Below are positions 1-40,188 of a stretch of 40,188 nt of DNA, in pieces. The translations under genes and the position numbers were made by a program. The notes below the pieces were generated by a model that was not told the DNA's origin, did not search any database, and saw only the letters and a list, made by a program, of their open reading frames with translations. The first letter of the stretch is position 1. Every line of letters starts with the position of its first letter. The stretch is from positions 1 to 40,188 of the forward strand of contig JANEIH010000006.1 of assembly GCA_024513425.1 (NCBI GenBank). Direction: 5' to 3'. The DNA comes from Sulfurimonas sp. (GTDB lineage Bacteria; Campylobacterota; Campylobacteria; Campylobacterales; Sulfurimonadaceae).

Positions 1-50
1 GGTACAAACTCCTCTAAATCAAACTCTATCTTTTTACCTTGTAATTCCAT
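1..50 (-). CDS. N-terminal fragment of a possible DsrC/TusE-type sulfur relay protein
   Basis: A minus-strand ATG at 48-50 opens a frame that runs off the left edge, reading MELQGKKIEFDLEEFV. An AGGAT ribosome binding site sits about 8 bases before the ATG. The start resembles the short N-terminal strand of DsrC/TusE proteins, which carry sulfur on a C-terminal cysteine, but only 16 residues are visible and the diagnostic C-terminus lies outside the window. The start codon is well supported; the family is a guess. Confidence 0.45.
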   Translation of the reverse strand, partial: MELQGKKIEFDLEEFV

Positions 51-95
51 CTCTATGATCCTTTTTATTTTTTTATAATCATAGTTAATTTGGAA

Positions 96-160
96 TTTAC
101 AGAAATTATTTTACACTACCGGAATAAGAGGTGGGTTTACACAGTTTATTTTACGGTCTC
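96..160. repeat. Two imperfect direct repeats resembling insertion-sequence ends
   Basis: Positions 96-120 (TTTACAG...ATTTTACACTACC) and 136-160 (TTTACACAG...ATTTTACGGTCTC) are similar 25-base units in the same orientation, separated by 15 bases. The TTTACA-N-ATTTTAC pattern resembles terminal repeats of IS256-type (Mutator-like) elements as I remember them. No transposase is nearby, so if this is mobile DNA it is a solo end left by a lost element. It lies between the end of the kinase gene and the start of the left-edge gene. Confidence 0.3.
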
Positions 161-187
161 TTTCAGGAGCTATTTGATGCTAGTTCT

Positions 188-976
188 TTAATCTTTTTTT
201 ATTTTGATAATAAATCTAGCTCCCTGCAGATAATTATCTACTGCCACTCTTCCATTGTGTTTTTTCTCTATAATAACTTTAGATATAAAGAGCCCTATGC
301 CTGTTCCGTTTGCTTTATCTGTATAAAATGGCTTAAAAATGGTACTGATATCATTAGTTTTGATCCCGCCTCCATTATCACTAATAGAGATCATTGTATA
401 TTCTGTATTTTCAGACACTTCCAAGAGTATTTTTGGTTCTTTTATTTTTCTAATCAGTAAAATTTCTTTTGCATTGTTGATAATATTTATCAAAACCTGA
501 AGAAACTCATTCTTATATATCTTAAAATAAATATCTCTATTTAAACAAACTTCATACTTTATTTCACTTTGTTTTATAGATGTACCAAGCATATGCTCAA
601 CAGAATTAATAATTTCAGATGCCAATATTTTTTCTTTATTTTTTTCATCAGAATAAAAGTTTCTAAAGACATCAATAGTATCTGACATATACTTTAGCAC
701 TGTATTGATCTCCAACATAACCTCAGATATAAAATCTATATCAATTTTATTCTCATAAACAACTCTTGTCTCAACTTTCATTAACAGTGCAGCTATTTCC
801 ATAAGAGGTTGTCTCCACTGATGTGAGATATTGCCAAGCATCTCACCCATACTTGCCAGCCTGCTTTGTCTAAAAAGTATCTCCTCACGCTCTCTTGCTT
901 CTTTGTCCATTTTATCTATTTTTGCTTTGAGATCAATATTGCTCTGTTTTAATTCATCTATCTCTTTTAAATCCAT
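188..976 (-). CDS. Soluble sensor histidine kinase
   Basis: A 262-residue kinase with no transmembrane or recognisable sensor domain. It has an N-terminal coiled coil (about 1-38), a dimerisation/phosphoacceptor helix with H52 in the ISHQWRQPL H-box, and a complete ATP-binding domain: N-box about 156-170 (NEFLQ..INNAKE), G1 at 200-205 (DNGGGI), F-box near 213-219 and G2 at 224-229 (GTGIGL). It should autophosphorylate and pass phosphate to a response regulator; the OmpR-type regulator just upstream on the same strand is the obvious partner. An AGGAG ribosome binding site precedes the ATG. The lack of a sensor region suggests a cytoplasmic signal or docking to another receptor. The 201-base gap to the regulator gene holds no gene that I can see. 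Confidence 0.9.
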   Translation of the reverse strand: MDLKEIDELKQSNIDLKAKIDKMDKEAREREEILFRQSRLASMGEMLGNISHQWRQPLMEIAALLMKVETRVVYENKIDIDFISEVMLEINTVLKYMSDTIDVFRNFYSDEKNKEKILASEIINSVEHMLGTSIKQSEIKYEVCLNRDIYFKIYKNEFLQVLINIINNAKEILLIRKIKEPKILLEVSENTEYTMISISDNGGGIKTNDISTIFKPFYTDKANGTGIGLFISKVIIEKKHNGRVAVDNYLQGARFIIKIKKD

Positions 977-1177
977 AATACTCTCCTTGTTTTGCTAAAA
1001 TCATTTAATTCCGATGCCCTTATTGAAGTATCTTTAATGATGAAGCATAGATCTTTATAACCAAAGCTTGTTTAGTGAAATAGGTATAATAGTGCAGATT
1101 CTTACAAATAAAATATGGTAAATATAAAAAGTAAAACTTTCTTTAAATTGAATTAAATCTGATATAGATAACACATA

Positions 1178-1870
1178 CTAAGATATCAATTTATATCCAA
1201 CCTGAGATAAATTAACAATAAATTTAGATTTAGCTTTAACTGAAATTGAATTGACTAAAGTTTTCAATGCACCATTTGTCATGATAGAACCATCCCATAC
1301 AAAAGATTCAATCTCTTTGTATGTAACAATACGATTTGCATTATTTACCAATAAAATCATTAGCTTTATCTCTTTGTGAGTTAAAGTGATCTTTTTGCCA
1401 GAAGAGATAAGTTTTAAATTATTTATATCAAATATGATATTATTAGTTATTTTAAGGTGCAATTTTCCTTGATTTTCAAGTGATTGTGTAGCTTCGACTA
1501 AAGCAGAAAATAGCTCTTTGCTATCTATTGGTTTATGCAGATAAGATGTTATTTGTAAATTGACCAAATCTATCAAGTCGGATTTATCTGTATATCCGGT
1601 TATTACGATTATTGGTATTGACCTATTAAGACTTCTTACTCTTTTTATAAAATCAACACCATTGAGCTTAGGCATTTTCAAATCTGTAATAATAACATCC
1701 GGCATAAATTTTTCTATGGACTCCATCGCTTCGGCACCATTAGAAACAGACATAACCTCACGAACAAAATATTTAAGAGTATATTCTATATATTCTCTTG
1801 TTTTATCCTCATCCTCTACAAAAAGAACTTTTATATATTTAACAATAGAGGCAGATGATAATAACTCCAT
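1178..1870 (-). CDS. OmpR-family response regulator
   Basis: A 230-residue two-domain regulator. The receiver domain (about 13-125) shows the acidic pair E19/D20, phosphoacceptor D63 in ITDLKMP, a T/G pair near 91-92 and K113 in LHKP. The C-terminal part is a winged-helix DNA-binding domain of the trans_reg_C type (LTHKEIKLMILLVN ... VGYKLIS). I chose the ATG at 1868-1870 because GGAGTT lies 8 bases before it; an in-frame ATG at 1888 would add six residues but has no ribosome binding site. It precedes the kinase on the same strand and follows a Crp/Fnr gene, so the three may form one regulatory locus. Target genes cannot be read from the sequence. Confidence 0.88.
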   Translation of the reverse strand: MELLSSASIVKYIKVLFVEDEDKTREYIEYTLKYFVREVMSVSNGAEAMESIEKFMPDVIITDLKMPKLNGVDFIKRVRSLNRSIPIIVITGYTDKSDLIDLVNLQITSYLHKPIDSKELFSALVEATQSLENQGKLHLKITNNIIFDINNLKLISSGKKITLTHKEIKLMILLVNNANRIVTYKEIESFVWDGSIMTNGALKTLVNSISVKAKSKFIVNLSQVGYKLIS

Positions 1871-1938
1871 ATTTTTAACTCCATTCAATAGTTTTATATT
1901 AATAGTAAATAAAAGTCACAAAAAAGTCACATAGTAAA

Positions 1939-2622
1939 CTACTTAAGTAGCATTTGAGAGGCTTTTTCTTGCAGTTTTTTAAAATTTGTGATTTTGATAT
2001 TGCGTCTGCTAGTTTCGATGAGTTTATCAGCTTTGAGCTGTTTAAGCGTACGCTCAACAACATGACGCACAGTCCCTAGAAGTTTTGCGATTTCTGAGTT
2101 AGAGAGATTGTGTAAGAGATTGTACTTAAAATGTTTGTTTGGATTAAGATTGTCCGCAAGCAGATTGATAAGTCTATCTTTTGTATCATAGAGTGATAAA
2201 TCGGTTGTCAACTCTTCAGTATGACGCATTTGAGCAGCAAGGTAAGGGAAAAACTTTTTATTGAAGGCGTGATCATTCTCAAGCCAGTAGCGAACCCTCT
2301 CAATCGGCAACCGGAGTACTTTGCAATCTTCTAACACCTCATAAATAACATCATGCGGTTTGTTATCAAGAAGAGTGATAATGTCAAACATATCCCCGCG
2401 TTTATAGATGAAAATAATCTGTTCTTTATCTGTTTTAAAATTAATTTGATAAGTTTTTATTCTACCATCAACAACGATATAAAAATATTCTGTCAAATCA
2501 TCAGGAAAAAATGGAGAAGCACCTTTTTCAAACTCTAAAGGCTTTGCATGTTTATAAAACTCATTTTCAAAAGTTTGTGTTGTGTTGTTGAGCAGGTCTA
2601 ATTGTCTTGGATTGTTTTGCAT
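1939..2622 (-). CDS. Crp/Fnr-family transcriptional regulator
   Basis: The protein (227 residues from the ATG at 2620-2622) has an N-terminal cyclic-nucleotide-binding-type beta barrel (FYIVVDGRIKTYQI ... FDIITLLDNKP), a long dimer helix, and a C-terminal helix-turn-helix (LSNSEIAKLLGTVRHVVERTLKQL). There is no N-terminal cysteine cluster like that of Fnr, so an oxygen-sensing 4Fe-4S role is not supported; redox, NO or nitrogen-oxide sensing are common alternatives in this family. An upstream in-frame TTG at 2652 is possible, but a TACAAT box at 2629-2634 lies only six bases before the ATG, so transcription probably begins at the ATG itself. Confidence 0.85.
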   Translation of the reverse strand: MQNNPRQLDLLNNTTQTFENEFYKHAKPLEFEKGASPFFPDDLTEYFYIVVDGRIKTYQINFKTDKEQIIFIYKRGDMFDIITLLDNKPHDVIYEVLEDCKVLRLPIERVRYWLENDHAFNKKFFPYLAAQMRHTEELTTDLSLYDTKDRLINLLADNLNPNKHFKYNLLHNLSNSEIAKLLGTVRHVVERTLKQLKADKLIETSRRNIKITNFKKLQEKASQMLLK

Positions 2623-2628
2623 GTCATA

Positions 2629-2634
2629 ATTGTA
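2629..2634 (-). promoter_or_regulatory. -10 box of a probable leaderless Crp/Fnr-family gene
   Basis: TACAAT on the minus strand lies six bases before the ATG at 2622. A start about seven bases downstream of a -10 box would coincide with the ATG, and no Shine-Dalgarno sequence is present. TTGAC stands a little further upstream. Confidence 0.45.
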
Positions 2635-2767
2635 ACATAAGTCAAGAAGCAAAGATATGTGGAAATACTCTTGAAGTAGGCTAAATTTATTGCAAATTGT
2701 AAGATTTTTTAGTGAGCAAAGTGTTTTACACTACTATTTGAATTATTTTGAATGATAGGAAGGTGAT

Positions 2768-3112
2768 ATGACTTTAGGAGAGTGTCCTTACTGTGAAGAT
2801 GGCTTGATAGAGGTGCAGGATAAAGAGGTGCGAGGAAAAAAGATAAAACTTTATGCCTGTTCAAATGCACATTGGATGAGTGAGGATGGTGAGATGTATG
2901 AGCTCACGCAAGACGCAACTTGTGACTTTAGAATATGGCAAAATACACTCTCGCGTTATGGAAAATGGCTTTCTTACAAGGAGGTACGCTCTCTTTTGAA
3001 TGAGAGAGAACTTAAAGTTGAGCTTGTCAGTAAAAAGTATGGTAAAAAGATTAACTATACAAAAACTGCGATCCTTAATCGGGAGTATGGAGTAAGTATA
3101 ATTTGGGATTAA
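2768..3112 (+). CDS. Small zinc-ribbon-like protein of unknown function
   Basis: A 114-residue basic protein preceded by a strong AGGAAGG ribosome binding site. The N-terminus has CPYC (residues 6-9), then a second possible metal-binding half with C and H in YACSNAHW (about 30-37); a further Cys follows in DATCDF. This CxxC-x20-C-x3-H spacing resembles the small zinc ribbons found at the C-termini of topoisomerase I. The rest (about 58-114) is rich in Lys/Arg and Leu with no family I recognise. It could be a nucleic-acid-binding accessory protein. It is divergent from the Crp/Fnr gene and directly upstream of the broken PAS/kinase gene. Function unknown. Confidence 0.75.
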   Translation: MTLGECPYCEDGLIEVQDKEVRGKKIKLYACSNAHWMSEDGEMYELTQDATCDFRIWQNTLSRYGKWLSYKEVRSLLNERELKVELVSKKYGKKINYTKTAILNREYGVSIIWD

Positions 3113-3118
3113 TTTGGG

Positions 3119-3124
3119 TAAAAT
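3119..3124 (+). promoter_or_regulatory. -10 box, probable leaderless start of the PAS gene
   Basis: TAAAAT ends six bases before the ATG at 3131. There is no ribosome binding site between it and the ATG. It overlaps the end of the preceding gene region, within an 18-base gap. Confidence 0.4.
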
Positions 3125-3130
3125 TGATTT

Positions 3131-3574
3131 ATGCTACAACAGTATCAAGAGGCTATAGAAAACAGCAATACCGTATCTAAAACCGATGTGAACGGCATCA
3201 TCACTTTTGTCAATGATGAGTTTTGCAAAATTTCGGGCTATTCAAAAGAGGAACTTCTTGGTAAAAATCACAATATTGTAAGACACTCTGATGTTCCTGC
3301 CTCAAAGTTCAAACTCCTTTGGCAGACGATCAAAGCCAAGAAGATCTACAAAAGCACTGTAAAAAACAGAGCAAAAAATGGTTCTGCTTTTTATGTAAAT
3401 ACTACAGTGATCCCTATTTTAAATAAAAAGGGGGAGATTGAAGAGTTTATTGCCATCCGTTACGATGTAACACAAGAGATATTTTATAAACACTCTTTGG
3501 AAAAAAAGAGAGAGAACTTGAAGTTCTCAATGCAGATCTCGAAAAGAGAGTTGAAGCAAAAACAAAAGAGCTAA
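3131..3574 (+). pseudogene. PAS-domain sensor, 5' part of a frame-split kinase gene
   Basis: The 147-residue frame holds a PAS domain (about 10-118) of the Aer/flavin-like type: DVNGIITFVNDEF, ISGYSKEELLGKNH, RHSDVPA, and an IAIRYDVTQE C-terminus. After residue 126 the frame becomes a low-complexity K/R/Q tail and stops. The -1 frame from 3508 reads ERELEVLNADLEKRVEAKT, a coiled coil typical of the link between PAS and kinase domains, and runs without a stop into the kinase at 3580. The two parts are therefore one gene split at a run of seven A residues (3501-3507). The heptamer A AAA AAG (3502-3508) is in phase, so programmed -1 slippage cannot be excluded, but a decay mutation or a sequencing error in the run is simpler. 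Confidence 0.75.
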
Positions 3575-3579
3575 AAGAG

Positions 3580-4368
3580 TTGAATGAGACCTTGGAGATG
3601 CGTATTCAAGAAGAGATAAAAAAGAATGAAGAGAAGCAAAAGGTGATGTTTTGGCAGTCACGCTTTGCCTCTTTGGGTGAGATGCTTGCAAATATTGCCC
3701 ATCAGTGGAGACAACCGCTCGCAGAGCTTAGCTTAACACTCTTTTCTCTCAAAAAAGCAGCATTCAATCAAGATATCGATGAAGCGGGGATGCTTTATAA
3801 TGAAAGTAAAGCGCTGATAAAAAATATGTCCAATACAATAGAGGACTTTTCTAACTTCTTTAAGCCAGGTAAAGAAAAACAGCACTTTATGCTGCGTGAG
3901 AGTACAGAGGAGGCACTTCACATCTTAAAAAGAGTTCTTAAAAAAGATATGATTCAAGTAAAAACAAGCTATGAAGATGTGAGCGTTTTAGGTATTACGA
4001 ATGAATTTACACAAGTTATAATAAATCTGCTGAAAAACTCTCGAGATGCTTTTATGGAAAACAGAGTGCCTATGCGTGAGATAGAGCTATATAATGCATA
4101 TACCTACAACAAAACAAAAAAAACACTCTATAAAAAGAACAGATATATACCGCTAAATAAAAAAGAGAGGCAATTTTTAGAGCTACTGCTAGAGTATTAT
4201 GAAAAAGAGATATATGTTGTTAGTGATGCAATTATTAAAAAATCTCTCCGGGCAGATGAAGTGAGTGACGATAGACTTAGAACCTTCATTCGTAGATTTC
4301 GAGCAAAAACATCCAAAGAGTTGATCAAAAACATAAAATCAGAAGGCTATCAAATAGTGATAGCCTAA
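3580..4368 (+). pseudogene. Kinase/response-regulator chimera, 3' part of the split gene
   Basis: The coiled coil and phosphoacceptor domain are intact (H41 in ANIAHQWRQPL), and the ATP-binding domain begins with an N-box at 141-155 (NEFTQ..LLKNSRD). The G1, F and G2 ATP boxes are missing. From about residue 165 the sequence becomes the C-terminal winged helix of an OmpR-type regulator (LNKKERQFLELLLEYYEKE ... LRTFIRRFRAKT ... GYQIVIA). An in-frame deletion seems to have removed the rest of the kinase and the receiver domain and fused the remains. Residues 165-167 (MRE) at the junction are encoded by a TGCGTGAG copy (4073-4080). The product cannot be an active kinase; it could still dimerise and bind DNA. 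Joined to the PAS part by a -1 shift it would be about 412 residues. Confidence 0.75.
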
Positions 4369-4377
4369 AGTTAGAAA

Positions 4378-4518
4378 TTACTTTGTATAAAGATCGGTGC
4401 TAGGATGATTTGGCTTAGAAATAACTGGCTTTTTTACCAGTTTTTTGTCATAGTGAACGATACTTTCAGCCTGTGCTGCAACAAATATAAAAGTTAATGC
4501 TAATAAAATTTTTTTCAT
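4378..4518 (-). CDS. Small exported peptide of unknown function
   Basis: A 46-residue frame begins with a textbook signal peptide: MKK, a hydrophobic core ILLALTFIFVAA, and an AQA cleavage site before ES. The ATG at 4516-4518 has an AAGGAT ribosome binding site about 8 bases upstream. The predicted mature peptide is 28 residues, basic and Pro/Lys/His rich (HYDKKLVKKPVISKPNHPS), with no cysteine. It ends 10 bases from the end of the chimera gene, tail to tail. The signal peptide and ribosome binding site make it convincing as a real gene despite its size. I recognise no family. Confidence 0.7.
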   Translation of the reverse strand: MKKILLALTFIFVAAQAESIVHYDKKLVKKPVISKPNHPSTDLYTK

Positions 4519-5117
4519 AGTTTTATCCTTGAAGAATTTAAATTTTTTAAATAAGACAAAATTTGTCTGATTTAAATTTCAGTGGAATATTATCCGATTT
4601 TTTTCAAGGAAATATTGATATATATCAAGAGATAAAATTTTATCTTCGGCAATAGCAATGATAAACATACCCATTTGTCATATTCATCTCTTTTGAAGAT
4701 ATTTGCATGTCATATCTATGAGAGAACCGATGACTCTCTCTTGTGCTTTGAATCTTAGTGTGGCATCACTCATATCTTCAAAGAGATCTCTGTTTACTTG
4801 TCAAAATTCAATCTTTTATACCTAAAAGAAAATTCCAATCAATGTAGATTTTGTCTATCTAATAATTTGCAATCACTTTTCCCGTAGTATTGTTTACAAG
4901 TCCTGCATCGGAGCAACCTGTGTTTGAGTTTATGTTCATTCCCCAATGATTCGTAATGCGCTCAACCGTTTGTTAGCTCTTAAAGTGATATCAGCAGTTT
5001 AATGTAAGTTGTGTTAAAGGACAATAATAATTTTTGTCACTTTTTTGTCACTTTAAAAAGTTACTCAATAGAGATTAAATGGATCTAAAGAGAATATTAT
5101 ATAAGCTTAATAAAAGT
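4519..5117. other. Gene-poor stretch with decayed coding remnants
   Basis: About 600 bases without an intact gene. The first part is AT-rich and may hold the promoter of the small exported peptide. From 4684 to 4972 the minus strand carries two open remnants (listed separately). The rest, to the alpha-operon promoter, shows no gene, RNA or repeat that I can identify. Confidence 0.6.
4684..4972 (-). pseudogene. Decayed gene remnants, family not recognised
   Basis: Two short minus-strand frames look like protein rather than random sequence. One (4972 to 4859) reads through RITNHWGMNINSNTG and CSDAGLVNNTTGKVIANY to a stop. The other (4800 to 4684) reads through NRDLFEDMSDATLRFK and AQERVIGSLIDMTCKYLQKR to a stop. 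Neither has a convincing start, and both are preceded closely by in-frame stops. They may be fragments of one or two lost signalling or sensor genes, given the neighbouring decayed kinase. Confidence 0.35.
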
Positions 5118-5130
5118 TTTACATTTGTTT

Positions 5131-5139
5131 TGCTATAAT
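5131..5139 (+). promoter_or_regulatory. Extended -10 promoter of the alpha operon
   Basis: TGCTATAAT is a perfect extended -10 element (TG-N-TATAAT). No convincing -35 box lies at the usual distance, which is common for primary promoters in Campylobacterota. Transcription would start near 5146 and give a leader of roughly 140 bases before rpmJ. Confidence 0.7.
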
Positions 5140-5148
5140 CCCAATCCG

Positions 5149-5262
5149 CTTTGCTGTTTTAACAATGAAAAAGAGTGTTTCTATCTTTATATGCTTTATT
5201 TATATATAGAGTTAGAAGTATTGGCAAGCGAATAAAAGATGCTTTGCCTAAAAACAGTAAAG
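5149..5262 (+). promoter_or_regulatory. Structured 5' leader of the alpha ribosomal operon
   Basis: Bases 5149-5160 (CTTTGCTGTTTT) can pair with 5251-5262 (AAAACAGTAAAG) over 12 positions, with one G-U pair, closing nearly the whole leader. Inside, 5223-5229 (GGCAAGC) pairs with 5241-5248 (GCTTTGCC) with one bulged base, and an AT-rich hairpin is possible around 5175-5215. The closing helix begins almost at the predicted transcript start and ends 12 bases before the rpmJ ribosome binding site. This layout is what a ribosomal-protein autoregulatory leader would look like; in E. coli S4 binds the alpha-operon leader. The binding protein here is inference. Confidence 0.5.
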
Positions 5263-5284
5263 ACAACTAAGACAAGGACTTACG

Positions 5285-5398
5285 ATGAAAGTAAGAGCTT
5301 CAGTAAAGAAAATGTGTGACGACTGTAAAGTCATCAAAAGAAGAGGTATTGTAAGAGTAATCTGCAAGAACCCTAAACATAAACAGAGACAAGGATAA
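5285..5398 (+). CDS. rpmJ: Ribosomal protein L36
   Basis: A 37-residue protein, [20 protein letters not shown] and onward to the QRQG end, with the C-x2-C ... C-x4-H zinc site of the zinc-binding L36 form. AAGGA lies about 6 bases before the ATG. It is the first gene of the alpha operon and stops two bases before rpsM. In many relatives rpmJ follows infA directly; here infA lies 18 kb away on the other strand. Confidence 0.95.
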
Positions 5399-5400
5399 CC

Positions 5401-5763
5401 ATGGCTCGTATTTCTGGTGTTGATTTACCTAAGAAAAAGAGAATAGAGTACGGTTTAACGTATATCTACGGTATTGGTCTTCATACTTCCCGTCAAATTC
5501 TTGACGCTACAGGTATTGACTACAACAAAAGAGTTTTTGAACTCAATGAGGCTGATGTAGCTGCAATCACAAGCGAAATCCGTGCCAACCATATGGTTGA
5601 GGGTGATTTGCGTAAAAAAGTTGCGATGGACATTAAGGCATTAATGGATTTAGGAAGCTACCGTGGTCTTCGTCACCGTCGTGGTCTTCCGGTTCGTGGG
5701 CAAAAAACTAAGACAAATGCGCGTACTCGTAAGGGTAAACGCAAAACTGTCGGCGCAGCATAA
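5401..5763 (+). CDS. rpsM: Ribosomal protein S13
   Basis: A 120-residue protein of normal length. It begins [20 protein letters not shown], contains the helix-two-turn-helix segment ([13 protein letters not shown]), and ends in the basic [19 protein letters not shown] tail that contacts tRNA at the head of the 30S subunit. It starts two bases after rpmJ, so the two are probably translationally coupled. Confidence 0.97.
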
Positions 5764-5773
5764 GGATTAAAGC

Positions 5774-6166
5774 ATGGCAAAAAGAAAAGCTGTTAGAAAA
5801 AAAGTAGTAAAGAAAAATATCGCTCGCGGTATCGTTCATATTGCAGCATCATTCAACAACACATTAGTAACTATTACCGATGAGATGGGAAATATGATTG
5901 CTTGGAGTTCTGCTGGTAGCCTTGGTTTTAAAGGTTCTAAAAAATCTACTCCGTTTGCAGCGCAAGCAGCAGTTGAAGATGCAGTAGAAAAAGCAAAAGT
6001 TCATGGTATCAAAGAGCTTGGTATCAAAGTACAAGGTCCTGGTTCTGGACGCGAAACAGCAGTTAAATCTGTTGGCGCTATTGAAGGAATCCGTGTTACA
6101 TTCATGAAAGATGTTACACCACTACCGCATAACGGTTGTCGCGCACCTAAGCGCCGTAGAGTTTAA
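5774..6166 (+). CDS. rpsK: Ribosomal protein S11
   Basis: 130 residues, full length. The basic N-terminus ([15 protein letters not shown]) is followed by the conserved [15 protein letters not shown] and [10 protein letters not shown] segments and the C-terminal [14 protein letters not shown]11 sits on the 30S platform and contacts the mRNA path. It lies ten bases after rpsM in the alpha operon. Confidence 0.97.
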
Positions 6167-6177
6167 GGAGATTACTG

Positions 6178-6804
6178 ATGGCAAGATATAGAGGTCCAGT
6201 AGAAAAAATCGAAAGAAGATTTGGAGTAAGTCTCAACTTAAAAGGTGAGCGTCGTTTAGCAGGAAAATCTGCTTTAGAAAAGCGTCCATATGGTCCAGGT
6301 CAGCATGGACAGCGTCGTAAAAAAGTTTCTGAGTATGGTTTACAACTCAATGAGAAGCAAAAAGCGAAATTTATGTACGGTATTTCTGAAAAACAATTCC
6401 GTGCACTGTTTGTTGAAGCAAAACGCCGTGATGGCAACACAGGTACAAACCTTATTACACTTATTGAGCAGAGACTTGATAATGTAGTTTACAGAATGGG
6501 ATTTGCATCTACTCGTAGATTCGCTCGTCAACTTGTAACACATGGTCATATCTTGGTAGATGGTAAAAAACTAGATATTCCTTCTTATCGTGTCAAGCTA
6601 GGTCAAAAGATAGAAGTAAAAGAAGCTAGTAAAAACAACAATCAAGTACAGCGTGCTATTGAGCTTACAAACCAAACAGGTCTTGCTCCATGGGTTGATA
6701 TTGATGCTGAAAAAGTATTTGGTATCTTTACTCGTTTCCCGGAGCGTACAGAAGTTGTTATTCCAGTTGAAGAACGCTTAATCGTTGAGCTTTACTCGAA
6801 ATAA
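6178..6804 (+). CDS. rpsD: Ribosomal protein S4
   Basis: 208 residues with an N-terminal 30S-assembly region ([29 protein letters not shown]) and an S4 RNA-binding fold ([33 protein letters not shown]). It is the cysteine-free type, without the N-terminal zinc cluster of some S4 proteins. S4 is a primary 16S rRNA binder. In E. coli it also represses the alpha operon, so it is the natural candidate to bind the leader at 5149-5262. Confidence 0.97.
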
Positions 6805-6830
6805 TAATTAATAAAAAGGGCGTAAAAGAG

Positions 6831-7826
6831 ATGAAAAAGATTAAAACTACACCACTTGCTCCTCAAGAGTTTGAGGTAGAACAAATTAGTGAGAATGAAG
6901 CTAATATTATGGCATATCCGTTTGAGACGGGCTATGCTATATCTTTAGCTCATCCACTTCGCCGTTTTCTATTAAGTAGCTCAGTTGGTTATGCGCCAAT
7001 CGCTATTAAAATCAAGGGTGCTAAACATGAGTTTGACTCTGTTCGTGGTATGCTTGAAGATATTTCTGATTTTATATTAAATCTTAAAGAGATTCGTTTT
7101 AAACTTAATAATGATGCAACAGAAACAGAGATAAACTATAGCTTTGCAGGTCCATGCAGTTTGACCGGATCTGATCTAAGCAATGATGAAGTTGAAGTGG
7201 TAACTCCAGAAGCTCCACTCGCTACACTAAATGAAGATTCAATGCTGAACTTTAGTATTAAAATTGCTCAGGGTATCGGATATGTTGCAAGTGAAGATAC
7301 ATATGAAGAGCTAGAAGATGGATATATTGCACTTGATGCCTACTTTACTCCGGTAAGAAGTGTTACATATAAAATTGAGAATGTACTTGTAGAGGACAAC
7401 CCTAACTTTGAAAGAGTTATCATAAACATCAAAACTGATGGTCAAATCTCTCCAATCGATGCATTTAGAAACTCCTTAGAAGTAATGTATGCGCAATTAG
7501 CTGTATTTAATTCAGAGATTAATATTAAAGCTCCGGTTGCTATTAAGAGAGTTGAAGAGTCATCAGACCTTAAAAAACTAACTGCCAACATAGATAGTCT
7601 TGGTTTAAGTGCTCGTAGTTTTAATTGTCTTGATCGCTCAAATATTAAACTCATTGGTGAAATTGTACTTATGAGTACAAATGATCTTAAAAATGTAAAA
7701 AATCTTGGTAAAAAATCTTACGATGAGATCGTAGAAAAAGTTCAAGAGTTTGGTTTTACAGTTGGTGCTGATTTAGAAGATGATGTAGTAACTGCACTAA
7801 AAAAGAAAATTGAAGTAGCTTCTTAA
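6831..7826 (+). CDS. rpoA: RNA polymerase alpha subunit
   Basis: 331 residues. The N-terminal dimerisation domain includes [22 protein letters not shown] and the beta/beta' contact loops. A flexible linker near 240 leads to the C-terminal domain ([22 protein letters not shown], then [18 protein letters not shown]), which binds promoter UP elements and activators. Placement between rpsD and rplQ is standard. It follows rpsD by 26 bases, the widest gap in the first part of the operon. Confidence 0.97.
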
Positions 7827-7853
7827 GAAGCACTAATTAAAGAGGAATAAGAT

Positions 7854-8204
7854 ATGAGACACCGTCATGGATATCGTAAACTAGGTCGTACAAGTGCTCA
7901 CCGTAAGGCACTTTTAGCAAACCTTAGTATTTCGTTAATTGAACATGGTAAAATTGAGACCACTACTATAAAAGCTAAAGAGCTTCGCTCTTATGTTGAA
8001 AAATTAATCACTGTTGCCGGTAAGGGCGACTCTAACGCTCACAGAGCAGTATTCGCTACGCTTCAAAACAAAGAAGCAACAAAAAAATTAGTAAATGAAA
8101 TCGCTCCACAATATGTTGAGCGTGCCGGTGGTTACACTAGAATTACTAAAACTCGTATTCGTCGTGGTGATGCTACACCAATGGCATTTATTGAATTAGT
8201 ATAA
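7854..8204 (+). CDS. rplQ: Ribosomal protein L17
   Basis: 116 residues beginning [20 protein letters not shown] with the typical THAELR-like segment ([17 protein letters not shown]) and the C-terminal [20 protein letters not shown]17 lies near the 50S tunnel exit. It is the last gene of the alpha operon and is followed by two hairpins. AGAGGAAT lies before the ATG. Confidence 0.97.
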
Positions 8205-8217
8205 TCGACCATTTTTT

Positions 8218-8267
8218 ATCAGGGCTTTTGCCTTGATAGTTGCTCTCTTTAGAGTTATGACTCTAAA
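8218..8267 (+). terminator. Tandem hairpins at the end of the alpha operon
   Basis: Hairpin 1 spans 8218-8237 (ATCAGGG / CCTTGAT, one G-U pair, six-base loop). Hairpin 2 spans 8248-8267 (TTTAGAGT / ACTCTAAA, perfect 8-bp stem, four-base loop). Neither is followed by a strong T run, so termination may be partial, but position after rplQ fits an operon end. Confidence 0.5.
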
Positions 8268-8308
8268 CTTTCCACATTCTAAAATACTTTACGATCTAGG
8301 AATATATT

Positions 8309-9526
8309 ATGAGTACTTTTGCATTTGGAACATATAGGGTTAGTGATGAAAATCTGCTACATATTGAAGCATTGAAAGAGGCTATTGAAGCAGGCGTGAG
8401 ACTCATTGATACCTCTACAAGCTACTGTGATGGTGGAGCTGAGCGAGCCATTGCCAAAGTAATGGCATTTTTTAAAGATGATATTCGCGATGAGATCAAG
8501 ATAGTCTCAAAATTTGGCTATATTCAAGGCTCAAACCTCATACAACACAAAGAGAGACCTTTTGAAGATGTAGTAGAGTACTCACCGAATTGTTATCACT
8601 CTATAGCATCATCATTTTTAAAAAGAGAACTCACAGAGTCTTTAAATCGTCTGCAACTCAATTCACTTGATTGCTATCTGATTCATAATCCTGAATGTTT
8701 TATCTATGAAGCACTTAAAAAAGAGATGTCGCGTGATGCAATGCTCGATACAATGTTTGAGAGAATCTATGGGGCTTTTGTAGGTTTAGAAGAGAGAGTA
8801 AAAGAGGGTCAAATCAACTCCTATGGAATCAGTTCAAACTCTTTTGCAAAAGCTGAGAATGACCCTGAGTTTTTACCCTATGAAGATTTAATTATACTTG
8901 CTCAAAAAGCAGCACGCAAAGTTGGCAATGTTGAGCACGGCTTTACAACTATTGAACTACCGATAAATCTTTTGGAGCATAAAGGCTTGAAGTGTGCCGC
9001 ATGGGCAAGAAAAAACGGGCTAAGAGTTCTTTCAAACAGACCATTTAATGCGCAAAAAAATGGATTGATGTATCATTTAGTAGAGTATGATGAACCAAAA
9101 GATTACTACCATACGCTCAATGAACTTTTAGAGATTTGTGACAATAAACAGCTCAATCCTCTCTATAACCTGATAGAACAGATGGATACAAACAAACACA
9201 AGTTTGGTTTTATTGGAGAGTATGATTCATTTTTATATACGCAGATTCTGCCACACATTAAAAAGACGATAGAGAAGATACCCCAAGAGGTTTTAGATGT
9301 ACTTTTGGAGTATATTGATAGATTCTTGCGTGAGTATAGAGATATGGTGGCTTATGAGTCATCAAAAATGACAAAAACAGCTCTTAAAGAGTATTTTGAG
9401 GGGTGTAAAACAAAAATGCAGGAGTGCGCATTGCGTTTTTTATTGGAAATTGACGATATAGAGAGTATAATAGTCGGTATGCGAAAACCAAGTTGCGTGC
9501 AAGAGGTCATGGCTTTAAAAAGCTAG
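8309..9526 (+). CDS. Aldo/keto reductase family protein
   Basis: 405 residues. The N-terminal two thirds form an aldo/keto reductase barrel with the full catalytic tetrad in sight: D34 (RLIDTS), Y39 (STSYCDG), K68 (IVSKFGY) and H126 (YLIHNPE). The family reduces carbonyls with NAD(P)H. It is longer than the usual 280-340 residues, with an extra helical segment around 245-340 (KDYYHTLNELLEICDN ... YIDRFLREYRD). The end, SIIVGMRKPSCVQEVM, is the standard cofactor-binding C-terminus. AGGAA precedes the ATG. It stands alone between the alpha operon and the Nfu gene; substrate unknown. One TGCGTGAG copy lies at 9327. Confidence 0.85.
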   Translation: MSTFAFGTYRVSDENLLHIEALKEAIEAGVRLIDTSTSYCDGGAERAIAKVMAFFKDDIRDEIKIVSKFGYIQGSNLIQHKERPFEDVVEYSPNCYHSIASSFLKRELTESLNRLQLNSLDCYLIHNPECFIYEALKKEMSRDAMLDTMFERIYGAFVGLEERVKEGQINSYGISSNSFAKAENDPEFLPYEDLIILAQKAARKVGNVEHGFTTIELPINLLEHKGLKCAAWARKNGLRVLSNRPFNAQKNGLMYHLVEYDEPKDYYHTLNELLEICDNKQLNPLYNLIEQMDTNKHKFGFIGEYDSFLYTQILPHIKKTIEKIPQEVLDVLLEYIDRFLREYRDMVAYESSKMTKTALKEYFEGCKTKMQECALRFLLEIDDIESIIVGMRKPSCVQEVMALKS

Positions 9527-9576
9527 GTAAAAATATTTTTTATCGCCTGTTAAGCGATATTGTCATATTTTATGAT

Positions 9577-9582
9577 TATAAT
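9577..9582 (+). promoter_or_regulatory. -10 box upstream of the Nfu gene
   Basis: TATAAT lies 26 bases before the ATG of the Nfu gene, leaving room for a short leader and the AAGGAT ribosome binding site. A small hairpin (ATCGC / GCGAT, 9542-9558) just upstream may end transcription of the aldo/keto reductase gene. Confidence 0.5.
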
Positions 9583-9608
9583 ACTCAAGAATTTAAAGGA
9601 TAAACTAA

Positions 9609-9884
9609 ATGATCCCATTTACTGATGAAGAGCTTATGGAGCCAGTGAGATGTGCTATTGACAAGGTTCGTCCGTCTTTAGCTCTTGATGGTGGAGATAT
9701 TGACTTTATAACAGTCAAAAACGGTAATGTATATGTACAGCTAAAAGGTGCATGTATCGGATGTGCAAGCAGTGGCTCTACACTAAAATATGGTGTTGAG
9801 AGACAATTAAGAATGGATATTCACCCTGAACTTTGTGTCGTTAATGTTCCGTTTGGAATGGAAAACGATTTAGATAATTTATAA
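9609..9884 (+). CDS. NifU C-terminal-type (Nfu) Fe-S cluster carrier
   Basis: A 91-residue stand-alone Nfu domain. The start of the fold (VRPSLALDGGDIDFITVKNG) and the cluster-binding C49-x2-C52 in GACIGCASSG are clear. Two such proteins hold one 4Fe-4S cluster between them and deliver it to target enzymes. It is the first gene of a likely operon with the helical repeat protein and murE. This organism type depends heavily on Fe-S enzymes, including the neighbouring ferredoxin-like and radical SAM proteins. Confidence 0.9.
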   Translation: MIPFTDEELMEPVRCAIDKVRPSLALDGGDIDFITVKNGNVYVQLKGACIGCASSGSTLKYGVERQLRMDIHPELCVVNVPFGMENDLDNL

Positions 9885-9905
9885 ATTTTAAAAGTAAAGA
9901 AGAAA

Positions 9906-10499
9906 ATGAGTGCAATAAGCAAATATAAAATTTTATCGCAAGCAAAGGAGAGCTTTTCCAAAGCAGACTACAAGAGTGCGTTGGAAAAATTCGCTGAAGT
10001 TTTGCAAAACTATCCAAACTCAAAAGAGGCTTATAATGGCGTAATTCTTTCGGAAATGGCTATGAGTGGTGAAATAGGTGCAGAGGCACTGTTTGACTAT
10101 TATGAGATATTAAGAGAAGAAGATAAAGAAGAAGCTGATGCAGTTATAGAAGAGATATTGCAAAATATAGACGGCACACTTGGCAAATTGTCGGAAACTT
10201 TTAATCAATCCTTGCGTGAGCGAATAGAGTTTGAAGATGGAATTTTATACAGTGATTTTAAAAAACTGCTTGATGAAGGAGCCGACTTCAAAGAGACTTT
10301 TGAAAATATTATGTTCTCTACGCGTGTCATTATCACTGAAAAAGAGGATTTTATAGACTTCTTAGACAGATTGATTGAGCATGGTTTTTCAGAGATGGCA
10401 CTAACCTATTTAGAAAAAGCATTAACTGTTGACCCTAGTGATAAACTCTTGGCAAAGCTCTTAAAAAAAATCGCTCAAGGCAAAAAGATTGAAATTTGA
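9906..10499 (+). CDS. Tetratricopeptide-like helical protein
   Basis: 197 acidic residues, all helical in appearance. The N-terminus (residues 5-60) fits one or two TPR units: AKESFSKADYKSALEKFAEV, LQNYPNSKEAYNGVILSEMA. The C-terminus (about 160-190) carries another (GFSEMALTYLEKALTVDPSD). No signal peptide. It overlaps the TTG start of murE by 11 bases, so the two are tightly coupled. Function unknown; a scaffold role is likely for TPR proteins. It carries a TGCGTGAG copy at 10213 (LRE codons). Confidence 0.75.
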   Translation: MSAISKYKILSQAKESFSKADYKSALEKFAEVLQNYPNSKEAYNGVILSEMAMSGEIGAEALFDYYEILREEDKEEADAVIEEILQNIDGTLGKLSETFNQSLRERIEFEDGILYSDFKKLLDEGADFKETFENIMFSTRVIITEKEDFIDFLDRLIEHGFSEMALTYLEKALTVDPSDKLLAKLLKKIAQGKKIEI

Positions 10500-11781
10500 A
10501 CTTCCAAATCAAGTATGTAAATATGTAACGGAAAATTCACAGGAGTGTGACAGCGAGACAGCATTTGTTTTGACAACACAAAATGAAAAATATATAGATG
10601 ATGCAAAAGCACATAATGCACACTCTATTATAAAAATAGCAGATATTGCGGAGCTCTTTGGAGTTGATAAGATTAAAATCATCGGTATTACCGGCACGAA
10701 TGGGAAAACAACAACAGCTAGTGCAATATACTCTTTTTTATTAGACCTTGGCTATAAAGTAGCTTTTCAAGGGACTCGTGGTCTCTTTATGAATGATGAA
10801 ATTGTTGAAGGCAAAACTCTTACGACACCTTCGGTTTTAAATACCTACAGACATATCTATCAGGCACTACAAGCAGGATGTGAATATTTCATTATGGAGG
10901 TAAGCTCTCACGCAATCGTTCAAAAAAGAGTTGAAGGATTGGATTTTGAGTTGAAAATCCTTACAAACATCACGCAGGATCATCTTGATTATCACAAAAC
11001 ACTTAGTGAATATATCTCTGTCAAGAACTCCTTTTTTCAAGATGAGAGCAAAAAACTTATCAATAAAGATGAAGAGAAGAGCTCATTTAATATTAAAAAT
11101 ACATATACATACGGCATAGAAAATCCAGCTACTTACAGACTAATGGCATATTCACTCAATAGCGGCAGCAGTGGAATTATTCAACATTTTCAAGAGATTG
11201 TTCCTTTTACGGCATCACTGCATGGTTTTTTTAATCTATACAACTTGACGGCAGCCATAGCCGCAACACACCTTATAACAGACAAAAGCCTAGAAGAGAT
11301 TGCAGGCGTTGTGGATAACTTCGCCGGTGTAAGTGGAAGAATGGAGCAAGTCTGCGCTGCACCGAATGTCATTGTTGACTTTGCACATACTCCCGATGGT
11401 ATGCAACAGGTTCTCAATGCACTCAAAGAAAAAGAGTTACTAGTTGTCTTTGGTGCAGGTGGAGATAGAGATAGATCAAAGCGTCCACTTATGGGGCGAG
11501 TGGCCGCAACATTGGCAAAAAAAGTCTATATCACAAGCGATAATCCTCGCTATGAAGATCCTGATGTAATCGTAGAAGATATATTAGAGGGTATCCAAGA
11601 GAGAAGTCATATTGTTGTAGAGCTCAATCGCAAAAAGGCTATTGAGATGGCACTTGATGAGCAAGAGGGCGATGAGGTCGTTGTTATTCTCGGCAAAGGA
11701 GATGAAAACTATCAGATTATTTATGATGAAAAATTACTTTTTGACGACAGAGAAGTTGTAAGAGAACTTCTTAAAATCTAA
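10489..11781 (+). CDS. murE: UDP-MurNAc-L-Ala-D-Glu:meso-diaminopimelate ligase
   Basis: 430 residues. MurE adds meso-diaminopimelate to the peptidoglycan stem peptide in the cytoplasm, using ATP. The P-loop GITGTNGKTTT (67-77), the HxxE/SSH region (EVSSHAIVQKR), and the D351-N-P-R354 motif that selects diaminopimelate over lysine are all present. It is a little shorter than E. coli MurE (495), missing part of the N-terminal UDP-binding domain, as is usual in Campylobacterota. The start is TTG, with AAGG about 8 bases before it, inside the end of the upstream gene. Its 3' end overlaps the convergent barrel gene by 11 bases. Confidence 0.93.
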   Translation: MKFELPNQVCKYVTENSQECDSETAFVLTTQNEKYIDDAKAHNAHSIIKIADIAELFGVDKIKIIGITGTNGKTTTASAIYSFLLDLGYKVAFQGTRGLFMNDEIVEGKTLTTPSVLNTYRHIYQALQAGCEYFIMEVSSHAIVQKRVEGLDFELKILTNITQDHLDYHKTLSEYISVKNSFFQDESKKLINKDEEKSSFNIKNTYTYGIENPATYRLMAYSLNSGSSGIIQHFQEIVPFTASLHGFFNLYNLTAAIAATHLITDKSLEEIAGVVDNFAGVSGRMEQVCAAPNVIVDFAHTPDGMQQVLNALKEKELLVVFGAGGDRDRSKRPLMGRVAATLAKKVYITSDNPRYEDPDVIVEDILEGIQERSHIVVELNRKKAIEMALDEQEGDEVVVILGKGDENYQIIYDEKLLFDDREVVRELLKI

Positions 11782-12379
11782 AGTTTATGCCGACATAGCC
11801 AATATTTAAGTGTGATGAGGGTATAAGCGTAGAGCTAAGATCAAGCTTTTGATAGGAGGTATATCTATACTCATATGCAACTTCTAGATCAAAATTTTTA
11901 TTGATTGGAATAAAAAGACCAGCCCCCAAATTAAATGAGCCATAGCCAAGAGAATTATTATGTATATCTGTAGAAGTCTCAAGATATCCTCCTCCAAATC
12001 CTGCTTTGACATAAGGATTGACATATATACCAAGATCCCCTGTTTTTAAAAGCTCATCTTTAAGCTCAGCCAATCGATCTTCTGTGATACCAAAGTCCCA
12101 TGCTTTTAAAAGCTCTATATTAAAACCATATTTTTTCCCATCGTTGAGATCGAAGATACGAGAGCTGTTGTCTGTATAATCAAATGATAGTTCAACCGCA
12201 TAGGCTTTTTTGCTTCCATATCCTATTTTAATCCGTGCGACACTATTGTTAATCACCCACTCATCTTCATCATAAGTGATTGTTTCACTACTATATGCAT
12301 AACCTGTACCAAAATAGACTTTCGACTCGGCATCAAGCAATGAAGCGATAAAGAGTAAAAGTAATATAATTTTTTTCAA
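11771..12379 (-). CDS. Outer-membrane beta-barrel protein
   Basis: 202 residues with a signal peptide (MKKIILLLLFIASLLDA, cleavage before ES). The mature part alternates hydrophobic and polar residues in beta strands, with many Tyr/Gly (YFGTGYAY, IKIGYGSKKAYAVELSFDY, LEVAYEYRYTSY) and a C-terminal aromatic end (VGINFRF, last residue Phe), the usual signal for barrel insertion. It resembles the eight-stranded OmpA/OmpW-like porin folds. It is single and convergent with murE, divergent from the ferredoxin operon. Confidence 0.8.
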   Translation of the reverse strand: MKKIILLLLFIASLLDAESKVYFGTGYAYSSETITYDEDEWVINNSVARIKIGYGSKKAYAVELSFDYTDNSSRIFDLNDGKKYGFNIELLKAWDFGITEDRLAELKDELLKTGDLGIYVNPYVKAGFGGGYLETSTDIHNNSLGYGSFNLGAGLFIPINKNFDLEVAYEYRYTSYQKLDLSSTLIPSSHLNIGYVGINFRF

Positions 12380-12460
12380 AATAGTTCTCCAAATTTTTTA
12401 AAAATTATATCTTAAAAATATGAACTTATTTAGTAAAGTTAGAAAATAGACTGATATTTT

Positions 12461-12469
12461 TGATATAAT
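12461..12469 (+). promoter_or_regulatory. Extended -10 promoter of the ferredoxin-panD operon
   Basis: TGATATAAT is an extended -10 element (TG-N-TATAAT) 27 bases before the ATG of the ferredoxin-like gene. An AAGGAT ribosome binding site lies between. It probably drives the close-packed run of genes through ispA and tkt, though ispA also has its own -10 box. Confidence 0.6.
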
Positions 12470-12496
12470 TGCACAAAAATTTTAAGGATAATTTCT

Positions 12497-12871
12497 ATGG
12501 GAATTCCACAACCGGCATTTTATATTTTCAAATGTGAGCAATCAGCTCCTCCAGGTATGCCAAAACCATCATGTGTTACACCGCAAACTCAAGATCTTTT
12601 TCAATATCTTGCACAAAAATTGATGCAAGAGGGAATCATGGGTACAGTACAACCGATTCGTACCTCTTGTCTGAACCGTTGTCAAATGGGACCGGTTATG
12701 CTTGTTGAGCCAGGTCATACAATGTATGCAGGATTAACTAAAGAAAAAATTGATAAAATAGTACAAGAACATATCTTAGGCGGAAGCGTTGTTGAAGAGT
12801 TTGTAATTGACTCTGAGATGTGGGATGAGCCAATTAGCCCTGCTGATATGAAAAAACAGATGGGAATGTAG
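12497..12871 (+). CDS. Thioredoxin-like [2Fe-2S] ferredoxin
   Basis: 124 residues. Four cysteines sit as C13, C26, C58 and C62 ([22 protein letters not shown]), the arrangement of thioredoxin-fold [2Fe-2S] ferredoxins such as the NuoE-type and Aquifex ferredoxin. [14 protein letters not shown] is the family signature around the third and fourth ligands. It likely carries electrons in the cytoplasm; the partner is not visible here. It leads an operon with panD eight bases downstream. Confidence 0.85.
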
Positions 12872-12879
12872 GAAAAGTA

Positions 12880-13245
12880 ATGACAATAGAGATGTTGTAT
12901 AGCAAAATCCATCGAGCTACCGTAACAGATGCCAACTTGAACTATGTTGGATCTATTACGATAGACGAGGAGCTTTTAGAAGCCTCCAAGATGCGAGTTG
13001 GACAAAAAGTAGAGATACTTAACATTAACAATGGTGAAAGATTTTCTACTTACATTATCCTTGGTGAGCGTGGAAAGCGAGATATCTGTCTTAATGGAGC
13101 AGCTGCACGCAAAGTTCATAAAGGTGATAAAATCATCATTGTTGCCTATACTACATATGATGAGAAAGAGCTTGAAACATACAAGCCGACTGTTGTTTTA
13201 CTTAATGATGAAAATAATATTGATGAAATTTTAGAGAGTATCTAA
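12880..13245 (+). CDS. panD: Aspartate 1-decarboxylase
   Basis: 121 residues. PanD makes beta-alanine from aspartate for pantothenate and coenzyme A. The self-cleavage site G24-S25 in NYVGSITID, which creates the pyruvoyl cofactor, is in place, along with the [30 protein letters not shown] core. Length and start match the family. Its TAA stop shares one base with the ATG of the YbaB gene (TAATG), so translation is coupled. Confidence 0.96.
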
Positions 13246-13556
13246 TGCTTGAAAATATGGGTGATTTAAGTAAAATGCTACAAGGCTTTGAAGAGAATGC
13301 CAAAAAGTTCAAAGATGAACTTGCAAGCAAAACTTTTTCCGTTAAGAGTGGCGGTGGTATGATAGAGCTTGCACTTAACGGTAACGGTGAAGTTATCGAC
13401 TTAAACATCGACGATGAACTTTTAGGCGATAAAGAGTCTCTGCAGATTCTTCTCATCGGCGCAATTAATGATGCAAACAAGATGATTCAACAAAATCAGC
13501 AACAAAGTGCACTTGGTATGCTAGGTAGCATGGGTTCGTTTGGTGGAGTAAAGTAG
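13245..13556 (+). CDS. YbaB/EbfC nucleoid-associated protein
   Basis: 103 residues with the YbaB pattern: an N-terminal helix (LSKMLQGFEENAKKF), a small sheet (GGGMIELALNGNGEVIDLNID) and a C-terminal helix (AINDANKMIQQNQQ) with a glycine/methionine-rich tail. Members bind DNA as dimers and affect nucleoid structure. In many bacteria the gene sits by dnaX-recR; here it lies between panD and a PDZ protein gene. Confidence 0.9.
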   Translation: MLENMGDLSKMLQGFEENAKKFKDELASKTFSVKSGGGMIELALNGNGEVIDLNIDDELLGDKESLQILLIGAINDANKMIQQNQQQSALGMLGSMGSFGGVK

Positions 13557-14540
13557 GTGTTTTTTCGCCTCTTTGTTTTTACCTCTCTTTTTTTTATAGA
13601 TCTATACGCCTGTAAAGGTGGCTATACTGCCTGCATAGCAAAAGTAAAAGATTCTCACGCAATACAAAACAATACTTTGCAAATTCCCCTTAAAAAAAAG
13701 ACAAGAGTACTCTACACCCATACAAAACCAGATGCAAAAATCTTAAAATATGATCCTTTTCTCTCACTCTATCTCATAAAGGATCCAAAACCTTTTGCAT
13801 ACCCTTTTGATATTAATCTACGCTTGCAGGTAGGCACGGCGATGGTAACAGATAAAAGCTCACGCAAGGGAGAGTTTATTCAAAACCAGATCGGACTGAA
13901 CACTTTGGCACGCTATAGTAAACCATCGCTTATTCCATCACTGCTTACAAATTCTTGCTGTTCACTCGAAGGTGTAGTAACTTCCCATGGCATCATCCAA
14001 AAAGAGTATCTTAAACATTTCACAGATACAAAAAAGAGTCAATATGGCGATATCGGTATTCGCGTAAAAAATAAGAGAGGCTCTGTTATTGTAACTGCAA
14101 GCGATCCGTTTTTTAAAAACAATCCTTTTAAAACAGATGACCGCATAGTGGTTTTTGACGGGAGAGAAGTAAAGGCGGCATCTTCGCTTATGCGTATGAT
14201 TCTTTTTAGTAAAAGAGGTGTGCAACACACAGTAAAAGTTAAAAGAGATAATCAATATCTTACCTATACGGTCACAACAAAAAAACGCTATGGCGGTGGT
14301 GAACTTAGCGATACATTTTTGGAGTCGCAAGGGGTCTTTTTTGATAAAGCACTTAATCTTGTAAAAATAGAGAAAAAGTTTAAAGGTTATGGCATCAAAA
14401 AAGGTGACAGACTCATTCAAATCAATGGTGTGAAGATAAAAAACCAAAAAGAGCTCCGCAGATATATTCAAAAAGCTAAAGATTACTCCTCTTTGCTTTT
14501 TGAGCGTAACAACTTTCAGTTTTTTATAAATATTAAGTAG
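13557..14540 (+). CDS. Exported PDZ-domain protein
   Basis: 327 residues from a GTG start that directly follows the YbaB stop; GGAG lies about 9 bases upstream. The N-terminus is a signal peptide ending near DLYAC19, which could be a lipoprotein box although Tyr at -2 is atypical. Two PDZ-like units can be seen: about 165-240 (IGIRVKNKRGSVIVTASDP ... DDRIVVFDGREV) and 255-325 (GVFFDKALNLVKIEKKF ... KGDRLIQINGVKIKNQKEL). No protease triad is present, so it is more likely an envelope scaffold or sensor than an enzyme. Two CTCACGCA copies lie at 13654 and 13859. Confidence 0.8.
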   Translation: MFFRLFVFTSLFFIDLYACKGGYTACIAKVKDSHAIQNNTLQIPLKKKTRVLYTHTKPDAKILKYDPFLSLYLIKDPKPFAYPFDINLRLQVGTAMVTDKSSRKGEFIQNQIGLNTLARYSKPSLIPSLLTNSCCSLEGVVTSHGIIQKEYLKHFTDTKKSQYGDIGIRVKNKRGSVIVTASDPFFKNNPFKTDDRIVVFDGREVKAASSLMRMILFSKRGVQHTVKVKRDNQYLTYTVTTKKRYGGGELSDTFLESQGVFFDKALNLVKIEKKFKGYGIKKGDRLIQINGVKIKNQKELRRYIQKAKDYSSLLFERNNFQFFINIK

Positions 14541-14547
14541 AAAAAAG

Positions 14548-14553
14548 TACAAT
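14548..14553 (+). promoter_or_regulatory. -10 box, probable leaderless start of ispA
   Basis: TACAAT ends five bases before the ATG at 14559 (TACAAT-TTCAT-ATG). No ribosome binding site precedes the ATG. The mqnA promoter has almost the same sequence. Confidence 0.45.
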
Positions 14554-14558
14554 TTCAT

Positions 14559-15407
14559 ATGCAAAATTTTGAGCAATTTTTATTAGATAATTTACCGCAC
14601 TCAAAGAGTATTCATCCAACCTATGAGAGTGCCTTGCGAAATATGTTAGAAGCTGGCGGAAAGCGTTTTCGTCCCGCACTGCTTTTAGGCGTTGTTAAGG
14701 CTTATAATCCTCTAATGATTGAGTCTGCCTATCACGCAGCATATGCAATAGAGTTGCTGCATACATACTCTCTTATTCATGATGATCTGCCGGCAATGGA
14801 TGATTCACCTCTACGCCGTGGACATCCAACACTCCACATTACTTATGATGAGGTAACGGCAATACTTGTTGGCGATGCGCTCAACACCTACTCTTTTGAA
14901 GTGCTAAGCAATGCTCCTTTTTCAGATGAGACAAAAGTAAATCTCATCAGTGAGTTGGCAAAAAACGGCGGTCTTAACGGTATGGTGCTAGGTCAGGCAA
15001 TAGACTGCTATTTTGAGAACAAACCTTTGGCTCTTGAAGATATAAAAGTGCTCCATACAAATAAAACCGCCAAGCTTATAGCCACGGCATTGAAGATGGG
15101 TGCACTCATTGTCGGGCGTGAAAATGAAGCAGATAAGCTTTATAATTTTGGTATAAAACTCGGTCTGCTTTTTCAAATTCAAGATGATATACTTGATGTA
15201 ACACAAAGCTCCGAAGAGGCAGGCAAATTGACAAATAATGATGAGGAGAAGAACTCTTTTGTAACGATTTTAGGTTTAGATGAGGCTCTGCGTGAGGCAA
15301 ATCTTTTAGCAGATGAATTAACAAAAAGTATGCAAAGTTTTGATGAGAGCCTACGGCGTGAGCTCTCGCCAATACTTACAAAGTACATAAACAGACATAA
15401 AAACTAA
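14559..15407 (+). CDS. ispA: Polyprenyl (farnesyl/geranylgeranyl) diphosphate synthase
   Basis: 282 residues. Makes C15 or C20 prenyl diphosphates for quinone side chains and undecaprenol. Both aspartate-rich motifs are present: DDLPAMDD at 75-82 (the bacterial two-residue insertion form) and DDILD at 209-213. GGKRFRPALLLG, LVGDALNTYSFEVL and the GMVLGQAIDC segment are also typical. Product length cannot be settled by reading alone. It sits 9 bases before tkt. One TGCGTGAG copy is at 15289. Confidence 0.93.
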   Translation: MQNFEQFLLDNLPHSKSIHPTYESALRNMLEAGGKRFRPALLLGVVKAYNPLMIESAYHAAYAIELLHTYSLIHDDLPAMDDSPLRRGHPTLHITYDEVTAILVGDALNTYSFEVLSNAPFSDETKVNLISELAKNGGLNGMVLGQAIDCYFENKPLALEDIKVLHTNKTAKLIATALKMGALIVGRENEADKLYNFGIKLGLLFQIQDDILDVTQSSEEAGKLTNNDEEKNSFVTILGLDEALREANLLADELTKSMQSFDESLRRELSPILTKYINRHKN

Positions 15408-15416
15408 GGATAGATA

Positions 15417-17333
15417 ATGAGTAATATAATGCGTCAAAAGATGGCAAACAGCATAAGGTTTTTAGCAGCAGATATGGTTCAAAAGGCAAACTCGGGACAC
15501 CCGGGTGCACCTATGGGGCTTGCAGATATTGCGGTAGTTTTAAGTGAGCATCTAAAGCACAATCCTAAAAACCCGTCATGGTTAAATCGTGATAGGCTTG
15601 TATTTTCAGGCGGGCATGCTACAGGTCTTATCTACTCACTCTACTATCTTTGGGGGTACGGTTTAGAGATTGAGGATCTTAAAAATTTCAGACAGCTCGA
15701 TTCACTAACACCGGGACATCCGGAGTTTGGACATACCGCAGGTGTTGAGATTACAACTGGACCACTTGGTCAAGGCGTGGCAAATGCAGTTGGTTTTTCA
15801 ATGGCTTCAAAATTTATGGGCAGACAGGTAAACAGTGAGATGGCAAAACTCATTGATCATCATGTCTATTGTCTTTGTGGAGATGGTGACTTGGAAGAGG
15901 GTATTAGCTATGAAGCATGCTCTATTGCAGGGCATAACAAACTTGATAATCTTATTCTTATTTACGATTCAAACCGCATAACTATTGAGGGAGATATCAA
16001 CCTTTCAATTTCAGAAGATATTAGAGGTAGATTTCAATCTCAAGGTTGGGAGGTTTTAGAGTGCAACGGACATGATTATGACGAGATTGATGCAACTATC
16101 ACGCAGGCAAAAAAAGCTAACCGTCCTGTAATTATCATCGCAAATACTATTATTGCAAAAGGTGCAGGTTCACTAGAGGGAAGTCATCACTCACATGGTG
16201 CACCATTGGGTGAAGATGTTATCGCTGATGCAAAACGAAGAGCTGGGTTTGACCCTGAGAAAAAATTCTTTGTTCCCGAAGATGTAATGGTGCGTTTTCG
16301 TTGTGCCACAGAGATGGGAGACTTGGCAGAGCGTGAGTGGATTCATTCACTAAAAACCGCACCGCTGATAGAGCAAAATAGAGCCTTAGAGGCACTTCTT
16401 AATCATGACTTCTCACGCATTCAGTGGCCTAAGTTTGATAAAGCAGATGCAACAAGAAACACAAATGGAAAGATTTTAAATGCTATTGCAAAAGCAATTC
16501 CTGCATTTATCGGCGGTTCGGCAGACCTTAGTCCATCGAACAAAACATTTTTAAACGATATGGGTGTATTTCCAAAAGGAAAAAACATCTACTTTGGTAT
16601 TCGTGAGCATGCGATGGCTTCCATCGCTAATGCAATTGCACTTTATGGATCACTAATGCCGTTTACTTCGACATTCTTTGTCTTCTCAGATTACCTTAAA
16701 CCTGCAGCGCGTATTGCAGCACTTACGGGTATTCAACAGTTTTTTATCTGGACGCATGATAGCATCGGTGTCGGTGAAGATGGGCCGACACACCAGCCTA
16801 TCGAGCATCTTTCACAATTCCGCGCACTGCCTAACTTCTATCTATGGAGACCGGCTGACGGATATGAGAATGTAGAGGCCTGGAAAAAAGCATTAACAAT
16901 GAAAAAATCCCCATCTGCTTTTGTCTGTTCACGCCAAAGCTTAGCTGTTTTACCTGATGCTGTTACAGGTGAAGTAAGCCGTGGCGGATACCTTCTAAGC
17001 GCTGATCATAATGCAGAAATCACTCTTATGGCTTCGGGAAGTGAGGTAGAGCTTGCACTCAAAACAAAAGAAGTTTTAAATGCAAAAGGCAAAAGAGTAA
17101 ATGTTGTTTCTGTGCCGTGTTATGACCTCTTTATTGAACAAGAGAGGGCTTATATCGACTCTATTATTAAGGCTGAAACGAAAAAAGTAGCAATTGAGGC
17201 TGCTCGTGGATTAGAGTGGTATCGTTTTGCTGATGAGGTTATTGCAATAGATAGATTTGGTGCTTCGGCTCCGGCAGCGCAACTTTTTGAAAAATTTGGC
17301 TTTACTGCTGAGAAAATAGCACAAAAAGTGTGA
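15417..17333 (+). CDS. tkt: Transketolase
   Basis: 638 residues, normal length. Thiamine-diphosphate enzyme moving two-carbon units in the pentose phosphate pathway. The N-terminal domain shows ANSGHPGAPMGLAD, TGPLGQGVANAVG and the cofactor motif GDGDLEEG (155-162) with the distal N (YDSNRIT). The middle domain shows GGSADLSPSNKTFL, FGIREHAMASIANAIA and THDSIGVGEDGPTHQP. AAGGATAG lies before the ATG. It follows ispA by 9 bases and is likely co-transcribed with it. One CTCACGCA copy is at 16412. Confidence 0.97.
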   Translation: MSNIMRQKMANSIRFLAADMVQKANSGHPGAPMGLADIAVVLSEHLKHNPKNPSWLNRDRLVFSGGHATGLIYSLYYLWGYGLEIEDLKNFRQLDSLTPGHPEFGHTAGVEITTGPLGQGVANAVGFSMASKFMGRQVNSEMAKLIDHHVYCLCGDGDLEEGISYEACSIAGHNKLDNLILIYDSNRITIEGDINLSISEDIRGRFQSQGWEVLECNGHDYDEIDATITQAKKANRPVIIIANTIIAKGAGSLEGSHHSHGAPLGEDVIADAKRRAGFDPEKKFFVPEDVMVRFRCATEMGDLAEREWIHSLKTAPLIEQNRALEALLNHDFSRIQWPKFDKADATRNTNGKILNAIAKAIPAFIGGSADLSPSNKTFLNDMGVFPKGKNIYFGIREHAMASIANAIALYGSLMPFTSTFFVFSDYLKPAARIAALTGIQQFFIWTHDSIGVGEDGPTHQPIEHLSQFRALPNFYLWRPADGYENVEAWKKALTMKKSPSAFVCSRQSLAVLPDAVTGEVSRGGYLLSADHNAEITLMASGSEVELALKTKEVLNAKGKRVNVVSVPCYDLFIEQERAYIDSIIKAETKKVAIEAARGLEWYRFADEVIAIDRFGASAPAAQLFEKFGFTAEKIAQKV

Positions 17334-17371
17334 TAGTCTCCTTGTCGATTTGCTCTTTAAATGTTTAACTA

Positions 17372-17377
17372 TATAAT
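17372..17377 (+). promoter_or_regulatory. -10 box, probable leaderless start of the thioredoxin gene
   Basis: TATAAT ends six bases before the ATG at 17384 (TATAAT-TCCATT-ATG), with no ribosome binding site. Confidence 0.5.
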
Positions 17378-17383
17378 TCCATT

Positions 17384-17704
17384 ATGAATACAATAAACAG
17401 CATAGAAAAAACAATAAAAGAGAATATAGCAGTGATACTCTATTTCTCAACGCCGACTTGCAGTGTCTGTTATGCACTCAAGCCAAAACTGCTTGATGCG
17501 ATAGAGAAAAATTTTAAAGAGTTTAAGACTATTAGCATTGATCTCTCTGTGGAGCAGGATATTGCAGCACACTATAGTGTCTTTGCAGTTCCTACGGTGC
17601 TTATATTTTTAGACGGTAGAGAGTTTGTAAGAAAATCTCGCCATATGTCCATTGACGAGGTTATAACTAAGATAAAACGCCCGTATGGGATTATGACCTC
17701 ATAA
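17384..17704 (+). CDS. Thioredoxin-family protein with a CSVC active site
   Basis: 106 residues, cytoplasmic, one thioredoxin fold. The active site is C26-S-V-C29 instead of the usual CGPC, in ILYFSTPTCSVCYALKPKLL. The cis-proline segment FAVPTVLIFLDG is intact. It should be a thiol-disulfide reductant; the altered dipeptide suggests a shifted redox potential compared with the main thioredoxin. It has its own promoter after tkt, and its end overlaps the convergent methyltransferase gene by 14 bases. Confidence 0.88.
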   Translation: MNTINSIEKTIKENIAVILYFSTPTCSVCYALKPKLLDAIEKNFKEFKTISIDLSVEQDIAAHYSVFAVPTVLIFLDGREFVRKSRHMSIDEVITKIKRPYGIMTS

Positions 17705-18443
17705 AGGCTATAAGTGCAGCTGTGATGGCAATATTGAGTGATTCGACCTCACGCTGCATTGGAATCTTAAAGGAGTCATTGCAGAGTGCAATAACCTCTT
17801 TGCTTACCCCCTCACTCTCATTTCCAAGCACATAGATACTTCTCTTTTTCTCTTTTATATTGTAGATATCACTCTCTGCGTGAGAAGAGAGTGCATAGAT
17901 GTTCGTATTGTCAAGCTCACGCAGTAGATCTTCAAGCTTGTCGCAAAAGTAGATAGGGAGTTTAAAGAGCGTTCCTGCACTAGCCTTTGCGACCAAAGGG
18001 GAAATCTTTGCAGAGTTTTTCTTTGGAAGGATGATACCGTCAATATCTCCTGCGGCACAGCTTCGTATAATCATTCCAAGATTTTGTGGATTGTGAATGC
18101 CATCAAGAGCAATGAGCCGATAAGAGTTTAGTCTCTTTATCGTATCGGCACTTTGGTAACTTTTTGAAATTATATCTATTGCTACGCCTTGATCCTGTTT
18201 TGCATTTTTGGAGATGCGTGAGAGTGTATTTTTGTTATGTTCGGTAACTTCGATACCGCGATTTTTTGCTAAGGTTACTATCTTTTCAATGGAGCCGTCA
18301 GGTCTGTTTGAGTTTGCCAAATGAAGTTTGTGAATAGTTATGCTTTGGTCTTGTAACATCTCAATAACAACATTTCTGCCATACAGTGTAATAACTTTTT
18401 CAAAAAAAGCTTTTTTATCTTTATATTCGCGTGAATCACTCAT
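17691..18443 (-). CDS. TrmH/SpoU-family RNA 2'-O-methyltransferase
   Basis: 250 residues. A short N-terminal substrate-binding domain (about 1-90, FEKVITLYGRNVVIEML) precedes a knotted SPOUT methyltransferase domain with its three motifs: LDGIHNPQNLGMIIRSCAA, YVLGNESEGVSKEV and IPMQREVESLNIAITAAL. It most resembles RlmB, which methylates G2251 of 23S rRNA, but a tRNA target cannot be excluded. It starts three bases after yaaA on the same strand. Three TGCGTGAG/CTCACGCA copies (17877, 17916, 18215) fall inside. Confidence 0.88.
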   Translation of the reverse strand: MSDSREYKDKKAFFEKVITLYGRNVVIEMLQDQSITIHKLHLANSNRPDGSIEKIVTLAKNRGIEVTEHNKNTLSRISKNAKQDQGVAIDIISKSYQSADTIKRLNSYRLIALDGIHNPQNLGMIIRSCAAGDIDGIILPKKNSAKISPLVAKASAGTLFKLPIYFCDKLEDLLRELDNTNIYALSSHAESDIYNIKEKKRSIYVLGNESEGVSKEVIALCNDSFKIPMQREVESLNIAITAALIAFMRS

Positions 18444-18446
18444 CTT

Positions 18447-19175
18447 TTACTTCACTATATTGAAAACTATTTCAGTTTTGTTTTTTCTCTTTTTAATCTC
18501 ATGGATATTTAACCCTTCTATCTCAAGGCTATTAAACTCTTTTAGCGATCTAATATTAGCACCTGCTATCTCACGCAGAACTATACCTCGATACGCTTTT
18601 GCCCAGTGAGAAACTATTTTGCCGTTTTTTAAAAACTTGAGTGTCGTATAGGGTTTTGTCACTTTATAAAACTTGTCATAATATCCTGCACGCAGATCTA
18701 AAATATCATATCTGCTCAAATAGAGATCAAGTTGATAGGAAAAACGCTCTTTGTAGAACTTCTCAGGAGCAATCTCTCCAATAGAGTTTCCCTGTTTTAC
18801 TTTATAATTCACAATCGTATCGCCTCCAAGGATCGGTCCGTAGAGGTTTGAAAATATAAGTGTATGCTCACGCAAGTATGCCTGCGTGAGGCTATTTTGT
18901 TCACTATATTTGAGATAGTCATAAGCCACACCGTTATAGCGTTCTATGGCGTGCATAAACGGTGAGTCGAAAATATCTACAATATAAGGATCACACTCAG
19001 AGAACTTTTTAAATCCAAAAAGTTTTTTTATAGCCTCTTCATCGCCTGATAGAACTATATCGTTGTATGCCTTTAAGATCCCTTCTCTTGCATCTGTCGA
19101 TCCAAAGAGCTCTTTAGGAGCTTGATTGCCCCCTCTATTTTTTCCTTCTGATGGCGAAAAAAGTATTTTTAACAT
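18447..19175 (-). CDS. yaaA: YaaA-family peroxide stress protein
   Basis: 242 residues of the DUF328/YaaA family: MLKILFSPSEGKNR at the N-terminus, RYNGVAYDYLKYSEQN, NLYGPILGGDTIVNYK and the C-terminal VSHWAKAYRGIVLREIA. E. coli YaaA lowers intracellular free iron during peroxide stress and binds DNA. It is transcribed with the methyltransferase and divergent from the SPL-like gene. It holds three copies of the octamer, including an inverted pair at 18867-18890. Confidence 0.88.
   Translation of the reverse strand: MLKILFSPSEGKNRGGNQAPKELFGSTDAREGILKAYNDIVLSGDEEAIKKLFGFKKFSECDPYIVDIFDSPFMHAIERYNGVAYDYLKYSEQNSLTQAYLREHTLIFSNLYGPILGGDTIVNYKVKQGNSIGEIAPEKFYKERFSYQLDLYLSRYDILDLRAGYYDKFYKVTKPYTTLKFLKNGKIVSHWAKAYRGIVLREIAGANIRSLKEFNSLEIEGLNIHEIKKRKNKTEIVFNIVK
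18867..18890. repeat. Inverted pair of the TGCGTGAG octamer
   Basis: CTCACGCA (18867-18874) and TGCGTGAG (18883-18890) face each other with eight bases between, a perfect 8-bp inverted repeat inside yaaA. It encodes LTQ and LRE on the gene strand. It could form a hairpin in DNA or RNA, but there is no T run and it lies mid-gene, so it is not a terminator. Confidence 0.85.
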
Positions 19176-19212
19176 TATGGTGGTGTTCTCTTTAGGGATT
19201 TTTATAAAAACT

Positions 19213-19218
19213 ATTATA
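19213..19218 (-). promoter_or_regulatory. Possible -10 box for yaaA
   Basis: TATAAT on the minus strand, 37 bases before the yaaA ATG. No good -35 box. It sits in the 177-base divergent region shared with the SPL-like gene. Confidence 0.4.
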
Positions 19219-19340
19219 CCCGAAATCTCTTCAAGCTTATCTAAAATGCAAGTAAAGATTCTCTATTTAAATATTTTGCAAAAATTGAGATAAAAATCTA
19301 AAAGCAAAAATAATTCCTATCAAATAGGTGAACTTTTCGC

Positions 19341-19346
19341 TAAAAT
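19341..19346 (+). promoter_or_regulatory. -10 box, probable leaderless start of the SPL-like gene
   Basis: TAAAAT ends six bases before the ATG at 19353 (TAAAAT-TCACTT-ATG), with no ribosome binding site. Confidence 0.4.
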
Positions 19347-19352
19347 TCACTT

Positions 19353-20612
19353 ATGAATTCCTATGAAGATAAATTTAACAGAGCTGTTGCCAATACATTT
19401 TACTCTAAACTCCCAAAAGATGAACAAAAGTTCATAAGGGAGCTCTCTTTTTGCTATAAATTTTCCCATCAGGAACTCTTTCAAGTCATTAATATTGCGC
19501 GTGATTTAGAGATGTGGGATGAGCAACGCATCCATAAAATTTTCTCAAACCATCCCACAAAAAAAATAGCCCTTAAAAAGCTGCGTGAGACCTATGAGAC
19601 TATTCGCAACACTCTCAACTCTTATGAGAACTTTAAGCTCAAGAACATCCCTAAAGAACAGAGATACACTTTCAAAACAGAACCCAAAGATGGATTTGGA
19701 CTTGGTCTCTGCCCAGTTGCAAGTGAGAAGACACGCTGTTGCAATCTTTTGACGCTTGATGCTGTTGAATCATGCGGTTTTGACTGCTCTTACTGCTCTA
19801 TTCAGAGCTTTTACAATCAAAACACCATTACCTTCGACTCAGGCTTTAAAGAGAAACTCTTAAATTTAGAGCTTGACTCGGATAAAACCTACCATATAGG
19901 CACAGGACAGGCTTCAGACTCACTGATGTTTGGAAATCGCGAAGGAGTACTTGAAGCACTTTTAGCGTTCGCAAAAAAAAATCCCAATGTTATTTTAGAG
20001 TTTAAAACAAAATCGGACAATATCAAGTATCTACTTGAAAATGATGTTCCAAAAAATATTCTCTGTACATGGAGTCTTAACACACCTACCATCATCAAAA
20101 ATGAAGAGCACCTCACAGCTTCCCTTGACAAACGCATAGCATCTGCAAGAAAAATGGCAGACAAAGGTGTAAAAGTCGGCTTTCACTTTCACCCAATAGT
20201 TGAGTATGAGGGTTATCTTGACGAATATCAAAAAATATATGAAAAACTTATACTAGAATTTCATCCGTCAGAGGTAGCACTTGTTAGTTTTGGCACATTA
20301 ACATTTATCAAGCCTGTTATCAAGCAGTTGCGTGAGCGAGAATTTCGGAGCAAGATCACACAGATTCCTCATGAAAATGCAAGCGGAAAAACATCCTACC
20401 CAGAAAAGACAAAGATAGAGATGTTTAAGCATGCATATGAAAGTTTCAATCCATGGCAAAACACAAAGGAGAGCGTCTTTTTCTATCTCTGCATGGAGTC
20501 TCATGAACTCTGGAGTAAAACTTTTGGCTACCAATACACTACAAATAATGACTTTGAGCATGCTATGCTTGGTGCATACTGCAAAAAAATAGGTCAAGAT
20601 TATCTCATTTAG
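19353..20612 (+). CDS. Radical SAM protein of the spore photoproduct lyase-like family
   Basis: 419 residues. The radical SAM cluster motif is C141-x3-C145-x2-C148 in ESCGFDCSYCSIQSFY, followed by YHIGTGQASDSL and EFKTKSDNIKYLLEND. The layout matches the SPL-like family: an N-terminal helical region (about 1-110) before the barrel. True SPL repairs UV damage in spores, but this organism type does not make spores, so a different DNA- or RNA-related radical reaction is likely. It is followed 8 bases later by nnrS, hinting at a shared response. Octamer copies at 19582 and 20329, both LRE codons. Confidence 0.85.
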   Translation: MNSYEDKFNRAVANTFYSKLPKDEQKFIRELSFCYKFSHQELFQVINIARDLEMWDEQRIHKIFSNHPTKKIALKKLRETYETIRNTLNSYENFKLKNIPKEQRYTFKTEPKDGFGLGLCPVASEKTRCCNLLTLDAVESCGFDCSYCSIQSFYNQNTITFDSGFKEKLLNLELDSDKTYHIGTGQASDSLMFGNREGVLEALLAFAKKNPNVILEFKTKSDNIKYLLENDVPKNILCTWSLNTPTIIKNEEHLTASLDKRIASARKMADKGVKVGFHFHPIVEYEGYLDEYQKIYEKLILEFHPSEVALVSFGTLTFIKPVIKQLREREFRSKITQIPHENASGKTSYPEKTKIEMFKHAYESFNPWQNTKESVFFYLCMESHELWSKTFGYQYTTNNDFEHAMLGAYCKKIGQDYLI

Positions 20613-20620
20613 GAAGATTG

Positions 20621-21793
20621 ATGCAAACAAAACAAAACTATTTCTTATCACAACCACACCAGCCTTTTTTCATTTTAGGTATTTTTAACGCCATCGTTAT
20701 GATGCTCATCTTTGCGCTTGCATACAAGGGTATTTTTACACTACAAATAGAGACAGCAACATTTCATATTTACACACTTGCGTACCTAATTTTTAGCAAT
20801 TTTTTTACCGGTTTCTTATTTACAACTTTTCCTCGTTTTAATCAATCACAGACTATTGAGAAAAGTTACTACAATACTATTTTTTATGTAAAGCTTGCAG
20901 GCACACTGCTCTTTGTTGCAGGTGTATTTACAAATATCTATCTTGTAGTCTCTGCGATGCTCCTGCTCTTTATTTCACAGATATTTATCGTTTACAAACT
21001 CCAAAAAATCTACAACAGAGGGTATGTACCTGACAAAAAAGACTCATATTGGATCTTAATCGCTCAATATTTTGGAGTTGCAGGAGATCTTCTTTTTATT
21101 ATCGCTACACTTTTTAATCTTTATGCTCTTCTACCGACGGCTATTGGTATCACTTTTTATCTCTATCTTATCTTTTTGGCATTTAGCATAGGGCAAAGAA
21201 TGATTCCTTTTTTCTCTCATTCGTGGGTCAAAAAGAATCCTCATTTTATCAAGATGGTCTTTAGTCTCTTTATCTTAAAAAGTATCTTTGCTTCTGCAGA
21301 TATTAAAATAGCTGAGATGCTTATTGACACAATCTTGGCACTCTATATGTTGCGTGAGTTTCTTCGCTGGGATCTCCATCCACTACGCTCTCCTTCTATT
21401 CTTTGGGTACTGCATCTTGCACTCTTTTGGCTTCCAAGTGCCTTTGGTCTCTCTGCTATTAGTTTAGCCGCAGCTCTGTTTTTAGATACATCTTTTTACT
21501 TTTTAAATATTCATCTTTTGGCTATCGGATTTCTAACGACACTTCTCATTGGTTTTGGAACACGCGTAACACTTGGACATGCCGGTATGCTTCTAGGAGC
21601 TGACAAATTTACTACTGGTATATTTCTGTTTATTCAAATAGTTGTACTTCTGCGTTCTCTCTTTAGTATCAATGTCGCTTTTGGATGGGGAGCAAACTTT
21701 CTTTTTGATATCTCCTTTACGGCATGGCTCATTCTCTTTTTGCTCTGGAGTATTAGATATACAAAGATCTTAATCTTTGGCAGGCAACCCTAA
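20621..21793 (+). CDS. nnrS: NnrS-family membrane protein
   Basis: 390 residues with about 12 hydrophobic segments (FFILGIFNAIVMMLIFALAY at the start, VVLLRSLFSINVAF near the end). The HQPFF start, FTGFLFTTFPRFNQ, RMIPFF and GHAGMLLG segments are NnrS signatures. NnrS is a haem- and copper-containing inner-membrane protein that protects against nitric oxide in denitrifiers, so the organism probably respires nitrate or nitrite. I start at the ATG 20621 with AGGAAG upstream, not the TTG three bases earlier. Follows the radical SAM gene by 8 bases. One octamer copy at 21351. Confidence 0.88.
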   Translation: MQTKQNYFLSQPHQPFFILGIFNAIVMMLIFALAYKGIFTLQIETATFHIYTLAYLIFSNFFTGFLFTTFPRFNQSQTIEKSYYNTIFYVKLAGTLLFVAGVFTNIYLVVSAMLLLFISQIFIVYKLQKIYNRGYVPDKKDSYWILIAQYFGVAGDLLFIIATLFNLYALLPTAIGITFYLYLIFLAFSIGQRMIPFFSHSWVKKNPHFIKMVFSLFILKSIFASADIKIAEMLIDTILALYMLREFLRWDLHPLRSPSILWVLHLALFWLPSAFGLSAISLAAALFLDTSFYFLNIHLLAIGFLTTLLIGFGTRVTLGHAGMLLGADKFTTGIFLFIQIVVLLRSLFSINVAFGWGANFLFDISFTAWLILFLLWSIRYTKILIFGRQP

Positions 21794-21794
21794 T

Positions 21795-21869
21795 CTATTC
21801 TTTAAACCCAATCACCTCTGTTGCCATCAAAGTTGCAAGGCTACTCTCAACAGTTAAAGAAAAATTCAG
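21795..21869 (-). pseudogene. Possible C-terminal remnant of a lost gene
   Basis: In the gap after nnrS the minus strand reads LTVESSLATLMATEVIGFKE and stops. The amphipathic composition looks protein-like, but there is no start and only about 25 codons are open. It could equally be chance. Family not recognised. Confidence 0.2.
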
Positions 21870-21870
21870 C

Positions 21871-21876
21871 TATAAT
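21871..21876 (+). promoter_or_regulatory. -10 box of the CvfB-like gene
   Basis: TATAAT lies 29 bases before the ATG at 21906, giving a leader of about 23 bases. The ribosome binding site is weak (CGGAAT). Confidence 0.45.
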
Positions 21877-21905
21877 TCTGCTAAATCAATATAACGGAAT
21901 TACCA

Positions 21906-22757
21906 ATGCAAACACAAAACTACTTTTTGGAGCTGGGGCTTATCAACACCCTTAAAATTGACAGGCTCACCACTCCCGGTGCTTATCTTATGGCACAAGA
22001 CGGCAATGATGTACTTCTTCCCGGACAATACCTCACGCAAGATATGAAAGAGGGAGATTTAATAGATGTCTTTTTATATACAGATTCAGAGGATAGACTC
22101 GTAGCAACAACAGATACCCCAAGAGTAAAACTAGATGGTTTTGAAGTGCTTGAGATTATCGACATTGCTCCTTTTGGTGCTTTTTTAGATTGGGGACTGC
22201 CAAAAGATCTACTCTTGCCAAAAAAACTTCAAAAAACGACTGCTATTGTCGGTGAGAAACGCCTCATCAAGGTTGTTTACGATGAGAGAACACACAGGCT
22301 CATAGCAACAGAGAAGCTAGGTGATTTTTTTGAAAAACGCATCAAAGGACTCAGACCGCATCAAGAGGTAAATATTTTAATTCTCACAAAGACCCCACTC
22401 GGGTATAAATGCCTTGTTGAAAATAGATACGAAGGTCTTATATATCATAATGAGATTTTTGAGAAGATCACTGTAGGTGAGCATAAAAAAGCCTATATCA
22501 AAACGATTCGCAAAGATAGCAATATTGACCTCTCTTTACGAAAAGCCGGCAGTAAAAAGAGTAGCGGTAAAATTCTTGAACTTCTCAAAGAGAACAACGG
22601 TATCATGCCTTACAATTCAAAAAGTGATCCAGAGCTTATCAAAAACACTTTTGAAATGAGTAAAAAAGAGTTTAAAGCCGCCCTTACAAAACTCAAAACA
22701 GAAGATAAGATTGATGTAAAAGAGACAGGTATCTATCTAAAAGAAGAAAAAATATAG
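21906..22757 (+). CDS. cvfB: CvfB/YitL-like S1-domain RNA-binding protein
   Basis: 283 residues. Tandem S1-type OB domains: residues about 1-60 (YLTQDMKEGDLIDVFLYTDSE), 70-140 (FEVLEIIDIAPFGAFLDWG, then KDLLLPKK) and 150-215 (YEGLIYHNEIF), followed by a winged helix (about 220-283, ILELLKENNGIMPYNSKSD). That order, three S1 domains and a winged helix, matches CvfB, an RNA-binding protein tied to virulence gene regulation in staphylococci. RNA targets are unknown here. One CTCACGCA copy at 22032 (LTQ codons). Confidence 0.85.
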   Translation: MQTQNYFLELGLINTLKIDRLTTPGAYLMAQDGNDVLLPGQYLTQDMKEGDLIDVFLYTDSEDRLVATTDTPRVKLDGFEVLEIIDIAPFGAFLDWGLPKDLLLPKKLQKTTAIVGEKRLIKVVYDERTHRLIATEKLGDFFEKRIKGLRPHQEVNILILTKTPLGYKCLVENRYEGLIYHNEIFEKITVGEHKKAYIKTIRKDSNIDLSLRKAGSKKSSGKILELLKENNGIMPYNSKSDPELIKNTFEMSKKEFKAALTKLKTEDKIDVKETGIYLKEEKI

Positions 22758-22861
22758 AACTTCTCTGAGGGATACTAGGGTTTTTAGGGCTGCTCTTAAG
22801 GATATATAAGGAGAATCACAGGTATCATTATAGTAATAAATTTTCCACTTAAAGGATAGAT

Positions 22862-23155
22862 ATGAAAATATGCAATTCACTACAAGAAGTAAGAGACGAG
22901 ATAGATAAAATAGATGCGAAATTAGTTGATTTAATCTCTCAAAGGAGTCATCTTATTCACCATGCTGCAAGTTTTAAAAACTCTGTAGAGGAAGTAAAAG
23001 CCGAGGATAGAATAGATACCATAATGCAGCGTGTTCGTAAGCGTGCTATTGAACTAGAGATAAATCCAAATATGATTAGTGAACTTTTTACAATTATGAT
23101 AGATGAGATGGTGGAGACTGAAATTTCAGAGTTCCGCAATGATAGAAAGTTTTAA
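22862..23155 (+). CDS. Chorismate mutase (AroQ class)
   Basis: 97 residues, all-helical AroQ fold: LQEVRDEIDKIDAKLVDLIS, R in SQRSHL, K in FKNSVEEVKAEDR, and the C-terminal IDEMVETEISEFR. It converts chorismate to prephenate for Phe and Tyr. It is a stand-alone domain, or it resembles salicylate/isochorismate-type mutases of similar size. AAGGATAG lies before the ATG. It converges with infA across a hairpin-rich gap. Confidence 0.88.
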   Translation: MKICNSLQEVRDEIDKIDAKLVDLISQRSHLIHHAASFKNSVEEVKAEDRIDTIMQRVRKRAIELEINPNMISELFTIMIDEMVETEISEFRNDRKF

Positions 23156-23189
23156 ATAGATCAAAGAGGCTATACAACACTAAATGCCA

Positions 23190-23241
23190 ACACCGCTGTT
23201 ATCTCTAGGTGCCCCTTAAGGGCAAAAACAAAGTGCGGTGT
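23190..23241. terminator. Nested hairpins between chorismate mutase and infA
   Basis: An inner hairpin (TGCCC / GGGCA, 23210-23224) sits inside a longer-range pair ACACCGC (23190-23196) / GCGGTGT (23235-23241). The spot lies between convergent gene ends, so it probably terminates transcription from both sides. A T run follows the inner stem on the minus-strand side (TTGTTTTTGCCC reads before it), while A-rich sequence follows on the plus side; strength is uncertain. Confidence 0.5.
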
Positions 23242-23257
23242 ATAACATCATATAGTT

Positions 23258-23476
23258 TTATTTGTATCTATATGTAATGCGACCTTTGTCAAGTGAGTAT
23301 GGTGTTAACTCAAGCTTTACTTTGTCGCCTGGAAGAATTTTGATATAGTGCATACGCATTTTACCTGCAATATGACACAAAATAATATGCCCATTTTCCA
23401 ACTCTACACGAAAAGTTGCATTAGGCAAAGCCTCTATAATCTTGCCGTCAACTTCAATAACATCTGCTTTAGCCAT
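23258..23476 (-). CDS. infA: Translation initiation factor IF-1
   Basis: 72 residues, an S1-like OB fold: [20 protein letters not shown], then [20 protein letters not shown] and the C-terminal RITYRYK. IF-1 blocks the ribosomal A site during initiation. It is the last gene of the S10-spc run; rpmJ, which usually follows it, is in the separate alpha operon near 5.3 kb. Confidence 0.97.
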
Positions 23477-23512
23477 TTTAGTCCTTTATAAAGAAATTTC
23501 TTACTTTAACTC

Positions 23513-24271
23513 TCACGCAAGAGATAAAATTTCAGCTTTACCGTCAACAACTGCGATAGTGTGTTCATAGTGTGAACCACGCAAACCATCAGTACTAACA
23601 ACATCCCACCCATTATCTAAGATAACAGGCTTCGACTCTTTTTGACAAATCATCGGCTCCAAACAAAAAACCATTCCATTTTTTATCTTCGGACCCGCTT
23701 TTGGATTATTTCCTTCAAGATAGTTAGGAATTTCTGGCTCTTCATGTGGCTTTTTGCCAATGCCATGCCCACAAAAGTTACGAAGCGGTACAAAACCACA
23801 CTCTAGGATAAACTGCTCTATTAAGTAAGAGAGTCTCTTAAAGTGCATACCCTGTTTGATATTTTTAATCGCATAATACAGAGCATCTTTTGCGCATGCG
23901 ATTAACTCTTCATCCTCTTGAGAAATTTTACCGACACCTACACTGATTGCTGCATCACCGAACCAGCCATCTAACTCTGTACCGATATCATATCCTATAA
24001 CATCTCCTTCTTGGAGCTTATAATCAGATGGAATACCGTGAATAATAACTTCATTAAGTGATGTGCAAACAGCATTTGGAAAACCGTAGAGACCTTTAAA
24101 AGATGGTTTTGCGCCATGACTTCTGATATACTCTTCTGCCATAGCATCTAACTCTTTTAATGTCATTCCGGGTTTGGTATTTTCTTTGAGAAGGTTGAGT
24201 GCGCCGCCGACAATTTTGTTAGCTGCGCGAAGTTTTTCAATTTCTTGAGGTTTTCTAAGTGCAATAGCCAT
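23513..24271 (-). CDS. map: Methionine aminopeptidase, type I
   Basis: 252 residues. Removes the first methionine of new proteins. The metal ligands are visible: two Asp in YDIGTELDGWFGDAAIS, His in FCGHGIGKKPHEEP, and Glu in FCLEPM and in HTIAVVDGKAEIL. The gene ends inside an octamer copy: the TGA stop is part of TGCGTGAG (23512-23519). It lies two bases after secY. Confidence 0.96.
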   Translation of the reverse strand: MAIALRKPQEIEKLRAANKIVGGALNLLKENTKPGMTLKELDAMAEEYIRSHGAKPSFKGLYGFPNAVCTSLNEVIIHGIPSDYKLQEGDVIGYDIGTELDGWFGDAAISVGVGKISQEDEELIACAKDALYYAIKNIKQGMHFKRLSYLIEQFILECGFVPLRNFCGHGIGKKPHEEPEIPNYLEGNNPKAGPKIKNGMVFCLEPMICQKESKPVILDNGWDVVSTDGLRGSHYEHTIAVVDGKAEILSLA

Positions 24272-24273
24272 TG

Positions 24274-25536
24274 CTATAAACCAACTGCACTTAGGGTTTC
24301 ATATTTACTCATATATATCTGAGCTTCTATCTTTCTCATAGTGTCAAGTGCAACCTGAACAACAATAAGTACCGCAGTTCCTCCAAAGAAGAATGGAACA
24401 CCCATTCCTTTGATGATCATAAACGGCAGTGTTGCCACAAGCCCAAGATAAAGTGCACCTGTTACCGTAAGTCTGCTAGCAGTCTCATTTAAGAACTCTT
24501 TTGTAGCTTCTCCGGTACGAATACCAGGAATAAAACCACCCTGACGCTTTAGGTTGTCAGAGATATCTTTTGCATTAAATGTAATCGATGCATAGAAGAA
24601 TGCAAAGAATATTACAAACATAAAAGTTAAAAAGTTAAAAAAGTAAGAGTTTGGATTTAAGAAATCCGCTATTGCTTGAATAGTAGGGTTTGTACTTGAT
24701 GATAAAATAGTCATTGGAAACATCAAGATAGCCGATGCAAAGATAACTGGAATAACGCCGGCCAAATTTACTTTAATAGGAATATAGTTCATCACGCGTT
24801 TGTTTTGGTTTTGCATCATAGTCTTTTTAGCATATGTAATAGGAACACGACGCTCGCCCAACTCAACATAAATGATAACACCTATTGTAATGAGTACGAG
24901 TGCAACGATGGCAATTACTGTAAGAAAACTCATCGCTCCGGTATTTACCATCTCAACAGTTTGCCCTATTGCTCTTGGGATCGCAGAAACGATACCTGCA
25001 AAGATAATTAAAGAGATACCGTTACCGATACCACTTTGCGTAATCTGCTCACCAATCCACATTAAAAGCATAGTACCTGCAAGCATTGAAACTGCAGATA
25101 AAAGAATAAATGTATTGTGATCAGCAAGAATCGCACTGTTACCACCAGGTCCTGTTAAAGATTGCAATCCAACACTTACACCAATCGCTTGAATGATTGT
25201 AATTACAATCGTCGCATAACGGATAATCTGCATATACTTAGTCATACCATCACGCTCTTTTTTCATCTGACCCAAAGCAGGGAAAGTTGCAGCAAAAAGC
25301 TCCATAATAATAGAAGCGGTGATATAAGGCATAATACCAAGTGAAATTATTGATAATCTCTGAACAGCATTTCCACTAAACATATTAAAGAGTCCGAGAG
25401 CATCTGATTGGTGAGAGTCAAAGAAAGAAGCAATAACTGCAGTATCTACGCCAGGTACCGGCACATATGCCAGTAAGCGATAGATAAATAAAAAACCGAT
25501 AGTAATAAGTATTTTATTAACTAGATTTTTATTCAC
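24274..25536 (-). CDS. secY: Protein translocase subunit SecY
   Basis: 420 residues with ten membrane helices. The channel of the Sec system in the inner membrane. Start (KILITIGFLFIYRLLAYVPVPGVD), plug region, the cytoplasmic loop YVELGERRVPITYAKK, and RQGGFIPGIRTGEAT are as in other SecY proteins. It lies two bases after rplO, in the usual spc position. Confidence 0.97.
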   Translation of the reverse strand: MNKNLVNKILITIGFLFIYRLLAYVPVPGVDTAVIASFFDSHQSDALGLFNMFSGNAVQRLSIISLGIMPYITASIIMELFAATFPALGQMKKERDGMTKYMQIIRYATIVITIIQAIGVSVGLQSLTGPGGNSAILADHNTFILLSAVSMLAGTMLLMWIGEQITQSGIGNGISLIIFAGIVSAIPRAIGQTVEMVNTGAMSFLTVIAIVALVLITIGVIIYVELGERRVPITYAKKTMMQNQNKRVMNYIPIKVNLAGVIPVIFASAILMFPMTILSSSTNPTIQAIADFLNPNSYFFNFLTFMFVIFFAFFYASITFNAKDISDNLKRQGGFIPGIRTGEATKEFLNETASRLTVTGALYLGLVATLPFMIIKGMGVPFFFGGTAVLIVVQVALDTMRKIEAQIYMSKYETLSAVGL

Positions 25537-25538
25537 AA

Positions 25539-25937
25539 CTATTTACCTGCTGTTGTAATGTTTTCGTCTTTAATTTTCGATGCTAAATCTTTTGCAGAAG
25601 CACCTACTAATTTAACTTTTTCAACTGATGCAGCGATTTTGTGAACACTACGAATAGACTCCATGGTGATCTCTTTGAGTTCAGCAACAGCTTTGATTTT
25701 TTCAACATTAATTACATATGGCTTTTCAACTCTTGAGTGAAAACCAATTTTTGGTAAACGTTTTGCAAGTGGTTGTTGACCACCTTCAAAGTTTCTTTTT
25801 CTTTTGTAACCTGAGCGAGATTTCTGACCTTTTTGACCACGAGCAGCAGTCTTGCCGGTACCAGAACCTTGCCCACGCCCAACACGCTTACGAGCGTGAG
25901 TTGAACCCTCTGCAGGTGTTAAGTTTTCAATACCCAT
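25539..25937 (-). CDS. rplO: Ribosomal protein L15
   Basis: 132 residues: [40 protein letters not shown] with the extended Gly/Lys-rich N-terminus that threads into 23S rRNA. It is a little shorter than E. coli L15 (144). Precedes secY by two bases. Confidence 0.96.
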
Positions 25938-25940
25938 TTT

Positions 25941-26390
25941 CTATCCTTTGATATAAGATAGTGCTTCAATTGTAGCACGCACCAGTGTGTTTGGATTGTT
26001 AGAACCGATTGATTTTGTAAGAATATCTTGAATCCCCGCAAGCTCAAGAACTGGACGAGCAGCTCCACCGGCGATAACTCCAGTACCCTCAGATGCTGGC
26101 TTAAGCAAAACACGACTAGCGTTATATTTATGCTCAATATCGTGAGCAATAGTTGAGCCTTTAATCTTAACAGTTGTTAAGTTTTTAAATGCGTTATCAA
26201 CTGCTTTACGAATAGCATCGGGAACCTCTTTGGCTTTACCAACACCGTAACCGACTGTACCGTTTTTGTTACCGACAACTACAAGAGCAGTAAAACGAAA
26301 GCGTCTACCACCCTTTACAACTTTAGTAACACGACCAATATTTACAATTGATTCTTCAAATTCATCTCTATTGATTTCTCTCATAGCCAT
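25941..26390 (-). CDS. rpsE: Ribosomal protein S5
   Basis: 149 residues with the S5 double-stranded RNA-binding domain ([20 protein letters not shown]) and the C-terminal domain ([35 protein letters not shown]). S5 is involved in decoding accuracy and helicase activity at the mRNA entry. Lies three bases before rplO. Confidence 0.97.
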
Positions 26391-26396
26391 GCGCTC

Positions 26397-26753
26397 CTAG
26401 AACTTAATTTCGTTTGCACGAAGTGCGTCACCAAATGCAGCGATAACGCCGTGATATTGGTAACCATTACGATCAAATACAACCTCAGTGATGTTAGCTT
26501 CTTTTAGTTTAGCGGCGAATGCCTCACCAAGTGCAGCAGCACCTTCTTTGTTTGACTTTTGACCAGTAGCCTTAGAGTGTAGTGCGCATAAAGTTGTTGC
26601 ATTTGCATCATCAATAGCTTGTACACTTAGGTAACGATTAGACTTAAATACAGAAACACGAGGAAGTATAGCACTACCAGATATTTTTGCACGAATACGA
26701 CGCTTACGCTTTAGGCGATTAGCTACTTTATTTTTTAATACTTTAGCATTCAT
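26397..26753 (-). CDS. rplR: Ribosomal protein L18
   Basis: 118 residues: [20 protein letters not shown] at the basic N-terminus and the [33 protein letters not shown] core. L18 binds 5S rRNA in the 50S central protuberance. Confidence 0.96.
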
Positions 26754-26766
26754 CTATCTTCCTCCA

Positions 26767-27303
26767 TTATTTCTTAGCGGTTTTACCGGCTTTACGCACG
26801 ATATGCTCATCAATGTATTTAACACCTTTACCTTTGTACGGCTCTGGTGGACGGAAAGAACGAATCTCTGCAGCAACTTGACCAAGCTTTTGCTTATCAT
26901 GGCTTTTGAGAGTAATAACATTCTTTTCAACTGACGCTTCGATATCTTTTGGTAACTCATAGTTAATATCATGAGAAAATCCAAGTTGTAGGTTAAGAAT
27001 CTGACCTTTAACAGCAGCTCTATAACCAACACCATTAATCTCTAATTGTTTTTGATAACCGGTAGTTAGTCCAGTGACAATGTTTTGAGCCAATGATCTA
27101 AAAGTTCCCCAAAAAGCTCTATGCTCACGCAAATCTGAAAGATTTTTAAAAGTTAGTTTATTCTCTTCAATTTCGAAAGTAACATAACCTTTAGTATCTA
27201 AATCAACACTATTTTTACCTTTAGTAAAAGTAATAACATTTCCATTTGTAGTAACTGTAATGTCACTAGCAAATTCTACAGGATTTTTTCCAATTCTTGA
27301 CAT
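26767..27303 (-). CDS. rplF: Ribosomal protein L6
   Basis: 178 residues, two repeated L6 domains. MSRIGKNPVEFASDITVTTN at the start and the end segment RSFRPPEPYKGKGVKYIDEH, a conserved 23S rRNA contact. An octamer copy at 27124 encodes LRE in DLREHRAFWG. Confidence 0.97.
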   Translation of the reverse strand: MSRIGKNPVEFASDITVTTNGNVITFTKGKNSVDLDTKGYVTFEIEENKLTFKNLSDLREHRAFWGTFRSLAQNIVTGLTTGYQKQLEINGVGYRAAVKGQILNLQLGFSHDINYELPKDIEASVEKNVITLKSHDKQKLGQVAAEIRSFRPPEPYKGKGVKYIDEHIVRKAGKTAKK

Positions 27304-27312
27304 GCTACTCTC

Positions 27313-27711
27313 CTACCAAACCGTACACATAACTTCACCACCAACACCAAGCTCGTAAGCTTTGTCATTTGATAGAACGCCATGAGATGTACTAACGATA
27401 ATTGTTCCATAACCATTTTTGAAACGCTTAATATCTTCTTTACCCTTGTAAACACGACGACCGGGCTTAGAGATACGCTTCAACTCATTGATTATACATT
27501 TATCATTATCATCATACTTCAGTACAGCTTTAATTGTCTTCTTTACACCATCTTCGATTACATTAAAGCTATCTAAATAACCTTTATCAACCAAGATGCC
27601 GACTACTGCTTCAACAGACTTAGAGTGAACTAAAGTTGTTGTAGCCAATCTTCTCATACCAGCATTACGAACACGCGTTAATGCATCTGATACTAAATCA
27701 TTAATTGCCAT
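27313..27711 (-). CDS. rpsH: Ribosomal protein S8
   Basis: 132 residues: [20 protein letters not shown], and the C-terminal [29 protein letters not shown], which is the standard S8 end. S8 is a primary binder of the 16S central domain; in E. coli it also represses the spc operon. The 71-base gap before it (toward rpsN) is the largest in this operon. Confidence 0.97.
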
Positions 27712-27782
27712 TTATATTTTCCTTATATTTTGCAAGTCTTACGACTGCTACTGTTAGGAGTTTCTGCGTGAGAAGCTGACGC

Positions 27783-27968
27783 TTACCAAGAAGACTTTCT
27801 AACACCTGGAATCATTCCCTCATTTGCCATTTTTCTAAAACAGATACGACAAATCCCAAAATCACGAAGAACAGAATGTGGACGACCACAGATCTGACAA
27901 CGAGTATATCCACGCACTTTAAACTTTGGAGTACGCTTCGCTTTTGCGATCATAGACTTCTTAGCCAT
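27783..27968 (-). CDS. rpsN: Ribosomal protein S14, zinc-binding type
   Basis: 61 residues, the short zinc form, with C-x2-C in [11 protein letters not shown] and C-x2-C in [14 protein letters not shown]. It shares a base with the rplE stop. Its downstream gap to rpsH contains an octamer copy at 27765. Confidence 0.97.
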
Positions 27969-28513
27969 TAGTTGCTCCCTTTAGTAAAAGGCATACCGAG
28001 TTTCTCTAAAAGAACCATTCCTGCCTTATCAGAATCAGCTGCAGTAACTACAGTGATATTCATACCGTGGATTTGCATGATTGAATCATAGCTAACCTCT
28101 GGAAAAATAAGCTGCTCTTGAAGACCGAAGTTATAGTTACCGCGACCATCAAAACCATTTCTTGGAACACCACGAAAGTCTTTTACGCGTGGAAGTGCGA
28201 TAGATACAAGGCGATCTAAGAAGTTATACATATTTTCACCACGAAGCGTTACACGAACACCAACCGGCATACCTTCACGAACCTTGAAACCTGCAACAGA
28301 TTTCTTAGCGACTATAACAGAAGCCTTTTGACCGGCGATAGTAGTAATAGTATCTTCAATGTTTTGGATAAGTTTATTATCTTTCATAGCAAAGCCGGCA
28401 CCAACAGAGATAATAATCTTCTCTAATGCAGGAATTTCCATAACATTTTTAATGCCTAAAGCTTCTTGAATCTCTGGTCTGAGTGCTAAATATTTCTCTT
28501 TTAAACGAGCCAT
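27968..28513 (-). CDS. rplE: Ribosomal protein L5
   Basis: 181 residues: [38 protein letters not shown], and the [20 protein letters not shown] segment. L5 binds 5S rRNA and P-site tRNA at the 50S-30S bridge. Normal length; starts 3 bases after rplX. Confidence 0.97.
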
Positions 28514-28516
28514 TTA

Positions 28517-28747
28517 TTATGCCTCCACTTTGCGTACATTTGAAACATCTATAGGCATCTCTTTATTGATATGACCGCCTTTTGTGTTCTCTTCAGTTGG
28601 CTTAAGAGCTTTTTTAGCTACTTTGCAACCCTTTACAATTACTTTATTTTCCTTAGGAAATACCGCAAGTACAGTCTCTTTTGTACCTTTGTCATTACCA
28701 GCGATAATTTCTACAGTATCACCTTTTTTGAAATTAAATTTTGCCAT
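28517..28747 (-). CDS. rplX: Ribosomal protein L24
   Basis: 76 residues with a KOW motif (KKGDTVEIIAGNDKGTKETV). Shorter than E. coli L24 (104) because the C-terminal part is reduced, a form found in Campylobacterota. An assembly initiator for the 50S subunit. Shares one base with rplN. Confidence 0.95.
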   Translation of the reverse strand: MAKFNFKKGDTVEIIAGNDKGTKETVLAVFPKENKVIVKGCKVAKKALKPTEENTKGGHINKEMPIDVSNVRKVEA

Positions 28748-29115
28748 TAAACAACCTCCGGTGCAAGAGATACAATCTTCATGAATCCTGCGTAACGAAC
28801 TTCACGACCAATTGGTCCGAAGATACGAGTACCAATAGGCTCTCTCTTGTCATCAAGTATTACAGCAGCGTTATCATCAAAACGAATAAGTGATCCATTT
28901 TCGCGTTGAACTTCTTTATGAGTTCTAACAACAACAGCTTTAACAACTTTACCTTTTTTAACTTTAGCAGTTGGAATCGCTTTTTTAACAGAAGCAACAA
29001 TAACGTCACCAACTGATGCGTAGCGACGCTTAGAACCACCAAGCACCTTAATACACATAATCTCTTTTGCACCTGTATTATCAGCTACATTTAAACGAGT
29101 AAAACCTTGAATCAT
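28747..29115 (-). CDS. rplN: Ribosomal protein L14
   Basis: 122 residues: [50 protein letters not shown]. Conserved in sequence and length; L14 forms an intersubunit bridge. Confidence 0.97.
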
Positions 29116-29117
29116 TA

Positions 29118-29363
29118 CTACGCTCCTTTTACAACTGACTTAAGTCTAAAAGATTTTGTTTTAGACATTGGACGACATTCGATTGCAACAATCTCATCTC
29201 CAACTTTACACTCATTACGCTCATCATGCACTAGGTACTTTTTGAAGCGTTTTATAACCTTATGGTAACGAGGATGCATTACACGGCGCTCAACAACAAT
29301 AGTTACTGTCTTGTCACCAGCAATTTTTACAACATTACCTTGAATTTCACGTTTATGTGTCAT
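29118..29363 (-). CDS. rpsQ: Ribosomal protein S17
   Basis: 81 residues, OB fold: [40 protein letters not shown], and the [11 protein letters not shown] end. Binds the 16S 5' domain. Lies two bases before rplN. Confidence 0.97.
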
Positions 29364-29373
29364 CGCTCGTCCC

Positions 29374-29562
29374 CTACTTCTCTACTGCAACAAGTGCAGT
29401 GTTGATTCTTGCAATATCTTTTTTAGCAACACGAAGTTCACTAGTATTTTGTAATTGCATCATCTTTTGTTTAATTTTTAAAGTAAACAGCTCAGTCTTC
29501 TTCTCTTTAAGCATAGCTTGAAGTTCTGCTGCACTTTTACCTGCTAAATCAGAATATTTCAT
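29374..29562 (-). CDS. rpmC: Ribosomal protein L29
   Basis: 62 residues, helical hairpin: [41 protein letters not shown]29 sits at the tunnel exit, where trigger factor and SRP dock. Its start overlaps the end of rplP by 14 bases. Confidence 0.96.
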
Positions 29563-29974
29563 TGCTCATCTCCGCAGTAATTATTTTTGTTTTGAATGGT
29601 AACTTGTGCATAGCAAGAGTTAGTGCTTCACGAGCTAAATCATGTGGTACACCAGCCATTTCAAAAATTATACGACCTGGTTTGATGTTCATAACCCATT
29701 CATCAACCGCACCTTTACCTTTACCCATACGAGTTTCAAGAGGCTTAGCAGTTAATGGTTTTGCAGGAAATACTCTAATCCAAATCTTACCATTTCTTTT
29801 GATGTGGCGTGTAGCAGAGATACGAGCCGACTCAATCTGACGAGAGTTGATACGACCAGCTTCTACCGCTTTGAAGCCGATATCACCAAAAGCTAACTTG
29901 TAACCTGAACGAGCGTAACCGCGGTTACGACCTTTCATTACTTTACGATATTTTGTTCTTTTTGGCATTAACAT
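29549..29974 (-). CDS. rplP: Ribosomal protein L16
   Basis: 141 residues. [40 protein letters not shown] near the peptidyl transferase A-site contact. [11 protein letters not shown] is a common start in relatives, although a second ATG two codons later is possible. Confidence 0.97.
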
Positions 29975-29976
29975 AA

Positions 29977-30690
29977 TTATTCAGCCTTTTCACTATTTTC
30001 GCGACGCGGTTTTCTTGAACGACGCTCTTTTTTCTCTTCTTTGGCTTCTGCCGGGATACCTTTGGTGAGTACCTCTCCTTTGAATATCCACACTTTTACA
30101 CCTATGATACCATATGTAGTATGTGCTTCAGCAAAACCATAATCAATCTTAGCACGAAGTGTATGAAGTGGAACGCGTCCCTCTAAATACCACTCAGTAC
30201 GAGCCATTTCAGCTCCACCGAGACGACCGGCAACAGAAACTTTAATACCTTTGGCACCTGAGCGTTGTGCATTTTGCATAACTTTTTTCATAGCTCTACG
30301 GAATGCAATACGACGCTCTAACTGTGTCGCCACATTTTCAGCAACAAGCTGTGCTGAGATTTGTGCTTTTTTCTCTTCTTTGATGTTGATAGAAATTGGT
30401 TTACCAACAAGTTTTTGAACTGCAGTTTTAAGTTTTTCGATATCTGCACCTTTTTTACCAATGATGATACCAGGGCGTGCTGCAACGATAGTTACACGCA
30501 AGCGTTTTACAGTTCTCTCAATGATGATGTTGGAAACACCGGCATAATAAAGCTCTTTCTTTAAAAATGTTCTAATCTTGTGATCTTCACCTAAACTAGC
30601 CGGAGCAGTTTTAAAGTTAGGAAACCAACGAGATTCCCAATTACGGTTGATTCCAAGACGCAAACCAATAGGATTAACTTTTTGACCCAT
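29977..30690 (-). CDS. rpsC: Ribosomal protein S3
   Basis: 237 residues with a KH domain ([20 protein letters not shown]) and the C-terminal domain ([20 protein letters not shown]). The tail after about 215 is a charged extension ([20 protein letters not shown]). Part of the mRNA entry channel. Confidence 0.97.
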
Positions 30691-30691
30691 T

Positions 30692-31009
30692 CTACTTACC
30701 CTCTACTTCTACTAAGATATGTGCTGTTGGTTTTCTGATACCTGAAGCCATACCACGAGCACGTGGACGGAAACGCTTAAGTACTGGACCATTGTCAACA
30801 CGACATGATGTAATTACACAATCTTCAGCTTCGCTACCGCTATTGGCTACTGCAGATGCAATAACTTTAGAGATAATTTTTGCTGCCTTATTTGGAGTAA
30901 ATTCCAAGGCTGCCATTGCTTCTTCAGCATTCATACCTTGAACTTCACGCGCAATAAGACGAGATTTAATAGGTGATACACGGATAAACTTTAATAGTGC
31001 TCTAGCCAT
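30692..31009 (-). CDS. rplV: Ribosomal protein L22
   Basis: 105 residues: [20 protein letters not shown], and the loop that lines the exit tunnel ([20 protein letters not shown]). Macrolide-resistance changes occur in that loop in other species; here it looks unaltered. One base from rpsC. Confidence 0.97.
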
Positions 31010-31011
31010 GA

Positions 31012-31287
31012 CTACCCCTTCTTCTGAACAGAGCCCTTATGGCCCTTAAATGTACGAGTTGGTGCAAATTCACCAAGTTTATAACCAATGTGGTTTTCTG
31101 TAACATATACAGGAACGAATTGGCGACCATTATGAACATTTAATGTTAACCCAACCATCTCAGGAAGAACCATAGATCTTCTTGACCATGTTTTAATAGG
31201 TTTTTTGTCTCCGCTAGCTTTCGCTGTCTCAACTTTTTTCATTAAATGCTCATCTACGAATGGACCTTTTTTAACTGAACGAGCCAT
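31012..31287 (-). CDS. rpsS: Ribosomal protein S19
   Basis: 91 residues: [55 protein letters not shown]. Located in the 30S head near S13. Shares one base with rplB. Confidence 0.97.
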
Positions 31288-32132
31288 TAGCCTACCCTTT
31301 TTGCATTTGGTTTACGGCGAGTAATAATAAGTTTATCACTAGCTTTTTTACGACGAGTTTTAGCACCCTTAGTTGGTTTACCCCAAGGAGTAACCGGATG
31401 ACGACCTGAATTCGTTTTACCTTCACCACCACCATGCGGGTGATCAATAGGGTTCATGGCGGAACCACGAGTTTGAGGACGAATACCCATATGACGAGTA
31501 CGACCAGCTTTTGCGATTACAATGTTAGAATACTCTTCGTTTCCAACTGCACCAATAGTAGCCATACACTCGCCAAGTACTAAACGCATTTCAGACGAAG
31601 GCATACGAAGTGAAACATATTTCCCATCACGACCCATAATCTGAGCGGATGCTCCAGCTGAACGCACCATTTGTCCACCTTTTCCAACTTTAAGCTCAAT
31701 GTTATGAATTAATGTACCGACAGGAATATTTTTAAGTTTCATCGCATTTCCCGGTTTAACATCTAAACCAGACTCAGCAGACTCAATCTTGTCACCAACA
31801 TTTAAACCTTTTGGTTGAAGAATATAACGCTTATCACCATCTGCATAAGTAATAAGTGCAATTCTACAGTTACGGTATGGATCATACTCAATAGTAGAAA
31901 CAGTACCGCAAACACCAAACTTGTTACGCTTGAAGTCAATAATACGGTAAAGTTTTTTTGCACCTGCCTGCTTATGACGAGATGTAATACGACCATTGTT
32001 GTTGCGACCTGCGTGAGCCGGTAACTTAACAAGTAATGAACGAACACTAGCTTTAGCAGTGATATCTGAACTATCTACATTCGTATAAAAACGACGAGAT
32101 GGAGTTATCGGTCTATAAGTTTTAATTGCCAT
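31287..32132 (-). CDS. rplB: Ribosomal protein L2
   Basis: 281 residues: [40 protein letters not shown], and the active-centre region [17 protein letters not shown] with the conserved His. Needed for peptidyl transferase assembly. An antisense octamer at 32010 encodes AHAG in [11 protein letters not shown], a conserved segment, so this copy may be chance. Confidence 0.97.
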
Positions 32133-32133
32133 C

Positions 32134-32415
32134 TTATACCGCCAAACTTTCTATTTGTGCACCCTCAGGTAAAGTAACATAGAACTTTTTAAAGTCTTTT
32201 TGTTTACCCTGTACACCACGGAAGCGTTTTACTTTTCCGCTTTGATTTAGAGAGTTGATTTTTGTAGGAATGATTCCAAAATACTCTCTAAAAACCTCTT
32301 TAAGACCCGTCTTAGTCATACATGGCGATGTCTGAACAACAATCACACCATCTTCTTGAAGACTAAGAGTTTTCTCTGTATATAGTATAGATTTAATATC
32401 TGTAATATCTGCCAT
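32134..32415 (-). CDS. rplW: Ribosomal protein L23
   Basis: 93 residues: [59 protein letters not shown]. Docking site for trigger factor and SRP at the tunnel exit. Shares one base with rplD. Confidence 0.96.
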
Positions 32416-33029
32416 TACTTAGCCTCACTTACAAGATTTTCCCATACAGCTTTTTCTATCACAATTGAGCGATAGTTAGCAGCCAAGTATGCGTTTAACT
32501 CATTAGCTTCGATAACATAAGTAGATTGAAGATTTTCAAATGCCAAGTATGTTTTCTCATCTAAGAGTTCTTTAACAAAAAGAGTATCTCTTTGGTTAAG
32601 AGTTTTAAATATTGCTGCAGCGTCTTTTGTTTTACCAGACTCTACTGCGATACTCTCAACTATAAACAAAGTACCATTTTGTGCATGTTCATTTAAAGCG
32701 AAGTTAAGAGCAAGTTTCTTTTGCTTTTTATTTACTTTAAGATCGTAGTTACGGTTGTTTTGAGGACCAAATGCCTTACCACCGCCTACAAATATCGGAG
32801 AACGACGAGAGCCGGCTCTAGCACGGCCTCCACCTTTTTGAGCCCATGGTTTTTTACCACCACCACGCACATCACTTCTACCTTTAGCAACTGCTGTATT
32901 TGCACGCTGTGCAGCTTGAGCAGATTTTACATAAAGGTAAAGGTTATGAGGGTTGATTCCAGAGAAAGACTCTGGTAATGCTAACTCAGAAGCTTTTTCC
33001 ATTTTTTCATTTAAAACGATTGCGCTCAT
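32415..33029 (-). CDS. rplD: Ribosomal protein L4
   Basis: 204 residues with the tunnel loop [40 protein letters not shown]. In E. coli L4 represses the S10 operon through its leader; whether that holds here is unknown, since the leader here is only about 50 bases. Confidence 0.97.
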
Positions 33030-33604
33030 TATTTAGCTACCTTTACACGACCTAAAGAGCCGTTTGCACCACTTACTGAACCTAAAACCGCAATGATTTT
33101 GTTTTCAGCATCGTAAGAAACGATCTCATTTTTTACACTATTTTGTGTATTACCATATTGTCCGGGCATTTTCTTGCCTTTCATAACACGACCTGGCCAC
33201 TCAGCATTACCGATAGAACCTGTTCTGCGACCAAATCTATGACCATGAGATGCAGGACCACCGCCGAAATTCCAACGCTTCATACCACCGGAAAAACCGC
33301 GACCTTTAGTGTTAAATGTGGTTTTAAGCACACTTGCTTCTGCAAGTGGAGCCAAATCCAAATCACCAGCTTCAGCATTTGCTACTTCTAATGTAACAAA
33401 ACGGTTAAATTCTGCAGAAAGGTTGTATCTCTTCTGTTGACCTTCAATTGCTTTATTTATTTTTTTACCACTGTTGTACGCAACAATAGCTTTACCATCA
33501 TTAACTTCACACACCTTAGCATCTAGAACTCTTAAGAGAGTAACTGGTTTTGCTGGCACTGTGATAGTACGGCTCATGCCGATTTTTTCAACAATATATT
33601 CCAT
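33029..33604 (-). CDS. rplC: Ribosomal protein L3
   Basis: 191 residues: [20 protein letters not shown] at the start, and the W-loop region [40 protein letters not shown]. Shorter than E. coli L3 (209). First large-subunit gene of the operon, 12 bases after rpsJ. Confidence 0.97.
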
Positions 33605-33616
33605 ATTTGGTTACTC

Positions 33617-33928
33617 CTATTTGTCCATAGAGCGAACTTCAACATCCACTTCCGGCGCAAGATCTAGTTTCATTAATGAATCAACAGTCTCTGGAGTTGC
33701 AGAAACAATGTCAATCATTCTAGCGTGCATACGAATTTCAAACTGTTCACGAGATTTTTTATTGACATGAACCGATTTTAAAACAGTATATTTACGAATT
33801 TTTGTTGGTAAAGGTATTGGACCGCGAATTACCGCACCAGTACGCTTAACAGCCTCAACGATTGATGCTACTGATCTATCAAGTACACGATGATCATAAG
33901 CTTTCAATTTTAAACGAATTTTTTCCAT
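33617..33928 (-). CDS. rpsJ: Ribosomal protein S10
   Basis: 103 residues: [55 protein letters not shown]. The first gene of the S10-spc operon; S10 also acts in transcription antitermination with NusB. AAGGA before the ATG. Confidence 0.97.
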
Positions 33929-33984
33929 AATTTTCCTTCTAAAGAACTCGTTGGATCTTAGCCCAACTATTTTAAGGGAGCAGA

Positions 33985-34013
33985 ATTATACTCAAACTAG
34001 GAGTAATATTCAA
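33985..34013 (-). promoter_or_regulatory. Promoter of the S10-spc ribosomal operon
   Basis: On the minus strand, TTGAAT (34013-34008), a 17-base spacer and TATAAT (33990-33985) form a near-consensus sigma-70-type promoter. Transcription would start near 33978 and give a leader of about 50 bases before rpsJ. It appears to be the only strong promoter for the 10.7-kb operon. Confidence 0.75.
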
Positions 34014-34070
34014 GGATTTAGGGAATAAAAATGAAAATTATTTGAAATTTATTTCCTCTTAAAAAGGAAA

Positions 34071-34079
34071 TGATATAAT
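34071..34079 (+). promoter_or_regulatory. Extended -10 promoter of the ATPase-rnhB operon
   Basis: TGATATAAT is an extended -10 element 26 bases before the ATG. A perfect 6-bp inverted repeat ATTTCC / GGAAAT (34051-34056 / 34066-34071) lies just upstream, overlapping the spacer, where a repressor could bind. Confidence 0.5.
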
Positions 34080-34105
34080 AGATTAGATAAAAAAATGGAT
34101 AATTT

Positions 34106-35170
34106 ATGGAAATTTTACTTGAAGAGTTTTATAAAACTGATCTACAGCTTGAAAAATATCATCAAAGAAAAGCGTATATAGATGAAAAATCTTATCAGAT
34201 AAACGGAGTATCTCAAAGCGGTAAGACAAAATTGATAAAAAACTACCTGTTATCACTCAAAAAAAGCTCCTATCTCTACATAAACTGCAACGATATCCGC
34301 ATTGAGATACAAGAGCTCAATGCACTGCTTCCCTCATTTTGCAATAAGAACCATATAGATGTCTTGGCACTTGATAACTATAGCCCTAAGTTTATATTTC
34401 CAAATGTTACTCAACTGCTTATCAGTTCGCAGGTTCATTATGAGCTTCCTTTTTTAGAGACTCTACAGCTTTATCTACTTGACTATGAAGAGTTTTTAGC
34501 ATATGAACATAAGTATGATTCTTCGGCACTCAATCACTTCTTTCAGCTTGGAGGCTTTCCTCATATGCATAAAGTAAGTGTTGATGAGCGCATACTCTAT
34601 CTGCAAAATATGCTTCGTTTTACTTTAGATGATATCCAGTTTGATATTATCAAGCTCTGTGCAAAATTTATGTCTCAAAAACTCTCTGCTTTTACAATCT
34701 ATGAAAGGCTCAAACAGAACCGCAAGATCTCCAAAGACAAACTCTACAAATCTTTTAAGATCCTGCGTGAGAAGAATTATATCTATCTTTTAGAGAAGCA
34801 TATGCACGCAAGAGCTACAAAAAAGGTTTATCTTTGCGACACATCCATAAAGTCGGCACTTAGTATTGAGAAAAACTTCGGTCGTCTTTTTGAAAATATG
34901 GTCTATTTGGAACTTTTAAAGTCAGGTACAGAGTGTTATTATGATGATGGCATAGAGTTTTATCTGCCGTGTAGCGATGAGATAATACTCTGTAAACCCT
35001 TTATAGATGAACGGCGTCTCTTTAAAAAGCTTGAATCTATTGAGGCTTTTATCTTTAGTTACGGTATCAGAAAAATTACCGTTATTACAATGAACAAAGA
35101 GGGAACCATCTCCCATCCGCTCTCAAGTGTTGCTATAATACCATTTGACATTTGGGCTTTAGGGGATTGA
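34106..35170 (+). CDS. P-loop ATPase of the DUF4143-like group
   Basis: 354 residues. Walker A is GVSQSGKTK near residues 34-42; the Walker B strand reads VLALDNYS, with Asn where the usual catalytic Glu stands. A sensor strand (TQLLISSQVH), the YEEFLAYEH and LGGFPHM segments, and a winged-helix region (LSAFTIYERLKQNRKISKDK) follow, then a C-terminal nuclease-like fold (LFENMVYLELLKSGTECYYD). This order is that of bacterial AAA/DUF4143 ATPases. Substrate and role are unknown; the Walker B change suggests weak hydrolysis. One base separates it from rnhB. An octamer at 34764 encodes LRE. Confidence 0.75.
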   Translation: MEILLEEFYKTDLQLEKYHQRKAYIDEKSYQINGVSQSGKTKLIKNYLLSLKKSSYLYINCNDIRIEIQELNALLPSFCNKNHIDVLALDNYSPKFIFPNVTQLLISSQVHYELPFLETLQLYLLDYEEFLAYEHKYDSSALNHFFQLGGFPHMHKVSVDERILYLQNMLRFTLDDIQFDIIKLCAKFMSQKLSAFTIYERLKQNRKISKDKLYKSFKILREKNYIYLLEKHMHARATKKVYLCDTSIKSALSIEKNFGRLFENMVYLELLKSGTECYYDDGIEFYLPCSDEIILCKPFIDERRLFKKLESIEAFIFSYGIRKITVITMNKEGTISHPLSSVAIIPFDIWALGD

Positions 35171-35171
35171 T

Positions 35172-35723
35172 ATGAGTATATTGTGTGGTATAGATGAAGC
35201 GGGCCGTGGGCCGCTTGCCGGCGATCTAGTAATGGCGGGATGTATCCTGCGTGAGACCATAATAGGACTCAACGATTCTAAAAAACTCACAGAGAAAAAA
35301 AGAGAAACACTCTATAAAGAGATAGTAAAATGCTCTACTTATCATATAGTTAAATTTTCTGCTTCTGCAATTGACGCCAATGGTATAGCTCACTGTCTGC
35401 GTGAGGGGCTAAAAGAAATTATGCAAAATATTGAAGCGGAAAATTATCTCTTTGACGGAAACTCAAACTTTGGGGTAGAAGGTTTAGAGACTATGATAAA
35501 AGCCGATGGAAAAGTTGCAGAGGTAAGCGCTGCTTCCATTTTAGCAAAAGTAATCCATGATAGAGATATTTTAGAACTCGCAAAAGAGTATCCTGAATAT
35601 CAATTAGAAAAACATAAAGGGTATGGAACAAAATTGCATATTGCAATGATTAAAAAATATGGCTACTCACCGATTCATAGAAAATCTTATAGAGTAAAAG
35701 CACTAGAGCCCAACCTTTTTTAA
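35172..35723 (+). CDS. rnhB: Ribonuclease HII
   Basis: 183 residues. Cuts RNA at ribonucleotides embedded in DNA. Catalytic D8-E9 in GIDEAGRGPLAGD, LNDSKKLTEKKRE, AEVSAASILAKVIHDR and HKGYGTKLH are in place. Two octamers in the same direction (35248, 35398) encode LRE, in CILRETI and HCLREGL, at less conserved spots of the family. Confidence 0.96.
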   Translation: MSILCGIDEAGRGPLAGDLVMAGCILRETIIGLNDSKKLTEKKRETLYKEIVKCSTYHIVKFSASAIDANGIAHCLREGLKEIMQNIEAENYLFDGNSNFGVEGLETMIKADGKVAEVSAASILAKVIHDRDILELAKEYPEYQLEKHKGYGTKLHIAMIKKYGYSPIHRKSYRVKALEPNLF

Positions 35724-35744
35724 TAAATTTTAAAAGTCACAAAT

Positions 35745-36290
35745 CTATCTGACTGCTTTCATAGCTAACTGTGCCATTTTTTGCACATACGCTTCAACTG
35801 ATTTACCTGCATCTAAAACTTTTTGCAGTTCATCAATAAAGTACTCTTTTGTTTTTCCATCTGCCATATTGAAAGCATAAAGCACCCACTCTGCATTAAG
35901 GGCTATCTTTTCACCATTTTTTTCTACTTCAAATGTTTGGTAAAGATTGATATCGGTAGATGAAAACAGCCCCAAAACCTTTTGATAAAACTCATTTACT
36001 TCATAACTAACAAGTGTAGAGAGCTCTTCTTTTGGAATTTTAACATCCACATCATTAAAATCAACTCTCCCAAGTATCAAAGCATCTCCCAAAACAAGCT
36101 GATCACCTATGAAATAGGCTCTTTTCTTTTCACTCAAAGCATTTGCATCTGCATAGATAATATGTTCGCTTATTGACTCTAACTCATCAATAAGAATTGA
36201 ACTGAAAAAAGTATAGACCGTATTTGCTTTCATCTCAAGATCTATCTCAGATATCTCTTGTGTTTGTGGGTTTAGTGTGAGTGCTTTCAT
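35745..36290 (-). CDS. Conserved-looking unknown protein in the molybdopterin operon
   Basis: 181 acidic residues, no signal peptide. The N-terminal half (residues 1-90) is a beta-rich region with YFIGDQLVLGDALILGRVDF; the C-terminal half is helical (YEVNEFYQKVLGLF, EYFIDELQKVLDA). The start shares one base with the moeA stop, so it is the last gene of moaD-moaE-moeA. A faint resemblance of the N-terminus to DUF3846 is the best I can offer. Its position suggests a role in molybdenum cofactor use or maturation of a molybdoenzyme. Confidence 0.7.
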   Translation of the reverse strand: MKALTLNPQTQEISEIDLEMKANTVYTFFSSILIDELESISEHIIYADANALSEKKRAYFIGDQLVLGDALILGRVDFNDVDVKIPKEELSTLVSYEVNEFYQKVLGLFSSTDINLYQTFEVEKNGEKIALNAEWVLYAFNMADGKTKEYFIDELQKVLDAGKSVEAYVQKMAQLAMKAVR

Positions 36291-37516
36291 TAAAATTCAT
36301 CCAGTAATATTACAGAGACATAACTACCTGCTTCTAAAAATTTATCATCTTCACTAGCAATCATCAGTGCTGAATTGTGTAGCATATTTGTAAGAATCGC
36401 TGAACTTCCTACTTTTTTGTCTTCAAAATTCACAAAATACTCACCATCCTCTACAACAACATTACAGGCAGTAAATTCTGTAAATCTACTACGCTTTTTA
36501 AAATCTTCTTGAAGTTTTGCTACTACCGTCTTATACGATTTTTCTTTGCCAAGCATCTTTGCAATGAGCGGCAAAACATATAGAATTGCAGTCACTGTTG
36601 AAGAGTAGGCAAATCCAGGAAGTGCCAAGATAAACTTATGTCCACATTGTGCAACCAAGATGTGACGGCCTGGCTTAATCCCGACACCTTTATAGACCAC
36701 CTCAGCACCAAGACGAGGGATAATATCTTTGACAAAATCATAATCCCCGACACTCACGCCTCCGGTACTGACAAGAATATCTGCCGATTCAAGTGCATTT
36801 TCAAAAGTCTTCATTATGGCATCTCTATCATCAAGGGCTGTTCCAAGCTGAATCACCTCTGCACCTGCTTGCTCAAATAGTGCCGCTAGCGTGTAGTTGT
36901 TTGAGCTTCTAATTTGAGCTGGATTGTCAGAGTTTTCTCCAAGATCAAGTATCTCACTTCCTGTTGCAATAACTGCTACACGAGGACGAAGAGCCACTTT
37001 TACCATCACGCAGTTCAGCCCTGCCATTACACCAATTTCGACAAAACCGATCTTTGTTCCTTTTTCAATAAGAATCTCACCAGCTCTATAACCCTCACCT
37101 ACAGGACGAACAGCATTCCCGCGATCTACCATCTCATCGATAGTAATCTTGCCATCAGAAAATGTAACATTCTCTATCTGAATAAGCGTATCGCTCCCTT
37201 CTGGCATCATTGAACCCGTAAAAGTTTTAATGGTTTCACCTTCACTTAAAACTCTGCGTTCATCATGTCCTGCGGGATTGTCTCCAAGGACAACAAGTTC
37301 ATCTTTTTGCAAATCTTCATATTTTACGGCATAGCCATCCATAGATGCCGTAGGGAACTGTGGATCATTATAAACCGCTACAATATCCTCTGCCAAAATA
37401 TGTCCAAGCGCACTACTCAATGGCACTCTCTCATAGCGATGATTATTGACTTGCAAAAGGTTTAACATATTCTGGCTTCTCTCGTAAGAGATGAAATCTG
37501 CTCCTGTTATACTCAT
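36290..37516 (-). CDS. moeA: Molybdopterin molybdenumtransferase
   Basis: 408 residues. Inserts molybdate into adenylated molybdopterin in the cytoplasm. DPQFPTASMDGYAVKYEDL, the GSMMPEGSDTLIQIENV loop, and the MogA-like core VLVSTGGVSVGDYDF? reads here as ILVSTGGVSVGDYDF, then GVGIKPGRHILVAQ and ALPGFAYSS. Overlaps moaE by four bases (ATGA). Confidence 0.95.
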   Translation of the reverse strand: MSITGADFISYERSQNMLNLLQVNNHRYERVPLSSALGHILAEDIVAVYNDPQFPTASMDGYAVKYEDLQKDELVVLGDNPAGHDERRVLSEGETIKTFTGSMMPEGSDTLIQIENVTFSDGKITIDEMVDRGNAVRPVGEGYRAGEILIEKGTKIGFVEIGVMAGLNCVMVKVALRPRVAVIATGSEILDLGENSDNPAQIRSSNNYTLAALFEQAGAEVIQLGTALDDRDAIMKTFENALESADILVSTGGVSVGDYDFVKDIIPRLGAEVVYKGVGIKPGRHILVAQCGHKFILALPGFAYSSTVTAILYVLPLIAKMLGKEKSYKTVVAKLQEDFKKRSRFTEFTACNVVVEDGEYFVNFEDKKVGSSAILTNMLHNSALMIASEDDKFLEAGSYVSVILLDEF

Positions 37517-37959
37517 TGTTTTACTCCTAAAATTCCACTACCTTTTATTGCAGTTGAACGATCTTTTGCATAAATACGCTCTCCATCTATAAGGTCATAC
37601 TTCCAAATCGGTGCACTTGCTTTAAAATCTTCTACAAATTCATCTATAAACTCTAAAGCGACACGACGCTTTGGTGAAAAGACTGCTGCAATATAAGAAG
37701 ATTTATGTAACATAACATCTCCGCGTGAATGAGCCATTTTAACGATTGCGCCTCTCTCTTGCGCTTTTTTCTGCCATGCCCCATACCAAGACTCTAAAAT
37801 CGGTTCATAGATATCAAAACTAAGTCCGTCAATATCATCTTCACTGCGGACAGTCCCTACAAACGGAATGTAAGCACCATAGTTACTTTGCGATTCTGCT
37901 TCATACCACTCTCTTAAAATTTTTGGCACATCTAAAGCACCCTCATAAAGGCTTAACAT
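37513..37959 (-). CDS. moaE: Molybdopterin synthase catalytic subunit
   Basis: 148 residues. With MoaD it adds the two sulfurs that make molybdopterin. Core: AYIPFVGTVRSEDDIDGLSF, AHSRGDVMLHKSSYIAAVFS, PKRRVALEFIDEFVEDFK, PIWKYDLIDGERIY. Standard length. It lies three bases after moaD. Confidence 0.93.
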   Translation of the reverse strand: MLSLYEGALDVPKILREWYEAESQSNYGAYIPFVGTVRSEDDIDGLSFDIYEPILESWYGAWQKKAQERGAIVKMAHSRGDVMLHKSSYIAAVFSPKRRVALEFIDEFVEDFKASAPIWKYDLIDGERIYAKDRSTAIKGSGILGVKQ

Positions 37960-37962
37960 CTA

Positions 37963-38184
37963 TTAACCTCCGCAAACAGGTGGTAAAAGTGAGATTTTAT
38001 CTCCATCTTTTAGTACTGCATCTAAAGAAGAAGTTATTGTATCGTTCACGGCAACTGCGGAGTTTTGCAGCCACTCAGAGAGCTCTTTATCTTTTTGTAA
38101 AATCTCTGCTAGCTCATTTAAGTTTGTTATCTCAAGCTCCAATGTATCTTTTTGTATCGGCCCTAAAAATTCTACTCTTACCAT
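37963..38184 (-). CDS. moaD: Molybdopterin synthase sulfur carrier subunit
   Basis: 73 residues, ubiquitin-like fold, ending in PPVCGG; the terminal Gly-Gly is thiocarboxylated and donates sulfur. VAVNDTITSSLDAVLKDGDK is the typical region before the tail. First gene of the molybdopterin operon; an AAGG ribosome binding site lies before the ATG. Confidence 0.93.
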   Translation of the reverse strand: MVRVEFLGPIQKDTLELEITNLNELAEILQKDKELSEWLQNSAVAVNDTITSSLDAVLKDGDKISLLPPVCGG

Positions 38185-38210
38185 CTTTGCTACCTTGTAA
38201 AATATTTTGA

Positions 38211-38216
38211 ATTATA
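38211..38216 (-). promoter_or_regulatory. -10 box of the molybdopterin operon
   Basis: TATAAT on the minus strand, 26 bases before the moaD ATG. It lies back to back with the mqnA -10 box, so the two transcripts diverge from about 20 bases of shared DNA. Confidence 0.55.
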
Positions 38217-38237
38217 TCTAAGATAAGTTAAGTACGA

Positions 38238-38243
38238 TATAAT
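38238..38243 (+). promoter_or_regulatory. -10 box, probable leaderless start of mqnA
   Basis: TATAAT ends five bases before the ATG at 38249 (TATAAT-TTCAT-ATG), with no ribosome binding site. This is the clearest of the six such starts. Confidence 0.5.
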
Positions 38244-38248
38244 TTCAT

Positions 38249-38899
38249 ATGATTTTTGGAAAAATAGAATACCTCAACCTTCTCCCATTTCATGTTTTTA
38301 TGAAACAGTTTGCCAAAAACTCTCAAGCAAAAGCCATCATGAACTACAAAAAAAATGTACCTGCAAAAATCAATCAAGAATTTATCAACAATCGTGTTGA
38401 TGCCGCTTTTATATCAAGTATCATAGCCAAACAATATAAGCACATCAATCTTGGAATCATTGCAAAAAAAGAGGTACGCAGTGTTTTGGTCATTCCCTCA
38501 CGCAGAGATAAAAACGATAGAGAGTCTGCCTCTTCAAATATGTTGGCAAAAATATTAGCACAAAATGGGGAGATACTCATCGGAGATAAGGCTCTGCGTT
38601 ACTCTCTAAAAAACAGTAACTATATAGATTTGGCAGAGCTCTGGAGTAAAAAACACCGCCTCCCTTTTGTTTTTGCAATTTTATGCTATCACAAAGATAA
38701 AAAAGTCTATAAAAAAATCGAAAGAGAGTTTTTAAAAAAGAAGCAAAAAATTCCTGCCTACCTTTTAGAAAAAGCAGCAAAAAAAACAGCAATAGATTCA
38801 AAAGAGATTTTAGATTATCTTGAGCTTATCTCCTACAAACTTGACAACAAAGCAAAACTTGGACTCAAAAAGTTTTATAAAGAGTCCAAAAAGCTCTAG
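38249..38899 (+). CDS. mqnA: Chorismate dehydratase (futalosine pathway)
   Basis: 216 residues. MqnA opens the futalosine route to menaquinone, used by Campylobacterota instead of the classical Men pathway. Start FGKIEYLNLLPFHVFMK and the periplasmic-binding-type segment NNRVDAAFISSIIAK fit the family; ELWSKKHRLPFVFAI is the typical middle motif. It is a short version (many are 230-280). It overlaps the malic enzyme gene by four bases, tail to tail. An octamer (CTCACGCA) is at 38497. Confidence 0.85.
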   Translation: MIFGKIEYLNLLPFHVFMKQFAKNSQAKAIMNYKKNVPAKINQEFINNRVDAAFISSIIAKQYKHINLGIIAKKEVRSVLVIPSRRDKNDRESASSNMLAKILAQNGEILIGDKALRYSLKNSNYIDLAELWSKKHRLPFVFAILCYHKDKKVYKKIEREFLKKKQKIPAYLLEKAAKKTAIDSKEILDYLELISYKLDNKAKLGLKKFYKESKKL

Positions 38900-40188
38900 G
38901 CTTTTGCATCTAAATGCTCAGCTAAACGCTGTAGTTTTACTCTGTAAGCATCTATATCAAAATCTTTCTCGCGTGCTACACCATCTTCTATGGCAGCCTC
39001 TGCAACAGCTGATGCAACATACACAAGTACGCGTCTGTCAAACGGTAAAGGGATGATATAGTCTGAACCAAACTCAATAACATCTCTATTGTGTGCAATT
39101 TTTACATGATCGGGTACTTCTTCTTTTGCCAAACGCGCAAGCGCACGAGCAGCAGCGAGTTTCATATGTTCTGTGATTTTTGTGGCTCTCACATCAAGTG
39201 CGCCACGAAATATCTGAGGGAAACCAAGAACATTATTTACCTGATTTGCATAATCACTGCGTCCGGTACCGATGATAATATCTGGGCGTACTTTTTTAGC
39301 TATATCTGGTTTTATTTCAGGATTTGGATTGGCACAGGCAAAGATAATAGGGTGATCATCACTCATTGACTCTACCATCTCAGGAGTTATCAAATCAGGA
39401 CTAGAGAGTCCAAGAACCATATCAGCACCCCTCATCGCATCTTCTAAGGTTCTATCTTCTGTTTTAAGCGCAAAGCGTTTTTTGTATCTATTGAGATCTC
39501 TCCTTGCATCATGAATAACACCTTTGGAATCGAGCATAGTAATCTTTTCTACACCAAGTTCTCTATACATCTGACCACAAGCAATTCCAGCGGCACCGGC
39601 ACCGATAATAACAACTTTAAGGTCAGCAACATTTTTACCACTCATCTCTAGGGCATTTATGAGTCCGGCTGTTGTAATTACAGCTGTTCCATGTTGATCA
39701 TCATGAAAAACAGGGACATCGCAAATCTCTTTAAGACGGCTCTCTATCTCAAAACACCTTGGTGCTGAAATATCTTCTAAGTTAATACCGCCAAAACTAT
39801 CCGCTATTGCAGATATGATTGCAATAATCTCCTCTGTATCTTTTGTGTTGAGCTCAATATCTACTGCATCAACATCGGCAAATACCTTAAACAAAACACC
39901 TTTGCCTTCCATAACAGGCTTACTCGCCATATGACCAATATCGCCTAACCCTAAAACTGCTGTACCATCACTAATAACAGCAACAAGGTTGCCTTTATCT
40001 GTGTATTCATATACCTTTTGTGAATCTTTTTGAATTTCTAGGCACGGATAGGCAACACCCGGGGAGTAAGCCATTGAAAGCTCCTCTTGGGTATGGCACT
40101 GTTTTGTTAAAAGCGTCGCTGTTTTTCCGTTTCCATCAAACTCATCTTTTGCTCTATGATAATTTAGAGAAGCCTCTTTAAATGATAA
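38896..40188 (-). CDS. Malic enzyme, N-terminus cut by the right edge
   Basis: 430 codons are visible, continuing off the window; the frame is open to 40188 (HRAKDEFDGNGK lies before MAYSPGVAYPCLEI). The enzyme decarboxylates malate to pyruvate with NAD(P)H production. Seen: SDGTAVLGLGDIGHMASKPV, the metal region VDIELNTKD, DDQHGTAVITTAGLINALE, the NAD(P) fold VVIIGAGAAGIACG, and FACANPNPE. The short single-domain form without a phosphotransacetylase tail. The internal ATG at 40074 is not the true start. Confidence 0.93.
   Translation of the reverse strand, partial: LSFKEASLNYHRAKDEFDGNGKTATLLTKQCHTQEELSMAYSPGVAYPCLEIQKDSQKVYEYTDKGNLVAVISDGTAVLGLGDIGHMASKPVMEGKGVLFKVFADVDAVDIELNTKDTEEIIAIISAIADSFGGINLEDISAPRCFEIESRLKEICDVPVFHDDQHGTAVITTAGLINALEMSGKNVADLKVVIIGAGAAGIACGQMYRELGVEKITMLDSKGVIHDARRDLNRYKKRFALKTEDRTLEDAMRGADMVLGLSSPDLITPEMVESMSDDHPIIFACANPNPEIKPDIAKKVRPDIIIGTGRSDYANQVNNVLGFPQIFRGALDVRATKITEHMKLAAARALARLAKEEVPDHVKIAHNRDVIEFGSDYIIPLPFDRRVLVYVASAVAEAAIEDGVAREKDFDIDAYRVKLQRLAEHLDAKA

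Follow-up and report, generated by a model that had tools for sequence, protein, structure and literature searches.

What lies in front of the alpha operon, and whether the predicted leader before its first gene regulates the genes behind it, is the question raised by this locus. In the 40,188-nt stretch of Sulfurimonas sp. DNA analysed here (hereafter the window), the operon begins at 5285 and has the order rpmJ-rpsM-rpsK-rpsD-rpoA-rplQ, with all six genes on the + strand: rpmJ (L36, 5285..5398), rpsM (S13, 5401..5763), rpsK (S11, 5774..6166), rpsD (S4, 6178..6804), rpoA (6831..7826) and rplQ (L17, 7854..8204). The first gene is served by the Shine-Dalgarno sequence (SD) AAGGA at 5274-5278 (+ strand). 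The rpsD gene, encoding the ligand that we propose below for the leader, is single-copy in each of the 14 genomes checked; where its distance from rpmJ was compared, it is about 1 kb further 3'. The gene 5' of the leader differs among lineages, being infA in most other families and unrelated genes in the window's genus. Further upstream in the window, an open reading frame on the + strand (3580-4368) has a start resembling a histidine-kinase dimerisation region and an end resembling a response-regulator winged-helix domain; it is possibly a fused or internally deleted gene.

An extended -10 box, TGC-TATAAT (5131..5139, + strand, with TATAAT at 5134-5139), predicts that transcription starts near 5146, giving a leader of about 139 nt (5146-5284), in agreement with the extended -10 box and the leader of about 140 bases proposed in an earlier note on this DNA. 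A conserved AT-rich promoter element, CTTAATAAAAGTTTTACATTT (5106..5126, + strand), lies 5' of the -10 box; in same-genus loci the pattern TTAATAA..TTTTACATTT is near-invariant at this place. In 29 of 30 loci of relatives the -10 hexamer is separated from the first helix of the leader (P1) by exactly 9 nt, the lone exception being the second copy of a tandem-duplicated leader; since this spacing is fixed, the predicted transcript begins at the 5' strand of P1. When the 139-nt leader was folded together with the first 16 nt of rpmJ, the minimum free energy was -37.4 kcal/mol, compared with -25.3 +/- 3.2 kcal/mol for shuffled sequences (z = -3.84), and none of the 200 shuffles was as good. The fold, entirely on the + strand, is a three-way junction closed by P1, a helix of 12 bp including one G-U pair, which is formed by CUUUGCUGUUUU (5149..5160) with AAAACAGUAAAG (P1', 5251..5262). 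It encloses a purine-rich junction strand J1/2, AACAAUGAAAAAG (5161..5173), an AU-rich hairpin P2 (5174..5222), and a bulged, GC-richer hairpin P3, GGCAAGC...GCUUUGCC (5223..5248), which abuts P2 without a linker and in which the first two G-C pairs are invariant. The earlier note had described the same 12-position pairing of the leader's first bases, with the same two hairpins inside it, and both hairpins appear in the computed fold. It had also put the partner strand just before the ribosome binding site; the pairing itself stands, but 11 nt lie between the end of P1' and the SD. A search of the + strand of the leader for terminator-like elements gave none.

This architecture is widely shared within the window's genus, and the leader is a true conserved RNA. 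Searched at the DNA level, 56 of 60 relatives yielded the region or the adjoining rpmJ, and same-genus leaders folded singly nearly all gave the same P1/P2/P3 architecture. A covariance model of this form (R1) has matches in 116 of the genus's 135 genomes, nearly always once per genome; among those of good quality, the figure is 73 of 79. In 55 sequences from the window's genus and family, 93.6% of the cells are paired and 11 pairs are changed on both sides, compared with 5.9 in shuffles, of which 0 of 500 reach 11; this alignment was fitted to R1 and is hence biased to its structure, but the trend is the same in A1, a MAFFT alignment made without such fitting. Compensatory changes occur in all three helices, with two of the doubly changed pairs in the 12-bp P1 and five in P3. 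Of two neighbouring P1 pairs, the first is G-C, A-U or G-U in different relatives and the second C-G, G-C, U-A or U-G. The long-P1 form is also found in other genera of the window's family, with further compensatory changes. In 22 of 29 relatives, 20-25 nt separate P1' from the ATG; in the other seven genus loci, an extra element puts P1' 90-136 nt from the start codon.

In most other families of the order, a diverged RNA of the same topology lies between infA and rpmJ. In outline, this form consists of P1, a J1/2 strand with GAAG, a P2 that opens with AAU and closes with GUU, and a P3 that starts with GG right after P2 and ends with CC. A model built for the diverged form (R2) detects a single copy each in 158 of the 299 genomes of the order, corresponding to 37 of 79 genera, and 57 of 60 newly fetched R2 loci run into rpmJ, the other three ending before the next gene. 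Among 74 sequences from these families, 95.4% of the cells are paired and 19 of 21 pairs are changed on both sides; an unfitted alignment (A3) gave 94.9% and 16 of 21, respectively. None of 500 shuffles reached the observed covariation score, and when the 5' and 3' strands of P1 were swapped between genera, none of 5000 permutations paired as well. The earlier note had suggested covariation in the 12-bp helix and the inner stem among Campylobacterota as a check, and both variants pass it. A single model for both was tried and discarded, as R2 matches no leader of the window's genus (g1); R1 matches one other-family leader, weakly, and its match at locus L045 falls off the leader. We nevertheless treat the two as versions of the same RNA, a conclusion that rests on position, topology, the shared GARU/RUUGG/CC core and the long-P1 forms in other genera of the window's family. 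Among 80 named rpmJ loci, the 68 from outside Campylobacterota give no R2 match, whereas seven of the 12 from this phylum do, these being from Sulfurovum and unclassified relatives. The leader is absent 5' of rpmJ from two Helicobacter loci (L135 and L148) and one Desulfurellales locus, and it is apparently missing from this position also in L048, L049, L057 and L061; thus, judging from L135, L148 and these four, some lineages seem to have lost it. It covers environmental genera and probably Campylobacter, this naming depending on family f11, which we take to be Campylobacteraceae.

The P2 loop is where the two variants part. In other families it mostly reads XCACY, and its complement sits after P1' and before the SD, so that loop and pre-SD region can form a pseudoknot. 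When loops were swapped between genera, 0 of 5000 permutations reached the observed pairing, and a control pairing of the P2 loop with an upstream region was not significant. With CAC and GUG anchored independently, the flanking X pair is C-G in 29 sequences, G-C in 24, A-U in five, G-U in four and U-G in two, with four misfits in 68, and one family uses GGGA/UCCC for the pseudoknot instead. In the window's genus, no signal was obtained for a pseudoknot of the P2 or the P3 loop with the pre-SD region, and we conclude that this genus has lost the pseudoknot or never had it; for this reason the element was out of view of the earlier note.

No Rfam family, Alpha_RBS included, matches the window region at E-values up to 10, and none matches in 16 loci at E-values up to 1, which bears out the suggestion of the earlier note that this leader class is separate from the gammaproteobacterial one. 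The E. coli Alpha_RBS resembles the present RNA in that it lies 5' of the alpha operon, has S4 as its known ligand and, like the leaders of the window's relatives, has a pseudoknot near a ribosome-binding site. However, the E. coli pseudoknot contains the rpsM ribosome-binding site and shows no rRNA mimicry (PMC7247131, PMC10931766), whereas in Campylobacterales a three-way junction precedes rpmJ, and any pseudoknot lies 5' of the SD, with none in the window's genus. The Firmicutes rpsD leader and the Fusobacteriales S4 leader are alike in that S4 binding is shown or predicted and imitation of the S4 site of 16S rRNA has been proposed, both sharing a conserved GUAA that imitates rRNA (PMC7247131); no invariant copy of such a GUAA is present in the aligned Campylobacterales leaders. 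The S4 leaders of Clostridia, Bacteroidia and Flavobacteria (Eckert and Weinberg 2020) are likewise predictions within the same operon, lying 5' of its rpsM or rpsD parts, but those of Bacteroidia and Flavobacteria are described as hairpins, unlike the three-way junction found here. The table of Eckert and Weinberg (2020) consulted here lists no S4 leader for Campylobacterota, and among the openly accessible article texts searched, none describes a ribosomal-protein leader in this phylum. Hence, the kind of element is known, and its architecture in Campylobacterales appears to be new.

Taken together, we consider it likely that 5146-5284 is an autoregulatory ribosomal-protein leader of the alpha operon, and by analogy its ligand is most likely S4. 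In E. coli, S4 is the repressor of the alpha operon, and in Bacillus it binds the leader of rpsD (PMC10931766); S4-attributed leaders have been described in Clostridia, Bacteroidia, Flavobacteria and Fusobacteriales (PMC7247131). A further hint may come from the pseudoknot of the relatives, as helix 18 is part of the S4 site of 16S rRNA, with S4 and S12 described as the sole proteins contacting it (PMC7356742). We scanned the 16S rRNA of five families with a profile of the pseudoknot strands and their flanks (XCACYG / RGUGX'AA). In this comparison, which was prompted by a likeness noticed beforehand, the helix 18 base, at 500-504/541-545 with two A added, ranks 1-3 of about 8000 complementary 16S pairs; among about 400 windows in real 16S helices, with boundaries that are only approximate, it comes first by 5 bits. 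However, a profile built without family f6, several members of which literally have GCACC/GGUGC as their pseudoknot, no longer places it in the top ranks, and 23S rRNA holds chance pairings that score as high as the helix 18 base. Imitation of the base of helix 18 is therefore suggestive only and rests mostly on f6; moreover, since the window's genus has no pseudoknot, the likeness does not apply to the window sequence. Imitation of the 16S h4/h16 strand GCGUGGAGGAU by the junction strand GUGUGAAGAAU was rejected, as the best matches (8-10 of 14 positions) are scattered and no better than chance.

Feedback on the same operon could also be exerted by S13, S11, L17, L36 or a combination of these proteins rather than by S4. 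The leader precedes all of the genes from rpmJ to rplQ, so its position alone cannot pick the ligand, and L17 is a predicted ligand elsewhere (PMC7247131). Nonetheless, we regard another ligand as unlikely, because in six other groups S4 is the ligand proven or predicted in the literature for leaders of the alpha operon or of rpsD. Among the products of this operon, S4 is also the one named as touching helix 18, to which the pseudoknot of the relatives bears a likeness. If no protein feedback were involved at all, the structure might simply stabilise the mRNA or insulate the promoter. Decay that depends on the 5' end of the mRNA is widespread in bacteria, and P1, lying only about 3 nt behind the predicted start, would sequester that end; inserts of about 100 nt tolerated between the leader and the SD would also suit such a role. 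A mere stabiliser, though, would need no invariant junction bases (GAAG, UUGG and CC), no pseudoknot directed to the pre-SD region and no restriction to one operon, and we give this explanation a quite low probability.

The leader might instead be a riboswitch for a metabolite or an ion, or the target of a trans-acting RNA, and control ribosome synthesis in that way; ligand binding is compatible with a three-way junction that holds conserved unpaired bases. Against this very improbable possibility, the RNA is seen only before a ribosomal-protein operon and has no Rfam match, and to our knowledge no metabolite class is known for such genes. Finally, the region is AT-rich and bears palindromes, and P2 gives weak reverse-strand matches, as might be expected of a DNA-level palindromic element or a chance fold; but the many G-U substitutions (U-G 20 and G-U 17 at two positions in other families) fit an RNA, and the shuffle and swap controls stay below the observed values, so that this explanation is hardly credible.

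If the element is indeed an S4-sensing leader, free S4 in excess of 16S rRNA would bind the junction and stabilise the closed form. With P1 closed and its 3' strand ending 11 nt ahead of the SD, loading of the 30S on rpmJ would be hindered, and the genes downstream would be affected by coupling. In most other leader-bearing Campylobacterales, S4 could clamp the pseudoknot that joins the P2 loop to the pre-SD region, such a clamp adjoining the SD; in the window's genus, the 12-bp P1 would have to serve. An entrapment mechanism like that of E. coli would be equally compatible. Control is more probably exerted on translation, since a leader that holds no terminator-like element makes transcription attenuation less likely; the distance of 90-136 nt in seven of 29 genus loci, on the other hand, is a poor fit to simple steric blocking. 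In the window, the sequence before the rpmJ start is complementary to the first codons (5279-5300, ACUUUC AAU GAAAGU), with variants in same-genus loci. As a second regulatory element, this potential start-codon hairpin was rejected: many genus loci show it, yet with a coding side that is almost constant it did not exceed the swapped controls.

We found no description, in the sources covered, of how Campylobacterota balance ribosomal-protein against rRNA synthesis, and the leader provides a further candidate S4 architecture for comparison, as well as a natural experiment, with the pseudoknot in most leader-bearing families and absent from the window's. A bolder reading, which we hold tentatively and lean against, is that Campylobacterales have their own S4-sensing leader class, a three-way junction with a pseudoknot that imitates the helix 18 base and clamps the pre-SD region, the window's lineage having a longer closing helix in place of the pseudoknot. 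If so, one regulatory RNA would have changed its mechanism while keeping its ligand; and if the helix 18 imitation is true, an S4 leader would copy another part of the S4 site than the published GUAA cases do.

Several loci carry additional sequence in or behind the leader. Long low-complexity or repeat-rich spacers (GTAGAAGG-, GGAATACGGATAACG- and ATTGCCTCATCTCC-type) lie between the leader region and rpmJ in L074, L075, L061, L112, L076 and L080-L082, which belong to several families. A structured insert of about 75-130 nt, CTCACCG..AGGTG.AGCTTTAGTGACTGA..GTTTT.ATGAGAA, changes its position in the leader from species to species, being inside P3 in L024, L027, L029, L032 and L040, and between P1' and the SD in L028, L030, L031, L033, L038 and L039. 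Used as a query, a copy of it had 1-4 matches in each of four genomes out of five, with none in the window's genome, and it looks like a small mobile palindromic element. In L031 (G004:C29), the whole leader is duplicated in tandem on the minus strand (673-779 and 782-888), the second copy having no -10 box.
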